Shown here: one piece after another, positions 1 to 64,000 of the stretch
Position numbering within the stretch: position 1 is the stretch's first letter
Layout of the letters: each line of letters starts with the position of its first letter
From: Bacteroidota bacterium
GTDB taxonomy: Bacteria > Bacteroidota > Ignavibacteria > Kryptoniales > JAKASW01
DNA length: 64,000 nt
Direction of reading: 5' to 3'
Assembly: GCA_021789975.1 (NCBI GenBank)
Contig: JAJYIT010000012.1
Coordinates: 1 to 64,000, forward strand
The notes under the pieces: generated by a model
The model's input: only the letters and a program-made list of their open reading frames with translations
What the model was told of the DNA's origin: nothing
Database searches by the model: none
Translations under genes and position numbers: made by a program

Positions 1-54
1 CGCCTCTCGCAGCATCGCTACGATCGATTCCACTGTGTGTCGCTTCTTGACCAT
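1..54 (-). CDS. IS3-family transposase OrfA, N-terminal fragment
   Basis: Reading leftward from the ATG at 54-52, the protein starts MVKKRHTVESIVAMLREA, the usual beginning of the helix-turn-helix DNA-binding OrfA of IS3 elements. A strong ribosome site (AAAGGAG) lies about 5 bases upstream of the ATG on the same strand, which fixes the start. Only 18 residues are in the window. In intact elements OrfA is followed by the DDE-domain OrfB, made by frameshifting; that part would lie to the left. Confidence 0.7.
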   Translation of the reverse strand, partial: MVKKRHTVESIVAMLREA

Positions 55-126
55 GTTGTCTCCTTTGGTCCTTTTGTTACTCTTTCTACTAATATAACAT
101 TGGACCGCTTTTTGGGGGGCAGGTCA
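1..126 (-). mobile_element. IS3-family (IS407-like) insertion sequence, left-truncated by window
   Basis: One end of an insertion sequence enters the window from the left. Its outer edge is the 26-bp stretch at 101-126, which on the minus strand begins TGACCTGCCCCCC, the kind of terminal sequence I know from IS407-group IS3 elements. Just inside, a transposase OrfA start lies on the minus strand. The rest of the element, including OrfB and the other inverted repeat, is outside the window, so the family rests on the terminus and 18 codons of OrfA. The flanking target duplication cannot be checked. Confidence 0.72.
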
Positions 127-453
127 GAGACATATCCAACGTCTGGTAAGGTTCTTTCATTTACTCAACTTTTTGATCAATGCGAGGTGAGAGATGTTGA
201 CGGACAACTGATTTGCACTTTAGACAGTGTCTCGAAAGCAGAGTATGCCTTGAGAGCAGCAAAGGCTGGAGAGTACAGCCTGAGAATACCGAGAGACGAA
301 AAATTCGCTGAGAAGATGGTACGCAAATACAACGCCCATGTCAAGAACTTGGTGGAAATGCTCGAAGCAGATGCAAGGAGTAAGACTCATAACTGGCCCG
401 CAGCTGAGAGGATTGTGAGAGAAATAACCGCCGAATATGGAATAGTAAAGTAG
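127..453 (+). pseudogene. 3' part of an unknown gene cut by the IS
   Basis: An open frame of about 108 codons runs from the IS edge at 126 to the TAG ending at 453. Its only upstream ATG (37) lies within the IS, and there is no in-frame ATG after the IS boundary until well inside the frame (KMVRK, about residue 92). The simplest reading is that the IS removed the start of the gene. The remaining protein is charged and probably helical, with the segment AEYALRAAKAGEYSLRIPRDEKF followed by a helical C-terminus. I do not recognise the family. Translation from a start inside the IS cannot be excluded. Confidence 0.45.
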
Positions 454-673
454 AAGGAAACTTAGAAGCCCTAAGCCAATTTGTCGATTGACGCCATGGT
501 ACAGTTCCGGCTAACTCTTACTGGAATAGAGAGTCAGTGGGCAAGTACGAATTCTTTGTAGGCCTATTGACATGATTTGAGAAATGAATTATACTGGTGT
601 CGGAATTTCAAGTCGCACGTTCAGCAAGTACGACGGTACTTCGGCAACGATAAGCCGACTCAGAGAAATCCGA

Positions 674-720
674 AAGAGCGGTCGCGTAAGACCTTCGGGC
701 AGCTTGACCGCTCTTCTCTT
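674..720 (+). terminator. hairpin with U-rich tail
   Basis: AAGAGCGGTC at 674-683 pairs perfectly with GACCGCTCTT at 706-715, with a 22-base loop, followed by CTCTTTT. It could end transcription coming from the left. The loop is long for a Rho-independent terminator, so this is moderately supported. Confidence 0.4.
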
Positions 721-813
721 TTACGCACTGTACCACGATATGAGAGAGTTTGAGATTGAAATAATCTGACATAGCGGAGTTTTAAATTGATAAATAATTC
801 GGAATCAAAGTGT

Positions 814-877
814 AACAGCCTCCATGTTCCGGTTCGCCGGAAACCTTACCGAAGGGTTTATCAGCATGGAGGCTGTT
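814..877 (+). other. 64-base three-way-junction palindrome, possible structured RNA or DNA
   Basis: AACAGCCTCCATG (814-826) pairs perfectly over 13 bp with CATGGAGGCTGTT (865-877). The enclosed 38 bases fold again into TTCCGG-TTCG-CCGGAA (827-842), a 6-bp stem with a UUCG tetraloop, and CCTT-ACCG-AAGG (844-855). The whole makes a compact three-way junction ending 22 bases before the ATG at 900. It has no real U-tract, so it is not a normal terminator. It could be a leader RNA controlling the next gene, or a folded single-stranded DNA site used by the mobile element. Confidence 0.6.
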
Positions 878-899
878 GCTTTGTTGGGGGGCAGCTAAA

Positions 900-1670
900 A
901 TGCAAGAGAAACCCACGATAATGATCCGGATGGGCGCTTCCAGGGGACAAAAACTGACTATCGAGGATGCTGACAAAGTTATCTGGGAAATAGCGGAAAA
1001 GTTTAAGGATGACAAGATATTCATAAGGGCTTTCGGATTAAACTTCACTTCGAGTCCTGGCTGGAAAATCATACGTGACAACTTGAGACCGGAGTGGCGG
1101 CAATACGATAAGGGGCAATTGAAATCGGAACTGATCAAGGAGTTTGCAGGCCTGATTATAATTTCGAAAATCCACAGGGTGTTGGACGTGAACGAATTCA
1201 ATTTGATCGCTGAAAAGCTTATCCGCGACTATGAAAGAACAGATAAGCACAATGAAGTAATGCGAGCCCTGTCGTATGATCGACTTGAATTTAGAGTTTA
1301 TGCAAAAAAACTATATCAAAAATACGAGCAAGAAGCATCTCAGAAGGTGGACCAATCCGCATCGAAAACATCAGAGGGAATTCAGCAAAGTGGTACAGAC
1401 GCAACCTCCAGAGCAATTTCAGACGGAGTATTGATTGCAAGAACGAAAGGACTAAAGACACCAGGGCCGATACCAGACCAAATGATGAACAAATGGTTTC
1501 CAAAAATAGAAAAATTCTCAAACGACAGAACCAAATACGGGAAGCGAAAACTTTCTGAAAATTATAAGAAGAAACGCGACGTAATTCGGCATGAGATAGC
1601 AAGAAAACTCAGGAGTAAGCACCCCTGGAAGAATTCGCACACTTCCACCCATCTTCCACCCCTCATTTGA
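900..1670 (+). CDS. hypothetical protein of the integrative element
   Basis: This encodes 256 residues from the ATG at 900, which has a G-rich ribosome site (GGGGGGCAGC) a few bases upstream; the in-frame start at 876 lies within the palindrome at 814-877 and is less likely. The first ~110 residues look like a mixed helix/strand domain (IMIRMGASRGQKLTIEDAD). The middle is rich in Gln, Ser and Thr, and the last ~60 residues are strongly basic (KYGKRKLSENYKKKRD), which suggests nucleic-acid binding. I recognise no family. It sits upstream of the replication genes, and its last codons overlap the CTTCCACC repeats. Confidence 0.6.
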   Translation: MQEKPTIMIRMGASRGQKLTIEDADKVIWEIAEKFKDDKIFIRAFGLNFTSSPGWKIIRDNLRPEWRQYDKGQLKSELIKEFAGLIIISKIHRVLDVNEFNLIAEKLIRDYERTDKHNEVMRALSYDRLEFRVYAKKLYQKYEQEASQKVDQSASKTSEGIQQSGTDATSRAISDGVLIARTKGLKTPGPIPDQMMNKWFPKIEKFSNDRTKYGKRKLSENYKKKRDVIRHEIARKLRSKHPWKNSHTSTHLPPLI

Positions 1671-1715
1671 ACGATTTTCGCAGTACTTCCACCTTTCCTT
1701 AAACCCACTTCCACC
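1642..1715 (+). repeat. four CTTCCACC direct repeats in 11-bp phase
   Basis: The octamer CTTCCACC occurs at 1642, 1653, 1686 and 1708. The start-to-start distances are 11, 33 and 22, all multiples of 11, so the four copies face the same side of the helix. The first two lie within the last codons of the upstream gene and the other two beyond its stop. This layout is typical of cooperative protein-binding sites such as replication iterons or operators. The binding protein is unknown. Confidence 0.6.
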
Positions 1716-1730
1716 CTTTAATTACTCAGT

Positions 1731-1830
1731 GTCAAAAGTCAGCCACTTCTCAGAGTCGAAGCTTTCATAGCCCGCTGCCCTTCTAATTTCTGAGAATGGC
1801 TTTTGACCGGCGGGCCCTTTTTCTTTAAGA
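1731..1830 (+). terminator. terminator with a competing or pseudoknotted upstream hairpin
   Basis: GCCCGCTG (1770-1777) can pair with CGGCGGGC (1808-1815, one G-U) just before CCTTTTTCTTT, giving a terminator. Its 5' arm sits in the loop of a second long hairpin: GTCAAAAG (1731-1738) with CTTTTGAC (1800-1807), CCA with TGG, and TTCTCAGA (1747-1754) with TCTGAGAA (1789-1796). The two helices interleave, so they form either a pseudoknot or two alternative states, as in an attenuator. It lies between the gene ending at 1670 and the one starting at 2006. Confidence 0.55.
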
Positions 1831-1859
1831 AACAAAAAGCCCGTGCCATAAGCACGGGC
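1830..1859 (-). terminator. Rho-independent terminator, minus strand
   Basis: GCCCGTGC (1839-1846) and GCACGGGC (1852-1859) form a perfect 8-bp stem with a 5-base loop. Read on the minus strand, the stem is followed directly by TTTTTG and more U-rich sequence. It would stop a transcript coming from the right, yet no convincing minus-strand gene lies between here and the start at 2006. Confidence 0.6.
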
Positions 1860-2005
1860 AGGAGTATTAAAGGTGCTCAAAGTTAGTTTCTTGAAACCGG
1901 AAAGTCAAATCGGGTTCCCTTCCCTGGCCTCCGGCTATCTCCCGCTCCATGATATTTTCGTTGCAGTCTCGTTACCGTGGCGACCGTTAAATTTCAGGGG
2001 GCAAC

Positions 2006-2257
2006 ATGGGAGCAAATGATCTCTTGGCCGACCTTACCGAAGCAATAGATTTCACGGAGGCGTTGTATCTCCGATTGTCTCACTGGCAGGTTGATTCAAA
2101 GGCAGACCTCGGAATGAAAAATGAATTGCTCAATTACCTGGCCACGGCCTGCGACGCGTTACTTGAGTGTCGGTCAATACTGGATAGTGTTAAATATGGT
2201 TCCTCCGAGGGTTTAACAGAGATACCCGAAGTAAGCATCATGGGGCGCGAATCGTGA
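2006..2257 (+). CDS. small hypothetical protein upstream of the initiator gene
   Basis: This is an 83-residue protein starting at an ATG preceded by CAGGGGGCAAC. It is acidic and mostly helical (LLADLTEAIDFTEALYLRLSHW) with no membrane segment or recognisable motif. Its TGA overlaps the GTG start of the next gene by 4 bases, so it is translationally coupled to the replication initiator and probably belongs to the same operon. Its function is unknown; a regulator or accessory factor of replication is one possibility. Confidence 0.6.
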   Translation: MGANDLLADLTEAIDFTEALYLRLSHWQVDSKADLGMKNELLNYLATACDALLECRSILDSVKYGSSEGLTEIPEVSIMGRES

Positions 2258-3123
2258 AGAAAAACCCTCAGATAAAAGACGGGTTCACCATGATTGCGAA
2301 CGAACTTTATGAGGCTATCATTCGGTATCATTGCAGCGGCGGAGCCAAAGATATTATTCACGCTGTAATCCGGGCCACCTACGGCTTCCAGACGGAGAGC
2401 CGCTCAATTGGCGCGGCCTACCTTGCGAGGCTGACAGGACGGCATCCAAGGCAAGTGTCTTCCGATGTTAAAAGACTTATCGACGCTAACGTCTTATCCG
2501 TGATCAAAGAACATAGTTTCAGTAAATCAAGAATCATTGCCTTGAACAAAGATTACTCAGCCTGGAAGCCTATGAGTGAATCCACTCATAGGCAGGGGTA
2601 TGAGTTAAACCACTCACAGGGTATGAGTGAATCCACTCACTTACCTATGAGTGAAACCACTCCTATAATAAATAAAGAAAGAAACTCTAAAGATATACTC
2701 TCCATTTCGACCAATGAAATCTACGACCATTACAAAACGAAGGTAAAGCCCGGAGCTTCAACCGATGCAAAGAAGAGTATTATCAAGTTATTAAAATCGG
2801 GATTCACAAAGGAACAACTGATCACCTCCATTGACCGCTATTCAGGAAACGGTATGAGTCGTGAGAATAAGTATCGTATCCAGGCGAACAATTTCTTCGG
2901 GCAGAAAGAACGATTCCGTGATTACCTATCCGAACAACCACAAGAACCGACTGAGCAAGATATTCCGCAATACTTGGCCAGTGAGCTTATCGCCCGCAAT
3001 TTTGAAACGAAGGAACATTTCCGGCGGATTCCAGGGACTGAGCTGGTACACTACCAAGGTGTCAAGGACTGTGTTGGAGAGTGCCGCAAACTTGATTTGC
3101 TCAAAAAGGGAGGTGAAGCATGA
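2254..3123 (+). CDS. phage replication protein O-like initiator
   Basis: This encodes 289 residues from a GTG that overlaps the preceding stop. Residues 6-95 (IKDGFTMIANELYEAI, then TGRHPRQVSSDVKRL) match the winged-helix N-terminal domain of lambda O-type initiators, which bind origin iterons and load the helicase. The middle (about residues 107-135) is made of repeated MSESTH-like peptides because four DNA iterons are embedded there. The C-terminal half probably contacts the helicase. The next gene, a DnaB helicase, overlaps its stop by 4 bases, the O-helicase order known from P22-like phages. The assignment rests on the N-terminal domain, the iterons and the neighbour. Confidence 0.8.
   Translation: MKKNPQIKDGFTMIANELYEAIIRYHCSGGAKDIIHAVIRATYGFQTESRSIGAAYLARLTGRHPRQVSSDVKRLIDANVLSVIKEHSFSKSRIIALNKDYSAWKPMSESTHRQGYELNHSQGMSESTHLPMSETTPIINKERNSKDILSISTNEIYDHYKTKVKPGASTDAKKSIIKLLKSGFTKEQLITSIDRYSGNGMSRENKYRIQANNFFGQKERFRDYLSEQPQEPTEQDIPQYLASELIARNFETKEHFRRIPGTELVHYQGVKDCVGECRKLDLLKKGGEA
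2571..2700 (+). other. putative replication origin: four palindromic iterons plus AT-rich stretch, inside the O-like gene
   Basis: Four 20-bp iterons start at 2571, 2599, 2622 and 2646, spaced 28, 23 and 24 bp. The first is an inverted repeat, TATGAGTG-AATC-CACTCATA; the others differ at a few positions. They are followed by an AT-rich stretch at about 2664-2700 (TATAATAAATAAAGAAAG). This copies the layout of lambda ori, where four inverted-repeat iterons inside gene O are followed by an AT-rich unwinding region. Function is inferred from this parallel. Confidence 0.75.
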
Positions 3124-4529
3124 CAGACGATCCATTGCGAATCCCCCCGCAGGATGCTGAGACAGAAAAATCCGTGCTCGGATCAATACTCATGGACGCG
3201 GCCTATGCCCTGCTTCCGGCACGTGAGCTATTGCAACCGGAATCTTTCTACTCAACGGCACACGGCAAAATATTCGATGCAATGCTTGAACTACATGGTG
3301 CAGGAACTGCGATTGACGTTATCACTGTCCGTGAACAATTGCGGAAATCAGGGCACCTTGAGGATGTCGGCGGTTTCGCATACCTAAACGAACTTATACA
3401 ATCCGTGGTTTCCTCAGCGAACATTGGAGCTCACTGTCAGATTGTCGCTGAAAAGTGCATGCTGCGAAGGATCATAGACAGCAACAGGCGCATTCTCGGG
3501 CAATGCTATGATGGTTCAGCAGATGCCTTTGAGCTAATAGACACGGAGCGGAAGGAACTCGACAAGCTCCTGTCCTTCCGTAAACAATCAAGTTCAATTA
3601 CGGACGCGGAGCAATCGCTGGAAATTTATCTTGGTCAGCTTGAACGCCTGAACCATGGTGATGTCGGCTACCTGCGAACAGGATTTCATGAGCTCGATTC
3701 AACACTCGGCGGCGGTTTCCAATTGGGAGACCATGTTATTCTCGCGGGCAATACGGGCACAGGGAAAAGCTCTATCGCATTGCAAATGCTTTTGAGCGTC
3801 TCCCGGAATGTTCCAGCAGCATATTTCTCACTTGAGATGTCAAAGCCGCGAATGATGGCCCGGTCAATAGCGCAACTCGCACGGATTCCGATCCACAGGG
3901 CAACGAATCCGAATTCGCTATTCGATTCTAAAGAAGATGCTGCACGTTACCAGAACGCAATTCAGGACTTTCGTAAGCGGAGAACGTTTCTTGATTGTAC
4001 TCCCGACCTGAGTGTTAACGAACTTTGCTTCCGAATCGACAAGCTCGTGAGAGGCCATGAAGTGAAATTTGTCGTGGTCGATCACATAGGCAAATTGTCG
4101 GAACCCAAAGAGAGATTTCAAAATCGGGAGCGAGAGATTGCGCATTTCTCCTGGAAGCTGACACAGCTCGCTATCAAACATGAAGTTGTAATTCTCACCA
4201 TATCGCCGTTAAACAAAGAGGCAGAGAACTTCACGCAACCTAGTTTAGGTCACATGCGGGATTCGGGCATGTTGTCGTATGATGCTCGGACGGTTCTACT
4301 CTTAAGCAACCCGATGCCGGATTCAGCTTTCGGCCAAGAGGGAGAGCGAAAGGCAAAGCTCACCGTGGCAAAGCAAGGCGATGGAGAGAGTGGCGTTTCG
4401 GTCGAGCTTAGTTTTCATGGCAATCGCGGAGCATACTTTGAAGACGGCCCCTCAATGTCCAACCGCGAACCTCAAGTAAGACCAGAGAAGATGAATCAAC
4501 AGCTTGAAAGCGAACCATTACCTTTTTGA
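3120..4529 (+). CDS. DnaB-type replicative helicase
   Basis: This 469-residue protein is close to usual DnaB length. Residues 8-105 (PPQDAETEKSVLGSIL) are the DnaB N-terminal domain that contacts primase. The RecA-like motor starts near 185 with GFHELDSTLGGGFQLGD, the Walker A loop is GNTGTGKS (210-217), and the Walker B Asp is D321 in VVVDHIG. Both motifs differ from the host-type forms (GRPSMGKT and VDYLQL), which fits a mobile-element version. It overlaps the initiator gene by 4 bases. The element therefore brings its own helicase and should need only host primase and polymerase; this last point is inference. Confidence 0.9.
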   Translation: MTDDPLRIPPQDAETEKSVLGSILMDAAYALLPARELLQPESFYSTAHGKIFDAMLELHGAGTAIDVITVREQLRKSGHLEDVGGFAYLNELIQSVVSSANIGAHCQIVAEKCMLRRIIDSNRRILGQCYDGSADAFELIDTERKELDKLLSFRKQSSSITDAEQSLEIYLGQLERLNHGDVGYLRTGFHELDSTLGGGFQLGDHVILAGNTGTGKSSIALQMLLSVSRNVPAAYFSLEMSKPRMMARSIAQLARIPIHRATNPNSLFDSKEDAARYQNAIQDFRKRRTFLDCTPDLSVNELCFRIDKLVRGHEVKFVVVDHIGKLSEPKERFQNREREIAHFSWKLTQLAIKHEVVILTISPLNKEAENFTQPSLGHMRDSGMLSYDARTVLLLSNPMPDSAFGQEGERKAKLTVAKQGDGESGVSVELSFHGNRGAYFEDGPSMSNREPQVRPEKMNQQLESEPLPF

Positions 4530-4567
4530 GTGCTCCATGAAACAACGACTATGGAAAGGAAAGTATT

Positions 4568-5059
4568 GTGACACAAACAACCATGAAACAGTTGAATGAT
4601 TACTTTGAATTAACGGAATCGGAACGCGGTTCTGCAATATGGCGGTACTTCGATTCTCAAGAAGGCCCGACATGGAAGCTGTACGTCGAAGACTCAAAAA
4701 TCTCCAAACAGATTAGATCTTGGCAAGGGGCTCAGCCCGGGGCCACGTATTTCCGGCCAGACAGCATTAAGTGTGGTGAGGACTTTGTCGTTCCCAAAAG
4801 GCTTCTCAGGCGAGCGTTGAAGTTGATCGGGATTTCTCTCCAGAAACGTAAACTGACAGAGGCAGAGCTTATCAATCTTCATCAAGGCGAGCATAAACTT
4901 CGAGGAAAGAATTTTAAGTCGGATTTTGCCTTGGATTTTTCAAAAAGGAAGACGGCAGACGAACGATCTCAGGCCGACCCTGTGTTGGATACCCCCTCTG
5001 ACACTGGAGCGTTTTTAGGGCAAGATTTTGCCTCAAAAGTAGAGGGAGAAACCCCGTGA
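4568..5059 (+). CDS. hypothetical protein between helicase and integrase
   Basis: This encodes 163 residues from a GTG with AAAGGA 7 bases upstream; an ATG five codons later is the alternative. The N-terminal ~100 residues look folded (DYFELTESERGSAIWRYFDS, then PKRLLRRALKLIGISLQKRK), while the last 50 are polar and probably disordered. I do not recognise it. It lies 38 bases after the helicase on the same strand and is probably co-transcribed with the replication genes. A role in replication or excision is only a guess from position. Confidence 0.55.
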   Translation: MTQTTMKQLNDYFELTESERGSAIWRYFDSQEGPTWKLYVEDSKISKQIRSWQGAQPGATYFRPDSIKCGEDFVVPKRLLRRALKLIGISLQKRKLTEAELINLHQGEHKLRGKNFKSDFALDFSKRKTADERSQADPVLDTPSDTGAFLGQDFASKVEGETP

Positions 5060-5105
5060 TTTTAAGGCAGTCATTGCCTTTAACATTGATTAAAGGAATT
5101 AAGAA

Positions 5106-6071
5106 ATGGACACAAAATCTTTGACCGTAATTGAGCCGGAACCGGTGAGCAAAAGTCCCGACGTCCGGGTACTACTCGCAGAGTGGCACAGTCACCTAAG
5201 CCTCCTTGTGCGAACGGGAGAAATCCAGGAAGCTACAGCCCGGACGTACCGGATCGGTGTTGACCGGTTTATGTCATGGCTGGCCTCCAGAACCACGATA
5301 GGAACCGAAGTCATCCGGGAGTGGATCGCTGACCTTAAAGGACAAAACAGAACTCCTAACACAGTCGCTGTTTGGCTAAGTGGAGTTCGGGCATTCTTTT
5401 CGTGGTGCGTAAGAAACCGCAAACTATCTTTCAACCCTGCCGAAGGTGTACGCGGCATTATGAGAGCATCAACGGCCACCATGCACCGGAGGGAGGCCCT
5501 GACCGATTCTGAGGTCTTGAACGTTCTTGATGCTATCGACAGGGAGAGTGCAATCGGGAAGCGTGACCTTGCCCTTATCGGCATTATGGCCTATTGCGGA
5601 GCGAGGCAATCGGACTTGTTTCGTGCCGACCTCGAAGACCTGAAACCTATCGACAAAGGATTCAAACTCTTCGTGCGTGGGAAAGGCAGAATAGAAAGTG
5701 ATGAAGTCCTTATGCTGGTACATCCTCAGCTTATCGAATTCGTCAGAAAGTACCTCGTAGTCAGGGGCAATGAATCCGGCCCCTTATTCCTCAGCTTCTC
5801 ACATAGGAACCGGAATGAACGTCTCTCTCTGCGGGGAATGAGACTTATCGTAAAAAACTATTTCAGGCAAGCCGGAGTCATCGGAACAAAATCGACACAT
5901 AGCATTCGTCATGCCGCAGCCTCAAACTCCCTACGTCATGGTGCACCTTTGGAGAAAGTCAAAACCATGTTGAGACACGCGAGCATGGACACGACCATGA
6001 TTTACATTCACGAGTTGGACAGGGAGACGAATCCGGGAGAGGCTTTCATCGACTACGGAAAAAGGGACTGA
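5106..6071 (+). CDS. tyrosine recombinase / phage-type integrase (first of a pair)
   Basis: This is a 321-residue site-specific recombinase. An N-terminal SAM-like DNA-binding domain (about 20-118) is followed by the catalytic domain with R167 (CGARQSD), K194, H265 and R268 (HSIRHA), H291 (LRHASMDTT) and the nucleophile Y300 (TMIYIH). All expected catalytic residues are present, so it should be active. It is followed after 6 bases by a second recombinase gene, and the pair lies next to the tRNA-derived attachment site. Its size fits XerC/D-like integrases of mobile elements. Confidence 0.92.
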   Translation: MDTKSLTVIEPEPVSKSPDVRVLLAEWHSHLSLLVRTGEIQEATARTYRIGVDRFMSWLASRTTIGTEVIREWIADLKGQNRTPNTVAVWLSGVRAFFSWCVRNRKLSFNPAEGVRGIMRASTATMHRREALTDSEVLNVLDAIDRESAIGKRDLALIGIMAYCGARQSDLFRADLEDLKPIDKGFKLFVRGKGRIESDEVLMLVHPQLIEFVRKYLVVRGNESGPLFLSFSHRNRNERLSLRGMRLIVKNYFRQAGVIGTKSTHSIRHAAASNSLRHGAPLEKVKTMLRHASMDTTMIYIHELDRETNPGEAFIDYGKRD

Positions 6072-6077
6072 TTAAGT

Positions 6078-7214
6078 TTGTCGGATGCTGCTTACATACC
6101 GCTTTTAATCTTGAACGATGTTCGCTTGAGCCGGGCCGATCTCCGTGTCTTTGGAACGCTATCGGCTAAGGCAGACGGTCAAGGTAAGTGTTCCATGACG
6201 CGAAGCGAGCTTGAAGGTGTGTGCGGGATCAAGTGCAGCGGTCAGATGATAAGTCGGCTTATGAAATTCGGATATATCGGCATCGAGAACAATTCAACAG
6301 GAACCACTTTCAAGATAATCGAAGGACAGGACGCGAAACGGGAGGCGCGGCATTCATTAGGCAGTTATTGTATTGAATACGTGGGCTATCTCCACAAGAC
6401 ACACTCGGAAAAGTACGCCAAAGATGCAGCGCGGACATTCGGAAAGCTCCAGCATTTCACCGGAGATATTGCATTAAACGAGCTGACCCCGATCATGCTT
6501 GAAACTTTCTTCGCTGACTCATTCAAGGGGGCACAATTCGAGACGGCAAAAAATTATCGCACACTCAAGGCAGCTTTTAATCATGCAGTGAGCTGGAATT
6601 ATCTTCACGACAGCTCTATCAGAAAAGTCAAACTGCCTAAGCTGACGAAATCTATTCCGGCATTCCTGAGCGAACATGAGCTGCAATCGGTTCTTGACCA
6701 TACGTCTAACTGCGATATGAGAGACTTATTCACCCTTGCATTTCATACCGGGTTTAGATTGTCTGAGCTTCTCAATCTGGAATGGCAGGCCGTGAACCTG
6801 AGCGAAAGCACAGTGAGAGTATCTAACAGCGAAACGTTCACCACAAAGAGCAAGAAGGAACGAATTGTTCCCCTTAATGGGGTTGCACTTAATATGCTGA
6901 GTGAGAGACGGCCGAAAGTGTTCAACCTCGAAACCCGGAACTATGTCTTTGCGAAAACTCCTGGTGAACAATACAAATCCGATTCTGTCAGCAAGTTGTT
7001 CAAGAAAGCTGTCCGAGCTGCGGGCCTCAATGAGCGTTTGCACTTCCATAGCTTGAGACACTCCACGGCTTCAAACATGGTACGGGCTGGAGTCCCGCTT
7101 GCAGTCGTAAAAGAAATCCTGGGCCACAGCGACATAACGACCACCATGATCTACAGCCATGTTCAGAATGAGGACAAGATAAAAGCCGTCAAAGCCCTGG
7201 AGAGTGTGCCATGA
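6078..7214 (+). CDS. tyrosine recombinase with a winged-helix-like N-terminal extension
   Basis: This encodes 378 residues from a TTG, with no strong ribosome site, so it probably depends on coupling to the first integrase. Residues 1-82 (LSRADLRVFGTLSAKADGQGK, then SELEGVCGIKCSGQMISRLM) look like a winged helix-turn-helix of the kind found in replication and regulatory proteins. Residues 90-190 form the SAM-like arm and 195-370 the catalytic domain with R227, H324, R327 (HSLRHST), H350 (LGHSDITTT) and Y359. It is distinct in sequence from its neighbour. The extra domain may recognise element DNA or regulate excision; that is inference. Confidence 0.88.
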   Translation: MSDAAYIPLLILNDVRLSRADLRVFGTLSAKADGQGKCSMTRSELEGVCGIKCSGQMISRLMKFGYIGIENNSTGTTFKIIEGQDAKREARHSLGSYCIEYVGYLHKTHSEKYAKDAARTFGKLQHFTGDIALNELTPIMLETFFADSFKGAQFETAKNYRTLKAAFNHAVSWNYLHDSSIRKVKLPKLTKSIPAFLSEHELQSVLDHTSNCDMRDLFTLAFHTGFRLSELLNLEWQAVNLSESTVRVSNSETFTTKSKKERIVPLNGVALNMLSERRPKVFNLETRNYVFAKTPGEQYKSDSVSKLFKKAVRAAGLNERLHFHSLRHSTASNMVRAGVPLAVVKEILGHSDITTTMIYSHVQNEDKIKAVKALESVP

Positions 7215-7311
7215 TGGATTAAAGCAAAATTAGTTTGACTTTGTCATAATGTTCCATCAATTTCTTCCATGAAATTCTTGAATGTGGCCGTTCGAGTCAA
7301 AGAATTTTTGG

Positions 7312-7380
7312 AAAGTCCGATTGGCTTTAATCGAAGGCCGCCACAGCCTAAGAATTTCTCCGGTCGGACTTTTCCTTTTC
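7312..7380 (+). terminator. terminator downstream of the integrase pair
   Basis: AAGTCCGA (7313-7320) pairs with TCGGACTT (7364-7371), directly followed by TTCCTTTTC. The 43-base loop contains a smaller GGC/GCC helix. It lies about 100 bases after the second integrase stop and probably ends that transcript. Confidence 0.55.
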
Positions 7381-7382
7381 TA

Positions 7383-7469
7383 CCTGGTTCAATCCCGGTA
7401 TTAACCCAACCCTCACTGAACCAGGAACACAAAAACATCCCGGAACGGAACGGATTCCTGGAAATCCGT
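7383..7469 (+). repeat. inverted repeats beside the attachment site
   Basis: CCTGGTTC (7383-7390) is complemented by GAACCAGG (7418-7425). A second inverted repeat, ACGGATT (7450-7456) and AATCCGT (7463-7469), ends at the base before the tRNA fragment and is preceded by a tandem CGGAA. Inverted repeats so close to a crossover site are typical of integrase core or arm sites. Confidence 0.4.
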
Positions 7470-7515
7470 CTGACTCATAATCAGCGGGTCGGGGGTTCAA
7501 GTCCCTCAGGGCCCA
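7470..7515 (+). other. tRNA-Met(CAT) 3' half, probable element attachment site
   Basis: CTGA-CTCATAA-TCAG (7470-7484) is an anticodon arm with anticodon CAT. It is followed by a T arm (GGGGG-TTCAAGT-CCCTC) and the acceptor strand AGGGCCC with discriminator A at 7515. No matching 5' half, D arm or GGGCCC strand exists upstream, so this is not a complete gene. Integrases commonly cross over in the anticodon arm and leave such a 3' copy at one end. I read it as an att site, with element DNA to the left and chromosome to the right. A full tRNA-Met should lie at the other end, outside the window. Confidence 0.75.
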
Positions 7516-7908
7516 CTCATCCCCCCAAAAAACAATTCCGTTGGCGGAGTTTCTTATTGTTCGTACATGCCATGCAGTGACTCCTCGAATCCCACTCCGT
7601 TTATATTCCGATGTCAAATTGGATTTTTGCTTCGCCAGAGTTCCATCACTCATGCCCGCCTTGCTTTCGATAACATCCCTGAATGGTATGACCTTACAGC
7701 ATCCCATCCCATCTCATGTGAACGTGATTCTATTGTCCTCTTGGTTCGGATGCTAAACGACCTGGTCGTTGACTTAGATACTAGCTTCCTTACCGATCAA
7801 GTTGCATATTCCTCCATTGAGGCCGCGACATTACACACCGTACTCGAACCATTCGGTAGTTCGGGATATAGTACTTATGTCGAACTACAAATTTTGAGAG
7901 TACGGGAT
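7516..7908. other. 393 bases without a recognisable gene
   Basis: Short open frames exist on both strands but none shows a ribosome site or familiar motif. This is the first chromosomal DNA beyond the att site. It leads into the broken Fic gene and may contain the unrecognisable start of it. Confidence 0.4.
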
Positions 7909-8419
7909 AATGAAGTGAGCAAAATCGGGAATTTTGTACTGCAACCGGCCGGGTGCCGGGCATTCGTGCAAATGAGATATTGAGAACGATGGGTAACATC
8001 GAGAGTTTATCCATCCGAAAGCAGACGTTCTGCCGTTGCTGATAAAAGCAGGTCTCATACGCGCGCAGTTCGAGACGATTCCACCGTTGCTCGATGGTGT
8101 CAAAATTGCTGCGACGGAAGCGGCTGATGTTGCAGTCGACATAATGGCGTTAAAGGACTGAGATTCAAGAAAGGTTACAGATTTCGGAAGAATTGCAAAG
8201 ACTGGGTTTCGGTTATTCGAACTTCTATATTCCGTCCCGGTTGTGGACTCAAATGCTGTCTTGAGAATCACCGGACTATCTTCCAGATCAACCGGCAACC
8301 AATTGATGGAGAAATTCATAGCTTGCGGAGTACTGCATGAGGAAACAGGTGTAAAGAAAAACAGACGTTATGTTTATCGTGAATCCCTGAATAAGTTCAG
8401 CAAAGTAAAGTTGACATGA
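7909..8419 (+). pseudogene. Fic/DOC-family protein, broken
   Basis: Pieces of a Fic-family AMP-transferase can be read in order but not in one frame. KIGNFVLQPAGCRAFV matches the loop at the end of the Fic N-terminal domain. After a frame change, LPLLIKAGLIRAQFETI-PPLLDG corresponds to the strand and helix leading to the Fic motif, but HPFxxGNGR itself has been lost by a deletion. A TGA at 8159-8161 follows, and the C-terminal winged helix (TGLSSRSTGNQLMEKFIACGVLHEETG) is readable to the end. With the catalytic motif deleted, plus a frameshift and a stop, this is a pseudogene. Confidence 0.72.
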
Positions 8420-8858
8420 TTCGCATAACCTTCGTAACCATGTTCGTCCTTTTGACGATTGCACTGAGACCACCGGGCAGCGGTCATCCGTTTGGGCACA
8501 ACGAGGCGGAATACTTCCCCACTATCATTGAAGGGACACTGAATTGTCTTGCGGCAGTGGCTATCTGTGTGACATCGATTGAACGGCTCATCAATCCGCA
8601 CCCCGCTCACGACCTGGGTATTGGCAACCTTGTTTCGGTTAACTCTATATGACGAAGGCGCCGAGCAAAAGATTTGTCTCGTTTCACCTTGTCATGCGGG
8701 GGGAGTGGCAAATCGCGAAGGGACACGAGCCGATCAAGATTATCGAATTGGAGCTCGCCCGGCTCTCTTGTGAAACCGAAGTGTTCATTCACATCGAGCC
8801 TGTAAGCGATCCTGCCATGTTCGATGACTATCTCGATTCTGCTCCGGAGAAGATCTGA
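8416..8858 (+). pseudogene. cation diffusion facilitator (CDF) transporter, remnant
   Basis: The first frame contains RPPGSGHPFGHNEAEYF and IERLINPHP, which match the loop between helices 2 and 3 and the end of helix 3 in CDF metal exporters. The next frame (8649-8858) contains GEWQIAKGHEPIKIIELEL and VFIHIEPVSDP, the C-terminal cytoplasmic domain of the same family. The middle, including the second metal-binding helix pair, is missing and the reading frame shifts. Only about 150 of the usual ~300 residues remain. Confidence 0.7.
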
Positions 8859-9264
8859 TGCCCCGGTGTCCTTTGGGTAGGGTTCAACATTTTCGTGATC
8901 GCGATGCTACTGGCGGACCTGACGGCGGACTACCATGCCATCGAAGCCCGGCCAATGCGTGTCCACCGGATCAGAACTGAGAATTTCCCTTGTGATTTCG
9001 TTGGGCCTTTCTAGATCATCTTCCGACAACTGGTCACATCGTTATGGTAGACTCTCTTTTCAAAGTTGAGAATGTCCAGTTGCTTTTGACCACGCGGATG
9101 AGATAATTTAGCCGTTGAGCAAGTGATGCGGCAAAGCTATGAGGACCGTCTAAAAAACAATAGAGCACCAACTCTTTTGTTTGGCCACACCCTATTCTAT
9201 GATCACATCAATTGATTGCAGACCTAATGGTCAGCGATATTCTTCGAGGAACGTGCGCGCTGCC
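8859..9264. other. upstream region of the TonB receptor, no gene seen
   Basis: Some 400 bases with no supported gene. It should hold the promoter of the receptor gene. A possible upstream start of that gene (TTG 9181, ATG 9199) lies here, but neither has a ribosome site. Confidence 0.4.
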
Positions 9265-12180
9265 ATGCGTCTCTTCCTGATGATTCTGATTTTTTCGGAT
9301 TTCATATCTATTTCGACAACTGCGTTCGCTGCTTCTTCACAGATCACCGGCTCTGTCAAAGATGCCCGATCCGGTGATCCTCTTCCTGGAGCAAACATCC
9401 TACTTGTCGGCACAAGCCTCGGTGCATCTACCGATCTCAATGGGAACTTCTCGATATTGGAGGTGCCTTCAGGTTCGTACATGCTGCGCGCAAGTTACGT
9501 CGGATATAAGACTTATGAGACGAATGTGAATGTCGAGGAAGGTAAAACTTTGAAGTTGAATCTAAAGCTTCTGGCCGTGGGAGTACGAGGTAAAGAGGTG
9601 ATGGTCATGGCACAGGCGAGCGGACAAAACCAGGCGATCAATCAGCAGTTGTCTTCCTCAAATATCGTGAATGTCGTTTCTGCAGCGCGAATACAGGAAT
9701 TGCCTGATGCGAACGCGGCGGAATCTCTCGGAAGGTTACCGGGCATGTCTGTCTTGAGAAGTGGCGGCGAGGCAGATGAGATCGTTATACGCGGAATAGC
9801 GCCGAAATACAACCGAATAATGATCAACGGGGTGCAGTTGACCTCTTCGAACCAGAACGACGAGAGCGTGGATCTCAGTATGATTTCTTCGAACATGCTG
9901 GAAGGAATGGAGGTGAAGAAAACCGTAACCCCCGACATGGATGCGAACGTTATCGGCGGTACTGTAAACCTTGAATTGAGAGAAGCGCACGTGAAGATCC
10001 CAGGAGTGCCGGTGTTCGGGCTCCTTGCACAGGGTGGGTATGATGCACTGTCGGATGCCAACAACAAGCTTAGTAATTACAAATATGTTGCGAGTATCGA
10101 GGACAGGTTTTTTCATGAGAGGCTAGGTGTGTTCATTCAGGCAGATGTTGAACGGAAGAATCTTTCGTCGAACCAATTGGGAGCGTCTTACACTAATAGC
10201 GGGAACAGCGTTACCCAGTACTTAACCACGAGTCTAAACCTGGATGACATGCCCCGCGACAGACAGAGGTATGACGGAGCCCTTGTCATAGATTACAGAC
10301 TCCCGGATGGGACAATTAAATTCTCTAATTTTCTCAGCAGTGGAACGACAGATGTGGCAGACCGTGGAGAAAGTTATGGCGTAGCTAGTAACACTCATGG
10401 ATACACGCTGAATTACACGAGTAGCGCATTGAGCGTGATGACTGATGCTCTCCATCTGGAGTACCAGTTTCCAGTATTCCATTTGAATGCTGAGATATCA
10501 CATGCCTACACACAGACCAGGGATCCACAGGATTGGACCGTGAATTTCCAGCAGGGCTCCGCCGGACTAGGAAGTCTTGTTAACGTTACAAACCTGAACC
10601 CCTTGAATATTCTACAGGTCGCGCATGATTCCGCTCAGGGAACGTACTTAACCTCACTTCAGACGTCTTCTACTTATTCCGGCGCACGAGCATTTACAGG
10701 TTCACTGGACCTTTCGGCAAACTTAGACTTTTCTGACTTCATAACATCGGTGATAAAATTCGGGGGAACCTATCGATATGAAAGAAGAATATATGCATAT
10801 GGTGAGAATGTAGGTGGGGGATTGGGATACACTGCGTCCTACTTTATCGATTCTCTGATTACCTCTCATCTCAAAATTCCATCGCAGTATATCTACTCGG
10901 GCACAGACATCATGATGGTTCCGTTCATCGATCCGAACTACAGTTACGGGAACTTCCTTGGCGGAAGCTATTCGATGTCTTATCCCCTGAATTTCGGGAT
11001 GCTATCTGACCTGACCAACTATCTAAGCAACGATGCGAGCGTTTACATCCACGATACGTTTGGGTCGACAACACACAACTATACGGGCCACGAAAATCAA
11101 GGCGCGGCGTTTGTAATGGCTACAATAAATTTCGGCCCGCAGGTCAATGTGGTCGGAGGGGTTCGCTTTCAAAGCCTTCAAACGCTCTACACCGCTCCAC
11201 AAGGTCAGGAGAACACCTCATCCTCACTCGGTGGACCATACCTTCATTACGACACGACTGTAACGGCAGAGCATGGCTATTGGCTACCGGACATCGCGTT
11301 AAGATACAAGCCGATATCATGGTTCGATTTACGTCTCTCATACACGCATACGTTAGCCTATCCCGACTTCGAAGCAATAATACCGAGGATCGATGTGCCG
11401 CCGTCGGTTGGCGGCACAATTTCGTGGAACAATACTCAACTTACTCCGTCACGCTCGACGAACTATGATGCTCAACTCTCCTTCTACGACAATTCAATCG
11501 GTTTGCTCACTATCGGAGGATTCCTGAAGAAAATTGACGGACTGATTTACCCATGGACTTTTTACGTGTCGGGCCAAAATGTTCTTCCGTATTATCCCGC
11601 AGGTCTGCACCCGGTTTCGGCGCCTACCGGCACGTACCGCATTGCAACCTATGTCAACGACGCGAATCGCGCCACTGATTACGGTCTGGAGTTGGACTGG
11701 GAAACACATTTCTGGTATCTCCCGCATCCGTTTGACGGTCTGGTCCTTGATATCAATTACACGCATGTCTTTTCTAATGAGATTTATCCTTACACCACTG
11801 TAGAAAAGGTCGGTCGAAATGTCTTCTACGTCGATACTTCATTTACCGACCGTCTTCTTTACCAGCCGGATAACATAGCGAATTTATCGGTAGGCTACGA
11901 TTACGAAGGTTTCTCCGTCCGCGTTTCAATGATATACCAGGACAACATATTCTATGGAACGAATTTCTGGCCACAGCTCAGGATAACTGAATCGGCATAT
12001 GGCAGATGGGATGTTTCAGCGAAGCAGGACCTACCATGGTACGGTTTACAACTCTACGGTGATCTAAGCAATATCAACGGTGAAAACGACGTCTATGTTA
12101 TCCAGGCTGCCACGGGTGTTCCACAATCCGAGCAGGACTACGGTATGAATGCCGACTTCGGTCTTAGAGTGAATTTTTGA
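9265..12180 (+). CDS. TonB-dependent outer-membrane receptor with CarboxypepD_reg domain
   Basis: From the ATG at 9265 (GAGGA upstream) this encodes 971 residues beginning with a signal peptide (MRLFLMILIF, cleavage after AFA). Next comes a carboxypeptidase-regulatory-like domain (ITGSVKDARSGDPLPGANI, to SYVGYKT), then a plug (AAESLGRLPGMSVLRSGG, then VIRGIAPKYNRIMINGVQL), and a barrel ending in the terminal Phe of FGLRVNF. It should import a bulky ligand across the outer membrane using TonB. The sugar kinase, DUF4855 and hexosaminidase remnants downstream suggest a glycan ligand. In-frame starts at 9181 and 9199 would put residues before the signal peptide. No SusD partner follows. Confidence 0.9.
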   Translation: MRLFLMILIFSDFISISTTAFAASSQITGSVKDARSGDPLPGANILLVGTSLGASTDLNGNFSILEVPSGSYMLRASYVGYKTYETNVNVEEGKTLKLNLKLLAVGVRGKEVMVMAQASGQNQAINQQLSSSNIVNVVSAARIQELPDANAAESLGRLPGMSVLRSGGEADEIVIRGIAPKYNRIMINGVQLTSSNQNDESVDLSMISSNMLEGMEVKKTVTPDMDANVIGGTVNLELREAHVKIPGVPVFGLLAQGGYDALSDANNKLSNYKYVASIEDRFFHERLGVFIQADVERKNLSSNQLGASYTNSGNSVTQYLTTSLNLDDMPRDRQRYDGALVIDYRLPDGTIKFSNFLSSGTTDVADRGESYGVASNTHGYTLNYTSSALSVMTDALHLEYQFPVFHLNAEISHAYTQTRDPQDWTVNFQQGSAGLGSLVNVTNLNPLNILQVAHDSAQGTYLTSLQTSSTYSGARAFTGSLDLSANLDFSDFITSVIKFGGTYRYERRIYAYGENVGGGLGYTASYFIDSLITSHLKIPSQYIYSGTDIMMVPFIDPNYSYGNFLGGSYSMSYPLNFGMLSDLTNYLSNDASVYIHDTFGSTTHNYTGHENQGAAFVMATINFGPQVNVVGGVRFQSLQTLYTAPQGQENTSSSLGGPYLHYDTTVTAEHGYWLPDIALRYKPISWFDLRLSYTHTLAYPDFEAIIPRIDVPPSVGGTISWNNTQLTPSRSTNYDAQLSFYDNSIGLLTIGGFLKKIDGLIYPWTFYVSGQNVLPYYPAGLHPVSAPTGTYRIATYVNDANRATDYGLELDWETHFWYLPHPFDGLVLDINYTHVFSNEIYPYTTVEKVGRNVFYVDTSFTDRLLYQPDNIANLSVGYDYEGFSVRVSMIYQDNIFYGTNFWPQLRITESAYGRWDVSAKQDLPWYGLQLYGDLSNINGENDVYVIQAATGVPQSEQDYGMNADFGLRVNF

Positions 12181-12206
12181 AGAGGGATAAGTTCAGATTT
12201 CCGAAA

Positions 12207-12335
12207 ATCTTGAGCACGAGCTCGGCAACCTTACAGGCAGTCGCGGTCGGAATCACGAGTCTGATGTTCACAATTCTGGAAATGTTCCAGATAGATAAGC
12301 TTGGTCGAAGGTCACTACTGATGATAGGAGCCGTC
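12207..12335 (+). pseudogene. sugar-porter MFS fragment
   Basis: About 43 codons, SSATLQAVAVGITSLMFTIL followed by DKLGRRSLLMIGAV, match the helix and cytoplasmic loop of sugar porter MFS transporters that carries the D-x-hGRR/K motif. Nothing else of the ~450-residue protein is readable. The following stretch to 12632 has an open frame (TEPDTIVVQPGKPIHCGDHILIRI) that I cannot assign and probably belongs to other decayed genes. This segment appears to be the remains of lost sugar-uptake genes. Confidence 0.5.
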
Positions 12336-12632
12336 AAGTTTACCCGGACGTCCTCCGCAGACCTACGCTCTGGCAGGCAATGCACCGTGCGAGTCGGCAG
12401 TCGAAACACTTCGCCTTCCTGTCTATGAAAGATTCCTTCAATGTGCATCATCAGATTGCAAACTGCATCATGCTCATGGATCTGACTGAGCCCGACACCA
12501 TCGTGGTACAGCCCGGAAAGCCGATCCACTGCGGCGACCACATCCTCATAAGAATTATCCTGAGCAGGTGGCCCGACTCTTCGACGTTGTTTCTGCAGTT
12601 TGAGATTCTGTGGAAGTATATGCTGATGGCAA

Positions 12633-14342
12633 ATGACAAGTAGACTCGCAAGGACAAATATACTGGTGGGAGCGCTTTTCTCACTCTCCGCATTTGCGAC
12701 CTCCTCGGCACCCGCTTCTTCAGCAGCGCCGGTGGACCTTGTCTGTCATGAGCCGTACACAGTAACTTCGCTTGTTCCGATCAGGTACTCTTTCGCCGCA
12801 TCTGAAAGAAAGTATTATCGGGCGGGTGCCCTTACAGACGGCAAGAAGGGCTCGTCTGCAAATTATAAAGACGGCAGATGGCAGGGCTTTAATCACGGCG
12901 GAAATCGTTCAGTAGTAATAGACATGGGACGTGTCAACACCGTAAAGGGAATGCAGGAGCGATTCTTCCAGGATTGCGGCGATGGCATATATTTTCCGAG
13001 AGAGGTGGATTTCGCTTTGTCCTTGAACGGAAAGGACTGGTCCTTTGTCGGAAAAGTCAGTTCAAAGAGGTCCCTTACGATCCGAAAGATAGAGACTCAG
13101 ACCTATAAGGTTTCCGGGCTTGACTATCGGGCAAGATATGTCATGATGACTTTCACGGTAGATGTCTGGGTGTTCGCAGACGAATTTCAGGTTTTTGGGA
13201 GCAAGGGGGTGGAGGCATCTGCAAAAGCGCCGAAACCCGGTCCATCGATAGCGTATCCCGATGCCTACCTCCGGCCCGGTTCACCGGAAGTAGGCGGCAT
13301 AAGGAATATGGTGCTAATCTACAACGGTTATTATCCTTCTGATCCCGCGTCGGGAAAGAACACTGTCAATCAACTCACCCCTTATGTGGGTTACAAGACC
13401 AGGTCGGGAAAAATTGAAGACTTCATGTTCGATGGGTTCTTGTTCCTTCCTTTCGTTGCTGCAGGTGCTCCGTCCGGCGGCAAGTACTACTGCAGTACTC
13501 CGCATCCTGCGGTCATGTCTGATTGGTTGTATTATATCAACAACACATTCGATGAATCCAACAATCTTGGTGCATTGAACATTGCGACCGGAAATGTGAA
13601 AAGAATTTTGAATGATACGGGCTACAAGGCCAAAGTGGAAATCGCGATTCCATATCCATCTCCGGCGGCCACTAATTTTGGAGATATCCACGGCGACGGC
13701 AAATCGGAAAACCTCTCTCTCCTCCCGGATAGAGAAGCTGTCATTAGGTGGTACGTAAACCAGGTGATGAAAAGATGGAATGCGGCTAAGTATACCAACC
13801 TGAAACTTGTCGGGTTCTACTGGTATGAGGAGGCGGCAGACTTCAGCGTTGATGACAGCGAAGCACAAATGCTGCGATACGCAGGTGACTATATCAGAAG
13901 TCTCGGAAAAGTTTTGGATTGGATCCCATACTACCAGGCGCCGGGCTTTGTTGAATGGCATTCACTTGGTTTCGACGGAGCGATCATGCAGCCGAATTAT
14001 GCTTTCGATAAGTTTCCCGAAAAGGAACTCGGTGAAGCCGCTGCCGCATCCAGGAAACTGGGGATGGGCGTTGAACTTGAAATACATTGGGACGCTACCA
14101 GGGATCCGATCTACAGGGAGAAGTATTATGCCTATTTGAACTATGGAGTCTCTACAGATTACATGAAAGCCGCCGTTCACGCGTTTTACCAAAACGGAGG
14201 GCCCGGCACGTTCTACAATTGCTGTGAAAGCAGTAATCCGGCAATCCGTGAGATTTATGATCAAACATACAAATTCATAAAAGGAACTTACGTTCCATAT
14301 TTTCCCGGCAGGGAAAGAGCAACTTCAAGGGAATTAAAGTGA
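12633..14342 (+). CDS. DUF4855 domain protein with discoidin-like N-terminal domain
   Basis: This encodes 569 residues from an ATG without a clear ribosome site, with a signal peptide ending near SSAAP. Residues 40-195 (RAGALTDGKKGSSANYKDGRWQG, then RSVVIDMGRVNTVKG) resemble an F5/8 type C (discoidin) carbohydrate-binding domain. The rest (GGIRNMVLIYNGYYPSDP, KLVGFYWYEEAADF, GFDGAIMQPNYAF) matches DUF4855, a barrel-like domain found with glycan-degrading enzymes. It is exported and may cleave or bind a polysaccharide. It is the one apparently intact degradative gene here, directly before a broken hexosaminidase. The catalytic role is inference. Confidence 0.78.
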   Translation: MTSRLARTNILVGALFSLSAFATSSAPASSAAPVDLVCHEPYTVTSLVPIRYSFAASERKYYRAGALTDGKKGSSANYKDGRWQGFNHGGNRSVVIDMGRVNTVKGMQERFFQDCGDGIYFPREVDFALSLNGKDWSFVGKVSSKRSLTIRKIETQTYKVSGLDYRARYVMMTFTVDVWVFADEFQVFGSKGVEASAKAPKPGPSIAYPDAYLRPGSPEVGGIRNMVLIYNGYYPSDPASGKNTVNQLTPYVGYKTRSGKIEDFMFDGFLFLPFVAAGAPSGGKYYCSTPHPAVMSDWLYYINNTFDESNNLGALNIATGNVKRILNDTGYKAKVEIAIPYPSPAATNFGDIHGDGKSENLSLLPDREAVIRWYVNQVMKRWNAAKYTNLKLVGFYWYEEAADFSVDDSEAQMLRYAGDYIRSLGKVLDWIPYYQAPGFVEWHSLGFDGAIMQPNYAFDKFPEKELGEAAAASRKLGMGVELEIHWDATRDPIYREKYYAYLNYGVSTDYMKAAVHAFYQNGGPGTFYNCCESSNPAIREIYDQTYKFIKGTYVPYFPGRERATSRELK

Positions 14343-14343
14343 A

Positions 14344-15425
14344 ATGAATTATATCAGAAGTGTCCTGAGCTTAGTCCTTATGGTCTTTTTGTTTTCGGCT
14401 CGCTTATATTCACAGGAGAACAAAATGCATTTAAATCTTATGACCTGGCCCGCTCACATCGAGCTGACCGGCGGAACATTCAAGTTAACGCAGAACTTCA
14501 CAGTAGAAGTGACGGGGAACCCGGCGACGCGTCTTTCTGGCGCGGCAAGGAATCGGAAATAAACTCAGTGTTGAAAGGATATAGAGTCGTCAAATCGAAG
14601 GGGTATTACCTGGATCATTACTATCCGGCAAGCTGGTACTATACGAACGATCCGATGCCCGACGGCAGCGGCCTGAGCCCCGAACGGAAAACACTCATAA
14701 TTGGCGGCGAAGCTTGAATGTGGTCGGAGTATGTAAACCCCGCAAACATCGATTCCAGAATCTGGCCGAGAGCCGTAGCGATCGCCGAGAGGTTGTGGTC
14801 ACCTGAAAGTATAAGAGACGTGAAGGACATGTACCGCCGGCTCGATGCGGTCTCGCTCGAACTGGATGGACTCGGTTTGGATCAAATGACGAACCAGCAA
14901 ATGATGGAACGAAGACTCGCCAAAGGTTGCGACGTGAGACCGCTGGCTAATCTCATTGACGTTGTCCAGCCGATTGAATTGTATGAGCAAGCGAGGACAG
15001 GTAAATACACATCATATCTTCCGATGACCAGAGTTGTAGATGCCGCGGCCCCTGGCCCTGAAGTCGCAAGAAAGTTTTCAAATATGGTGGATGATCTGGT
15101 TTCCGGCAAACGACCGGACAATGATACTCTCAGCATGATAGAGCGAGAGCTGATACTTTGGAAGAGAAACGATGCAGTGTTGGAAGATTTGATTTCAAGA
15201 TCTCCGATTCTTAAAGAAATCAGGCCGCTCTCGTCTGCACTTTCATCGATAGCATCTGTAGGTCTGAGTGCAGTGAACCGTATCAGGCAGAACAAGCCGG
15301 GTGATTCATCCTGGATGTATGCCAGCCTTGCTGAAGTCAAGAATATTGCATCTCCGGTAGCAGATGTGAAACTTATGGTTGTCTCACCAATTGAGAAGCT
15401 CGTCGAGTATGCGAGTTTAAAGTAG
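14344..15425 (+). pseudogene. GH20 beta-N-acetylhexosaminidase, broken
   Basis: The first 72 codons give a signal peptide (VLSLVLMVFLFSARLYSQ) and the start of an N-terminal domain. The frame then breaks, and the next readable part (KGYRVVKSKGYYLDHYYPAS, LSPERKTLIIGGEA) is the very end of the GH20 barrel. The catalytic centre with the Asp-Glu pair has been deleted. A TGA stands at 14715-14717 exactly where GGEACMWSE has its Cys, after which MWSEYVNPANIDSRIWPRA and a C-terminal helical region continue to 15425. Deletion, frameshift and stop make it a clear pseudogene. Confidence 0.82.
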
Positions 15426-15476
15426 CTGTCTGCAATTCATTGCTCGTGTTGAGAATAAACAAGAACTTTCATCGGA

Positions 15477-16583
15477 ATGAGCATGCAAACTTTGAAAAAT
15501 GAATTGACGGTATCCACACCAGGGAGAGTTTGCCTTTTCGGCGAGCACCAGGACTATCTAAATCTTCCGATAATAGCTTCGGCGATTTCCCTTCGAATTG
15601 CCATCACCGGCCACAAGCAGCCTGATGGCATGGTAGACATACACCTGCCTGATATCGGAGATGAGGAAAGGTTCTCACTTAGAGAGCCAGTTGTATACGG
15701 CAAAGAACGGGACTACTTCAAAAGTGCTGTGAACATAATGTTGCGCCACGGGGCGAAATTTTCTTCAGGGATAGATTGTACCGTAAAAGGAGAGATCCCT
15801 ATCAACGCGGGCACTTCTAGTTCATCAGCGCTTGTGGTGGCCTGGATTAACTTCCTTGGACACATGAGCGATAATCCTGCGAACCTTACTCCCGAACTGA
15901 TCGCCGAGTATGCCTACGAAGCAGAAGTGCTAGAGTTTTCTGAGCCCGGAGGCATGATGGATCAGTATTCAACTGCTTTAGGAGGTGTTATATTCCTTGA
16001 CTCATATCCTGTAGTCGAGGTAAGAAGGCTGGATGCCGGACTTGGCAAATTTGTTCTCGGCAATTCCGGTGAACCCAAAGACACGAAATTCATATTGGCG
16101 AGAGTCAAAGGACAGATTCAGCGGGTCGTAGCGGAGCTTAAGAAGTCTCAATCAGATTTCTCGCTGAGAACCATTTCGGAATCCGATCTTGACCTTTACG
16201 CTGAATCGTTGACCTCAGAACAACTGGAGCTGCTGCGCGGTACGGTCAGGAACAGGGACATCACGAGACAGGCTCTGAAAGCATTGAATGAGACGGTGTT
16301 GGATCATAGCCTGATCGGAAAACTACTGAACGATCATCAGGTTGTGTTAAGGGATGCTTTGAAGATCTCAACGGCAAAAATCGACGGAATGATCCAGGCT
16401 TCATTGGACGCTGGCGCCTACGGGGCCAAGATAAATGGATCAGGCGGGGGAGGATGTATGTTCGCGTACGCGCCAAGAGATCCTCATAAGGTCAAGCTGG
16501 CCATAGAGGATGCAGGAGGGGAGGCTTACATAGTTACGGCAGACGAGGGAACCAGATCGAGCAAGTCGGAGCGCGAAAGATGA
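15477..16583 (+). CDS. GHMP-family sugar kinase (galactokinase-like)
   Basis: This 368-residue protein contains GRVCLFGEHQDY (16-27), the galactokinase-type sugar site, INAGTSSSSALV (109-120), the ATP-binding GLSSS loop, and INGSGGGGCMFAY near 320-332, the third GHMP motif. It should phosphorylate C1 of a monosaccharide. It differs from the true GalK at 30.9 kb, so another sugar (fucose, arabinose, or an amino sugar) is likely. It overlaps the next gene, a nucleotidyltransferase, by 4 bases (ATGA), which suggests a two-step salvage route from free sugar through sugar-1-phosphate to nucleotide sugar. Confidence 0.85.
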   Translation: MSMQTLKNELTVSTPGRVCLFGEHQDYLNLPIIASAISLRIAITGHKQPDGMVDIHLPDIGDEERFSLREPVVYGKERDYFKSAVNIMLRHGAKFSSGIDCTVKGEIPINAGTSSSSALVVAWINFLGHMSDNPANLTPELIAEYAYEAEVLEFSEPGGMMDQYSTALGGVIFLDSYPVVEVRRLDAGLGKFVLGNSGEPKDTKFILARVKGQIQRVVAELKKSQSDFSLRTISESDLDLYAESLTSEQLELLRGTVRNRDITRQALKALNETVLDHSLIGKLLNDHQVVLRDALKISTAKIDGMIQASLDAGAYGAKINGSGGGGCMFAYAPRDPHKVKLAIEDAGGEAYIVTADEGTRSSKSERER

Positions 16584-17458
16584 CCGGCGGAAGACTTGCG
16601 ATTCTTGCCTGCGGGATATCGTCTCGTATGAAGAGGTCCGTCGTCTCGCAGATAATTGACGACAAATCCCTGATTGACGATGCGGATCTCAAAGCTAAAT
16701 CTATGATCGGCGTGGGGGCCAACCACAGACCGTTTCTGGATTATCTCCTTTACAATGCCAGATATGTCGGCTACACCGACGTGCTGATTGTGATCGGGCA
16801 GAATGACGACAGCATACGGAACTATTATGGAATGCAGGACATAGACAACGAGTTCTTCGGTTTGAAAATATCGTATGCCGTGCAGAAGATACCCACCGGG
16901 AGAGAGAAGCCGCTAGGCACAGCGGATGCCGTTTGCCAGGGACTCGAATCGCGGAAGGATTGGAGCGGGAAACATTTTACCGTGTGCAACAGCGACAACC
17001 TTTATTCGGAAAGGGCACTGAGTCTAATGCTCCGGCACCAGCATGACAACGCAATGATTGATTATGATATGGACGCTCTGCAATTCGAGCGAAGCCGCAT
17101 CGAACGGTTTGCCATTACTTCCAAAGACGGCGAGGGTTTCCTGACAAACATAATAGATAAACCTTCCGAAGCTCAGATCGAAGCGATGAAAGAGAAGAGC
17201 GGATATGTCGGTGTGAGCATGAACATATTTGACTTGCAGTACGACATGGTGTGTCCATTTCTCGAAAGTGTTCCCATGAATCCGGTGAGACTTGAGAAAG
17301 AACTGCCCGAGGCTCTGGCACCCATGGTCAAGAAACATCCGAGGTGTCTGTTCGCGTATCCCCTGTCTGAGCACGTTCCGGATTTAACCGTGAAAAGCGA
17401 TATCTTGCCTGTCAAGAAACATTTGCAGACACATTTTCCCAATGGCGTTTTTCTATAG
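16580..17458 (+). CDS. sugar-1-phosphate nucleotidyltransferase
   Basis: These 292 residues have the GT-A nucleotidyltransferase fold: a modified N-terminal loop LAILACGISSRMK instead of the usual GGxGTR, then the helix HRPFLDYLLYNARYVGYTD, GREKPLGTADAVCQG, and the metal-binding TVCNSDNLYSERAL. IIDKPSEAQ and KSGYVGVSMNIFDL follow the family pattern. Partnered with the overlapping kinase, it would activate the sugar phosphate to an NDP-sugar. The actual nucleotide and sugar cannot be read from sequence. Confidence 0.8.
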   Translation: MTGGRLAILACGISSRMKRSVVSQIIDDKSLIDDADLKAKSMIGVGANHRPFLDYLLYNARYVGYTDVLIVIGQNDDSIRNYYGMQDIDNEFFGLKISYAVQKIPTGREKPLGTADAVCQGLESRKDWSGKHFTVCNSDNLYSERALSLMLRHQHDNAMIDYDMDALQFERSRIERFAITSKDGEGFLTNIIDKPSEAQIEAMKEKSGYVGVSMNIFDLQYDMVCPFLESVPMNPVRLEKELPEALAPMVKKHPRCLFAYPLSEHVPDLTVKSDILPVKKHLQTHFPNGVFL

Positions 17459-18029
17459 CCTTGCGACGGAGTCTAGAAGGAAATGGAAGAGAAGGAATGA
17501 CATTTGAAAAGCAGCGTTTGAGGCTATCCTTCTATTCCTTCTTCAATCGGGTGAACACGCACCTCTGCAAAAATAGTCTCGTGACATATACGAGCGGTGT
17601 CTGTGGACCATCGTCGGTGTTGAGCCTGATTGTCAGATGGACTACATAAACGGGCAATGTCGCAAAGCACTCACGCTACATTGAAAGACAACGGTTTTGG
17701 TCCCTTTTGCCATCGATGGGAGGAATGAATATTGGATACTAGTCAAGGGAGTCGGCGGTTTTGTCACTGCCGTCCCATGGGATACCATGATTGTTACCGT
17801 GCAAGGCGAAAAACCGGTAGTTGACATTTTGCGGCTGAAGCACTTGAGAGGCAGCGCGGCAGTGTCTGACGGAAACAGGTCACTGTCATCGAGAGAAGTG
17901 AACCTGGAAACCATGCGGTCAACGGAAGCGGTGTTCAAAGGTAGAAAATCGACCGAGCATCGAAATACATAGTTTTGTCTGGGCCACTGCAAATACGAAA
18001 AAGCCAAATCGGTTGCTGCCGGTTGTGAG
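17459..18029. other. degenerate region, no intact gene
   Basis: Around 570 bases between the nucleotidyltransferase and the DUF5107-like remnant. An open stretch at 17697-17972 (FAIDGRNEYWILVKGVGGFV) looks protein-like but lacks a start and I cannot assign it. It is probably part of the same decayed gene content. Confidence 0.4.
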
Positions 18030-18032
18030 AAG

Positions 18033-18368
18033 ATGTTCACTGGAAAGAAGTTCTGCACAAAGCTACATTCAGAAACGTTGATGGCTAACGGAAATTATAG
18101 ATCCGCGTCGAAGCTTCTGATGTTTTCAACGCTGCTCCCTGTGGAGGGTGTCGTCAGGGCACATATTCTCCACGCTGAACTCTTTCTAACGCAGGCATTA
18201 GGGAAAATGGAGGCATGTTCTTTCGGAGATGCGCACAAGCTCGTTGCCGGGTCGCTTGAGTGGCCGGAGAACCTGAGTTTGGGTATGCCGTATCCCGGAG
18301 AAGTTTATGATCGTCGAGAGGATAGGCTGGCTTTCGAGGCTCATCGCGGGTTAGCAAACGAAAATTAA
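18033..18368 (+). pseudogene. TPR/DUF5107-like protein, C-terminal remnant
   Basis: An open frame of 111 codons reads NYRSASKLLMFSTLLPVEG, RAHILHAELFLTQALGKM, then SLEWPENLSLGMPYPGEVYDRRED. The pattern (tetratricopeptide-like helices followed by a PENL-G-GKP element) resembles the C-terminal part of DUF5107 proteins of carbohydrate loci. Those are about 1000 residues long, so this is only the tail. The family name is tentative. Confidence 0.4.
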
Positions 18369-18391
18369 TAACCTTATGAAAAGGAGTTATA

Positions 18392-19747
18392 GTGCAGTCG
18401 GAAAAAAATGAATCGACGCGCAAGAGTTACTTCGTGTCGATAAGTATAATCGGTTTGCTGTTCTTTATTTTTGGGTTTGTCACTTGGCTTAACGGCTCGT
18501 TGATCCCCTTTCTGCAGATTGCTTGTGGCCTAAACCGGGCCGAGGCTTTTCTGGTGTCGCTGGCATTTTACATTTCATATACGGTGATGGCCCTTCCAAT
18601 GGCAGCTGTCCTGGTGAAGACGGGCTACAAGAACGGGATGGTTCTCGGTCTGGTTGGAATGGCGGTGGGTTCACTGATATTCATTCCTGCCGCACATACG
18701 AGGATTTATGCGGTATTCCTTATCGGTCTCTTCATTATGGGGGCCGGGCTGACGATACTCCAAGACGCGTCGAACCCGTATGTCGTGGTCATCGGCCCTA
18801 GAGAGAGCGCTGCAGTGAGGGTCGGCTTTATGGGTGTCGCGAATAAGGCAGCCGGAATCTTCAGTCCGCTTATCTTCACCGCACTCATGCTGGGAGGAAT
18901 TAGCCAGTACAGCCCGGCTAATCTGAAACTAATGACTCCCGCCGCGAAAGCAGCGGCGCTAGATAGTCTTGCCAACAGACTGGTCGTGCCCTATTTGGTT
19001 ATGGCAGGAATTTTGATTCTCCTTGCAGTCATGATAAAGTTCTCGCCGTTGCCGGAAATCAGCGAAGAACAAGAAAGGGGAGAAAGTGGAAGTACTTCGG
19101 AGGCGGACAGAGTGAAGACCAGTATCCTCCAATTTCCTCAGTTGATACTCGGTGCAATCGCGCTTTTCTTTTACGTGGGAGTTGAAGTCGTGGGTGGCGA
19201 CACAATTGGTCTTTACGGCAGGAGTCTTGGCATTTCTTTCTTCGGCAAACTCACATCGTATACCATGGCGTTTATGGTTTTAGGGTACATCGTCGGCATC
19301 CTGACCATCCCGCGTTTCATCAAGCAGGAGACCGCACTTGTAAGCACGGCATTGCTCGGCTTCATGTTTAGTCTATGTATTATGTTCACCTCGCCGATGG
19401 ACACTGGAATCTCCAAAGCGCTGATTGGTTGGACCGGTGCCGCCCCCATACCTGATTCTGTACTCTTCGTGGCACTTCTCGGTTTCGCGAATGCGATGTG
19501 CTGGCCGATTATCTGGCCGCTGGCGCTTGAAGGTTTGGGGAAGTTCACTAAGATTGGGTCTGCAATTTTGATTATGGCAATTGCAGGCGGTGCAACAATA
19601 CCCCCATTGTGGGGCTTACTGTCGGATTCTTATTCGCCCCAACTCTCATATTGGATACTTCTACCATGTTATTTCATAATCTTCCTATACGCGTGGAAAG
19701 GACACAAGATTAGATCATGGCACAGGGCAGCCGCAGTTGCCGGTTAA
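18392..19747 (+). CDS. FucP/GluP-type sugar:proton symporter (MFS)
   Basis: This encodes 451 residues with twelve predicted membrane helices, starting at a GTG with AAGGAG well placed at about 18380. The N-terminus GLLFFIFGFVTWLNGSLIPFLQ is the hallmark of the fucose/glucose-galactose (FHS) symporter family, and GAGLTILQDASNPYVVVIGP and ANAMCWPIIWPLALEGLGKFT follow it closely. It should bring a monosaccharide across the inner membrane. Next to the kinase and nucleotidyltransferase genes, it probably supplies their substrate. Family members carry fucose, glucose/galactose or GlcNAc; the sequence does not decide. Confidence 0.88.
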   Translation: MQSEKNESTRKSYFVSISIIGLLFFIFGFVTWLNGSLIPFLQIACGLNRAEAFLVSLAFYISYTVMALPMAAVLVKTGYKNGMVLGLVGMAVGSLIFIPAAHTRIYAVFLIGLFIMGAGLTILQDASNPYVVVIGPRESAAVRVGFMGVANKAAGIFSPLIFTALMLGGISQYSPANLKLMTPAAKAAALDSLANRLVVPYLVMAGILILLAVMIKFSPLPEISEEQERGESGSTSEADRVKTSILQFPQLILGAIALFFYVGVEVVGGDTIGLYGRSLGISFFGKLTSYTMAFMVLGYIVGILTIPRFIKQETALVSTALLGFMFSLCIMFTSPMDTGISKALIGWTGAAPIPDSVLFVALLGFANAMCWPIIWPLALEGLGKFTKIGSAILIMAIAGGATIPPLWGLLSDSYSPQLSYWILLPCYFIIFLYAWKGHKIRSWHRAAAVAG

Positions 19748-20031
19748 GGGACGAGAGACAGATTTAGAATCGAAGTGCGGGATAACATATCTGTATGAAC
19801 GAGGAATCCTGTATTAGGTGAGGTATGACATGATCATCGCCTTACAGGATTCTTCGTTACATTGTTTAGACAACGATCTCTCGCTAAGACATGGCCCTTT
19901 CGGGAGGAGCAAGGTGATTGGAAGGTTGGAGAATGCCGAACCCCGCGAGCTTCTGTCTTTCCATCGACAGAATGCGGCTCGAGATTTCAGAGTTATACCA
20001 AGAGGCTGTTCTGTCTGGAAATTGGAATGAG

Positions 20032-20232
20032 CTATTCCGATTGACCCGGCTGCGTCTCACCAGATTCGTGCGATACTCCGTTCTCAGCTTGTTCGTCTAC
20101 GGGAGAAGAACCGTGATTCACGATCTGTTGTTTGAATTCCTCCATGCCCTCTGAAAACTCTCTGGAAGCTTGCTCGATTTCCTCTTCATTATTCGCTTTG
20201 AATATTTTTGCAAGCGCTGATGCAAGCGTCAT
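20032..20232 (-). CDS. small acidic hypothetical protein
   Basis: A 66-residue protein starts at the ATG at 20232-20230 with GGAAGGAG about 8 bases upstream, a near-ideal ribosome site that picks this start over one 54 codons earlier. It is helical in the first half (LAKIFKANNEEEIEQASREF) and very polar and acidic at the C-terminus (ESGETQPGQSE). No family is recognised. It stands alone in a gene-poor region, on the strand opposite to its neighbours. Confidence 0.55.
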   Translation of the reverse strand: MTLASALAKIFKANNEEEIEQASREFSEGMEEFKQQIVNHGSSPVDEQAENGVSHESGETQPGQSE

Positions 20233-21189
20233 ATGCACTACTCCTTCCGCTCTGGATCTCGTGACTAAACAGCCTCGCCGTTTCATGCTTGTCGTCTGAC
20301 GCTCTCTCAAACGGCAGCATCCACTTCGTGTTTGAACGAAAAGCTTGCTGCGAAATGGAGCGGTTGAAACTTGCAACATGACAGCGAGAATCACATTGAT
20401 TTAGATCAACATTTTGCACGCTACTTTCGCCGGGTCCATAGTCTCATAGATAATTTCGGAACTACACTGTCAAGCTTGAGATGCCCTTTGTTCTGCATCA
20501 CACTCATATCCATTACTCTCATCTGCGGATTGCTTCAACAATTTATCCTGACGGTCAGCTGAATAGTGCAAGAAAGGACTATTATAGAAATGTATAATTG
20601 GTAACAACCGGCCTCATCCTCCTGGTGGTCGCGATAGGACTTCGAGCCAGGGCGATCTTTGGCTATCCATTGACTGTCTCAAGATCATCCTGAACGGTTG
20701 AAGCTTGGGTTATGGAGCCGTAATAGAAAGTGCCAGAGAGGTAGGCATCTACAATCGAGTCACTTGACTTTTATGACTCGACCGCATATAACGAGGTGAT
20801 TTGCAGACTGCAGGAACGCAACGGATGGCTGGAAGGGGAGACTCTACGATTCTCTGGATAATCCTGAAGTCAGCAGGGAATGCTTTTCAGAAGTCACCAG
20901 GCAAAAAAATACCTGTCGCCGACTCTGAGATTGTTCAGGGTAAACTAAGCTTCAACTCAGGATCTAGTAGTTCGGTTCGTACCAATGGACTTTATTGGAG
21001 AGCGACATCGCCAAGATCCTGCCTTTGATGGTTGGAGAAATTAGCGGTGGCACGTTGAAACGGTTCTGGGGTGGCGCAATCTTCTGTTCCTACTTCCCAG
21101 ACAAAGTTGCCATGCCGATTCTCTCCATTACTTCCTCAATTTATCCGCGAGACTATGGAACGAACCATTTCGAGCTGAAATCAGAGTGC
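20233..21189. other. about 950 bases without an intact gene
   Basis: Only short frames occur. One at 20995-21228 (plus strand) reads KRFWGGAIFCSYFPDKVAMPILSITSS with no ribosome site. It could be a fragment of an old gene, but I cannot name it. No RNA gene or repeat is apparent. Confidence 0.4.
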
Positions 21190-21429
21190 TCAGGAGGTAA
21201 GGGAATTCCTGTGGCACGTCTCTGTTAAATCGATTCTGTCGTCCAGCGGGATATCGAAGAAGCTCTGCAGCCCTTTGTCTGGGAGAAGTCTGTCTATAAG
21301 GTAGTTAATAATGAAGTATTCGTCGGGCTCACCCTTTCTCTTGATCGACGCGAGGATCGCCTCCCTCAACATTGCGTCCCGCTGTCTCCGTAGATTCTTC
21401 GCAAGCACTTTTCTGTCCAGTTCAATCAT
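21190..21429 (-). CDS. small conserved-looking hypothetical protein
   Basis: This is a 79-residue protein from the ATG at 21429, with a strong ribosome site (AAGGAGG, 9 bases upstream on the minus strand). The first 30 residues are highly basic and helical (LDRKVLAKNLRRQRDAMLRE), the middle is EYFIINYLIDRLLPD, and the end is acidic. No domain is recognised. The good ribosome site and a length typical of small regulatory proteins argue that it is real. It is divergent from the nirK gene 500 bases away. Confidence 0.6.
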   Translation of the reverse strand: MIELDRKVLAKNLRRQRDAMLREAILASIKRKGEPDEYFIINYLIDRLLPDKGLQSFFDIPLDDRIDLTETCHRNSLTS

Positions 21430-21946
21430 CGTGTCAATCCTCCTTGTGCTTTGATCTTAAGTGTTTCAGGTGCGTTGGTGATGCTTGTTTCACTACGATA
21501 TAAGGGAATCACAAATCGTGCCGCGTCTCAATGAAGATTCTGCATCTTGACTACCGGAAAGTGACCTTCCTGGCACGACGAAGTGGGCGCAACTGGGAGC
21601 AATAGTTTGCACCATCTACCGGTTACCGCTACGTAACAAGTCATTACCAAAAAGTGACTTCTCTGTGGAGGGGACCAAGCACTCAAATGTAGGGTGTCGG
21701 CCCACACCAGGCAAGAATCCCATTGTTCTAACTTGACATTCTTGCGGAACTTTTTCATATTTCAGATGCAAATGTCTGAAATGATTGAAGGTATGACGAT
21801 CGCACAGAAACGAGCTTCTGGGGAGATGTCGTACTTATCTTGTCAATCTATTTCAGGGTAATTACTCCGAAATATGTCTCAGGAGATCGGCGAGTCGAGA
21901 ATCCATTTCATTTAAGCTCTCGGTCATGCCATTTGGAGAATCTATT
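21430..21946. other. intergenic region upstream of nirK-like gene
   Basis: About 500 bases between the divergent small gene and the nirK-like gene. It must contain both promoters. I see no clear FNR/NNR-type palindrome and no gene. Confidence 0.35.
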
Positions 21947-23008
21947 ATGAAATACTTGGGCAATCAGATTTCGCGATCTGTGTTGGACTCCTGTGCAGCG
22001 GTTGCATTAATTCCATCAATTTTAATTTCGGGGTGTGCCGGGGGAGACAAGCCTGCCATAGTCGGAACAGAGTGTGGAATACTCCCCACTGCGCGGAACG
22101 TTCCTCCGCCGATCACTCGGAGCTACTCGACGAGGGCAATCGTTCGACTTGTAACAAAGGAAAAAGTAGGACGCCTTGCGGGCGGAGATACGTATGATTC
22201 CTGGCGGTTCAATGGATTTGTGCAGGGCCCGATGATCAGGGTTCGTCAGGGCGACATCGCAGAGCTTCATCTAAGCAACTCGCCCGGAAAAAATATATCC
22301 CACAATATTGATCTGCCCACAGTGATTGGGCCGGACGGCGGTGCAATCGCTTCAGTGATTCTTCTATGTCACATGTCTGTTTTTTCTTTTGAAGCCCTTC
22401 ATCCGGGTTTGTTCATTTACCACTGTGCCGCGCCGCCGGTACCAATTCACATCGCCAACGGGATGTGCGGCTTGATTTTTGTCCAGCCGAAGAATAGCCT
22501 CCCGCCGGTTGACAAGGAGTATTATGTAATGCAAAGCGAATTCTATACGACGGGAAGTTACTGTAAAGCCGGGCTTCAGAAATTCGATTTGCAGAAGGCG
22601 ATAGATGAAGATCCCACCTACGTTGTTTTCAACGGGTCTGTTGGTTCTATGATGGGAGCGAATGCGCTTCATGTCAGCGAAGGAGAGAACGTACGGCTTT
22701 ACGTGAGCAACATCGGTCCGAATCTAACTTCGTCGTTCCACGTAATCGGCGAGATCTTTAGCAATGTGTATATTGACGGAGATTCGACGGTCACTGCGCA
22801 TGACAAACAGACCACTTCGATACCTGGCGGCGGAGCAGCTATTGTCGAGCTCAAAGCTGAGGCACCGGGGACCTACATGGTAGTGGATCATTCGATTTTC
22901 CGCGCCTTCTACAAGGGAGCCAAGGGACAGTTCATTGTGAGCGGGCAGCCAAATCCTTCCGTATTTGCAGGCAAAACCGCGGATGAAATCTATGTTGGCA
23001 ATGAGTAA
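21947..23008 (+). CDS. NirK-like two-domain cupredoxin, lipoprotein, altered type-2 copper site
   Basis: From the ATG at 21947 (GGAG 9 bases upstream) this gives 353 residues with a lipoprotein signal (LIPSILISGC). It aligns with copper nitrite reductases, which reduce nitrite to NO in the periplasm. Type-1 ligands H119, C160, H168 and M173 are present, as are D122, H159, H265 and H315. The type-2 ligand that should follow in HNxDFH is missing: the sequence is HNIDLPT, with Pro124 in place of His. A following loop (VILLCHMS for the usual APGHE-like turn) is also unusual. Nitrite reduction is therefore doubtful; electron transfer, binding, or early decay are alternatives. A hemerythrin gene follows after 11 bases. 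Confidence 0.82.
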   Translation: MKYLGNQISRSVLDSCAAVALIPSILISGCAGGDKPAIVGTECGILPTARNVPPPITRSYSTRAIVRLVTKEKVGRLAGGDTYDSWRFNGFVQGPMIRVRQGDIAELHLSNSPGKNISHNIDLPTVIGPDGGAIASVILLCHMSVFSFEALHPGLFIYHCAAPPVPIHIANGMCGLIFVQPKNSLPPVDKEYYVMQSEFYTTGSYCKAGLQKFDLQKAIDEDPTYVVFNGSVGSMMGANALHVSEGENVRLYVSNIGPNLTSSFHVIGEIFSNVYIDGDSTVTAHDKQTTSIPGGGAAIVELKAEAPGTYMVVDHSIFRAFYKGAKGQFIVSGQPNPSVFAGKTADEIYVGNE

Positions 23009-23019
23009 GGAGAAAAAAT

Positions 23020-23886
23020 ATGACACCCAGTGAAAAACTACACGCGCATCACGAAAAACTGATCGGGACGATTCGCAACTTGGCAGATCGGGCAGCGGCC
23101 GACCCGGCAGAATCCTCCCTCCTTGTACCCTATTGCAGCGAGTACCTGGTTGCCCATGCGGAGGCGGAAGAAGTGACGCTTTATAAGGTCGATGAGGATA
23201 TTGAATTCGTTAAAAATATGATTCACGAACATCGCGAGATAAAACATAGCCTCGAACTCATCAGCAATGCCTACGAAAAGGGAGAGACACCAGTCATTCC
23301 ATCGATGGTGAGGAACTTCATGGCATTACTCGAGAAACACTTCCGAGAAGAGGAAGAGACGCTGATGCCGAGACTCAGTCGAACAATCAGCCAGGAAAAC
23401 CTGGAGACCCTCATAGTTGAAGCGCACCAGATAGAGGCGGAGAAGAAGAAAGCCGACCTTTGGAATCTTTTTGAGTTCGATCACAAAAGAATCGACATAT
23501 GTGTTGACCGATTGCGAAGGTCGGTCGGCGAAATGGAAAGCGCAAGAAAACTCTACTCGGTATCGAGGGCTCGACTCCTCAAGCACATCGAGCTTGAAGA
23601 GACCGTGCTATTTGCCGCCTTCGGCGAGCATGCAGAAGCGGGACAGATGGGACCGGTCCAAGTAATGATCGCTGAACACAGGGAAATCACTTCACTGATT
23701 GGTGCGTCCTCTGATTCTGTCGACGAAAAGGCTCTTCCTTCTCTGGTTGATACGCTAATCGGGAAGCTAGCTGTCCACAATAAGAAGGAAGAGCTCATTC
23801 TCTATCCGCTTATTAATCGCTCGATGCCGAGAGGCGAGCGCGAGAAGGTATTCAAAGTATGCTTCGGAGGGTTTGCAAGCGTCTAG
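23020..23886 (+). CDS. double hemerythrin (HHE) domain protein
   Basis: These 288 residues contain two four-helix hemerythrin-like domains. The first has HAHHEKL near the start, VAHAEAEE (about 45-52), IHEHREI (68-74) and EKHFREEEE (about 106-114). The second has FDHKRID (about 154), KHIELEE, AEHREIT and VHNKKEELILYPL. Each can supply the His/Glu set for a diiron centre. Related proteins bind O2 or NO or repair Fe-S clusters (Ric/YtfE). The gene starts 11 bases after nirK with AAGGAG, so the two form an operon and a role in NO handling is a reasonable inference. Confidence 0.85.
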   Translation: MTPSEKLHAHHEKLIGTIRNLADRAAADPAESSLLVPYCSEYLVAHAEAEEVTLYKVDEDIEFVKNMIHEHREIKHSLELISNAYEKGETPVIPSMVRNFMALLEKHFREEEETLMPRLSRTISQENLETLIVEAHQIEAEKKKADLWNLFEFDHKRIDICVDRLRRSVGEMESARKLYSVSRARLLKHIELEETVLFAAFGEHAEAGQMGPVQVMIAEHREITSLIGASSDSVDEKALPSLVDTLIGKLAVHNKKEELILYPLINRSMPRGEREKVFKVCFGGFASV

Positions 23887-23905
23887 CTGATGGGGCGAGG
23901 CGGCC

Positions 23906-24427
23906 ATGATCAGGTATAAACTTTCCACTGGCGTGAAGATACTATTCATCGGCATAAACCCGCATTACGGTTCTTTCCGCCGAAGAGTTCCATTTTCAAA
24001 CAACAAGATGTTCTGGTATCTTCTGAACAGATAGGGGGTAATCCACGAAAATGAAAGCGATCTCCGAGACGACAAGAAACTGAGAATGATTTACAATCGA
24101 AAGTTCAATGCAATTTACTGTCTCGGCTTCATGAACATCATCAACCGACGGACACATAATGTGTCTTAATTGAAGAGGGGTGAAGAAGTAGCTGGCAGGA
24201 GAAAAATCACCGAAGCGCTCGGAATGTATAGGCCGAAAGTGGTATGCTTCATCGGAAAAATCACTTATGAAAAGTTCACAGGTTCTAAGAATTTTAAATT
24301 CGGCTGGGAGAAGAGCATTGGCAATTCGAGAGTCTATGTCATGCATTTCCCAATTCGTGGGAGAGCCTCGATTAGAGATCGAGAACTCAGGAAAGAGCTT
24401 ACACTGGATAGCGTTTCCTCGCGGTAA
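23906..24427 (+). pseudogene. Mug-type G:T/U mismatch DNA glycosylase, two stop codons
   Basis: One frame reads through the whole length: ILFIGINPHYGSFRRRVPF (the GINPxPxS catalytic region), MFWYLLNR, then TAG at 24032, then FNAIYCLGFMNII, TAA at 24167, and finally RPKVVCFIGKITYEKFTGSKNF and HFPIRGR, similar to the end of the family. There are no frameshifts, only two nonsense codons, so inactivation looks recent. The family removes uracil or thymine opposite guanine. The usual Asn of GINP is present, so the ancestor was probably active. Confidence 0.75.
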
Positions 24428-24511
24428 AGTGGCTCCGGTCTTTCAGGGGGCTTGGAATCTAAAAGGAAGTGGAGTTGTTGTGTCGAGCGAGAACTTAACG
24501 GAGAGCAGGCT

Positions 24512-25180
24512 GTGACAACCATAACCGAAGCAACCGATGACGCATACCGAATTTCCACTTTTGCAGCGGATGGGAATCTTCAGATAAATCGATTCCCGGT
24601 GAAGGACCAGGAGCCAATCTTCTGGGATATGGACAGAGGTTTCTATTCGACGGAGTGCGTGAGGTAGTTTATAAGATCGTGAAACCTGCAGATATTTGCT
24701 GGATCGATTTTAGTCATTTTGAAATTGATGAGAGCAGATCGTTGGATGAGAGGCTGGGTCTTGCCACAAGTGCGCGAAGTTTCTGCAGTATCGATGGTGC
24801 GAAGGTTAGCATTTACGAATATGCCTCTCGCCGAGTGAAAGTTTTGAGGAAGTGTAATTCTTTTGGGACGGGCAAGCATGTTTTCCGATTCATCTCGAAG
24901 CCCTATCTGCCACATTGCCGGGACGCAGGGTTACGACTTCCCGCACTATTTTTTGCCCGGATCTGTTTCACCACAATGGTAATCGGGATCCTATTTTGCA
25001 TTCTGACTCAGTGGGAAGAGATTGTACCCACATCCTTAAAATTGGGAAGAGTGTTATGAACGATCACATCCACCATATGCTTCAAAAACAGATGGACCTC
25101 TTAATGGCCTTTCGGAGCTCAAGCCGCAGGCGCTCGCAATGATGCACGGTTCAAGCTATGCTTGCGGATTGTGCCGGTAG
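24512..25180 (+). pseudogene. ODP-type metallo-beta-lactamase-fold protein, broken
   Basis: The gene begins at a GTG (24512) with TITEATDDAYRISTFAADGNLQINRF and breaks after STECVR. The next frame (from 24655) continues REVVYKIVKP, then IDFSHFEIDESRSLDE, the family's HxExDE diiron ligands, then GKHVFRFISKPYLPHC. Two more frame changes are needed for CPDLFHHNGNRDP and LSELKPQALAMMHGSSYACG. The order and ligands match oxygen/NO-binding diiron MBL proteins related to flavodiiron reductases. At least two frameshifts make it non-functional as written. It stands after nirK-hemerythrin and may have belonged to the same response. Confidence 0.68.
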
Positions 25181-25393
25181 CTTTTACAACGTTGCGCCTG
25201 TAATAAGAGACGTAGACGGGCTAATCAGTCCGACTTTTCTGTCCGGCAGTAATTGTGCTGAGACAGCGTAGAGTGGCGAGGAGAGTGTTTTAGTTTGGTT
25301 TACTTAATGCCCTGCACGGCAGAGGTTTCTCTATGTACACTGAACCCGTCGGATAGTGACAATATATAGAATTTAAAATGAAGGGTAAGCTGG

Positions 25394-27211
25394 ATGCAGA
25401 TTGACTTGGTGTCTGATGAACAAAAAGGTTCGAGATTATTATACATATCACTGCTTGCCGCGCTCATCGGGATAGGTACCGGGCTGATCATGTACGTCCT
25501 GTACCATCTGATCGGGTTTCTAACAAATCTTGTTTTCTATCATCGGATATCCTTCGCATTCGTAAGTGAGGTAAACAACCAGATCGGTTACCTTGCCATT
25601 CTAATGCCCCTCCTTGGCGGAGCGCTGGTGGGACTAATGTCCAAATATGGGACGAATCAGATCCAGGGGCACGGGTTGCCGGAAGCTCTCGAGGCTGTTG
25701 TTTCTAATAAGAGTCGGATATCTGGGAAGGTGGCGATATGGAAGCCTCTCTCTGCGACCGTTGTGATCGGCACTGGTGGTCCATTCGGAGCCGAGGGACC
25801 CATCATACAAACAGGCGGAGCAGTTGGATCAGTGGTCGGACAAATCCTGAAGATGACCGAGTCTGAACGCCGGATCCTACTTGCATGCGGCTCCGCTGCC
25901 GGCCTTGCTGCCACTTTTGGAACACCGATCTCAGGCGTCATCATGGCGATCGAAGTGCTCCTGTTCGAGTTCAGGACAAGGTCGTTTATACCGCTCGTGA
26001 TAGCCAGCAGCCTCGCGACGGCAGTGCGTTTTCAGGTTATGCAGTCCGGAGCAATGTTTCCAATCCGGTCACTGAACTTCGAATTTTCCGGTGCGTTGCC
26101 TTACTACATAATTCTCGGGATACTATGTGGCCTCGCAGCCGTGTTCTTCATTAAAGCCCTATACTGGACCGAAGACCAGTTCGAGAAGCTTCATCTGAGC
26201 CCGTACGTATTGCCCTCCATCGGTGCGTTGGGTGTCGGTGTGCTTGGGTATTTTGTTCCGCGCATTTTCGGTCCCGGGTACGACACAATCGATGCTATCT
26301 TACAAAACCATTTCACGCTTACATTCTTGCTTGTGTTGCTCCTGTTCAAGTTTACGGCACTGATACTTTCTCTCGGCACCAAGACATCGGGCGGGTTACT
26401 AGCACCTGTTTTCATGATCGGTGCGGCGATAGGTGGATCGTTCGCCATGACGGTGAATCACTTCATTCCAGGAGCAAATCTTTCTCCGGGTGCTTTTGCA
26501 CTCGTAGGGATGGGTGCCGTCTTTGGCGCCTCTGTAAGATCCACTTTTGCCTTCATCATATTCCCGCTTGAGATGACGCAGAATTTCAATTCCGTGCTCC
26601 CGCTCATGCTTGTCGGAGTCGTGGCTTCTGGCGTTGCTTACGTTCTTTACAGAAATTCTGTGGTCACCGAGAAACTCGTACGGAGAGGCTTTCTGATTCC
26701 ACAAGATTACGAGGCAGACATATTCAAACGGGTCCCAGTTTCCGACGTAATGGATACAGATGTGCGGACCATACCCGGTACCATGACCGTCGGCGAACTG
26801 TCAAAAAAGATTCAGCAGGGCGACCCCGACGTTAACCATCACAAGGGGCTTCCAATAGTGGACGATGAAAAACATCTCACAGGGATGATAACTCACGGGG
26901 ATGTAATTAAAGCCATGCAAGCCGGCATGCAGGACAAAACTGTCGCGGATGTCGGCAGCAAAGATCTTGTCCTTGCTTTTCAGTCAGAGCCTTTGTACCA
27001 AGCGGTGGTAAGAATGCTCCACTACGATGTCGGAAGGCTGCCGGTCGTAAACCGTGACGACATACACACGGTTGTCGGATACCTCGGACGAAGCCAGGTT
27101 ATCTCGGCTCGCCTGAAGAAACTGGCAGAAGACGGGATAATCTCGCCTGAAATCGCCGAGAAAAGACTTCGTAAAAAGGGTGATCCAAAACAGGAGTTTC
27201 AAACACGGTGA
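25394..27211 (+). CDS. ClC-type chloride channel/transporter with C-terminal CBS pair
   Basis: This 605-residue protein has a ClC membrane part over roughly 1-435. Selectivity-filter motifs are GHGLPEAL (the GSGIP position), GGPFGAEGPI with the gating Glu, and GGLLAPVFMIGAAIGG (the GxFxP region). Residues ~445-585 contain two CBS domains (VPVSDVMDTDVRTIPG, then VADVGSKDLVLAFQSE), which bind adenine nucleotides and regulate transport in related proteins. It is probably a chloride channel or chloride/proton exchanger in the inner membrane. It is monocistronic, with about 200 bases upstream and 800 downstream lacking genes. Confidence 0.92.
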   Translation: MQIDLVSDEQKGSRLLYISLLAALIGIGTGLIMYVLYHLIGFLTNLVFYHRISFAFVSEVNNQIGYLAILMPLLGGALVGLMSKYGTNQIQGHGLPEALEAVVSNKSRISGKVAIWKPLSATVVIGTGGPFGAEGPIIQTGGAVGSVVGQILKMTESERRILLACGSAAGLAATFGTPISGVIMAIEVLLFEFRTRSFIPLVIASSLATAVRFQVMQSGAMFPIRSLNFEFSGALPYYIILGILCGLAAVFFIKALYWTEDQFEKLHLSPYVLPSIGALGVGVLGYFVPRIFGPGYDTIDAILQNHFTLTFLLVLLLFKFTALILSLGTKTSGGLLAPVFMIGAAIGGSFAMTVNHFIPGANLSPGAFALVGMGAVFGASVRSTFAFIIFPLEMTQNFNSVLPLMLVGVVASGVAYVLYRNSVVTEKLVRRGFLIPQDYEADIFKRVPVSDVMDTDVRTIPGTMTVGELSKKIQQGDPDVNHHKGLPIVDDEKHLTGMITHGDVIKAMQAGMQDKTVADVGSKDLVLAFQSEPLYQAVVRMLHYDVGRLPVVNRDDIHTVVGYLGRSQVISARLKKLAEDGIISPEIAEKRLRKKGDPKQEFQTR

Positions 27212-28017
27212 TGTTCTCGGTTCGACGCCATAACGCTGAGCGCAATGGAGATTCGCAGACTTATTCAGAGATAAGAAGACAAGAGGGAAGCTGGGCACGA
27301 AGAGGGTTTACGAGCCGAGATCAAAGGAGGACGTTTTAAACAGTCAGCGATTATGGTGCTGACGTTCCTTGCCATTGTATTCTTAGGAACGGACCGTATT
27401 TCGGCTGATACTGGAACCAAGTTTGCAGGAAGTTTGCGAATCGTGGTCTGATGACATTCAACATTCCCCCAATTGACATTTCTGGGATAAAACAATTGAA
27501 TGAGGATTTTGGAGCGGAGAGTTTCAACATGCAAGAATTTTTTGCTACCGACGCGGCTCTGAACCTTGTGATATTAGCATACAACCTAATGAGTTTATTC
27601 AGGCAGGTAGTGCTATCAACGGCAAAGCAGCAGCAGATGAAGACTTTACGTTACGAGATCTTCGCATCATCCGGATACACTGTCCATCGAGGCAGTCTTC
27701 GCATCTTGAAATTATCGATAGCGATGAAGAGAAGAAAGTGGTTCCTTGGACTCTTTAGCAAAGTCAACAGCTTCACCTTCCCGATCGCTGCTCAAACTTA
27801 ACTCCTAACGACAATTCTGGGTTAAATCGCGGATAGTTCAAGCGGCTCACAAGAACGGCCAGATTCCACTTCGAACTCTCTTGGAGCTTTCCACGCAAGT
27901 TAACAGAAAAATAATTTGTGTGATGTTTAGGTATCAGTTACTATACTTGGTCACATGAGTTTCACCTCTGGCATCAGAATTTGACAAGTACCTAAAGCAC
28001 CGGGAAGGGTGATCTAT
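27212..28017. other. about 800 bases without an intact gene
   Basis: A signal-peptide-like start (VLTFLAIVFLGTDRISADTGT) is readable at about 27354-27450 and stops after some 30 codons, perhaps the beginning of a lost envelope gene. Other open frames (for example 27451-27801) have no convincing start or motif. No RNA gene is seen. Confidence 0.4.
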
Positions 28018-29370
28018 ATGCTTGAAGGAGCTTACACTGCACTTGATACTGCGGAAGTAAAGCGGATTCATTACAAGATAACCGCTCTATCCGCTGTTGG
28101 GGTTTTTCTCGACGGATTCGATATTTCGATAATCGGTGTGGCATTGACTTTGATGATAAATGAACCCGCGTTCGCTTACGCTAATTCGCCACTCGGAAAA
28201 GGCCTCATGGCAGCGTCTACAACGATTGGTATGCTTGTAGGAGCAGTCGTTTTCGGATATGTCACCGATAAGCGCGGAAGACGTTTCATGTATATGTGGG
28301 ACATGATCGTCTTTGTAATATTCACGGCTGCTATCTCGGTAGCATTCAACTACTGGAGTCTATTTATCTTTAGAGTGATCTTAGGTTTGGCAATCGGTGC
28401 TGATTACAGCATCAGTACGACAATCATTTCGGAATTCTCCCCAAAGCAATCACGTGGGAAACTTCTCGCGGTAAATGTGTCCGCCTGGTGGGTAGGATCA
28501 GCGGTAGCGTTTGTAATAGGCTATGCTCTATTGCCGCTAGGTCTCGACGCGTGGCGATGGATGTTTGCAATCGGCATCATTCCGGCAATGATCGTTTTGG
28601 TTTTGAGAAGATCAGTGCCTGAGTCCCCCAGATGGCTTGCAAATGTCGGTCGTTCGGATATGGCAGAGTTGGTGGTCAAAGAAGTGACCGGCAAAATGCA
28701 GGAGCTCAAAGTAGAAGCAAAGAAGGCATCCTTATCAACCCTTTTCAACAAGAAGTATTTGAGAGCGACACTTTTTGTGGCGGTCTTTGGGTTTTCTTAC
28801 GACGTTGCGTTTTATGGCATAGGGCTCTTCACACCCACGATACTAACAATCTTCGGCCTCGACCATAGTGAAGCACTTCTTGGTTCTGCAATATTCGCAA
28901 CTATAGCAGTTCTAGGAAGTCTTCTCTGTATAGCTACGGTGGACAAATGGGGAAGAAAGACAGTGACGATCTTGGGGTTCGCGGGTATGACTTTGTCACT
29001 TCTGGTACTGACAATAGTAGCGATCAATATTCCGCGCTCTGCATTTGCAGTAGGTCGTTACGCCATCACCATAGTTTGTATGTATGCTTTATTCCAACTT
29101 ACACAAACATGGGGACCTGGTGGTACCGACTTCATATTTCCACAAGAATTGTTTCCGACTTCGATTCGTGCAACCGGGCAGGGCTGGGGAACCTCCGTTA
29201 GTCGAATCGGTGCCATTCTTGGATTGATCGGTTTTCCGCAGCTACTGGCATTCGCTGGACTGGGGTACGGCCTGGTCCTCTTTCTAGTATTCTCAGTTGT
29301 CGGACTGCTGGCCACGGTGTTCTTAGGTGTGGAGACAAAAGGCAGAGCGCTTGAAGAAATCACTGACTGA
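28018..29370 (+). CDS. sugar-porter-type MFS transporter
   Basis: The ATG at 28018 has GGAAGGG 8 bases upstream; a GTG three codons earlier would sit on the ribosome site. The protein has about 450 residues and twelve helices. GYVTDKRGRRFMY is the loop 2-3 signature, PESPRWL precedes the central loop, DKWGRKTV is the second-half copy, and VETKGRALEEI is the PETKG motif that ends sugar porters. It is an inner-membrane proton symporter for a sugar or organic acid. With galK-galT 1.5 kb downstream, galactose is a plausible substrate; the pieces between make this uncertain. Confidence 0.88.
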   Translation: MLEGAYTALDTAEVKRIHYKITALSAVGVFLDGFDISIIGVALTLMINEPAFAYANSPLGKGLMAASTTIGMLVGAVVFGYVTDKRGRRFMYMWDMIVFVIFTAAISVAFNYWSLFIFRVILGLAIGADYSISTTIISEFSPKQSRGKLLAVNVSAWWVGSAVAFVIGYALLPLGLDAWRWMFAIGIIPAMIVLVLRRSVPESPRWLANVGRSDMAELVVKEVTGKMQELKVEAKKASLSTLFNKKYLRATLFVAVFGFSYDVAFYGIGLFTPTILTIFGLDHSEALLGSAIFATIAVLGSLLCIATVDKWGRKTVTILGFAGMTLSLLVLTIVAINIPRSAFAVGRYAITIVCMYALFQLTQTWGPGGTDFIFPQELFPTSIRATGQGWGTSVSRIGAILGLIGFPQLLAFAGLGYGLVLFLVFSVVGLLATVFLGVETKGRALEEITD

Positions 29371-29389
29371 GGAGGGTTGGTCGAAAAGA

Positions 29390-30118
29390 GTGGAAATTAG
29401 ATTCTTAGGAAGATGGAGTTCGAATCTTATAGCAGGCGAGCGAAACGTGTCTTTCCTTCTGGATGATAAGATTGCGTTTGATTTTGGTCCGCATACCCTC
29501 GAAGCTCTCTTGGACAGTCGAGTAGATCCGAACAAAATTGATCGCGTGCTGATTTCCCATATGCACCTGGATCACTATGTAGGAGTAGCGGAACTACTCT
29601 GGTACAGGTCCATTCATGAAGCCGAAGATCCCTTACTAATAGTTGGCCCTGAAGGGATAAGAGGCAACACGTTAAAGTTGATGGATCTTGTCCAAACGCC
29701 CCCGTTATGGAACAAATCACAAATCGAGAAAAAGATAGAGTTTGTTGAAAATCAGGATTTTGACTCGGTCAAAATATTTCACTCAAGTCATACTGTGCCA
29801 AGCGTTGGTTATAGAGTAGATTACGAAGGAAAGACGATCTTTTATAGTGGGGACACTTCATATTCGAAAGAGGTGGTGAGAGGAGCTACCAATGCTGACA
29901 TACTCATCCATGAGATGACGTACACAGACGAGAAGAAAGACATTGCCAACTATTGGGGCCACTCCACCTATAGCGATGTTCTGCGAGTCTTTGAGGAATC
30001 GAGTGCCGCTCAACTGGTGCCGGTGCATTTTACGAGGGAATCGAGCGAGTATGTAAAGCGGCGACTCAGTGAAATTCAAAGACTTATCTACCCACCTGAC
30101 ACGCTGACGCTCATTTGA
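29390..30118 (+). CDS. MBL-fold hydrolase (RNase Z-like)
   Basis: The start is probably the GTG at 29390 (VEIRFLGRWSSN), with GGAGGG about 13 bases upstream; starts further left would overlap the transporter gene. The 242 residues carry HMHLDH, the zinc-binding HxHxDH motif, then SSHTVPSVGYRV, IFYSGDT with the bridging Asp, HEMTY, and VPVHFT with the last His, as in the RNase Z/arylsulfatase branch. The substrate is unknown; the fold covers tRNA 3' processing, phosphodiesters and sulfates. It lies 19 bases after the transporter gene, so the two are probably co-transcribed. Confidence 0.8.
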   Translation: MEIRFLGRWSSNLIAGERNVSFLLDDKIAFDFGPHTLEALLDSRVDPNKIDRVLISHMHLDHYVGVAELLWYRSIHEAEDPLLIVGPEGIRGNTLKLMDLVQTPPLWNKSQIEKKIEFVENQDFDSVKIFHSSHTVPSVGYRVDYEGKTIFYSGDTSYSKEVVRGATNADILIHEMTYTDEKKDIANYWGHSTYSDVLRVFEESSAAQLVPVHFTRESSEYVKRRLSEIQRLIYPPDTLTLI

Positions 30119-30195
30119 TCGACGTGCCCTAATGTTCTGTTTCTTCGAATCTCGGGTCAGGCCTTGTTCACGCGGAAGATTCCGATTAAGTTCAA

Positions 30196-30874
30196 TTGAT
30201 CATAACTCTTGCAGATCATGACTCGGGGCGAGTTGATACATTGTTGAGATACTTACCGTATGAAGAAAATACTACGAGATGGGGCGCTGCTATCAAGAGT
30301 TGGTGTGACCGGCATGGAAAAGGAGCGCTGCTTCAGGTAAAGCATCATGCTTGTCTTCCTTTTGCCTTCAAGCATATTTGTCTAATGCTCGAGGCCCATA
30401 AAGGTTATGGTATACATGTTGGCGGAGTGCTTGCAACGAGAGGTGCAGTCATTCCAAATGGAGTTGGAGTAGATATCGGGTGCGGCATGTGTGCTGTAAG
30501 AACCGACTTTCAAGAATGGAGAGAGAAATGATCAGAAGCATTCTGGACGAAGTTCGCGGGAGGATCCCCGTGGGCTTCGAGCACCAATCGAGAGCCTCAG
30601 GACCTGAAGTATCTGCCGGTAGCAAGTCATCTCCCTCCGGTCGTCTCAAGAGAATTTCAAAACGCCAGGTTACGTGCAGGTGCAAAGGGAACTTAATCTT
30701 GAAGATAGAAAAAGAAGACTCGAAGAACATAGTATAATCCGCGCGATTCAAACCACAAGAGATCTTGACGAAGCGAGTATTGCTTACAGGAATATCGAAA
30801 CTGTAATAAGAGAGCAATCAGATCTGGTTGATCCTCTGGTTCGCCTTGAACCGCTGGCTGTCGTAAAGGGATGA
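30196..30874 (+). pseudogene. RtcB RNA ligase, internally deleted
   Basis: The first frame reads AFKHICLMLEAHKGYGIHVGGVLATRGAVIPNGVGVDIGCGMCA, the RtcB N-terminal region with its metal-site Asp and Cys. After a frame change, REMIRSILDEVRGRIPVGFEHQ follows. The last frame (from 30674) gives ELNLEDRKRRLEEH, IRAIQTTRDLDEASIAYRNI and PLAVVKG, the very end of the family. About 300 residues with the nucleotidylated histidine and Mn-binding centre are missing. RtcB seals 2',3'-cyclic phosphate RNA ends; this copy cannot. Confidence 0.8.
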
Positions 30875-30894
30875 TGAAATCGGAGAACTAACTA

Positions 30895-32070
30895 TTGGAA
30901 ACTCAGCAGAATATTATCGAGCAACTAAAGAAGAGCTTCAGAGAAAATAGTACACACTCTGAAAGTGAGATTGTGGTTAGATCACCAGGAAGAATAAATC
31001 TTATCGGTGAGCATACCGACTACAACGAAGGATTCGTTCTACCGTCGGCCATAGACAAAGCAATCTATTTACTCGTCACTCCACGGGATGGCTTCTCAGC
31101 AGGACTGTTCTCTCTCGACTTCGACGATGTTCACAGTTTTGATGTCCGATCGCCTTTGAAGACGACAAAGGAATGGGCGAATTATCTGATTGGAGTCGTT
31201 GACCAGATGAAAAAACTTGGACGCAACATCGGTGGGTTCGACTGCCACTTTGCCGGAAATATACCAATTGGTGCTGGAATGTCTTCGTCTGCAGCTCTTG
31301 AGACTGGATTTGCGTTTGCGCTCAACGGGTTGTTCGGGCTCGGTCTTGACCGGAAGGAACTCGCCAGGATCGGACAGAAATCGGAGAACGAATTTGTTGG
31401 AGTAAAATGCGGGATCATGGATCAGTTTGCGAGCGTCCTGAGCAAGGGAAATTCGGCGCTGCTTCTAGACTGTAGAAGCCTGTCATACGAGCTGATTCCT
31501 TTCACGCGGACCGATCTGAAATTCCTCCTTTGTGATACGGGCGTCAAGCATAGCCTTGCCGCTTCGGAATACAATCTTAAACGTGAACAGTGCGAGACTG
31601 GTGTTGAAGTGATCAAGAAGAGGTTCTCGAGTATCAGAAGTCTACGCGATGTCGATGAAGATAAATTGGAGGAATGTCGGGACGGGATGGAACCTGTGGT
31701 CTACAAGCGTTGCAAATTCGTCCTTGACGAAAACAGTCGGGTACAATCTGGACGTCTAAGACTTACGGAGGATGACTACGGTGGTTTCGGCAAACTTATG
31801 TACGCATCACACGATGGTCTCAAGAATATGTACGAAGTCAGCTGCGAAGAACTCGATTTCTTGGTTGATACTGCCTCCAGCATCGATGGCATATTGGGAT
31901 CTCGGATGATGGGAGGCGGATTCGGCGGATGCACCCTGACACTTTTAGAAAACGGTCACGTCGAAGAGTTCAATAAACGTGTCAGTGAAACTTATCTCAA
32001 GCATTTCGGTAGAATTCCGAAGATATATGAATGCAGTTTGATGCCCGGCACCAGCATTATTGAGGATTAG
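30895..32070 (+). CDS. galK: galactokinase
   Basis: These 391 residues match the usual galactokinase length. GRINLIGEHTDYNEGFVLP (the galactokinase signature), GAGMSSSAALETGFAFAL (ATP loop), VGVKCGIMDQFAS with the catalytic Asp, and MMGGGFGGCTL are all intact. It phosphorylates galactose at C1 in the Leloir pathway. The start is a TTG with CGGAGAA about 7 bases upstream. galT begins immediately after its stop, so the two form an operon. Epimerase (galE) and mutarotase are not in the window. Confidence 0.95.
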   Translation: METQQNIIEQLKKSFRENSTHSESEIVVRSPGRINLIGEHTDYNEGFVLPSAIDKAIYLLVTPRDGFSAGLFSLDFDDVHSFDVRSPLKTTKEWANYLIGVVDQMKKLGRNIGGFDCHFAGNIPIGAGMSSSAALETGFAFALNGLFGLGLDRKELARIGQKSENEFVGVKCGIMDQFASVLSKGNSALLLDCRSLSYELIPFTRTDLKFLLCDTGVKHSLAASEYNLKREQCETGVEVIKKRFSSIRSLRDVDEDKLEECRDGMEPVVYKRCKFVLDENSRVQSGRLRLTEDDYGGFGKLMYASHDGLKNMYEVSCEELDFLVDTASSIDGILGSRMMGGGFGGCTLTLLENGHVEEFNKRVSETYLKHFGRIPKIYECSLMPGTSIIED

Positions 32071-32071
32071 A

Positions 32072-33118
32072 ATGTCTGAGAAGCTTTTGCAAGTTACCCA
32101 CCGCAGGTACAACCCGCTCACCGGAGAGTGGGTGCTCGTCGCGCCCGGCCGAATCAAGCGTCCATGGCAGGGTAAGGTGGAAACGGTACCCGGCAGATCG
32201 CTTCCGGTATACGACCCTGATTGCTATCTCTGTCCGGGGAACGTTCGGGCCAGCAACGAACGCAATCCGAAATACTTGCACACTTTTGTTTTCGACAACG
32301 ACTTCAGCAGCCTGTCCCACAATACTCCTAACGTGGTAATCAACCAGATGGATATTATGCGTGCAGAATCGGAGAAGGGAATATGCCGTGTGATTTGTTT
32401 TTCTCCACGCCATAATCTTACGCTCGCCGAAATGGATCCTGAGGAGATTTCCGGAGTGGTCGATGTTTGGAAAAAGGAGTACTCGGGTCTTGGGAGCCTT
32501 GAGGACATCAACTACATTCAGATATTCGAAAATAAGGGCGAGCTAATGGGGTGCAGCAATCCTCATCCGCACTGCCAGCTCTGGGCTGAAAGCTCCGTTC
32601 CTGTTGAACCTCAGAAAGAGACACTTCGTTTGACCAGCTACATCAGAGAACATGGAAGCTGTCTCCTTTGCGATTACATCGATCTCGAGATGAAAGAGGG
32701 AATCAGAGTAGTCGCCGCCAACGAATCCTTCATTGCAGTAGTCCCATACTGGGCAACGTGGCCTTTTGAAACGATGGTATTGCCTAAGAGGCATCTTCGC
32801 GACATTACTGGAATGACCGATGAAGAGACGAGAGCCTTTGCGGGAATCTTGAAAAACTTGACGGCGCGATATGATAACCTCTTCAACATTCCATTCCCAT
32901 ATTCGTCGGGAATTCATCAATCACCGACCGACGGCGAGGAACACCCGGAATGGCATTTCCACATGCACTTCTATCCTCCACTTCTCAGGTCTGCGACGGT
33001 GAGAAAATTCATGGTGGGTTACGAAATGCTCGCAAACCCACAGCGCGACATAACAGCTGAAGATGCATCTGCTAGGTTACGTGCGCTCCCGTCGGTCCAT
33101 TATAAGCATGCGAAATAG
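32072..33118 (+). CDS. galT: galactose-1-phosphate uridylyltransferase
   Basis: The ATG at 32072 follows the galK stop by one base. The 348-residue protein has NPLTGEWVLVAPGR near the start, CYLCPGN and CLLCDY with zinc-binding cysteines, and NPHPHCQLWA, the HPH motif whose second His is uridylylated; this position usually reads HPHGQIWA. The second half contains PYWATWPFETMVLPKRH and HFHMHFYPPLLR, the His-rich motif. It converts Gal-1-P plus UDP-glucose into Glc-1-P plus UDP-galactose in the cytoplasm. Confidence 0.94.
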   Translation: MSEKLLQVTHRRYNPLTGEWVLVAPGRIKRPWQGKVETVPGRSLPVYDPDCYLCPGNVRASNERNPKYLHTFVFDNDFSSLSHNTPNVVINQMDIMRAESEKGICRVICFSPRHNLTLAEMDPEEISGVVDVWKKEYSGLGSLEDINYIQIFENKGELMGCSNPHPHCQLWAESSVPVEPQKETLRLTSYIREHGSCLLCDYIDLEMKEGIRVVAANESFIAVVPYWATWPFETMVLPKRHLRDITGMTDEETRAFAGILKNLTARYDNLFNIPFPYSSGIHQSPTDGEEHPEWHFHMHFYPPLLRSATVRKFMVGYEMLANPQRDITAEDASARLRALPSVHYKHAK

Positions 33119-33126
33119 GAAATTGC

Positions 33127-33711
33127 TTACTTCTTCCAAAGGTCCGTCACATCGCGGGTCTGCATCAGGAGCATCATATTGGCGAGATTCAGAAGAGATC
33201 TATCATGTGCTTCTTTGCTGGGAGAAGATACGGCGTCGGTTGCGACGACGGGGAAGAAGCCGCGGTTCAGTGCATCGCGGGCGCTCGACTCTATCCCGAT
33301 CTCAGTCGATATTCCGGAGAACACAATTGTCGTCAGAGCGGCGTTTCGCATCACGAGTTCGAAATTTGTTCCTATAAAAATGCTTGCTGTGTTTTTGTAA
33401 AGGACCGTGTCACCTTCTCTGGGTTCAATTGCCAAGTTCAAGCTCTCGGGCGTCATCGTAAATCCTCTGGGTCTTCTCTTCATAAAAAACTTTCGTGCGG
33501 GTGATTCGAATCTCTCCGGCAGCGGTGTAATCCTTGTGAAGAATACCGGTACACCCGCTAACCTGGCGGCATCTATGAGGCTGCGTGTGTTTGCGAGAAA
33601 TTCATCCTTGTTGAAAATGTTGTTGACAAGCATGTTCTGGACATCCCAGATGACCAGGGCGCTTTTCCGAATGTCGAGGATCTCCGAGAACTCAGTCATG
33701 TTTTCCATCAT
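33127..33711 (-). CDS. isochorismatase-fold hydrolase lacking the catalytic Cys
   Basis: From the ATG at 33711 (AAGGAG 5 bases upstream; a second ATG follows directly) this gives 194 residues. Asp23 (VIWDVQNML) and Lys106 (LYKNTAS) of the nicotinamidase-type triad are present, but the Cys is Gly139 in GISTEIGIESSARDA. Isochorismatases such as EntB also have Gly there and hydrolyse a vinyl ether, so it is not simply dead. No enterobactin-type genes are nearby, so the substrate is unknown. The ORF extends 61 codons further upstream without a ribosome site. It converges on galT, 8 bases apart. Confidence 0.82.
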   Translation of the reverse strand: MMENMTEFSEILDIRKSALVIWDVQNMLVNNIFNKDEFLANTRSLIDAARLAGVPVFFTRITPLPERFESPARKFFMKRRPRGFTMTPESLNLAIEPREGDTVLYKNTASIFIGTNFELVMRNAALTTIVFSGISTEIGIESSARDALNRGFFPVVATDAVSSPSKEAHDRSLLNLANMMLLMQTRDVTDLWKK

Positions 33712-33940
33712 AAATTCTCCTTTTTTGTTTTTGAATATATAGACGATCAATCGAACATGGTGTGACATAATATCCCAAATAGAGAAATATCTATGGGATA
33801 ACAAAGAATCGGTGCAAATTCGCCGGCGAAGCAAATGATTCCAACAATTATTAATTTGTTTCAAGATCAGGGAACCCAGGAAGTGTCTGACCATGTTTTC
33901 CTGATTATATTAGGATATCGTCTCTAAAGGAGGAAACACA

Positions 33941-34591
33941 TTGAAACTCAGAATCTTTATGTTTGCTCCCGTGTTAATCGGCTTGATGGTTGCAAATGCG
34001 GATGCACAGTTCGGAGTGACGGGCGGTGTAAATATCTCTGGCCCTAAAGGCATCAGCAATGCGTCAGTCAAGGACGGCGTGATAGCAGGCGTATTCATGC
34101 AGTACGGGTTAGTGGAGGGTGTATCTCTACGACCAGAACTACTATTTTCTGTCAAGGGCGCGAACTGGCAAATCCCACTTGACCCACTTTCTGCGCGTCC
34201 ACAGAACCCGACAAACAACACATTAACTCTTACTTATGTTGAAGTCCCGATTCTGCTGAGGCTGGATATGCTCACGCTACCAATTCTTCCCATCAACGTG
34301 GACATCTTCGCCGGTCCGGACTTTGCGCTTAACGTCGGATCGAGCGTGCGATCCACATCGACTATCACCGGTCGTACCACCGTCATAAGTGAATCAGGCA
34401 ATACTTATCCCTTCGATTTTAATATCGCGGTCGGTGCTGGACCTAGTTTGAACCTTGGGTCTATGACCATGGGCGCAGAAGCTAGATATACCTTTGGCAC
34501 AAGCCCCGTTTTGAAAAACGAAACAGTCGGAGGAATCATGAAGGATGGCAGGAATGGCGTCTGGTCCATCATGGCATCTTTGGAATTCTGA
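33941..34591 (+). CDS. PorT-like outer-membrane beta-barrel protein, copy 1
   Basis: This 216-residue protein starts at a TTG with GGAGG 6 bases upstream. The signal peptide (FMFAPVLIGLMVANADAQ) is followed by FGVTGGVNISGPKGISNAS and alternating strands such as YVEVPILLRLDMLTLPILP and FDFNIAVGAGPSLNLG, ending in Phe (SIMASLEF). This matches the small outer-membrane barrels annotated as PorT/OMP_b-brl_2. A close paralogue follows 38 bases downstream, so the pair arose by tandem duplication. The role is unknown: pore, adhesion or structural. Confidence 0.8.
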   Translation: MKLRIFMFAPVLIGLMVANADAQFGVTGGVNISGPKGISNASVKDGVIAGVFMQYGLVEGVSLRPELLFSVKGANWQIPLDPLSARPQNPTNNTLTLTYVEVPILLRLDMLTLPILPINVDIFAGPDFALNVGSSVRSTSTITGRTTVISESGNTYPFDFNIAVGAGPSLNLGSMTMGAEARYTFGTSPVLKNETVGGIMKDGRNGVWSIMASLEF

Positions 34592-34629
34592 CCTCACCTG
34601 CCTCGCAACTTACGAAAGGAGAAGATGAA

Positions 34630-35277
34630 ATGTCACGATCAGTGTTGATATTGGTACCCATGTTAATTGGTTTGATGGTTGCAAACGCAAATGCGCAGAG
34701 TTCGAAAATAGGTGTCACCGGCGGGGTGAACATCTCGAATCTAAACGGGATCAGCGGGGCATCGACGAAGGACGGATTGATCATCGGTGCTTTCGTGGAA
34801 TACGATCTCGTCGCCGGACTTTCTCTTGAACCCGAGGTTCTCTTTTCGATGAAGGGGGCGAAGTGGCAATCACAGACAGGCGCCCAAGGGCCATTCGCCC
34901 CGCCAGTGGTTAATACGACTCTAAACTACGTCGAAATTCCTATTCTCCTGAAGTTCAAGGTGCTGACATTCCCTGTTTTGCCCGCTGACATCGACGTGTT
35001 CGCCGGTCCGGACTTCGCGTTCAACGTGGCATCGAAAAACGAGTTCACTGAGCTCGGTATCACCACGACGTCGGATGAGTCGAAGAACACTTACCCGTTC
35101 GACTTCAACATAGCAGTTGGTGCAGGCCCCACTGTAGACCTGGGGCCGATATCGATTGGTGCAGAGGTCAGATACACGTTCGGAACGAGTCCTGTCTTTA
35201 AGAACCAGACAGTTGGGAGCGTGCTGAGCAATTCAAAGAACGGCGTCTGGTCCATCATGGCAAGCGTAGGCTTCTAA
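34630..35277 (+). CDS. PorT-like outer-membrane beta-barrel protein, copy 2
   Basis: These 215 residues start at an ATG preceded by AAAGGAGAAG. The signal peptide repeats that of copy 1 (VPMLIGLMVANANAQ), as do GVTGGVNIS, NYVEIPILLKFKVLTFPVLP, DVFAGPDFAFNV, and the end SIMASVGF. Strand-forming parts are well conserved and loops differ (for example NEFTELGITTTSDESKN against the Ser/Thr-rich loop of copy 1). This suggests that the barrel is under constraint while surface loops diverge, as in surface-exposed proteins. It is probably co-transcribed with copy 1. Confidence 0.8.
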   Translation: MSRSVLILVPMLIGLMVANANAQSSKIGVTGGVNISNLNGISGASTKDGLIIGAFVEYDLVAGLSLEPEVLFSMKGAKWQSQTGAQGPFAPPVVNTTLNYVEIPILLKFKVLTFPVLPADIDVFAGPDFAFNVASKNEFTELGITTTSDESKNTYPFDFNIAVGAGPTVDLGPISIGAEVRYTFGTSPVFKNQTVGSVLSNSKNGVWSIMASVGF

Positions 35278-35458
35278 TATCCGGATTCCTTGATGTTGAA
35301 CGTCTTCAGTTCTTCGCATTGAACCAAGTCCTATTTGCATCATGGTTGCAAATGACTTAAAGTAGTAGGTGAGCGAGTTTCGAAGAGTATGATGCTGAAT
35401 TCTCCGGGACGTCATCACTCTTTGCTCACTGAATTGAAAAAGGTCAGGAGGGCAATCG

Positions 35459-36163
35459 ATGATCGGGACAAGGGAGCCAATCGGCGAAGAAAAGAAGTAT
35501 CAAAACAAGCTGGTCCAAAGCGGTTCGAACGGCGAGACAACGGCCCGGTGCAGAGAGCAAGTTGTCCGTAAACTCAACTATGCGCAGGAGCCTGCTTACT
35601 TCATGCAGCTTACTGACGATTGGGATGTTGAAGAGCATCCTTCCTTGTGGGTTCTGGGAAATCCGAATCTGCTCAAGTGTGAACTTCTCGCCTTGTATTG
35701 TTCACGGAAGTGTCCCGGCTCAGTTATCCGGAAGAGTCATGAATTTGCTGCCCATCTACGTAGAAAAGGTACGCCTGTCATCGGCGGATTTCAAACACAG
35801 GTTGAAAAATTGTGTCTGGAAAGCCTGTTCCATGGTACACAACCCGTAGTAGTATGTCCGGCGCGAAGTATAGAGGCGATCCGTCTGACCAGCCGGTGGA
35901 GGAGTCGAATCGACGAAGGGGGACTGCTGTTAGTATCTCCTTTTCCGTTTAAGCACCGTCGTCCCACAAAAGAAACTGCGTGGACCAGGAACCTGCTGGT
36001 GGCGGCGGCGGCAGAAAGGATTTTTTTCCTTCACGCGGCGAAGGATAGTAACACATTTGCTCTCGCGCTCCAGTTGCTTTCGGAAGGGAGAGAGATCTTC
36101 ACATTCGATATTGAAGCGAATAAGGACCTTCTTGAAGCTGGAGCTACTCACCATTTTTCATAA
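35459..36163 (+). CDS. DprA/Smf-like Rossmann-fold protein
   Basis: This 234-residue protein, from residue ~57 on, reads LWVLGNPNLLKCELLALYCSRKCPG, KGTPVIGGFQTQVEKLCLE, then PVVVCPARSIEAIRL and RNLLVAAAAERIFFLHA. These match the DprA-type Rossmann fold (GxR/N loop, GGFxSxxE, and CPARgl), in a short version without the C-terminal winged helix. Canonical DprA loads RecA on single-stranded DNA. This standalone form belongs to a subset often described only as DNA-processing-like, with no proven role. No competence genes are next to it. Confidence 0.72.
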   Translation: MIGTREPIGEEKKYQNKLVQSGSNGETTARCREQVVRKLNYAQEPAYFMQLTDDWDVEEHPSLWVLGNPNLLKCELLALYCSRKCPGSVIRKSHEFAAHLRRKGTPVIGGFQTQVEKLCLESLFHGTQPVVVCPARSIEAIRLTSRWRSRIDEGGLLLVSPFPFKHRRPTKETAWTRNLLVAAAAERIFFLHAAKDSNTFALALQLLSEGREIFTFDIEANKDLLEAGATHHFS

Positions 36164-36384
36164 CGCGCGCGGACGATAAAGTAATGCACACGATGACCAG
36201 ATGCCGGAAAACCACGGAAGGATTCATCAGCGAACATCTCTTTTTGGAGAACCCTCTGTGCAATGATCTGTCCTGGCAAACGATGCCGTTGGCAAAAGAG
36301 TCGCCTCAATTGCGTTGAACGCGCAATCTCTTTTGATTAAATTTTTGCCACAGGTATTTGGACTAATCAAACGGAGTCATCACA

Positions 36385-39102
36385 ATGTCAGCTTCTGCTA
36401 ATTCATTTTCGACCAAAAGAAATCTAAGAGTTCAAGATTCCACCTATCAAATTTATGATCTCGCGAGTCTGGAAAAACAGGGTTACGACATCACAAAACT
36501 TCCTTATTCGATTAGAATTTTGTTGGAAAATCTTCTTCGCCACGAGGAAGGCCGGGCTGTCTCTCGCGCTGATATTGAAGCGATACTTAAGTGGGACGGC
36601 AAGCACCTCCCGGAGAAAGAAATTGCATTTATGCCTGCGAGGGTCCTGCTCCAGGATTTCACCGGAGTCCCAGCGGTTGTTGATCTCGCTGCCATGAGAA
36701 GCGCTGTCGCTCGAGCGAAAGGGGATACTGGAAAAATCAATCCCCTCATTCCATCGGAACTCGTAATAGACCACTCGGTGCAGGTCGATAGCTACGGTGA
36801 GCCTGACTCGTTCCAGATCAACGCTGACCTGGAATTCAAACGGAATGTTGAGAGGTACACTCTTCTTCGGTGGGGGCAGAAGGCATTCAAGGATTTCAAA
36901 GTCGTTCCGCCAGACACCGGCATTTGTCACCAGGTTAACCTAGAATACCTGGCGCGTGTTGTCGAAGTTCGCGACCAGAACGGTGTAGCCACTGCCTTCC
37001 CGGATTCGCTAGTAGGTACCGATTCGCACACCACTATGGTAAACGGACTCGGAGTATTTGGATGGGGAGTCGGTGGAATTGAGGCAGAAGCAGTTATGCT
37101 GGGACAGCCGTACTTCATGCTCACCCCGGAAGTCGTCGGTGTTAAGCTGATCGGACAACTTGCCGAAGGCGCGACAGCAACCGACCTTGTGTTGACCGTG
37201 ACTCAGATTCTCCGCAAGAAAGGCGTCGTGGGGAAGATTGTTGAGTACTTTGGAGAAGGTGTTGCGAGACTGAGTCTGCCGGATCGTGCCACGATGAGCA
37301 ATATGTCGCCTGAGTACGGCGCTACGATGGGATTCTTTCCGGTGGACGAGGAAACCTTGAGGTACTTGCGATTGACAGGAAGGAGTGCCCATCAAGTGCA
37401 AACCGTTGAGACTTACTGTAAAGAGCAGGGACTTTTCTGGAGCGCTGGGAACCACGAACCACTTTACAGCGATGTGGTCGTAGTCGACATGAGCACCATC
37501 GAACCGTGTATCGCAGGTCCAAAACGGCCGCAGGATCGAGTCGCCTTAAAGGAAGTTAAGGAATCGTTCAAGAAGTCTCTCACTGCTCCGACTGCGGAAC
37601 GGGGCTTTGGTCTAACGGCTGAAGACTTGTCGAAAACCGTCATGGTACAGAAAAACGTATCTCGATTCGAGATGCGAAACGGTTCGGTTGCAATCGCTGC
37701 TATTACAAGTTGCACAAATACTTCTAATCCGGGCGTTCTAATAGCTGCGGGCATTCTCGCAAAGAAAGCAGTCGAGCTATATGGACTGAAGTCGAAACCG
37801 TGGGTCAAGACGAGTCTTGCTCCCGGCTCACAAGTTGTGATGGACTATCTTAGCGATGCTGGACTGGTTGAACCGCTCAAAAAGTTGGGATTTGATCTTG
37901 TCGGTTACGGCTGCACAACGTGTATCGGCAACAGTGGCCCGCTCGACGAAAACATCTCATCGGCGATCGAAAAGGAAAAACTCGTCGCTGCCGCTGTGTT
38001 GAGCGGAAACAGGAACTTCGAAGGGCGGATACACCCGAATGCCAAGGCAAGCTATCTTGCTTCTCCGCCACTTGTTGTTGCTTACGCGCTGGCAGGGCGA
38101 GTCGACTTTGATCCGATGACGGAGCCACTCGATTTCACTGCAGATGGGAAGCCGGTATTCCTGAGAGATATTTGGCCTTCGCAAACGGAGATTCGCGACG
38201 CCATCAAGAAGTCGCTCAAGCCGGAAATGTACCGTAGCCGTTATTCGGAAGTGTATGAGGGGAATGCGAACTGGAAAAAATTGAATGTCCCGGGAGGTGA
38301 CATTTACGAATGGGACAAGAAGTCCACGTATATTCAAGAACCACCATTCTTCTCCGATTTGCCTTTAGAGCCACCTCCTTTGACAAACATCGAAGGAGCG
38401 AGAGTGCTCGCACTTCTTGGAGATTCTGTTACCACCGACCACATCTCTCCAGCCGGGTCCATCCCGACAAGCAGTCCTGCTGGCAAGTATTTGGTGGAGA
38501 ATGGTGTTCAGCCTAAAGACTTCAACTCGTACGGTGCGCGCCGCGGGAATCACGAAATAATGATGCGCGGCACTTTCGCAAATATCAGGCTGAAGAACCT
38601 CCTCATGCCTGGAACGGAAGGAAGTTGGACCATCCATCTTCCAGAAAAAGAGAAGATGTCCATATTCGATGCTTCCGTGAGATATCAAGCGGAGAAGATT
38701 CCGCTATTAGTGATTGCCGGCAAGGAATATGGAAGTGGTAGCTCGAGAGACTGGGCGGCTAAGGGAACGCTCCTCTTGGGCGTCAAGGCCGTCATAGCAG
38801 AAAGCTACGAGCGGATTCACAGGAGCAACTTGGTAGGTCTCGGTGTGCTGCCGTTGCAGTTTGTAAACGGGCAGAACGCCTCATCTTTGGGACTGACGGG
38901 ATTCGAGTCTTTCGCCATCCTGGGTATCAAAGACGACCTGAAGCCCCACAAGAAAATGAGCGTCACTGCTGTGGGAGAAAATGGTAAGTCATTGGCTTTT
39001 GATGTGATCGCCCGCCTCGATAGTCAGATCGATGTGGAATACTACAGAAACGGCGGTATCTTACAGACTGTTCTAAGGCAAATGCTCAGAGGCACGCGGT
39101 AG
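36385..39102 (+). CDS. acnA: aconitate hydratase, AcnA type
   Basis: The 905 residues are full length for AcnA. The [4Fe-4S] cysteines lie in AITSCTNTSNPGV (about residue 440) and GYGCTTCIGNSGP (about 506-509). Substrate and catalytic motifs are present: SLVGTDSHTTMVNGLGVFGWGVGGIEAE, DSVTTDHISPAG, and GKEYGSGSSRDWAAKG with the swivelling-domain Arg/Ser. It interconverts citrate and isocitrate in the TCA cycle. The ATG is preceded by CGGAG. It stands alone, with about 220 bases upstream. Confidence 0.96.
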   Translation: MSASANSFSTKRNLRVQDSTYQIYDLASLEKQGYDITKLPYSIRILLENLLRHEEGRAVSRADIEAILKWDGKHLPEKEIAFMPARVLLQDFTGVPAVVDLAAMRSAVARAKGDTGKINPLIPSELVIDHSVQVDSYGEPDSFQINADLEFKRNVERYTLLRWGQKAFKDFKVVPPDTGICHQVNLEYLARVVEVRDQNGVATAFPDSLVGTDSHTTMVNGLGVFGWGVGGIEAEAVMLGQPYFMLTPEVVGVKLIGQLAEGATATDLVLTVTQILRKKGVVGKIVEYFGEGVARLSLPDRATMSNMSPEYGATMGFFPVDEETLRYLRLTGRSAHQVQTVETYCKEQGLFWSAGNHEPLYSDVVVVDMSTIEPCIAGPKRPQDRVALKEVKESFKKSLTAPTAERGFGLTAEDLSKTVMVQKNVSRFEMRNGSVAIAAITSCTNTSNPGVLIAAGILAKKAVELYGLKSKPWVKTSLAPGSQVVMDYLSDAGLVEPLKKLGFDLVGYGCTTCIGNSGPLDENISSAIEKEKLVAAAVLSGNRNFEGRIHPNAKASYLASPPLVVAYALAGRVDFDPMTEPLDFTADGKPVFLRDIWPSQTEIRDAIKKSLKPEMYRSRYSEVYEGNANWKKLNVPGGDIYEWDKKSTYIQEPPFFSDLPLEPPPLTNIEGARVLALLGDSVTTDHISPAGSIPTSSPAGKYLVENGVQPKDFNSYGARRGNHEIMMRGTFANIRLKNLLMPGTEGSWTIHLPEKEKMSIFDASVRYQAEKIPLLVIAGKEYGSGSSRDWAAKGTLLLGVKAVIAESYERIHRSNLVGLGVLPLQFVNGQNASSLGLTGFESFAILGIKDDLKPHKKMSVTAVGENGKSLAFDVIARLDSQIDVEYYRNGGILQTVLRQMLRGTR

Positions 39103-39184
39103 TCGCAACATGTATCCTCGCGAAATGGAAGGGTTTGCAAGTATTGCATTGTTTTCATAGATTGCTCTACAAATAGGAGAAATA

Positions 39185-39409
39185 ATGAGAAGCGGCATTC
39201 ATCCCAAATATCATACAGTTACAGTTAGCTGTGTTTGTGGCAACACATTTCAAACGCGGTCGACCGAGCCGGGGCAGTTCCTGAAAGTCGAGATATGCTC
39301 TGCCTGCCACCCGTTCTTTACCGGGAAGCAAAAGCTGATCGATTCGGCGGGACGTGTAGAAAGATTCATGCAAAAGTATGGCAAGAAAATGAAGGCCGCC
39401 GAAGCTTGA
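39185..39409 (+). CDS. rpmE: 50S ribosomal protein L31 (zinc-binding type)
   Basis: This 74-residue protein begins with [20 protein letters not shown], the conserved L31 start, and carries C16, C18, C38 and C41 as a zinc site (C+ form). [21 protein letters not shown] is the typical C-terminal part. L31 bridges the large and small subunits. The ATG has AGGAGA 5 bases upstream. A strong terminator follows at 39522. Confidence 0.95.
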
Positions 39410-39521
39410 TACAAGCGCCGGCGTTATTCACGCACCAAACAGACGTTATTGTGGTCGCTCAAGCGGTCAGCATGAACAGCAACGTGATATTCCTTGATCC
39501 AAGATTTGATTTGATCGGTTA

Positions 39522-39577
39522 AGGGTTCGGTCGAAAAGCTGACAGGGCATCTTGCTTTCCGAACCCCCTTTTTTTTG
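39522..39577 (+). terminator. Rho-independent terminator after rpmE
   Basis: AGGGTTCGG (39522-39530) pairs with CCGAACCC (39559-39566), with a run of eight T starting at 39569. It ends the rpmE transcript before rsmB. Confidence 0.75.
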
Positions 39578-39635
39578 GGTATGCATTATATGACAATTGA
39601 ACACCGCGGCACAAGAAAGCACAGGGGAAAAAGAG

Positions 39636-41024
39636 ATGGAACAGATTAGGAAGTACAGCGGTCCTCCACGGGAGGATGCTAATACCACCCTATACGAGAC
39701 CGCGCGGGAAGTTGTAGTGAAAATTCTTAGTAGGGTAGAGCGCACCGACTCCTATCTAGACAAGTTGCTGGATTTTGAGCTCAAGAATTCCGAGCTCAGC
39801 AAACTTGACAAATCTTTCTTGACCGAACTGGTTAATGGTACGGTCCGGTGGAAAGTTAGGCTCGATTATGTCATCTCTCAGTTTTACAGAGGGGATTACT
39901 CGAAGTTAGATATTGACATCAAGAACGCTATACGTCTTGCAATCTATCAGATAATGTTTCTTGAAAGAGTCCCACAATCGGCCGCCGTGAATGAAGCTGT
40001 GGAATTTGTCAAGAAGCTGCGCGGGCAGTACCTTGCCAATTTGGTCAATGCGATTTTGAGGACCGCTATTCGCAAGCTGGACCTTGTCGAATTTCCATCA
40101 ATAGATGATGACGCGGTAAGAGCGCTGGCAACAGTCCACTCGTTTCCTCAATGGCTGGTCAGAAGATTCATCGACAGGTTCGGAGTTTATGAGACGGAAC
40201 AGCTTCTTTCTGCTCTGAACGAGAGACCGAAGCTTTCAATAAGGGTTAATGAGAGTAAAGTCGCTGTTGACGACATGGTTTCTCAATTTGAAGAAAGGGG
40301 TCTGAAGGTAACTCGCGGTCAGTTCCTCAAGAACTTTCTTTACGTCGACGGCCTTTCGAGGATTGGAGAAATCGAGTCGTTCCGCGCCGGAAAATTTACG
40401 GTCCAGGATGAGAGTGCGGGAGTTGTGACCAAGCTCCTTGATCCGCAGCCAAGGGAGAAAATACTTGATATGTGCGCAGCACCTGGTGGGAAGACGACCC
40501 ATATTCTGGAGGTGACTGAGGGAAAAGTTGAATTGACTGCAGTCGAAAAATACGAGAACCGAGCGAAATTAATACAGAACTCGCTCAGCAGGCTGGGCTA
40601 TGAAAGCACAAAAGTACTCGTGGCGGACGGGACTTCATATACCGACGACACAGTTTATGAAAAAATTCTCATTGATGCTCCATGCACAGGTTTCGGTGTG
40701 ATTAGAAAAAAGCCCGACTCCAAATGGAAAAGGGAGCCTGAAGATATCAGCAAACTGAACCAGGTCCAGATAGGTATAATTGAAAACTCGTCAAAGCTAC
40801 TCAAGAACGGCGGCGTGCTTGTCTATAGCACTTGCACGATCGAAGAGGAAGAGAATCAACAGGTGATTCACACTTTCCTCGAGCGCCATCCTGAATTCGA
40901 ATTGGAGTCTGCAGATTTATTCGTGGAAAGGGCACTTGTGAGCAGGGAAGGTTATGTGGAAACATTTCCACACAGACATGATATGGATGGCAGCTTTGCT
41001 GCCAGGTTGAGAAAGCAAGACTGA
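39636..41024 (+). CDS. rsmB: 16S rRNA m5C967 methyltransferase
   Basis: The ATG at 39636 has AGGGGA upstream; an earlier in-frame TTG lacks it. The 462 residues hold an N-terminal NusB-like RNA-binding domain (about 20-150, ending with VNAILRTAIRKL) and a Rossmann methyltransferase domain: DESAGVVTKLLDPQPREKILDMCAAPGGKTTHI (SAM site), DAPCTGFGVIRKKPD with the PC cysteine, and YSTCTIEEEENQ with the catalytic TC cysteine. This two-domain layout is that of RsmB (Sun). Confidence 0.93.
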   Translation: MEQIRKYSGPPREDANTTLYETAREVVVKILSRVERTDSYLDKLLDFELKNSELSKLDKSFLTELVNGTVRWKVRLDYVISQFYRGDYSKLDIDIKNAIRLAIYQIMFLERVPQSAAVNEAVEFVKKLRGQYLANLVNAILRTAIRKLDLVEFPSIDDDAVRALATVHSFPQWLVRRFIDRFGVYETEQLLSALNERPKLSIRVNESKVAVDDMVSQFEERGLKVTRGQFLKNFLYVDGLSRIGEIESFRAGKFTVQDESAGVVTKLLDPQPREKILDMCAAPGGKTTHILEVTEGKVELTAVEKYENRAKLIQNSLSRLGYESTKVLVADGTSYTDDTVYEKILIDAPCTGFGVIRKKPDSKWKREPEDISKLNQVQIGIIENSSKLLKNGGVLVYSTCTIEEEENQQVIHTFLERHPEFELESADLFVERALVSREGYVETFPHRHDMDGSFAARLRKQD

Positions 41025-41092
41025 TGTTTCTAACTCTTGTATCAAGCACGTACGTTTAATAACTTTTTGATGAAAAATCTCGGAGGAAGGTA

Positions 41093-42472
41093 ATGGTAAA
41101 GAATGTTGAGGAACTAAAGAACTCTCTAAAAGGTATTGTTGACGTCGTCGAAGAACCAGCCCATGGAGATGGTTGGCAGAAAGTTAGCGTTCCTGATCCG
41201 GTAAGACTTCGCAGTTCGATCATAGACACTCTCGTTTACGAATCAGTATTCAATTCCAGTGAAGAAGTAAGGAACAAGGCGCGTTGGCTGATAAGGCAGA
41301 CCGCGAGGAAACTCGGTGCGGGATCGGCGTCGATACAGGGACTCTACGACGCATTCGGCAGAGGAGACGTCAAAGGGTTTACAGTTCCTGCAGTAAACAT
41401 ACGTGGGATTACCTATGACTTCGCCAGAGCAATGTTCAGAGTAGCAAAGAAGAACGGCATTGGTCCTTTTGTATTTGAGATTGCGAAATCAGAAATGGGC
41501 TACACCGACCAAAGACCGGCGGAATATTCGGCATGCGTTCTAGCCGCGGCCGTAAAGGAGAATTATTCCGGTCCGGTTTTCATCCAGGGTGATCACTTCC
41601 AGTTTAACGCCAAGAAGTTTGCACAAGACCCCAAGAAGGAAATCGAAGTAATAAGGTCTCTGATTAAGGAAGCGGTCGAGGCTGAGTTCTATAATATAGA
41701 CATAGATTCATCCACCCTTGTGGATCTTAGCAAGAACACAACGGAAGAGCAACAGCGTAATAATTTTGAGCTCGCGGCAGAAATGACTGCACTGATAAGG
41801 GAAGTTGAACCTGAAGGGACCACTATCTCAATTGGTGGCGAAATCGGCGAGGTCGGTGGAAAGAATTCGACGCCGGAGGAATTCCGGGCGTACATGAAGG
41901 GATATAATGCCACCCTTGATGCGAAAAAACACGGGGCAAAAATGATCAGCAAGATTAGCGTGCAAACCGGTTCGAGTCACGGAGGCGTGCCGCTGCCTGA
42001 CGGAAAGATTGCTCAGGTCAAGATCGATTTCGATGTCCTAAAATCTATTTCCGAAATAGCACGAAAAGAATACGGGATGGCCGGAGCCGTGCAGCACGGA
42101 GCATCAACTTTACCGGAAGAGCTCTTTGACAAGTTTCCTGGAGTTGGTACCGCGGAGATTCACCTCGCCACCGGATTCCAGAACTTGCTTTACGATGTCT
42201 TCCCGAAAGAGTTTAGAGAGTCAATCTACGATTATCTCAGGAAGAATCTCTCCGACGAGAAGAAGCCTGATATGACAGATGAACAGTTCATCTACAAGAC
42301 CAGGAAAAAAGGTTTTGGCCCGTTCAAGCAGCAAATGTGGAATCTGGGCAAGGACTGGCTCGATAAGGCGAACGAGGAGTTGGAAAAAAGATTCGAGTTC
42401 CTGTTCACCAAGCTTAGCGTGAAGGACACGAAGAGCACTGTAGAGAAATACGTCCCGGTCAGAAGTCGTTAA
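41093..42472 (+). CDS. fba: class II fructose-bisphosphate aldolase, long form
   Basis: This encodes 459 residues with GGAGG 8 bases before the ATG. GFTVPAVNIRGITYDFARAMF begins the barrel. FIQGDHFQFNAKKF has the zinc-site His, DIDSSTLVDLSK the catalytic Asp region, GGEIGEVGGKNS the Glu, and GSSHGGVPLPDGK, GAVQHGASTLPEELF and EIHLATGFQNLLYDVF the phosphate and remaining metal sites. It is longer than E. coli FbaA (about 359), with ~90 extra N-terminal residues. It cleaves or forms fructose-1,6-bisphosphate. The assignment to FBP rather than tagatose-BP follows from context. Confidence 0.88.
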   Translation: MVKNVEELKNSLKGIVDVVEEPAHGDGWQKVSVPDPVRLRSSIIDTLVYESVFNSSEEVRNKARWLIRQTARKLGAGSASIQGLYDAFGRGDVKGFTVPAVNIRGITYDFARAMFRVAKKNGIGPFVFEIAKSEMGYTDQRPAEYSACVLAAAVKENYSGPVFIQGDHFQFNAKKFAQDPKKEIEVIRSLIKEAVEAEFYNIDIDSSTLVDLSKNTTEEQQRNNFELAAEMTALIREVEPEGTTISIGGEIGEVGGKNSTPEEFRAYMKGYNATLDAKKHGAKMISKISVQTGSSHGGVPLPDGKIAQVKIDFDVLKSISEIARKEYGMAGAVQHGASTLPEELFDKFPGVGTAEIHLATGFQNLLYDVFPKEFRESIYDYLRKNLSDEKKPDMTDEQFIYKTRKKGFGPFKQQMWNLGKDWLDKANEELEKRFEFLFTKLSVKDTKSTVEKYVPVRSR

Positions 42473-42631
42473 CCCTCGACTTGCCTATGCCGGAAGTCTT
42501 CTGCCGGGAGTAAGATCTTACCTGGCTGAATTGATGACCGGCCGTATGGTAACGGTGATTCCCCTTTGTCGACAGAGGAATCTGTTTCCCCTTAACGTAA
42601 AGGCATAACCCCTGAGGAGCAACTTTCAGGA

Positions 42632-44023
42632 TTGGCCAAAGTTGAGTCACGTGAGAAGATTAGTGCAGCGGCTACTTCTGTAGTAGCCGCTGTGTTTTTG
42701 GCCGGATTCAAGCTCGTTGTCGGGCTAACAACCGGTAGCCTCGGTATTTTGAGCGAGGCGGCCCATTCGGGCCTCGACCTGACTGCCGCTGTAATGACCC
42801 TCGTAGCTGTGAAGGCCGCGGACAAGCCAGCAGATAGAGAGCACCACTACGGGCACGGGAAGTTCGAGAACATTTCAGCCCTCTTCGAAACTCTTCTTCT
42901 GCTGATTACCTGCTATGTCATCGGTAACGAGTCCATTAATAGACTCTTCTTTAAACATGTTGAGATCGAAGTCACCTCCTGGAGTTTCATCGTGATGCTG
43001 ACTTCGATTGTAGTTGACTTCACAAGATCGCGAATACTCATGCGCGCGGCAAAGAAATACCATAGTCAGGCGTTGGAGGCAGACGCTCTCCATTTTTCGA
43101 CTGACATTCTGAGTTCGAGCGTCGTCATTTTTGGTCTGATTGGAGCAAGACTCGGGTTCGAATACGCTGATCCTATTGCAGCACTCGGTGTATCTTTGAT
43201 CGTGGTCATGATCAGCTTGCGGCTTGGCAAGCGGACAATAGATGTGCTCGTAGATCGTAGTCCTGCACCCGCGCTTGTCGAGCAAATCCGCAACGCTGCA
43301 CTGCAGACGAATGGCGTCGAAGACGTAAAGAGTCTGCGTGTCAGGGTATCCGGTGGAAGGGTCTTTGTTGACATGGTGGTACGACTTCCGCGATTGCTTC
43401 CGTTCGAGCAGGCACACAGTATGGTCGATGAAGTAGAACGTAAAGTCAGTGCCGTCCGTAGTGGCGTTGATGTCGTGGTACACGCGGAGCCTGTCGAGAC
43501 AGAAAAAGAGACTCTGCTGGACAAGGTCCGCTTCGCCGCCGAAAAAGGTGCAAGCCGAATACACAACGTACAACTATTTACAACTGATTCCGGTGTGGTG
43601 GTCGACCTTCATCTGGAAGCCGACGATGGCGACACTATTGAAGAAGCCCACGCCAAGGCAGATAAACTCGAGAAGTCGATTAGGGAAGAAGTCTGTGGCG
43701 TCGATCAGGTACTTGTCCATATTGATCGATCTTCCGCCAAACCGATCAGTGCAAGGTCCACCGGCCTTTTCGATGGGAACCTGGGGCGTGATGTGAGGGA
43801 ATTTGTCATGTCTGCCGCTGGAGTGGTAAGCTGCAATAATCTTAGCTTCACTGAAAGTGAATACGGTCTGCGGGTCGCCATGGCCTGTCAGTTTGATGAG
43901 GCTTTACCGCTTGAGAAGACCGTGACGATCGTCGATGAGCTGGAAAGCAAGATACCGGCGAAATTCCCCAGAATCTCCAAGGCAGTCATTCATCAAGAAC
44001 CAATTCCACGTGCCCGCCGATGA
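42632..44023 (+). CDS. CDF cation efflux protein with three tandem C-terminal domains
   Basis: This 463-residue protein has six membrane helices in ~1-200. Metal-site motifs are AAHSGLDLTAA in helix 2 and ADALHFSTDILSS in helix 5, and HHYGHGKFEN marks the family loop. CDF proteins usually end with one ~80-residue cytoplasmic domain. Here there appear to be three in a row, each ending alike: VVVHAEPVE (about 285), VLVHIDRSS (about 369) and AVIHQEPIP (about 457). It exports zinc, iron or similar ions. The TTG start has GAGGAG about 13 bases upstream. It overlaps alaX by 4 bases, starting a long operon. Confidence 0.88.
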   Translation: MAKVESREKISAAATSVVAAVFLAGFKLVVGLTTGSLGILSEAAHSGLDLTAAVMTLVAVKAADKPADREHHYGHGKFENISALFETLLLLITCYVIGNESINRLFFKHVEIEVTSWSFIVMLTSIVVDFTRSRILMRAAKKYHSQALEADALHFSTDILSSSVVIFGLIGARLGFEYADPIAALGVSLIVVMISLRLGKRTIDVLVDRSPAPALVEQIRNAALQTNGVEDVKSLRVRVSGGRVFVDMVVRLPRLLPFEQAHSMVDEVERKVSAVRSGVDVVVHAEPVETEKETLLDKVRFAAEKGASRIHNVQLFTTDSGVVVDLHLEADDGDTIEEAHAKADKLEKSIREEVCGVDQVLVHIDRSSAKPISARSTGLFDGNLGRDVREFVMSAAGVVSCNNLSFTESEYGLRVAMACQFDEALPLEKTVTIVDELESKIPAKFPRISKAVIHQEPIPRARR

Positions 44024-45204
44024 GACAATATTACACTGACCCTTACACCGTTGAGTTTGAAGCGGAAATCATACGAACTGAAAACAATAACGGGAAGACG
44101 GCGGTCATACTTGACCGGTCCTTCTTCTACCCGACGTCGGGCGGGCAAGATCATGACACCGGTGCAATCAACGGCCGCACAGTTTTCGATGTAATCGAAG
44201 ACGGTGAGGATGTTGTTCATCTTATGAAGGATGATCCCGGCATCGGAAAGGCACACTGTGTCATAGATCAGGACCGGCGCTACCGGAACATGCAGCAACA
44301 TACAGGGCAGCATATCCTTTCCGCCGCCTTCGAGAATCTGTTTGATATTCAAACTGTATCGTCAAGGTTGGGAGAAATGATCGGGACAATCGACCTTTCC
44401 AGGACGCCGACTGCTGCCGAGTTGGAGGAAGTTGTCGCGACCTCAAATAAAATTATCGAAGAAAATAGACCGGTCGTTATTCACTTTGCAGACAGTGCGA
44501 ACCTATCGAGTTTTAGATTAAGAAAAGACCCAAAAGTGCAAGGTACTGTGAGGATCGTCGAAGTAGCAGACTTCGATTTTTCTCCGTGTGGTGGTACACA
44601 CTGTACACACACATCCGAGGTCGGCACGATTCTTACGGGGAACATGGAAAAGGTAAAGGCAGCGCTGACGAGGATCGAGTTTGCCTGCGGGAGAAGGGCA
44701 AGAGATCAGTACTATAAATTACTACGGGCTGCTTCCGAGAGCTCCCGCCTCTTGTCTGCCCCAATTGAAGAAATGCCGGAAGCGGTTGCTAAGATCAAAG
44801 ACCAGCTCCGTTTGAAGGACGGACAAATAAAGGATCTTTCCCTTAGAATGGTCGAAGAAATGGCAACGAAAATCAGAGCGAGGCTCATTGATTCAGGGGA
44901 ACGGTTCCCGGTAATAGATCTGACAGACTATCTCACGTCTCAAGAGGAGATTCGGTCGGTCGCAAGTATTGCATCTAAAGAATCCAAGAGGTCCTTCGTG
45001 GTTTACCGGATCGAAAATGGCAGTTGCCAGATGTCTATTTTTTTGATGGCGGATGAGACAAAAGCATCAGAGGCAATCGATAGTCTGCGCCGTGAACTTC
45101 ACGCAAAAGGGGGCGGTCGAAGTGGGTTCTATTCCCTGGTGTTTGAACAGAGTTATCTACCTGACATAGTTAAGATTCTATCAGGCGTCCCCGACCATGG
45201 TTGA
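44020..45204 (+). CDS. alanyl-tRNA editing protein AlaX-L type
   Basis: These 394 residues hold [13 protein letters not shown] (editing-domain start), [12 protein letters not shown] with the HxxxH zinc ligands, and [16 protein letters not shown] with the CxxxH pair, followed by a DHHA1 domain ([15 protein letters not shown]). This is the long AlaX form, which hydrolyses Ser- or Gly-tRNA(Ala) and lacks the synthetase aminoacylation domain. It starts on the ATGA of the preceding CDF stop and overlaps the acylphosphatase gene by 8 bases. Confidence 0.9.
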
Positions 45205-45472
45205 TTCAAGAGTTCATCTCTTCATAAGCGGTATGGTTCAAGGCGTCGGATTCCGATATTTCGCGATGAGGAAAGCTGCGGCATACGAAATAAAAGGCTT
45301 TGCCAAGAACCTGTTCGATGGGAGGGTTGAAGTCGTAGCGGAGGGTGAAAAGGGTCTGCTGGAAGAATTCATCCGTGACGTGAGAAGAGGACCAATTTCT
45401 GCGCACGTTACAGACATCAGAGTGGAATGGGAAAAACCGAGCTTCGAGTTCAACAGGTTCGAGGCGCTATGA
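45197..45472 (+). CDS. acyP: acylphosphatase
   Basis: This is a 91-residue protein with [16 protein letters not shown], which contains the phosphate-binding loop and catalytic Arg, and [17 protein letters not shown] with the catalytic Asn. It hydrolyses acyl phosphates such as carbamoyl phosphate or 1,3-bisphosphoglycerate. It overlaps alaX by 8 bases and ispF by 4, so it is cotranslated with them. Confidence 0.93.
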
Positions 45473-45936
45473 GAGTAGGATTCGGCTTTGATGCCCATGA
45501 GCTCGTAGTCGGGAGAAAACTGAAGCTGGGCGGCGTGGACCTGGAGTTTGAAAAGGGCCTAAGGGGCCATTCCGACGGCGACGTGGTTCTTCATGCTTTA
45601 AGTGATGCAATTCTCGGCGCCTGTTCGAAAGGGGACATCGGAATGTACTTCCGCGACGACGATAAATCCATAGCAGGCATAGATAGCAGAGAAATAGTTC
45701 GTCACGTCATGGAACAAGCCTCAGCCAGCAAGATGCAATTGGCGAACATCGATGTCGTCGTTATTGCAGACAGACCCAAATTGAATACCCACTACAAAGA
45801 AATTGCTGAGTGTATAGCCAGCCAGTGTCACGTTTCTCCTTCATCCGTGTCGATTAAGTCAAAAACTACGGAAGGTACTGTAATCTCTAAAGATGCCATC
45901 GGCTGTTTTGCTATCGTCTTGATGGAAGAATTGTGA
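45469..45936 (+). CDS. ispF: 2-C-methyl-D-erythritol 2,4-cyclodiphosphate synthase
   Basis: The ATG at 45469 overlaps the acyP stop (ATGA). The 155 residues start [12 protein letters not shown], with GFDxH zinc ligands, followed by [19 protein letters not shown] with the third ligand, [10 protein letters not shown], and KSKTTEGT at the CDP-binding end. It performs the fifth step of the MEP isoprenoid pathway. IspD is not in the window. Confidence 0.95.
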
Positions 45937-46052
45937 CGAGACCTAACATCCCGATCATCGCTGAATCGACTCACCTGCGATTGAGAGCAATCCGGCATCT
46001 CGTGAATCTTCGGAAGGAATTTCCCCTGAAACTTTTTGAGGCGGCAAAATGA
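45933..46052 (+). CDS. 39-residue ORF coupled on both sides
   Basis: A GTG overlaps the ispF stop (GTGA) and the frame runs 39 codons to a TGA that overlaps the ATG of the next gene (ATGA). The peptide begins [20 protein letters not shown] and continues RHLVNLRKEFPLKLFEAAK: basic, probably one amphipathic helix. I recognise no family. In a run of genes with mostly 4-base overlaps, this frame fills the only gap precisely, which favours translation; it may also serve just to couple ispF to the downstream gene. Confidence 0.42.
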   Translation: MTRPNIPIIAESTHLRLRAIRHLVNLRKEFPLKLFEAAK

Positions 46053-47251
46053 AGAAGAGAATTCTGAAGATATTCGTGGCATTGGTTGTTGCAATTTTCG
46101 TAGCGTCGACACTTAATTCACTGCTTGCTTACAGGATCAAAAGGTGGGCGTCCATTAATGCGGGCAAGTACTACGAGTATTCCGGCGTGGTCAATTTGCA
46201 GACGACCTATTCAAGCGGTATTGCGACTTACCACGAGATAGAGAAAATGTGCGACTCACTTTCTCTCCACTTTGTCATAATTTCTGATATCAATACCACT
46301 GGACCAATGCGGCAAAATCTGTCTCACAGATTCGGCATGACGCTGGTCGTCCCGGGTGTCGAAATAGCAGCCAGCAATACTTCCGGAAGATATCTTGTCA
46401 TTGGCGACAGCATACCTTTGTTGCCGGGTGGCAAGGTCACTCTTGATGCAGCGCTACAAGATGCCGCGGACAAGGGAGACCTCGTTGTATTGGCTCAGCC
46501 CTATGATGTCAGCGGAGACGCCCTCACCAATTACTCCCGGACCAAAAGCATCACCGGGATGGAACTGTACAATTCTGACCAGGCGTGGCGGAGCACGCTG
46601 AGTCCACTCCTGATCAATAAGTTCATAGGAGGGTACTTCTTTTACGGGTTTGATACTGAGGTATTGAACTACTGGCTGGCCTATCCGTCTCAGCAGATGA
46701 AGGCATTCGACTTTCTCAATACAAGGCGAAAAATTGTCGGGATCGGATCAATAGGTGCAAGCGGAATCACCAGGATTGGGAAAGATTCCAACTGGCATTT
46801 CCCGACTTATCAAAGCTTACTCGACCTCGTGCATACTGTCATAGTGACGAAGGTCCCTTTCAACGGTCTTTACCATCATGACAGGGCAATTCTTTTGAAC
46901 GCTATTCGGAATGGAAATGACTTCGTCGCCTTTTCCGGACTGGAGCATGCAAGGGGATTCCTGTTTACGGCAAAGTCCGATACCTCCGAGGCAATTCTCG
47001 GAGATAGCCTTCGACTTGTTGATCACGCAGTTCTAGACGTAGCCATTCCCGATAGCCAGAACGTGGAAACACAGATTGTGCGAGACGGAAAAATAATTGC
47101 GACGTATAAGAACAAAGGGACCGTTGCTTTGCAGGTCAACTCTCCAGGAGAATATAGGGTTCAAGTCTTCCAGAAGCGCACGATGCTTCCTTTCTTCCTG
47201 AGCCGTAGTTTTCCATGGATATTGTCAAACCCGATCTACATCTTCAGATAA
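46049..47251 (+). CDS. PHP-like protein without metal ligands, membrane-anchored
   Basis: These 400 residues begin with an N-terminal membrane anchor (ILKIFVALVVAIFVASTLNSLLA). Residues 45-82 follow the PHP fold outline (YSGVVNLQTTYSSGIATYHEI, then LHFVIISDIN), but HxH has become N49-L-Q51 and TDHN has become SDIN. DLVVLAQPYDVSG, GMELYNSD, VGIGSIGASG and a C-terminal sheet domain (EYRVQVFQKR) also fit the exported PHP-like proteins. It is probably an inactive PHP paralogue facing the periplasm. It lies between ispF and lnt with 4-base and near-zero spacing, so an envelope role is a fair guess. Confidence 0.65.
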   Translation: MKKRILKIFVALVVAIFVASTLNSLLAYRIKRWASINAGKYYEYSGVVNLQTTYSSGIATYHEIEKMCDSLSLHFVIISDINTTGPMRQNLSHRFGMTLVVPGVEIAASNTSGRYLVIGDSIPLLPGGKVTLDAALQDAADKGDLVVLAQPYDVSGDALTNYSRTKSITGMELYNSDQAWRSTLSPLLINKFIGGYFFYGFDTEVLNYWLAYPSQQMKAFDFLNTRRKIVGIGSIGASGITRIGKDSNWHFPTYQSLLDLVHTVIVTKVPFNGLYHHDRAILLNAIRNGNDFVAFSGLEHARGFLFTAKSDTSEAILGDSLRLVDHAVLDVAIPDSQNVETQIVRDGKIIATYKNKGTVALQVNSPGEYRVQVFQKRTMLPFFLSRSFPWILSNPIYIFR

Positions 47252-47257
47252 TTGTTC

Positions 47258-48859
47258 ATGGAAAGCAAACGTAAATTCTTTTCCCGACAGCTCCTTCTCA
47301 GTTGTGCCGCAGGATTGATGCTTGGCCTCTCATTCCCGCCATTACATCTTGAATGGCTCGCGTTTGTCGGCTTCGTTCCGCTTCTTTTTGCTATGGAAGG
47401 AGTCACGGACTATAAGGATGCATTCAAGGTTTCTTATTTCGGATTCCTCGTACTCAATATTATCACCATATATTGGGTCGGCGGGTGGAATAGGGATGCC
47501 GACCCTTTCATGATGATCGGGGGCGCGGCGCTTATACTCGGACATCCTTTGTTCTTTATAGTCCCGATGCTAGTCTATCATTTTGTCAGAAAGAAATTGG
47601 GTAGACGGGGGATCCTTATTTTTCCTTTTCTTTATCTGACATTCGAGTATCTCCATTCGATAACCGAAATAGCCTTTCCGTGGATCACAATTGGATACTC
47701 GCAATCCTACAATCTCCCAGACATTCAGGTTGCGTCGTACACGGGACTTTTCGGCATATCCCTGCAGATACTTCTGGTGGGGTCCCTTCTGACCTACGCG
47801 GTAATTCTCTGGTACGAAAATAGGAAGACAGTCGGGACTTTTATGCTTGCGGCGGCATTTCTCATCGTGATCATTCCGGAGATTTACGGGGTGATGACGC
47901 TCGCAGGCTCAGTAAATGTCCATTACTCGAAAGCGTTGAAGGTCGCCGCCATCCAGCCGAACATCGATCCTTACGCTAAATGGATTTCAGATCCGAGACA
48001 GATCCTGATGAGTTATGAAAAGGAGACTGTCAGAGTGTTGAATGAAAAGCCTGATTTTGTTGTATGGCCCGAAACGGCAATCCCTTTCTACATCCTTCTT
48101 CCGTACTATTACAACGATCTTCAGACATTACAGAGGTTTGTTGACACGACAGGTATCTCTTTATTGAGCGGCGTGCCGCTGGCAACATATTACTCAGACA
48201 GCACGATGGCTAAACCGAGCAGTCACTATGATCCGTTTATGAAGCAATACTACGACGCCTACAACGGCGCCGCCCTGTTCGAGCCAAACGTCAGCCATTA
48301 CCAGACGTATGGAAAAATCATACTAGTCCCTTTTGCAGAGAGGGTGCCTTACGCCGACGATATACCGTTTTTGATCAAGCTGTTTAAGTGGGGAGTTGGC
48401 ATAAGCAATTGGGCACGAGGTAAGGACACAACTGTTTTTCATCTAAGAAATGGAGAAACCTTTTCGACCGTTATATGTTACGAAAGTGTCTTCCCCGGAT
48501 ACGTAAGAGAATTTGCCAGGAAAGGTGCGGATTTTCTTGTCATAATCACGAACGACGGATGGTTCGGCAAATTGTCCGGTCCCTACCAGCACGCGGCTTA
48601 CGCGATATTCCGTGCTGTCGAAAACCGAAGAGCCGTCGTTCGATCTGCAAATACCGGCATTTCAGAGATTCTCGATCCTTATGGGCGATATATTGCAGGA
48701 CCGACGCGACTCGACACCAGAACAACATTGTTTGCGAGAATACCTCTGGTTACCGGGAAGACGTTCTATTCGGAACATGGAAACTGGATCGCAACCATTG
48801 CTGAAATAATTTCTGGTATCTCAATTCTTTTCGCCCTTTTCATTAAATTCAGAGGTTAG
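47258..48859 (+). CDS. lnt: apolipoprotein N-acyltransferase
   Basis: This encodes 533 residues from the ATG at 47258. The N-terminal half has about seven membrane helices and the C-terminal part is a nitrilase domain with the catalytic triad: Glu in WPETAIPF, Lys in YGKIILVPFAERVPY and Cys in VICYESVFP, followed by ITNDGWFGKLSGPYQH. It adds the third acyl chain to lipoproteins at the periplasmic face of the inner membrane. The ancestral signal NRRAVVRSANTGIS is intact. It has no clear ribosome site and probably depends on coupling to the preceding gene. Confidence 0.93.
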   Translation: MESKRKFFSRQLLLSCAAGLMLGLSFPPLHLEWLAFVGFVPLLFAMEGVTDYKDAFKVSYFGFLVLNIITIYWVGGWNRDADPFMMIGGAALILGHPLFFIVPMLVYHFVRKKLGRRGILIFPFLYLTFEYLHSITEIAFPWITIGYSQSYNLPDIQVASYTGLFGISLQILLVGSLLTYAVILWYENRKTVGTFMLAAAFLIVIIPEIYGVMTLAGSVNVHYSKALKVAAIQPNIDPYAKWISDPRQILMSYEKETVRVLNEKPDFVVWPETAIPFYILLPYYYNDLQTLQRFVDTTGISLLSGVPLATYYSDSTMAKPSSHYDPFMKQYYDAYNGAALFEPNVSHYQTYGKIILVPFAERVPYADDIPFLIKLFKWGVGISNWARGKDTTVFHLRNGETFSTVICYESVFPGYVREFARKGADFLVIITNDGWFGKLSGPYQHAAYAIFRAVENRRAVVRSANTGISEILDPYGRYIAGPTRLDTRTTLFARIPLVTGKTFYSEHGNWIATIAEIISGISILFALFIKFRG

Positions 48860-48868
48860 AAATGGAGA

Positions 48869-49906
48869 GTGATTACGGACTACATTGATTTACGGAGTGA
48901 TACCGTCACCAAACCAAGCGCGGGAATGCGAAAGGCCATGGCGGATGCCGAGGTCGGCGACGATGTCTTCGGGGAAGATCCTACGGTTAACCGCCTTCAG
49001 GAAAAAGTTGCGGGCCTCCTCGGGAAAGAAGCCGGATTATATGTAGCGAGCGGAGTTATGTCCAATCAGCTCGCTTTGAAAAGTCACACTAACCCGGGTG
49101 ACGAGGTAATCGTAGAAAGAGACTCTCACATCTTTAATTATGAGACCGCTGCACCGGCATTGCTTTCAGGAATCCAGTTGAACCCAGTGCCTGGAATGCG
49201 AGGTCTTATGACTGCGGAAGATGTGGAAGAATCGATCAGGCCTGAAGTGTATTACATGATGCCTACTCGTCTAGTCTGTCTGGAGAATACTCACAATCGT
49301 GGTGGTGGAACAATCTATCCGCTCGCTCTGATTGGGAAGATCCGCGAGGTGGCTGCCAGACACAATCTAAAGTACCACCTGGACGGCGCGCGGCTGTGGA
49401 ATGCATCGGTCGCCACGGGCATTAAGGTTTCTGAGTATGCCAAACATTTTGATTCTGTTTCGGTATGTCTATCCAAGGGCCTGGGCGCACCGGTCGGCTC
49501 AGTACTGACGGGAACTCGTGAATATATCGACAGGGCTCGCCGGTTCCGTAAAATATTCGGAGGCGGCATGAGACAGGCAGGAATAATAGCCGCTGCGGGA
49601 TTGTACGCTTTGGAAAATAACATCGACAGGTTATCCGAGGATCATGAGAAGGCAAAGACTTTTGCGGGCATGATTGCAAACTCAAAGCAGTTTGAGATTA
49701 ATGTGGATTATGTTGAGACGAATATCGTCATCTTTGGTCTGAAGCCACCGATCAGGATGGACCAATTCATCGGCGATGCGAAATCAGCGGGAGTTTTGTT
49801 GTCCGCTGGAACGGCCGGGAAAGTTCGCGCGGTGATGCATATGGACGTGAGCTTGGAGAAAGTAAGAAAGGCCGCAGAGACTCTGCTGAAATACCGTGTC
49901 GACTGA
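48869..49906 (+). CDS. ltaE: low-specificity L-threonine aldolase
   Basis: This 345-residue PLP enzyme begins [21 protein letters not shown] and contains [38 protein letters not shown] with the PLP-binding Asp, and [14 protein letters not shown] with the Schiff-base Lys. It splits threonine or allo-threonine into glycine and acetaldehyde. The start is a GTG 9 bases after lnt, and it overlaps the thioesterase gene by 11 bases. Confidence 0.93.
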
Positions 49907-50354
49907 CAAACGCCCACCGTCATTCAATTTCACATACAACAGGGAAGTGCGGACATACGAGGTAGACTTCCAGCAGATCGTACACAATGCGATCTATTTC
50001 TATTTCTTTGAAGAGGCACGCATAGAGTATCTAAAGAATCTCGGTTTCTCCATCAAAGGTGAGATAAGTATTGAGGGGTCACAGTTCGTCATAGTTCACA
50101 ATGAGGCTGACTATGTTGAGCCTGCGCGACTTGGTGACGCGCTCAACATACTTGTACGGATATCGAGGATCGGCCGGTCCAGCTTCACGTACGAGCTCAA
50201 GATTGTTAGGGAAGATGGTACGCATATCTGTTCTGGCCGAACAACAGTTGTCACGATTGACAAGAATTCCGGGCGCCCGAAATCTATTCCCGAGGTATTG
50301 AGGAAGACCGTGGAGACCTTCGAAGGAGCCGCAATAGATGCCGATCCTTTTTGA
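49896..50354 (+). CDS. 4HBT hotdog-fold acyl-CoA thioesterase (YbgC-like)
   Basis: This is a 152-residue hotdog-fold protein: YEVDFQQIVHNAIYFYFFEEARIEYL contains the family's Asp/His active-site helix (VDFQQIVHNA, usually TDxxGxVxxxxY), and ISRIGRSSFTYELKIVREDG and SGRTTVVTID form the sheet. It hydrolyses acyl thioesters, with the substrate unknown. It starts with a GTG inside the end of ltaE and overlaps trpE by 17 bases. Confidence 0.82.
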   Translation: MSTDKRPPSFNFTYNREVRTYEVDFQQIVHNAIYFYFFEEARIEYLKNLGFSIKGEISIEGSQFVIVHNEADYVEPARLGDALNILVRISRIGRSSFTYELKIVREDGTHICSGRTTVVTIDKNSGRPKSIPEVLRKTVETFEGAAIDADPF

Positions 50355-51849
50355 TCATGTGCCGAACCTGGAGAAACTGAAAAGCGCGCGTGCAGAGGGG
50401 TATTCGCATTATCCGTTGGTCGGGGAAATGCTCGAAGACATTCACACGCCTGTCGGGCTTTACCAGCGTCTCCGCCGAAGATGGAGCGACAGTTTCCTTC
50501 TTGAGAGCGCAGAAGGCGGAGAGAAGATTGGCAGGTACTCTTTCATGGGTGCGAACCCGTTCGCAACTTTCTCAGCGCAAAACCACAAAGTTCAACTTAC
50601 TGTCGGCGGAAAAACAACCGTCTCCTTACTACATCCTATCGATGAGCTTGGGAACTTCTTTTCGAAATTCAAGGTCTTCCCGGTTGAGAATTTGCCTCGG
50701 CTTTCAGGCGGCGCAGTCGGCTACTTCGGCTATGATTTTGTCAAGTATCTTGAGGCAATTCCAATTCCGGATGTCCCCGGCGCTCTCCCGGAAGTTCTCC
50801 TAAAATTTTATGACACGATCGTTGCGGTTGACAACCTTAAACGACGCGTGGTACTCGTCTCTCTTCTACCTCTTGTTGCTGATGATAATGATCTAACCAA
50901 CAGACAGGAGGAACGCCTCTCATACCTGCGGGAAATCTCCTCTTTGCTGACGACCGGGGAAAATGATGATGGCAGTGAGCGGCACAAAACAAAGAGTGAG
51001 GTGGGTACTCCAAAATTCAACATAACAAAGGAACGATACGAAGAGATTATCCGGCAGGCGAAAGAGTACATTGTCGAAGGAGATATCTTCCAGGTGGTCC
51101 TGTCACAGAGGGCGGAATTCGAGTTGAAGGGCGACCCGTTCAAACTCTACCGTGGGGTGCGAGCTCTTAACCCGTCGCCTTACATGTTTTATCTCGAATC
51201 CCAATGGGATGGGAAGACACTTGCCGTCATTGGTTCATCTCCGGAAATGTTCGTGAGAAAAGAGGGCGAGCGTGTTGAGATGCGTCCGATAGCAGGTACA
51301 AGTCCGCGAGGCAAGAGCCCGGACGAGGATGCGAAATTCACCGCCATGCTTGTTCAGGACGAAAAGGAAAAAGCCGAACATGTGATGCTTGTCGACCTTG
51401 GGCGGAACGACATCGGCAGAGTGGCCGCACCAGGAAGCGTCCACGTTGAAAACTTCATGCACGTGGAAAAGTTCTCACATGTCATGCACATCGTCTCAGA
51501 TGTCATAGGCAAGGCGAACGGAAAGAAGAACGCTCTTGAGACCCTGGCTGCTTGTTTTCCTGCCGGTACGCTGAGCGGGGCTCCAAAAATCAGGGCGATG
51601 GAGATTATCGATGAGCTTGAGAAGTCGAACAGGCAGGTATACGGAGGCGCTGTCGGATACATTGACTTCAACGATAACATGGATACTTGCATTGCCATTC
51701 GGACGTTTGTCGTGAACGGCGAAATGTGCTACCTCCAGGCCGGTGCGGGAATCGTGTATGATTCTGACCCGGAGCGGGAATACAATGAGTCGATAAACAA
51801 GATGAAGGCAAACCTCGAAGCCTTACAACTATTGAATTGGATTCAATGA
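50338..51849 (+). CDS. trpE: anthranilate synthase component I
   Basis: The 503 residues include LLESAEGGEKIGRYSFMG near 50, where the LLES segment forms the tryptophan feedback site, and the chorismate-binding domain: EGDIFQVVLSQRAEF, GSSPEMFVRKEGERVEMRPIAGTSPRG, DLGRNDIGRV, and FPAGTLSGAPKIRAMEII. It makes anthranilate from chorismate using ammonia from TrpG. The ATG has AAGGAG 10 bases upstream within the preceding gene. trpG overlaps by 4 bases. The other trp genes are not here. Confidence 0.95.
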   Translation: MPILFDHVPNLEKLKSARAEGYSHYPLVGEMLEDIHTPVGLYQRLRRRWSDSFLLESAEGGEKIGRYSFMGANPFATFSAQNHKVQLTVGGKTTVSLLHPIDELGNFFSKFKVFPVENLPRLSGGAVGYFGYDFVKYLEAIPIPDVPGALPEVLLKFYDTIVAVDNLKRRVVLVSLLPLVADDNDLTNRQEERLSYLREISSLLTTGENDDGSERHKTKSEVGTPKFNITKERYEEIIRQAKEYIVEGDIFQVVLSQRAEFELKGDPFKLYRGVRALNPSPYMFYLESQWDGKTLAVIGSSPEMFVRKEGERVEMRPIAGTSPRGKSPDEDAKFTAMLVQDEKEKAEHVMLVDLGRNDIGRVAAPGSVHVENFMHVEKFSHVMHIVSDVIGKANGKKNALETLAACFPAGTLSGAPKIRAMEIIDELEKSNRQVYGGAVGYIDFNDNMDTCIAIRTFVVNGEMCYLQAGAGIVYDSDPEREYNESINKMKANLEALQLLNWIQ

Positions 51850-52415
51850 TACTTCTCATCGATAACTACGATTCGTTTACGTACAATCTATATCAGTATC
51901 TTCGTGAACTGGGCGCGGAAGTACTCGTGAAGAGAAACAATGATGTATCTCTCGCTCAAATACACGAGTTGAATCCTAGTTCAATCGTAATCTCACCGGG
52001 ACCGAAGAGACCGGATCAAGCTGGAATCTCAGAACCCGCCATTAAGGAATTCTACAAGCACGTTCCAATCCTCGGAGTGTGCCTTGGACACCAGGCAGTT
52101 GGGGAAGTTTTCGGCGGCAAGATAGTCAAGGCTCCTGTACCGATGCACGGAAAAATTTCACAGATCGTTCACAACGGACGGTCCGTTTTCTCTTCGTTGC
52201 CGATTCCTTTTCCAGCTACGCGATATCACTCACTCATCGTGTCTGAGGACGATTTTCCGGATCAACTGGAAGTTATTGCGAGGACGGCAGATAATCTGAT
52301 CATGGGGCTCAAACACCGGGACTATCCCACAGTCGGAGTACAGTTTCATCCGGAATCCGTTATGACAGAATCCGGCAAGTCCCTTTTGCAGAACTTTTTG
52401 AATGGACGAATATGA
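51846..52415 (+). CDS. trpG: anthranilate synthase component II (glutamine amidotransferase)
   Basis: The ATG at 51846 overlaps the trpE stop (ATGA). The 189-residue class I amidotransferase has LLIDNYDSFTYNLYQYL, GVCLGHQAVGEVFGG with the nucleophilic Cys, and VGVQFHPESVMTESGK with the catalytic His and Glu. It supplies ammonia to TrpE and can also serve PabB in some bacteria. A four-base overlap joins it to the LOG gene. Confidence 0.94.
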   Translation: MILLIDNYDSFTYNLYQYLRELGAEVLVKRNNDVSLAQIHELNPSSIVISPGPKRPDQAGISEPAIKEFYKHVPILGVCLGHQAVGEVFGGKIVKAPVPMHGKISQIVHNGRSVFSSLPIPFPATRYHSLIVSEDDFPDQLEVIARTADNLIMGLKHRDYPTVGVQFHPESVMTESGKSLLQNFLNGRI

Positions 52416-53122
52416 CGACTAACGCACCAGTAAATCACTCGAATAACGGCGACAGGCTCGCTGTACTTGAAGCAAGGCAAAGAGACATTTGGAGGATCTT
52501 CAAGATAATGTCCGAGTTTGTCGATGGATTTGATCTTCTAACCCGTGCTGCGCCTGCAGTCTCAATCTTCGGCTCCGCCAGGATGAAGCCCGGCAGCAAA
52601 TACTATGAACTCACGAGACAAGTCGCTTTCGAATTGGCTAAGGTCGGCTACGCGATTGTCAGCGGCGGGGGCGGAGGTTTGATGGAAGCGGCCAATCGCG
52701 GAGCGCGCGAGGCTGGCGGCGAGTCGATCGGATTAAACATCGAGCTTCCCTTCGAGCAGAAGCCAAACGAGTATATCGACAGCGACAAACTCATAACCTT
52801 CCAGCATTTCTTCGTGAGGAAAGTTATGTTCGTCAAATACGCGCAGGGATTTGTTGTCATGCCAGGCGGCTACGGGACCGTGGACGAATTTTCAGAGGCC
52901 ATAACTCTCATTCAAACAAAGAAAACGAAGACATTCCCGGTTGTCTTGATGGGCACCAGCTATTGGTCCAAACTGCTCGACTGGATGAGGGACACCGCAC
53001 TTCAGGAGGGTTGCATCGCGGAAAAGGACCTCGACATATTTCACGTATGCGATTCGCCTGAGGAAGCTGTGGAAATAATCAAAGATTTTGGAATACGTCA
53101 TGGATACGTTACGAATTTTTAG
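52412..53122 (+). CDS. LOG-family protein (TIGR00730-like, putative phosphoribohydrolase)
   Basis: These 236 residues contain SIFGSARMKPGSKYYELTRQVAFEL, YAIVSGGGGGLMEAANRGA and MPGGYGTVDEFSEAITLIQTKK, the PGGxGTxxE motif of LOG proteins. Characterised members hydrolyse nucleoside monophosphates, for example cytokinin ribotides; in bacteria most have no proven role. It was long misannotated as lysine decarboxylase. Embedded in the overlapping operon after trpG. Confidence 0.88.
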   Translation: MTTNAPVNHSNNGDRLAVLEARQRDIWRIFKIMSEFVDGFDLLTRAAPAVSIFGSARMKPGSKYYELTRQVAFELAKVGYAIVSGGGGGLMEAANRGAREAGGESIGLNIELPFEQKPNEYIDSDKLITFQHFFVRKVMFVKYAQGFVVMPGGYGTVDEFSEAITLIQTKKTKTFPVVLMGTSYWSKLLDWMRDTALQEGCIAEKDLDIFHVCDSPEEAVEIIKDFGIRHGYVTNF

Positions 53123-54272
53123 GAAAGCGATGATGATAATCGTTCCGGCGGCAATAACGTTTGTCGCCGGAATTGGAATCGGTTCTAATGGATTTTCCTT
53201 TGCGCAGAAGAGCAAAGACTCCGACCCTCCAGGTAGATACGTTGTACCATTATCGACCTACAGGCTGCCAGACACTATGAGCTTTTGTGGTGAGAGGATC
53301 CCGTTGGAAATACCCGATGTCAGACAAAGAATGGAGTGGGCGTTCTATATAGATTTTGATGACGGACAAATTATGCTGGACCTGAAAAGGAGCACGGAAT
53401 ATTTCCCTTACATCGAACAGAAGCTGCGGGATATGGGCATGCCTCAAGATCTTAAGTACCTGCCCGTTGCCGAAAGTGCTCTCCGAAATCTTGTTTCAAG
53501 CAGGGGAGCCGCTGGCTTATGGCAGTTCACCCCGGATGCTGCAAGGCACTACGGCTTGATCGTGAACGGTTATGTCGACGAAAGGTATAACTTCAGAAAA
53601 GCAACGGTAGCATCGCTGAAATATCTCAGTGATCTGTATGCGCGGTTCCGATCATGGGCGTTGGCCGCGGCAGCTTACAACATGGGAAGTAGTGGACTGA
53701 CCGCAAATATTAACTATCAGCATGTGGACAATTACTACGACTTGTATTTGAACGATGAGACATCAAGGTTCGTTTTCCGAATAGTTGCTCTCAAGCAGAT
53801 CATGTCTCACTACAAGCAATACGGATTCGATCTAACACCGGAAGATTTCTATCCGCCTCCCGACACAAAGTTAGTAGTAGTAACATCCATTTCTGATCTT
53901 TCCTCCTGGGCGCGAGGCGAGGGCTCGAGTTTCAAGGAAGTCAAAGAACTAAACCCATGGATTGTCGGCCGGATTCTCCCGTATGGGACCTGGGAAGTCG
54001 AGCTGCCAAAGTATGCCCAGCCTTTGATTTTTACTTCTCCTGCTCCGACACAGCAAACGATCCTGCAACAGCCCGACTCCTCGGGTACCGGCACTGCTAA
54101 ACGAGAGGTGACTTATGTGGTCAAGCGAGGAGACTCACTCGACAGAATTGCCGCAGAGTTCGGCATCTCTGTCAGCGATCTGATACAATGGAATGACTTG
54201 ACCGACAGAGGATATCTTGTGGCGGGCCAGAAGCTAATAATCCTGGTTCAACACTCGGACACGAGTCAGTGA
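53100..54272 (+). CDS. membrane-anchored lytic transglycosylase with LysM (MltD-like)
   Basis: From the ATG at 53100 (inside the end of the LOG gene) this gives 390 residues. An N-terminal signal/anchor (MMIIVPAAITFVAGIGIG) is followed by an SLT domain: LKYLPVAESALRNLVSSRGAAGLWQFTPDAARHYGL with the catalytic Glu in AES, DERYNFRKATVASLKYLSDLY and ALAAAAYNMGSSGL. A LysM domain (TYVVKRGDSLDRIAAEFGIS to GQKLIIL) at the C-terminus binds peptidoglycan. It cleaves glycan strands in the periplasm to 1,6-anhydro products. Confidence 0.9.
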   Translation: MDTLRIFRKAMMIIVPAAITFVAGIGIGSNGFSFAQKSKDSDPPGRYVVPLSTYRLPDTMSFCGERIPLEIPDVRQRMEWAFYIDFDDGQIMLDLKRSTEYFPYIEQKLRDMGMPQDLKYLPVAESALRNLVSSRGAAGLWQFTPDAARHYGLIVNGYVDERYNFRKATVASLKYLSDLYARFRSWALAAAAYNMGSSGLTANINYQHVDNYYDLYLNDETSRFVFRIVALKQIMSHYKQYGFDLTPEDFYPPPDTKLVVVTSISDLSSWARGEGSSFKEVKELNPWIVGRILPYGTWEVELPKYAQPLIFTSPAPTQQTILQQPDSSGTGTAKREVTYVVKRGDSLDRIAAEFGISVSDLIQWNDLTDRGYLVAGQKLIILVQHSDTSQ

Positions 54273-54380
54273 ACAGGAATTCTTTATGTCACAAATCTGA
54301 ATCTCTACAATGTGTTCAAGTAAAGGTAAACGGGGGAAACTGAGGAGAAAATAAACGGGCAAAGACTAAAACCGACGGCG

Positions 54381-54839
54381 TTGGATCCACTTTCCTACCG
54401 AAATAACACTTCGAAAAACATGCGCGGAAAAGAGCCAGCACGCAGGCTTGAAATCCGGATCGCAAACGAATTCACCTCAATAGGCAACGTCGATAGTCGC
54501 TTCAGAACCTATCAAATATACTTTCATCTTCGATATTCTTCTTTGATCACAGTGGGCAGACTCGGTGCGTTCGAATTTGAAGGTGGCGACTACGTCTATA
54601 CTGGGAGTGCCGTCAGAAACATCGCTGCCCGCGTTCGGCGGCACCTTCGAAAAGAGAAGAAGTTGAAATGGCACATAGACTATCTGCTCACAAATTCAGA
54701 TGCAAGGATCAAAAAGGTATTGTTATCAACTCTCAGCGAATGTCAACTTAACAAGAACACCGCCGGTCACATCGTCATCCCCGGGTTCGGAGCCAGCGAC
54801 TGCAAATCGCATTGCGTAAGTCATCTTAAGAAACTCTGA
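54381..54839 (+). CDS. DUF123 / GIY-YIG-like nuclease-fold protein
   Basis: The last ~105 residues of 152 read VGRLGAFEFEGGDYVYTGSAVRNIAARVRRHLRKEKKLKWHIDYLLTNSD and VIPGFGASDCKSHCVSHL, close to the DUF123 family, a GIY-YIG-like endonuclease fold fused to endonuclease III in archaea. The first ~45 residues are not conserved, so translation may begin later than the ATG at 54381. It lies alone between the transglycosylase and the VPS10-like gene. Nuclease activity has not been shown for the standalone form as far as I know. Confidence 0.7.
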   Translation: MDPLSYRNNTSKNMRGKEPARRLEIRIANEFTSIGNVDSRFRTYQIYFHLRYSSLITVGRLGAFEFEGGDYVYTGSAVRNIAARVRRHLRKEKKLKWHIDYLLTNSDARIKKVLLSTLSECQLNKNTAGHIVIPGFGASDCKSHCVSHLKKL

Positions 54840-54894
54840 AACGACCGCGTTATTGACCGACCGATCCGGCAACACTCAAGAAAGGAGATAAGAG

Positions 54895-57800
54895 ATGCAC
54901 CAGAAACGAACTTGCCTCACAAAGGCACAAACAAGCGCCATCCGAATCTTAAACGTCGCGATGTCAGGAGGCTTCTTCCTGCTTTTCATTTGCTTACTCG
55001 CCTCACAGCTTTATGCGGCAAGTGGCAGCGACACTTCTGACGTCATGCACAATATAAAGTTCAGAAATATCGGTCCCGCAGCAGCAGGCGGGAGAGTTTC
55101 AGCCGTTGTCGGCATACCAGGCAATCCCAATATCTATTATGTTGGTGGTGCAGGCGGCGGCGTATTCAAGACCACAGACGGAGGGATTTCGTGGAAGGCT
55201 GTGTTCAAAGACGAACCATCTCTCTCTATCGGCGCAATAGCTATCGCTCCCTCTAATCCGAATTACGTTTGGGTGGGCACCGGCGAAGCCAACCTCAGGA
55301 ATGACATCATAACCGGAAAGGGCGTATTCTTTTCCCCCGACGCGGGGAAGACCTGGCAATACATGGGACTGAAAGACGTCGGTCAAATATCCCGTATCGC
55401 TATTAATCCCTCGGATCCGAACAACGTCTTTGTCGCCGCGATCGGTCACGCATGGGGTCCCAACCCCGAGCGTGGAATTTTCAGGACAACCGACGGTGGA
55501 AAGACCTGGGACAAGGTGCTGTTTGTGAATGACTCCACAGGAGCTTCCGACCTTGTGATGGATCCGGGTAATCCCAAAGTTCTCTTTGCTGCAATGTGGC
55601 AGGCGATGCGACATCCGTGGGCACTCGAGGATGGCGGTATGGGAAGTGGAATTTATCGGACCACCGATGGCGGCAACACATGGAAAAAGCTTACCAAGGG
55701 ACTTCCCAAAGATCCGCTCGGAAGAATCGCCCTGGCCGCTGCTCCGAGTAATCCGGACCATGTCTACGCACTCATCGAATGCAAATCCGGAATGCTCTGG
55801 GATTCTCATGACCTCGGAGACCACTGGACACTTGTAAGCAACAATCATGAGCTGGATGTTCGACCGTTCTATTTCTCGCGGCTGGTTGTTTCGCCCGCGA
55901 ATGAGAATGAAGTCTATTTCATGTCCTTCCTTATCACAAAATCCACAGACGGCGGAAAGACGGTGAAAAGCATCGAGCATGGCGTCCATGTGGACCATCA
56001 TGATTTGTGGATAGACCCGAAAGATCCAAACCGGATGATCGATGGAAACGACGGCGGAGCCTACGTCACTGTTGACGGCGGAAAGCACTGGAGATATTTC
56101 AACAATCTACCGATAGGTGAGTTCTACATGGTTGCCACGGACACGAGCCATCCCTTCAACCTTGGCGGAGGATTGCAGGACAACAACGGGTGGTATGGAG
56201 TCTCGACTAATCTCTACGGTTCAGGTGTTACCGGACAGGATTGGTTCCCGGTGGTCGGTGGTGACGGACAGTATGTCGTGCCCGCACCGAGCGACCCTGA
56301 CATCGTCTACGCATCGGCACAAAACGCATGGATGAAGAGAATGAATTTAAAAACCGGGCTGGAGCGATATATCCGTCCTTACATGTGGGATGCACCTGAC
56401 ATGCCTCCGTCGCAGCTGAAATACAGATTTAACTGGACAACTCCGACGGCTGTGTCGTACACAAATGCAAATGAAGTTTACCTCGGTGCCAATGTACTCT
56501 TCAAAACGACAGACGGCGGAATAACGTGGACCGTCATCAGCCCGGACCTTACGCGGAATGACAAATCGAAGCAGATTGCGAGCGGCGGAGAAATCAATCT
56601 CGATATTAGTGCCGCTGAGAACTACGACACGATTCTGTCTATCGGCCTTTCACCTCTCGATTCAAATCTGATCTGGATTGGAACCGATGACGGGCTTGTA
56701 CGGGTTACACGCGACGGAGGAAAACACTGGGAAGATGTAGCAAAGAGCATCCCCAATCTTCCGCCGTGGGGTCGCATTTACCAGATAGATCCTTCGCCAT
56801 TCAACAAAGCGTCGTGCTACATTGCCGTTGACTTGCATGAAATGGATAACAATAAGCCTTTCGTTTATAAGACTGATGATTATGGAAAGAGCTGGACGGA
56901 GATAAATCATGGCCTTCCGGATGGCTATCCGGTCCATGTGGTCAGGGAAGATCCCAACAAACGCGACTTCCTGGTCGCAGGCACGGACAACGGTCTCTTT
57001 TATTCTGCAAACGACGGCAGAGACTGGCAGAGACTGAAGAGCAATTTCCCGACCGTGTGTGTGTACGATCTCAAATTTGTGAAATCAGATCATGATCTTG
57101 TAGTTGCGACGCACGGCCGTGGCATCTGGATCCTTGACAACATAACTCCGCTTGAAGATTTCAATTCCACCATAGAAGATGAACCTTTCCACCTGTTCAG
57201 CACGTTGTCGGCATTCATGTACCACACATGGTATCGAGACGCGTTGAATGATCTAAGTACATACTCAGCTCCCAATGCTCCGATAGGTGCAGTGATCGAC
57301 TATTACCTTAAGGATACATTGGCAACTACGCCCGCCGAGAAGAAAGGGCACAAGACCCCAGTTAAGATAGACATCACGGATGAATCCGGAAGTCATATAG
57401 CAACGATCTATGGACCCGACAAGAAGGGATTCAACAGGATCGTGTGGAACATGAGGTACCAGGGCCCTTCAATTCTCAAGTTGGACTCGAAGAGAGCGGC
57501 AAAGGCTAATCCGTACGCTACGAACGGTCCCATGGTTTCTCCGGGTACATATAACATTGCGGTGACTGTGAACGGAAAGACGGAGAAGACTCAGGTATTG
57601 CTGAAACCTGATCCGCGATTCACGGTTCCACAGGATTACTTCACATCGAACCTTACTGATGGGATGAAGGCGAGGAACAGCATTACAGCACTTAACGACA
57701 TGCTGAATCGCATCATGAATATCGACGAGCAGATGGGCACGATCAAGAAATCGCTTGCTACTGATGAGGAAGGAATGAAGAGCGGTAAGTATAAAGCAAT

Positions 57801-58140
57801 TCTTGCCCAGATGTCCAATCTTGGCAAAAAGCTGACGGCGCTCAAGGATACTCTGTACGACAAGAACGTTCAGCATGACGTTGGGGAAGATGACATTCAT
57901 GACTTCACGCATTTCCACTCGCGACTGAGCGGCACCATGTACAACTTCACATCTCCATACAACGGAGTGCCGACTGAAGTGACAATGCATCATACCGATC
58001 AGTTAGAACGGGAACTCGGCACGTATCTCTCTCAATTCAACTATATCCTGACTACCGACGTACCTGCCTTCGACACGGCAGCACAGGCAGCAGGAGTACC
58101 GACGATATTCGCAGGACCGACGATAGAGATAAAGCAATAA
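54895..58140 (+). CDS. large VPS10/sortilin-like Asp-box beta-propeller protein
   Basis: This encodes 1081 residues with AAGGAG before the ATG and a signal peptide ending near SQLYAA. Residues ~50-750 contain about ten Asp-box repeats (TTDGGISW, SPDAGKTW, TTDGGKTW, TTDGGNTW, TVDGGKHW, TTDGGITW, TRDGGKHW), which make a ten-bladed sortilin-type propeller. The last 300 residues contain a beta-sandwich (GPDKKGFNRIVWNMRYQGP) and a helical end. It is exported, and such proteins are commonly annotated as glycosyl hydrolases without evidence of activity; peptide or protein binding is equally likely. It is monocistronic and followed by a strong hairpin. Confidence 0.85.
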   Translation: MHQKRTCLTKAQTSAIRILNVAMSGGFFLLFICLLASQLYAASGSDTSDVMHNIKFRNIGPAAAGGRVSAVVGIPGNPNIYYVGGAGGGVFKTTDGGISWKAVFKDEPSLSIGAIAIAPSNPNYVWVGTGEANLRNDIITGKGVFFSPDAGKTWQYMGLKDVGQISRIAINPSDPNNVFVAAIGHAWGPNPERGIFRTTDGGKTWDKVLFVNDSTGASDLVMDPGNPKVLFAAMWQAMRHPWALEDGGMGSGIYRTTDGGNTWKKLTKGLPKDPLGRIALAAAPSNPDHVYALIECKSGMLWDSHDLGDHWTLVSNNHELDVRPFYFSRLVVSPANENEVYFMSFLITKSTDGGKTVKSIEHGVHVDHHDLWIDPKDPNRMIDGNDGGAYVTVDGGKHWRYFNNLPIGEFYMVATDTSHPFNLGGGLQDNNGWYGVSTNLYGSGVTGQDWFPVVGGDGQYVVPAPSDPDIVYASAQNAWMKRMNLKTGLERYIRPYMWDAPDMPPSQLKYRFNWTTPTAVSYTNANEVYLGANVLFKTTDGGITWTVISPDLTRNDKSKQIASGGEINLDISAAENYDTILSIGLSPLDSNLIWIGTDDGLVRVTRDGGKHWEDVAKSIPNLPPWGRIYQIDPSPFNKASCYIAVDLHEMDNNKPFVYKTDDYGKSWTEINHGLPDGYPVHVVREDPNKRDFLVAGTDNGLFYSANDGRDWQRLKSNFPTVCVYDLKFVKSDHDLVVATHGRGIWILDNITPLEDFNSTIEDEPFHLFSTLSAFMYHTWYRDALNDLSTYSAPNAPIGAVIDYYLKDTLATTPAEKKGHKTPVKIDITDESGSHIATIYGPDKKGFNRIVWNMRYQGPSILKLDSKRAAKANPYATNGPMVSPGTYNIAVTVNGKTEKTQVLLKPDPRFTVPQDYFTSNLTDGMKARNSITALNDMLNRIMNIDEQMGTIKKSLATDEEGMKSGKYKAILAQMSNLGKKLTALKDTLYDKNVQHDVGEDDIHDFTHFHSRLSGTMYNFTSPYNGVPTEVTMHHTDQLERELGTYLSQFNYILTTDVPAFDTAAQAAGVPTIFAGPTIEIKQ

Positions 58141-58148
58141 GATTCACC

Positions 58149-58179
58149 GTGGTGGATGGGAGCCACTCTCATCCACCAC
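58149..58179 (+). terminator. long hairpin after the VPS10-like gene
   Basis: GTGGTGGATG (58149-58158) pairs with CATCCACCAC (58170-58179); the loop continues with a G-U and GAG/CTC, giving 14 pairs around CCA. The tail CTTCCT is only weakly U-rich. It lies 9 bases after the stop codon and probably ends that transcript. Confidence 0.5.
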
Positions 58180-58377
58180 CTTCCTACCGGGACAGTTGCG
58201 GTTCAAAAAAGTTCCCGACACTAATCAATGATTACGTGGATTCTCTATCGCCCATTGACAATGCGGAGGGACACGGATAGATTAGGTCAGAATTAACGAG
58301 CAGGTAACCGGTCAGGATTTCACGATTTACTGACCAGCTTTGGATGGAAACGTCGTACCTAAAGAAGAAGGCGTACC

Positions 58378-59826
58378 ATGAAGTGTGGCTTGATTATGTC
58401 GGTGGCGGAGTTAATCAGGCATAACAGGATGGGAGGGAAAGTTCTAGCCGCAGCGGGTTGTCTTCTGATGATCTCCACTTCTGCGGTACCGTGTGTCGCA
58501 CAGACTCCGAATGCACTCATCTCCGGGTTCTCCTCCTGTGAGTTCAGATGCGAGCCCGGATTGACAGATGTCGAAGTGTACCTGTCCCTTGTTCCGCGCA
58601 GAGGGTTCGTGAACGGTTCATCCGGGACAGAAGTGGGCCGAGATCTTGTTTCAAATCTCGAAATCAATTACAATTTCCAGGACCTCACCACCGACTCCGT
58701 CACCCGGGAGTCTCAAGAAATTCCGGTGCGTTCTGAGGACTTTACAGGCTTGAGAACATCCGGCGGGGTCGTTACTGTTGCTTCAATTCTGCTCAGGCCC
58801 GGCAAGTATCTCGCTACCGTGATCGCAGCGGAAGAATCCAAACCAGCTTTCTCCGACACAGTTCACGCTGACTTAGCCGTGAGAATGTTTCCGGATTCAG
58901 GGCTGAATATTTCAGACATCGAGATGTGTACCAACATTTCCGAAGCAACCTCCTCTCGCGATCCTTACTATAAGAATACGTTGGACGTTGTTCCGAATCC
59001 GAGAGCACTATATGGAATCGGGTTGCCGGAGGTGCAATATTACGCCGAGATCTATGGACTCCACAGGTTTCACAACACGACGGAATACGGCGTAAACTGG
59101 AGTATCGATGATACTTCAGGCAATGTACTCCAGAAATCATCGATCGGCAAGAGTGGGACCTCGCATGATGTAGTGCAAATCGGATCGGCAGATATTTCTG
59201 GCCTGCAGTCAGGGGAATACCATTTAGTGTGTTTCGTGGCAGATTCCATTGCCGGTGAGCACGATAGCGCGAGTACTGACTTCTTTGTCTATAACCCGCA
59301 GACAAAGGGCAGTCAACCAGCTGAAGGACAAAATCAAAATGTCCCATCGGCTCCGTTCGACACCATGGCAGCTCGACAACTTGATGCGATTTTCCACGCG
59401 GCAAATTATCTTGAGACGCCTGCGCAAACCAACACATACAAAACCCTTTCGACCTTGCCTGCAAAGCGGCTATACTTATCTCAGTTCTGGGCAGTCTTGA
59501 ATAAGAAGGCGGGAGAAAACGGATTCAATTCCTGGCTCGCATTTGATGGCAGGTTCAAGTATGCCAACGAGAAATTCAAAACCTCTTTCACGTCCGGTTG
59601 GCTGATGGACCGCGGGCGCGTTTTCATAGAATTTGGACAACCCGATTACATCCAGAGACATTTCAGCTCAGCAGACATGAAACCTTATGAAGTGTGGGAC
59701 TATAATGCTATCCAGGGAGGAGTGATTTTTGTCTTTGTGGATCTCACCGGGTTCAACGACTATGTCCTGGTCCATTCGACAATGCAAGGGGAGGTAAGCA
59801 ACCCGGACTGGCTAAGGTCTCTCTAG
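58378..59826 (+). CDS. GWxTD domain protein
   Basis: This 482-residue protein has an N-terminal signal (VLAAAGCLLMISTSAVPCVAQ). The C-terminal ~130 residues carry the GWxTD domain: FNSWLAFDGRFKYANEKF, TSGWLMDRGRVFIEFGQPDYI, KPYEVWDYN and FVFVDLTGFNDYVLVHSTMQGE; the family motif GWxTDRG is GWLMDRG here. The domain occurs in Bacteroidota and Acidobacteriota envelope proteins of unknown role. The middle (about 130-300) is beta-rich. It is followed by a DUF4249-like lipoprotein and a TonB receptor on the same strand. Confidence 0.82.
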   Translation: MKCGLIMSVAELIRHNRMGGKVLAAAGCLLMISTSAVPCVAQTPNALISGFSSCEFRCEPGLTDVEVYLSLVPRRGFVNGSSGTEVGRDLVSNLEINYNFQDLTTDSVTRESQEIPVRSEDFTGLRTSGGVVTVASILLRPGKYLATVIAAEESKPAFSDTVHADLAVRMFPDSGLNISDIEMCTNISEATSSRDPYYKNTLDVVPNPRALYGIGLPEVQYYAEIYGLHRFHNTTEYGVNWSIDDTSGNVLQKSSIGKSGTSHDVVQIGSADISGLQSGEYHLVCFVADSIAGEHDSASTDFFVYNPQTKGSQPAEGQNQNVPSAPFDTMAARQLDAIFHAANYLETPAQTNTYKTLSTLPAKRLYLSQFWAVLNKKAGENGFNSWLAFDGRFKYANEKFKTSFTSGWLMDRGRVFIEFGQPDYIQRHFSSADMKPYEVWDYNAIQGGVIFVFVDLTGFNDYVLVHSTMQGEVSNPDWLRSL

Positions 59827-59901
59827 GTAACCCCAAACGCGAACCCAAGCAACCCACTCAACCCGGCTGTAGTACCAGGAGGACATTAGGATCGAAGATA
59901 G

Positions 59902-60807
59902 GTGACTCCCTTGTTAAAAAGTTTGTGGGCACTGATAGCTTGCATCCTCCTGATGTGGGGTTGTAACTCGCCTTTTCAGGTGAAAGTAGTTTACACGCCG
60001 AAGCTTGTCGTTTACGGAATTGTGTTCCGGGGAGACTCGACCGTCAGTATCCGTGTCCAGACCAACAGCAGGTTTCCCATAGCTGATCCGGATTCCTCTA
60101 AAACACTCGACAGTTTGTCGGGATACATCTCAGCGGGAAGCTCCTCGACACAATTTCCTCTCAGATCAATTTACCGGGACGGCTTGAATTTCCTGCAAGG
60201 GATAGTAATTGCAAATCAGGATGAAGTTCTTTCACTTATTGTAGGTGCAAGCGGCTACCCATCATGCAGCGCGACCGTCACCGTGCTGGATAGCGCTACT
60301 ATCTACATAGGAGATTCACAGACGGATGCAGAACTACGGGACCCAACAGCACTCGTTCCGCCGAGCAATCTAAATTTCCTGGTATATCCTTCGCATCATA
60401 CGAAAGGTATTCGAGCAACCCTGGCTGTTGTCTACGAAGGAAAGAATGAGTCCGGCGCTGCAGATTCCGGGGAAATCGTCCTCGACCCAACATACCAAAC
60501 TAATACCACAACGTATTTGTTCAGGAACGACGGCAATCCTTTCCATGTCTATTTCGCGATTAGAGACTATCAGACAGCATACAACGAAGCAGTTGCAAAA
60601 GCAATCGGCAGTGGTGGAGAAGTTGATGCAGTTGTGAGGATAACACAGCTCGACGCAGCTCTATATGATTTCTACAGCACGGCAAATGGATTCAATGATC
60701 CGACTACACTCAGAACGGAGAGGCCGATCTACACTAATGTCGATGGCGGTGATGGATTTTTCGGAAGTGCCTCGGACGATTCCTTGCTAATTCCGGTGTA
60801 TCCGTGA
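59902..60807 (+). CDS. DUF4249-like lipoprotein
   Basis: This encodes 301 residues from a GTG, with a lipoprotein signal (ALIACILLMWGC). The body is beta-rich and ends PIYTNVDGGDGFFGSASDDSLLIPV, which resembles the GGxGxFg end of DUF4249 proteins. Those are usually encoded next to a CarboxypepD_reg TonB receptor, as here (receptor start 98 bases downstream). The pair probably acts together at the outer membrane. The ligand is unknown. The domain assignment rests on the end motif and context. Confidence 0.6.
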   Translation: MTPLLKSLWALIACILLMWGCNSPFQVKVVYTPKLVVYGIVFRGDSTVSIRVQTNSRFPIADPDSSKTLDSLSGYISAGSSSTQFPLRSIYRDGLNFLQGIVIANQDEVLSLIVGASGYPSCSATVTVLDSATIYIGDSQTDAELRDPTALVPPSNLNFLVYPSHHTKGIRATLAVVYEGKNESGAADSGEIVLDPTYQTNTTTYLFRNDGNPFHVYFAIRDYQTAYNEAVAKAIGSGGEVDAVVRITQLDAALYDFYSTANGFNDPTTLRTERPIYTNVDGGDGFFGSASDDSLLIPVYP

Positions 60808-60904
60808 GACGGAAACTGTGATGTCGGAGACAAAAAAATTCCAGGCAAACTTAAATGTCAAAAATCGAAAGCTCAGAGAGTAAGCTAGAACGCGTGAACG
60901 GGAT

Positions 60905-63154
60905 ATGAAGTATCTGTTTCTGGTTGGACTCCTCATGTATACGAGACCTTGCCTTGCACAGCAACGAACCTATGTCTTGCGAGGCACCGTTATTGACTCT
61001 ACGACAGGGGAGAGCATCCCTTATGCTTCCGTACGTCTCAAGGGAACGCCCATCGGAACTTATACGAACGAATCTGGATACTTTGTCCTTCCATCAATAC
61101 CCTTCGATCATACTCAGATTGTTGTGAGCGCCGTGGGCTACCGGGAAAAGACTTTTGCTGTCAAGCTGACCTCACGGGTTGTGACCATGACTTTTCCTCT
61201 TCGTGAACAACTGAAGACTCTCCCTCCGGTTACGGTAAATGGGGAATACTTAGGCACAATGAATCCGATGTCGCCAAGCACAACAGTACTGACTCCCTCC
61301 GAAATCGAGAAAGCCCCTGGACTTCTCAACAACGACCTCGTCCAGGCGGTGACGCAACTTCCTGGAGTGGTAACAATAGGAGGAATTTCGAGTCAATACT
61401 ACGTCCAGGGCGGCTCGTCCGATCAGAACCTCATTACAATCGACGGCATGACAGTCTGCAATATCTTTCACGCATTTGGACTATTCAGCTTCGTTGATCC
61501 GCTGATTGTGAGAGTTGCCGACTTCAGCACTGGAGGATACCATGCCCAATATGGCGGAAGACTTTCTTCCGTCCTCGCAGTTCAGACCAGAGATGGTGAC
61601 AAATACTCCACTCATGCAGAGGGAAGCGCCGACCTTCTCTCCAGCGATGTCGTGCTGAGCGGACCACTTCCTTTCGGCATCCTGTCCGGATCATCCAGTT
61701 TCATCGGCTTCTTCAGAACGTCGGACAACAGCAACATTTTGCAGAAGTACTTCAATCTCGGATTACCTTTTCAATTCTCAGACGGCTTTGGTAAGCTCAC
61801 CGCCAGCTGGGCATCGACCGGCCACATGTCATTGGAATTCTTCACAACCGGAGATCAAATTGCGAGCAGCAACCCATTAAACCCTGACTATAACTGGAGA
61901 CAGAAAGGGTACTCACTATCCGGCAATTATCTCTTTGGAACTCGATGGAACTTCAGATTTTCCATCTCGAATTCTATCTACAGTGCACAGCAGGTTCCGA
62001 AGGCCATATCTTATGTCCACTACGAATCGAACAATATTCAGAACATTGCCTACTACAGTTACTTCACGTACTATCCGAATCCCAAAGCGCAACTCGATAT
62101 GGGGTTTCGCTTCCATTTTCCGAGTTACAATTTCACTTTTACAAATGCGTATGGCATTCAATGGATTTACGATATAGGAAGTGCAGAGCCAGACATTTGG
62201 GCCAGATATCGGTGGCAGCCATTTAGTAGCTTCACAACAGAGCTTGGCGTGAGGTCTGACATTTCGAAGAGCTTCTCATACATACTCGGAACGAGCAATG
62301 GTTATCTGGGCGATCCTCGAATGACACTTACATACGCGATCGACTCCAGTGCATCCGTATATTTCGCTGCCGGAGAGTATCACCAAAGAGTGATTAACCT
62401 CAACAATGAAAACGACATATACACTCCGTTTAACCTGATCGTTCCGATCTCCTCAGAGACCATCAACACTCCGGATGAGGAAGCTTATGACTTTGTTTTA
62501 GGTACTCACTTTTCGCCGTTAGATTTTCTTGGCGTTACTGCCGAGGCATATTACAAGGACTATGCAAAGCTTGTTGAAATAAACCGCAACAAGGTCGACG
62601 TGAACGATCCGGATTACATTATGGGCAACGGCAATTCCTACGGCTTGGATCTGGGCGCGAAATACGATATCGGAATTTTTTATGTCGACGCAAACTACTC
62701 GTACGGCAAAGTCCTCATGACAGATGAAGGCTTTACATATCCGCCGCGGTACGACCGCAGGCATCAGATCAATCTCACGGTAGGTTGGTTACCATTAACA
62801 AATTTCTGGCTGCGTGCACACTGGGAATACGGTTCGGGTCTACCGTACACGCCGCTGGCAGGTTACTATCCAGAACTTCACGTGAATCCGACACAGTGTG
62901 GGGCTTTCGCATCGAGCTTCGCAGAGAGCCAAATTGTCTTCGGCACCGAGAACAGTGCGAGGATAAGCCCGTATCATCGTCTTGACGCTAGCGCATCCTA
63001 TGAGTTCCGACTATTGGGAGTGAGGTGGACTTCGCAGCTTATGCTAATTAACATCTACAACCATAGTAATGTGTTCTACATAAACAATGTTGACGGGAGC
63101 GTCGAATATTCCTTGCCATTCCTTGTGAACTTCTCATTGAAATGGAGGATATGA
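60905..63154 (+). CDS. TonB-dependent receptor with CarboxypepD_reg domain
   Basis: This 749-residue protein has a signal peptide (FLVGLLMYTRPCLA/QQ), a carboxypeptidase-regulatory-like domain (VLRGTVIDSTTGESIPYASVRL to VVSAVGYREKT), a plug (LVQAVTQLPGVVTIGGISSQYYVQGGSSDQNLITIDGMTV) and a barrel ending in LPFLVNFSLKWRI. The plug belongs to the subgroup with QGGSSDQNLITIDGM that is typically paired with DUF4249 lipoproteins, such as the gene just upstream. It imports an unknown ligand across the outer membrane. Confidence 0.9.
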   Translation: MKYLFLVGLLMYTRPCLAQQRTYVLRGTVIDSTTGESIPYASVRLKGTPIGTYTNESGYFVLPSIPFDHTQIVVSAVGYREKTFAVKLTSRVVTMTFPLREQLKTLPPVTVNGEYLGTMNPMSPSTTVLTPSEIEKAPGLLNNDLVQAVTQLPGVVTIGGISSQYYVQGGSSDQNLITIDGMTVCNIFHAFGLFSFVDPLIVRVADFSTGGYHAQYGGRLSSVLAVQTRDGDKYSTHAEGSADLLSSDVVLSGPLPFGILSGSSSFIGFFRTSDNSNILQKYFNLGLPFQFSDGFGKLTASWASTGHMSLEFFTTGDQIASSNPLNPDYNWRQKGYSLSGNYLFGTRWNFRFSISNSIYSAQQVPKAISYVHYESNNIQNIAYYSYFTYYPNPKAQLDMGFRFHFPSYNFTFTNAYGIQWIYDIGSAEPDIWARYRWQPFSSFTTELGVRSDISKSFSYILGTSNGYLGDPRMTLTYAIDSSASVYFAAGEYHQRVINLNNENDIYTPFNLIVPISSETINTPDEEAYDFVLGTHFSPLDFLGVTAEAYYKDYAKLVEINRNKVDVNDPDYIMGNGNSYGLDLGAKYDIGIFYVDANYSYGKVLMTDEGFTYPPRYDRRHQINLTVGWLPLTNFWLRAHWEYGSGLPYTPLAGYYPELHVNPTQCGAFASSFAESQIVFGTENSARISPYHRLDASASYEFRLLGVRWTSQLMLINIYNHSNVFYINNVDGSVEYSLPFLVNFSLKWRI

Positions 63155-63675
63155 CAGTTCGAACTTGTCTTGATGCAAACGAAGAATGCTGCCGCGGTCA
63201 TCAAATCGAGAATTGTGTGTGTTGCAGAATCAATGTTATGTTACCTTGACTCCATTGTAGGGGATGAACTTATTTCTGCGCACCCTACACGAGCAATCTC
63301 TGCTGTTACCCGGAGATGCCCCCTCCTTGAATCATGGTGCCGATCTGTCTGGAAGAACTGCCACTGGATGCGGGCGTTCCTCAAGATCTGCTCAATTCTC
63401 AAATAGGTTGTACGGATCTAATTATTACGACTTTGTACCAATCTTTCGTCGCGACCCATGATTGCTGTCGGTAGCCTGATCGATCTCACGCTAGTCTTGT
63501 CCTAACTCCAACGCAGATTCACATCAACAATGAGAATCTGTCAACCCACCCATTCCTCTGTTCCATTATTTCATAGTTCCATCATTCCTGCTTCACCTTC
63601 TAGCTCGGCTTGCACCTCGTATCTGTACCACCTTGCTTGTCTTGTCGCTGGCTCCTTGTTAAATTGCATATGTCC
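63155..63675. other. intergenic region before the riboswitch
   Basis: About 520 bases with only short, unsupported frames. It should contain the promoter for the riboswitch transcript near its right end. I see no RNA gene other than the riboswitch. Confidence 0.45.
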
Positions 63676-63775
63676 GTTAGGGGTGCTTTCCGGTACGGAT
63701 CAAAGTATTCGGGAGGCTGAGAAAAACCCTACGAACCTGATCTGGGTAATACCAGCGTGGCGCACGATGCGCTAC
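63676..63775 (+). ncRNA. TPP riboswitch (THI element)
   Basis: The conserved THI-box blocks occur in order: GGGGTGC at 63680-63686, GGCTGAGA at 63715-63722, ACCC, GAACCTGATC at 63733-63742 and GGGTAATACCAGCG at 63744-63757. These form the pyrimidine- and pyrophosphate-sensing arms that bind thiamine pyrophosphate. A hairpin GTGGCGCA/TGCGCTAC (63757-63775) follows and may be part of the expression platform. The gene controlled is the outer-membrane receptor starting at 63913. Confidence 0.93.
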
Positions 63776-63912
63776 TCCCGAGCGATTTTCACGAAATCAT
63801 CGGGTGGAGGAAAATGGACGAAGCTTTCCATTCCGTTGTTGACGGTTTCCCATTTCTTCTTCTGATCCCAGGCAGTTGGACTCTAATTCAGTTTAACTGT
63901 TAAGGAAAAACC

Positions 63913-64000
63913 ATGACAAAGTTTTTTGTCGCTTTGATTCTGTTGAGTGCAGGATGCATTCACGCTCAACAGAAATACAGCCTCACAGGAACAGTGATTG
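63913..64000 (+). CDS. TonB-dependent receptor, N-terminal fragment, probable thiamine uptake
   Basis: The ATG at 63913 has AAGGA 6 bases upstream. Only 29 codons are in the window: a signal peptide (MTKFFVALILLSAGCIHA) followed by QQKYSLTGTVI, the start of a CarboxypepD_reg domain as in TonB receptors. In Bacteroidota, TPP riboswitches are known to control outer-membrane receptors for thiamine, so this is probably a thiamine or thiamine-precursor importer, repressed when TPP is high. The rest lies beyond the right edge. Confidence 0.7.
   Translation, partial: MTKFFVALILLSAGCIHAQQKYSLTGTVI

Follow-up and report, generated by a model that had tools for sequence, protein, structure and literature searches.

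Does the pair of genes near the start of this contig, one coding for an O-type initiator and the next for a DnaB-type helicase, form a replication module with its origin inside the initiator gene, and what kind of element carries it? The window, i.e., the whole 64-kb stretch of DNA analyzed here, corresponds to contig C44 of a 4.7-Mb genome. Our analysis indicates that these genes are very probably a lambda/P22-type replication module of a tRNA-integrated mobile element, with four iterons as origin. The replication part of this reading follows from the initiator family, an iteron array beyond chance, the AT-rich tract, the helicase family, the arrays of homologues and the matched change of DNA-binding domain and iterons, and the assignment to a tRNA-integrated element follows from attachment repeats of 47 bp in the window and about 50 bp in the related genome G010.

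An O-type initiator gene with four iterons

The initiator (289 aa, GTG start, positions 2254-3123 of the plus strand) belongs to PHROG O-like families and scores over the curated cut-offs of PF04492 (68.7 bits, cut-off 28.7, 6.3e-19) and TIGR01610 (55.8 bits, cut-off 45.5), both named for phage replication protein O. It consists of an N-terminal DNA-binding domain (2254-2565, plus strand; Pfam match at residues 6-104, and alignment), a linker containing the iterons, and a C-terminal domain (2713-2940, plus strand) that is conserved in two genomes of the same genus, G006 and G010, and is the candidate helicase-contacting part. Within the N-terminal domain, TGRHPRQVSSDVK is the putative recognition helix according to the family alignment. 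The C-terminal domain may distantly resemble the phage C-terminal domain TIGR02220/PF09524, with scores below the curated cut-offs (25.6 and 26.1 bits for the G010 protein). Structure prediction of the initiator from three sequences was poor (mean pLDDT 53, pTM 0.30), and a search of the PDB found no sequence relative of the O protein.

The linker-coding region, about 320 bp into the ORF, holds four 20-bp iterons on the plus strand: TATGAGTGAATCCACTCATA at 2571-2590, a perfect 8-bp inverted repeat with 8/8 complementary arm bases; TATGAGTTAAACCACTCACA at 2599-2618 (6/8), whose reading frame differs from that of the other copies; TATGAGTGAATCCACTCACT at 2622-2641 (6/8); and TATGAGTGAAACCACTCCTA at 2646-2665 (7/8). 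They are spaced by 28, 23 and 24 bp, and in the rest of the 64-kb window the half-site pattern has scattered one-mismatch matches only. The array was compared with two null models, synonymous-codon shuffling, which keeps the protein, and codon permutation. Summed over 18 bp, the pairwise identities of the best four 18-mers reach 98/108, whereas the highest values were 74 in 40 synonymous shuffles and 58 in 40 codon permutations; a second, independent statistic gives 50/54 against maxima of 42 and 35, respectively, in 100 shuffles of each type. As positive controls, the same method recovers the annotated lambda iterons and four repeats within the annotated P22 rep_origin. Within the gene, AT content peaks at 77.5% in 40-mers that start at about 2664-2668, right after the fourth iteron, and the tract at 2664-2707 (plus strand) is a candidate DNA-unwinding element by analogy with the lambda model. 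Its motif AAATAAAGAAAGAAAC is also found in G006, with a near-match outside any long ORF in G571, a genome from another family of the same class. The main elements of the original prediction, namely a lambda-like array within an O-type initiator gene, four 20-bp iterons beginning at 2571, 2599, 2622 and 2646, the first a perfect 8-bp inverted repeat, and an AT-rich stretch behind them, are thus confirmed, the repeats lying exactly where they had been placed and far above protein-preserving shuffles.

An 83-aa ORF (2006-2257, plus strand) precedes the initiator and overlaps its start, and small ORFs that resemble it by eye lie ahead of the initiator gene in G006 (72 aa), G010 (93 aa) and G008. 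Further upstream in the same element, a 248-aa ORF (924-1670, plus strand) has no family match in the profile search, and its counterparts of similar size in G006 (318 aa) and G010 (245 aa) are identified by position only.

A DnaB-type helicase encoded directly downstream

The gene that follows (3120-4529, plus strand) codes for a DnaB-type replicative helicase of 469 aa with the N- as well as the C-terminal DnaB domain (PF00772 and PF03796), consistent with the proposal that a DnaB gene directly follows the initiator without a lambda P-like loader. The further proposal that its Walker motifs are non-canonical is contradicted when the helicase is aligned with DnaB proteins of solved structure and with P22 gp12: Walker A is GNTGTGKS at residues 210-217 (canonical GxxxxGKS) and Walker B is VVVD (the usual hhhD form). 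Deviations are found elsewhere, with SPLNK instead of SQLNR in motif 3 and KQG instead of KQR at the arginine-finger position (about residues 414-425), the R of KQR being the arginine finger in Geobacillus DnaB. Both deviations are common to all three homologues of the genus (window, G006 and G010), and a relative on contig C40 of G004 keeps KQR. The host's own DnaB, encoded by a separate chromosomal gene on contig C77, is 41% identical to the element helicase and has KQR. The K-x-R arginine-finger motif of GkDnaB, the host DnaB and P22 gp12 is missing in the window helicase; it is not family-defining, and its absence makes the activity of the helicase less certain.

Placement in a probable tRNA-integrated mobile element

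The module is part of a tRNA-integrated mobile element (a prophage, a satellite or a related island). Its right part comprises a 163-aa orphan ORF (4568-5059, plus strand) with no match in Pfam, PHROG and NCBIfam profile searches, a tyrosine recombinase (5106-6071, plus strand; PF00589, 8.9e-22), a second tyrosine recombinase, the integrase nearest the attachment site (6078-7214, plus strand; PF00589, 5.3e-41), and an attachment-site remnant (7470-7516, plus strand) whose 47 bp match the 3' end of tRNA-Met (CAT) exactly. Two different tyrosine recombinase genes thus lie in tandem (5106-7214) beside the attachment remnant. An intact tRNA-Met is found at 2023-2097 of contig C32, adjoined by another, third integrase, and we infer a single island with one end on C32 and the other on C44. 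On the left, positions 1-126, which are also the start of contig C44, are the end of a repeated element, with 100% identical stretches of at least 123 bp at six other places of the genome (at least seven copies); judging from the peptide MVKKRHTVESIVAMLREA, a likely transposase start on the minus strand, this repeat is probably an IS3-type insertion sequence. The part of the element to the left of the repeat is lost at the contig start.

A related element in G010 (L005:5497-13786, contig C50) is delimited by 50-bp direct repeats of a tRNA-Ala end, with one mismatch, which enclose about 8.2 kb coding for an integrase, an Xre-type regulator, an IrrE-like peptidase, an initiator and DnaB. No recognizable capsid, tail or terminase gene was found in these 8.2 kb, and the element looks like a satellite or reduced prophage.

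Related modules and iteron arrays in Bacteroidota

Relatives were identified in two of the 12 other genomes of the genus. Searches of named genomes and viral contigs with the single window protein gave no matches; with the three-member alignment, named genomes yielded only the two relatives from the genus, JAKAGT010000005.1 (Bacteroidetes bacterium) and JAHECO010000017.1 (Candidatus Kryptoniota bacterium), and viral contigs again none. In G006, four iterons (ATGTCCCAAACAGGACAC) occupy the same place in the gene with a different sequence and a spacing of 19/24/24, followed by the same tract as in the window (ATAAATAAAGAAAGAAAC). The G010 initiator shares its C-terminal half with the window protein (about 60%) and has a different N-terminal half; its linker contains short direct GTGACAACAAA repeats, weakly above shuffles. 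The N-terminal part of this initiator is split over two frames (L005:8877-9194), and this copy is probably broken or misassembled. In G008 (contig C49, L076:735-2694), the same operon plan—a 149-aa gene, a small ORF, an initiator and DnaB—is found with an initiator of a different type, which suggests that the operon is conserved while its initiators are exchanged.

At a larger scale, O genes were collected with PF04492, with matches over the cut-off in 14 of 395 genomes of the phylum and 15 of 391 of the class; the iteron test did not include weak matches below or near the cut-off (L017-L026), and several of those listed were Crp-like proteins or HTH proteins of other kinds. Arrays above all shuffles were found in 13 of 17 Bacteroidota O genes other than that of the window, the last spacings being mostly 23-24 bp and the inverted repeats having an A-rich center. 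The arrays of the O genes of G161, G291, G314b and G582 did not exceed shuffles, the truncated O gene of G413 had no iterons, and the O gene of Halomonas phage YPHTV-1, which adjoins DnaB, had no array in the shuffle test. In-gene iteron arrays are therefore predictable from sequence for most of the Bacteroidota O-family genes tested. When viral contigs were scanned for window-type iterons in pairs, a single contig came up (L058, IMG/VR, 193,958 bp), in which two iteron-like inverted repeats (9335-9371) lie inside the gene of an HTH_36-domain protein that is not of the O family and is perhaps another initiator with an in-gene origin.

Co-variation of iterons and the DNA-binding domain

The original prediction had suggested testing for co-variation of the iterons with the N-terminal DNA-binding domain of the initiator, and two contrasts and a Mantel test speak in favor of it. 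Between the window and G006, the C-terminal domain (72% identical) and the helicase (about 75%) are alike, and the recognition helix differs together with the iterons (TATGAGTG..CACTCA versus ATGTCCC..GGACAC). The reverse situation is seen in G571, where the O protein is an N-terminal domain only (107 aa; TIGR01610, 49.2 bits) and three window-like iterons (TATGAGTGAAnnnnCTCA) lie in non-coding DNA directly behind the stop codon; on this 7.7-kb contig, the C-terminal domain may have been lost through decay. Window and G571 share the recognition-helix pattern TGRHxRQ, and their iteron similarity is 0.83, compared with a mean of 0.46 (SD 0.08). Iterons thus differ where C-terminal domain and helicase are alike and are alike where the C-terminal domain is absent, i.e., they follow the DNA-binding domain, and since those of G571 are near-identical and non-coding, the repeats are conserved as DNA without any coding constraint. 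In G571, a DnaB gene lies directly upstream and the origin would be beside, not inside, the O gene (contig C192, L048:1486-1900; also L057:4441-4870).

Among 19 proteins, helix similarity correlates with iteron similarity (r = 0.35, Mantel p = 0.0005), also when the rest of the N-terminal domain is taken into account (partial Mantel p = 0.0025). The rest of the domain predicts iteron similarity equally well (r = 0.40; partial r 0.32 versus 0.24 for the helix), indicating that part of the correlation is due to common descent. There are signs that elements exchange the DNA-binding domain of the initiator together with the repeats that match it. A wider and tentative proposal, nearly as probable as its contrary, sees the O N-terminal domain and the iterons as a matched, portable cassette for origin specificity, passed among elements whose replication proteins are not otherwise related (mini-initiators such as that of G571 among them), one architecture (inverted repeats, an A-rich center and a pitch of 23-24 bp) being kept across Bacteroidota, Bacillota and Pseudomonadota while the half-sites diverge; a readable code between helix and half-site may exist. 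The roughly twenty initiator-iteron pairs are a ready set for working out the rules of DNA recognition by O proteins.

Proposed mechanism and alternative explanations

By analogy with lambda and P22, the module would be expected to support iteron binding, melting, helicase recruitment and autonomous replication. After excision of the element, the O-type initiator would bind the four in-gene iterons through its N-terminal domain, probably as dimers, to judge from the protein family and the inverted-repeat form of the sites. This complex would strain the adjoining AT-rich tract (2664-2707) and, as in lambda, lead to its opening, upon which the C-terminal domain would recruit the element's own DnaB to the opened strand without a P-like loader, as the P22 plan and the adjacency of the two genes suggest. 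Host primase and polymerase would then take over. Such modules are candidate replicons for vectors in uncultivated Bacteroidota.

The repeats could be thought to be a feature of the protein, with the DNA similarity secondary, because three of the four copies code for MSESTH or MSETTP. The original prediction had in fact described the iterons as repeated MSESTH peptides; this is correct for copies 1 and 3 and nearly so for copy 4 (MSETTP), and fails for copy 2, whose frame is different and gives YELNHS. That frame, together with synonymous shuffles that never reach the observed identity (74 at most versus 98) and the non-coding, near-identical repeats of G571, led us to reject this explanation, which is exceedingly improbable, and with it the notion that the peptide is what is conserved. 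An operator array through which the initiator would chiefly regulate its own transcription or that of the helicase, the origin lying elsewhere, would likewise account for inverted-repeat sites of an HTH protein within its own operon. However, the sites are some 320 bp into the coding sequence, not at a promoter, and their position, copy number and spacing match those of the lambda and P22 origins, with an AT-rich tract directly after them, making autoregulation quite unlikely.

Somewhat more weight, within what is still a low probability, has to be given to decay, i.e., to a once-functional origin that no longer replicates: an IS-type end cuts the island short where the contig begins, the G010 relative has a broken initiator N-terminal domain, and the helicase is without the usual arginine-finger residue. 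Yet the window has intact ORFs for both initiator and helicase, and the odd helicase residues are common to three homologues that are themselves divergent (72-75% identical), which argues for maintained function. A working replication module with its origin in the iterons remains the preferred reading.

Comparison with known replication systems

The module resembles the lambda origin, in which the O gene likewise contains four inverted-repeat iterons at intervals of about 20-24 bp with an AT-rich tract after them (PMC7466680). The difference lies in the next gene: in lambda, the P loader brings the host DnaB, whereas in the window a DnaB gene takes the place of P, and no P-like loader gene follows O.

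Compared with Gram-negative PICIs, the elements share an integrase, an attachment site, an own replicon and the absence of recognizable structural genes, the last being seen in G010, since the left part of the window element is missing. In PICIs, the origin has an AT-rich region between two sets of iterons, and Pri-Rep and AlpA are present (PMC6092414), whereas a single iteron set is present here and neither AlpA nor Pri-Rep was found among the profile matches.

Lambda O and P22 gene 18 contain four iterons of about 20 bp each, phage L gene 18 contains six of 11 bp, all of them different, and P22 gp12 is a DnaB-type helicase (PMC8022706). The direct repeats of phage L find a parallel in those of the G010 linker, as opposed to the four inverted-repeat iterons of the window. 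The closest likeness is to P22, whose GenBank record shows an O-like gene 18 with a rep_origin inside and, directly after it, the DnaB-like gene 12, exactly the plan seen here, so the combination of O with an own DnaB is not novel as had been supposed. A limited search of the open-access literature, which carries little weight, returned no description of such an origin for this bacterial group. Located with the same program, the iterons start at near-identical gene coordinates, 349/369/393/416 in lambda, 353/373/397/420 in P22 and 318/346/369/393 in the window, with spacings of 20/24/23 in both phages and 28/23/24 here. Divergence from P22 is nonetheless considerable: the N-terminal domains are only 33% identical, the C-terminal domains are not recognizably related, the iteron sequences differ, the helicase has KQG instead of the K-x-R arginine finger, and the module resides in a tRNA-integrated island of Bacteroidota. 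Through these comparisons, an origin plan familiar from phages of enterobacteria gains a wider range that takes in mobile elements from Kryptoniota-like and other Bacteroidota, the plan of the window being that of P22 in a new host group, the Candidatus Kryptoniota-related Bacteroidota.
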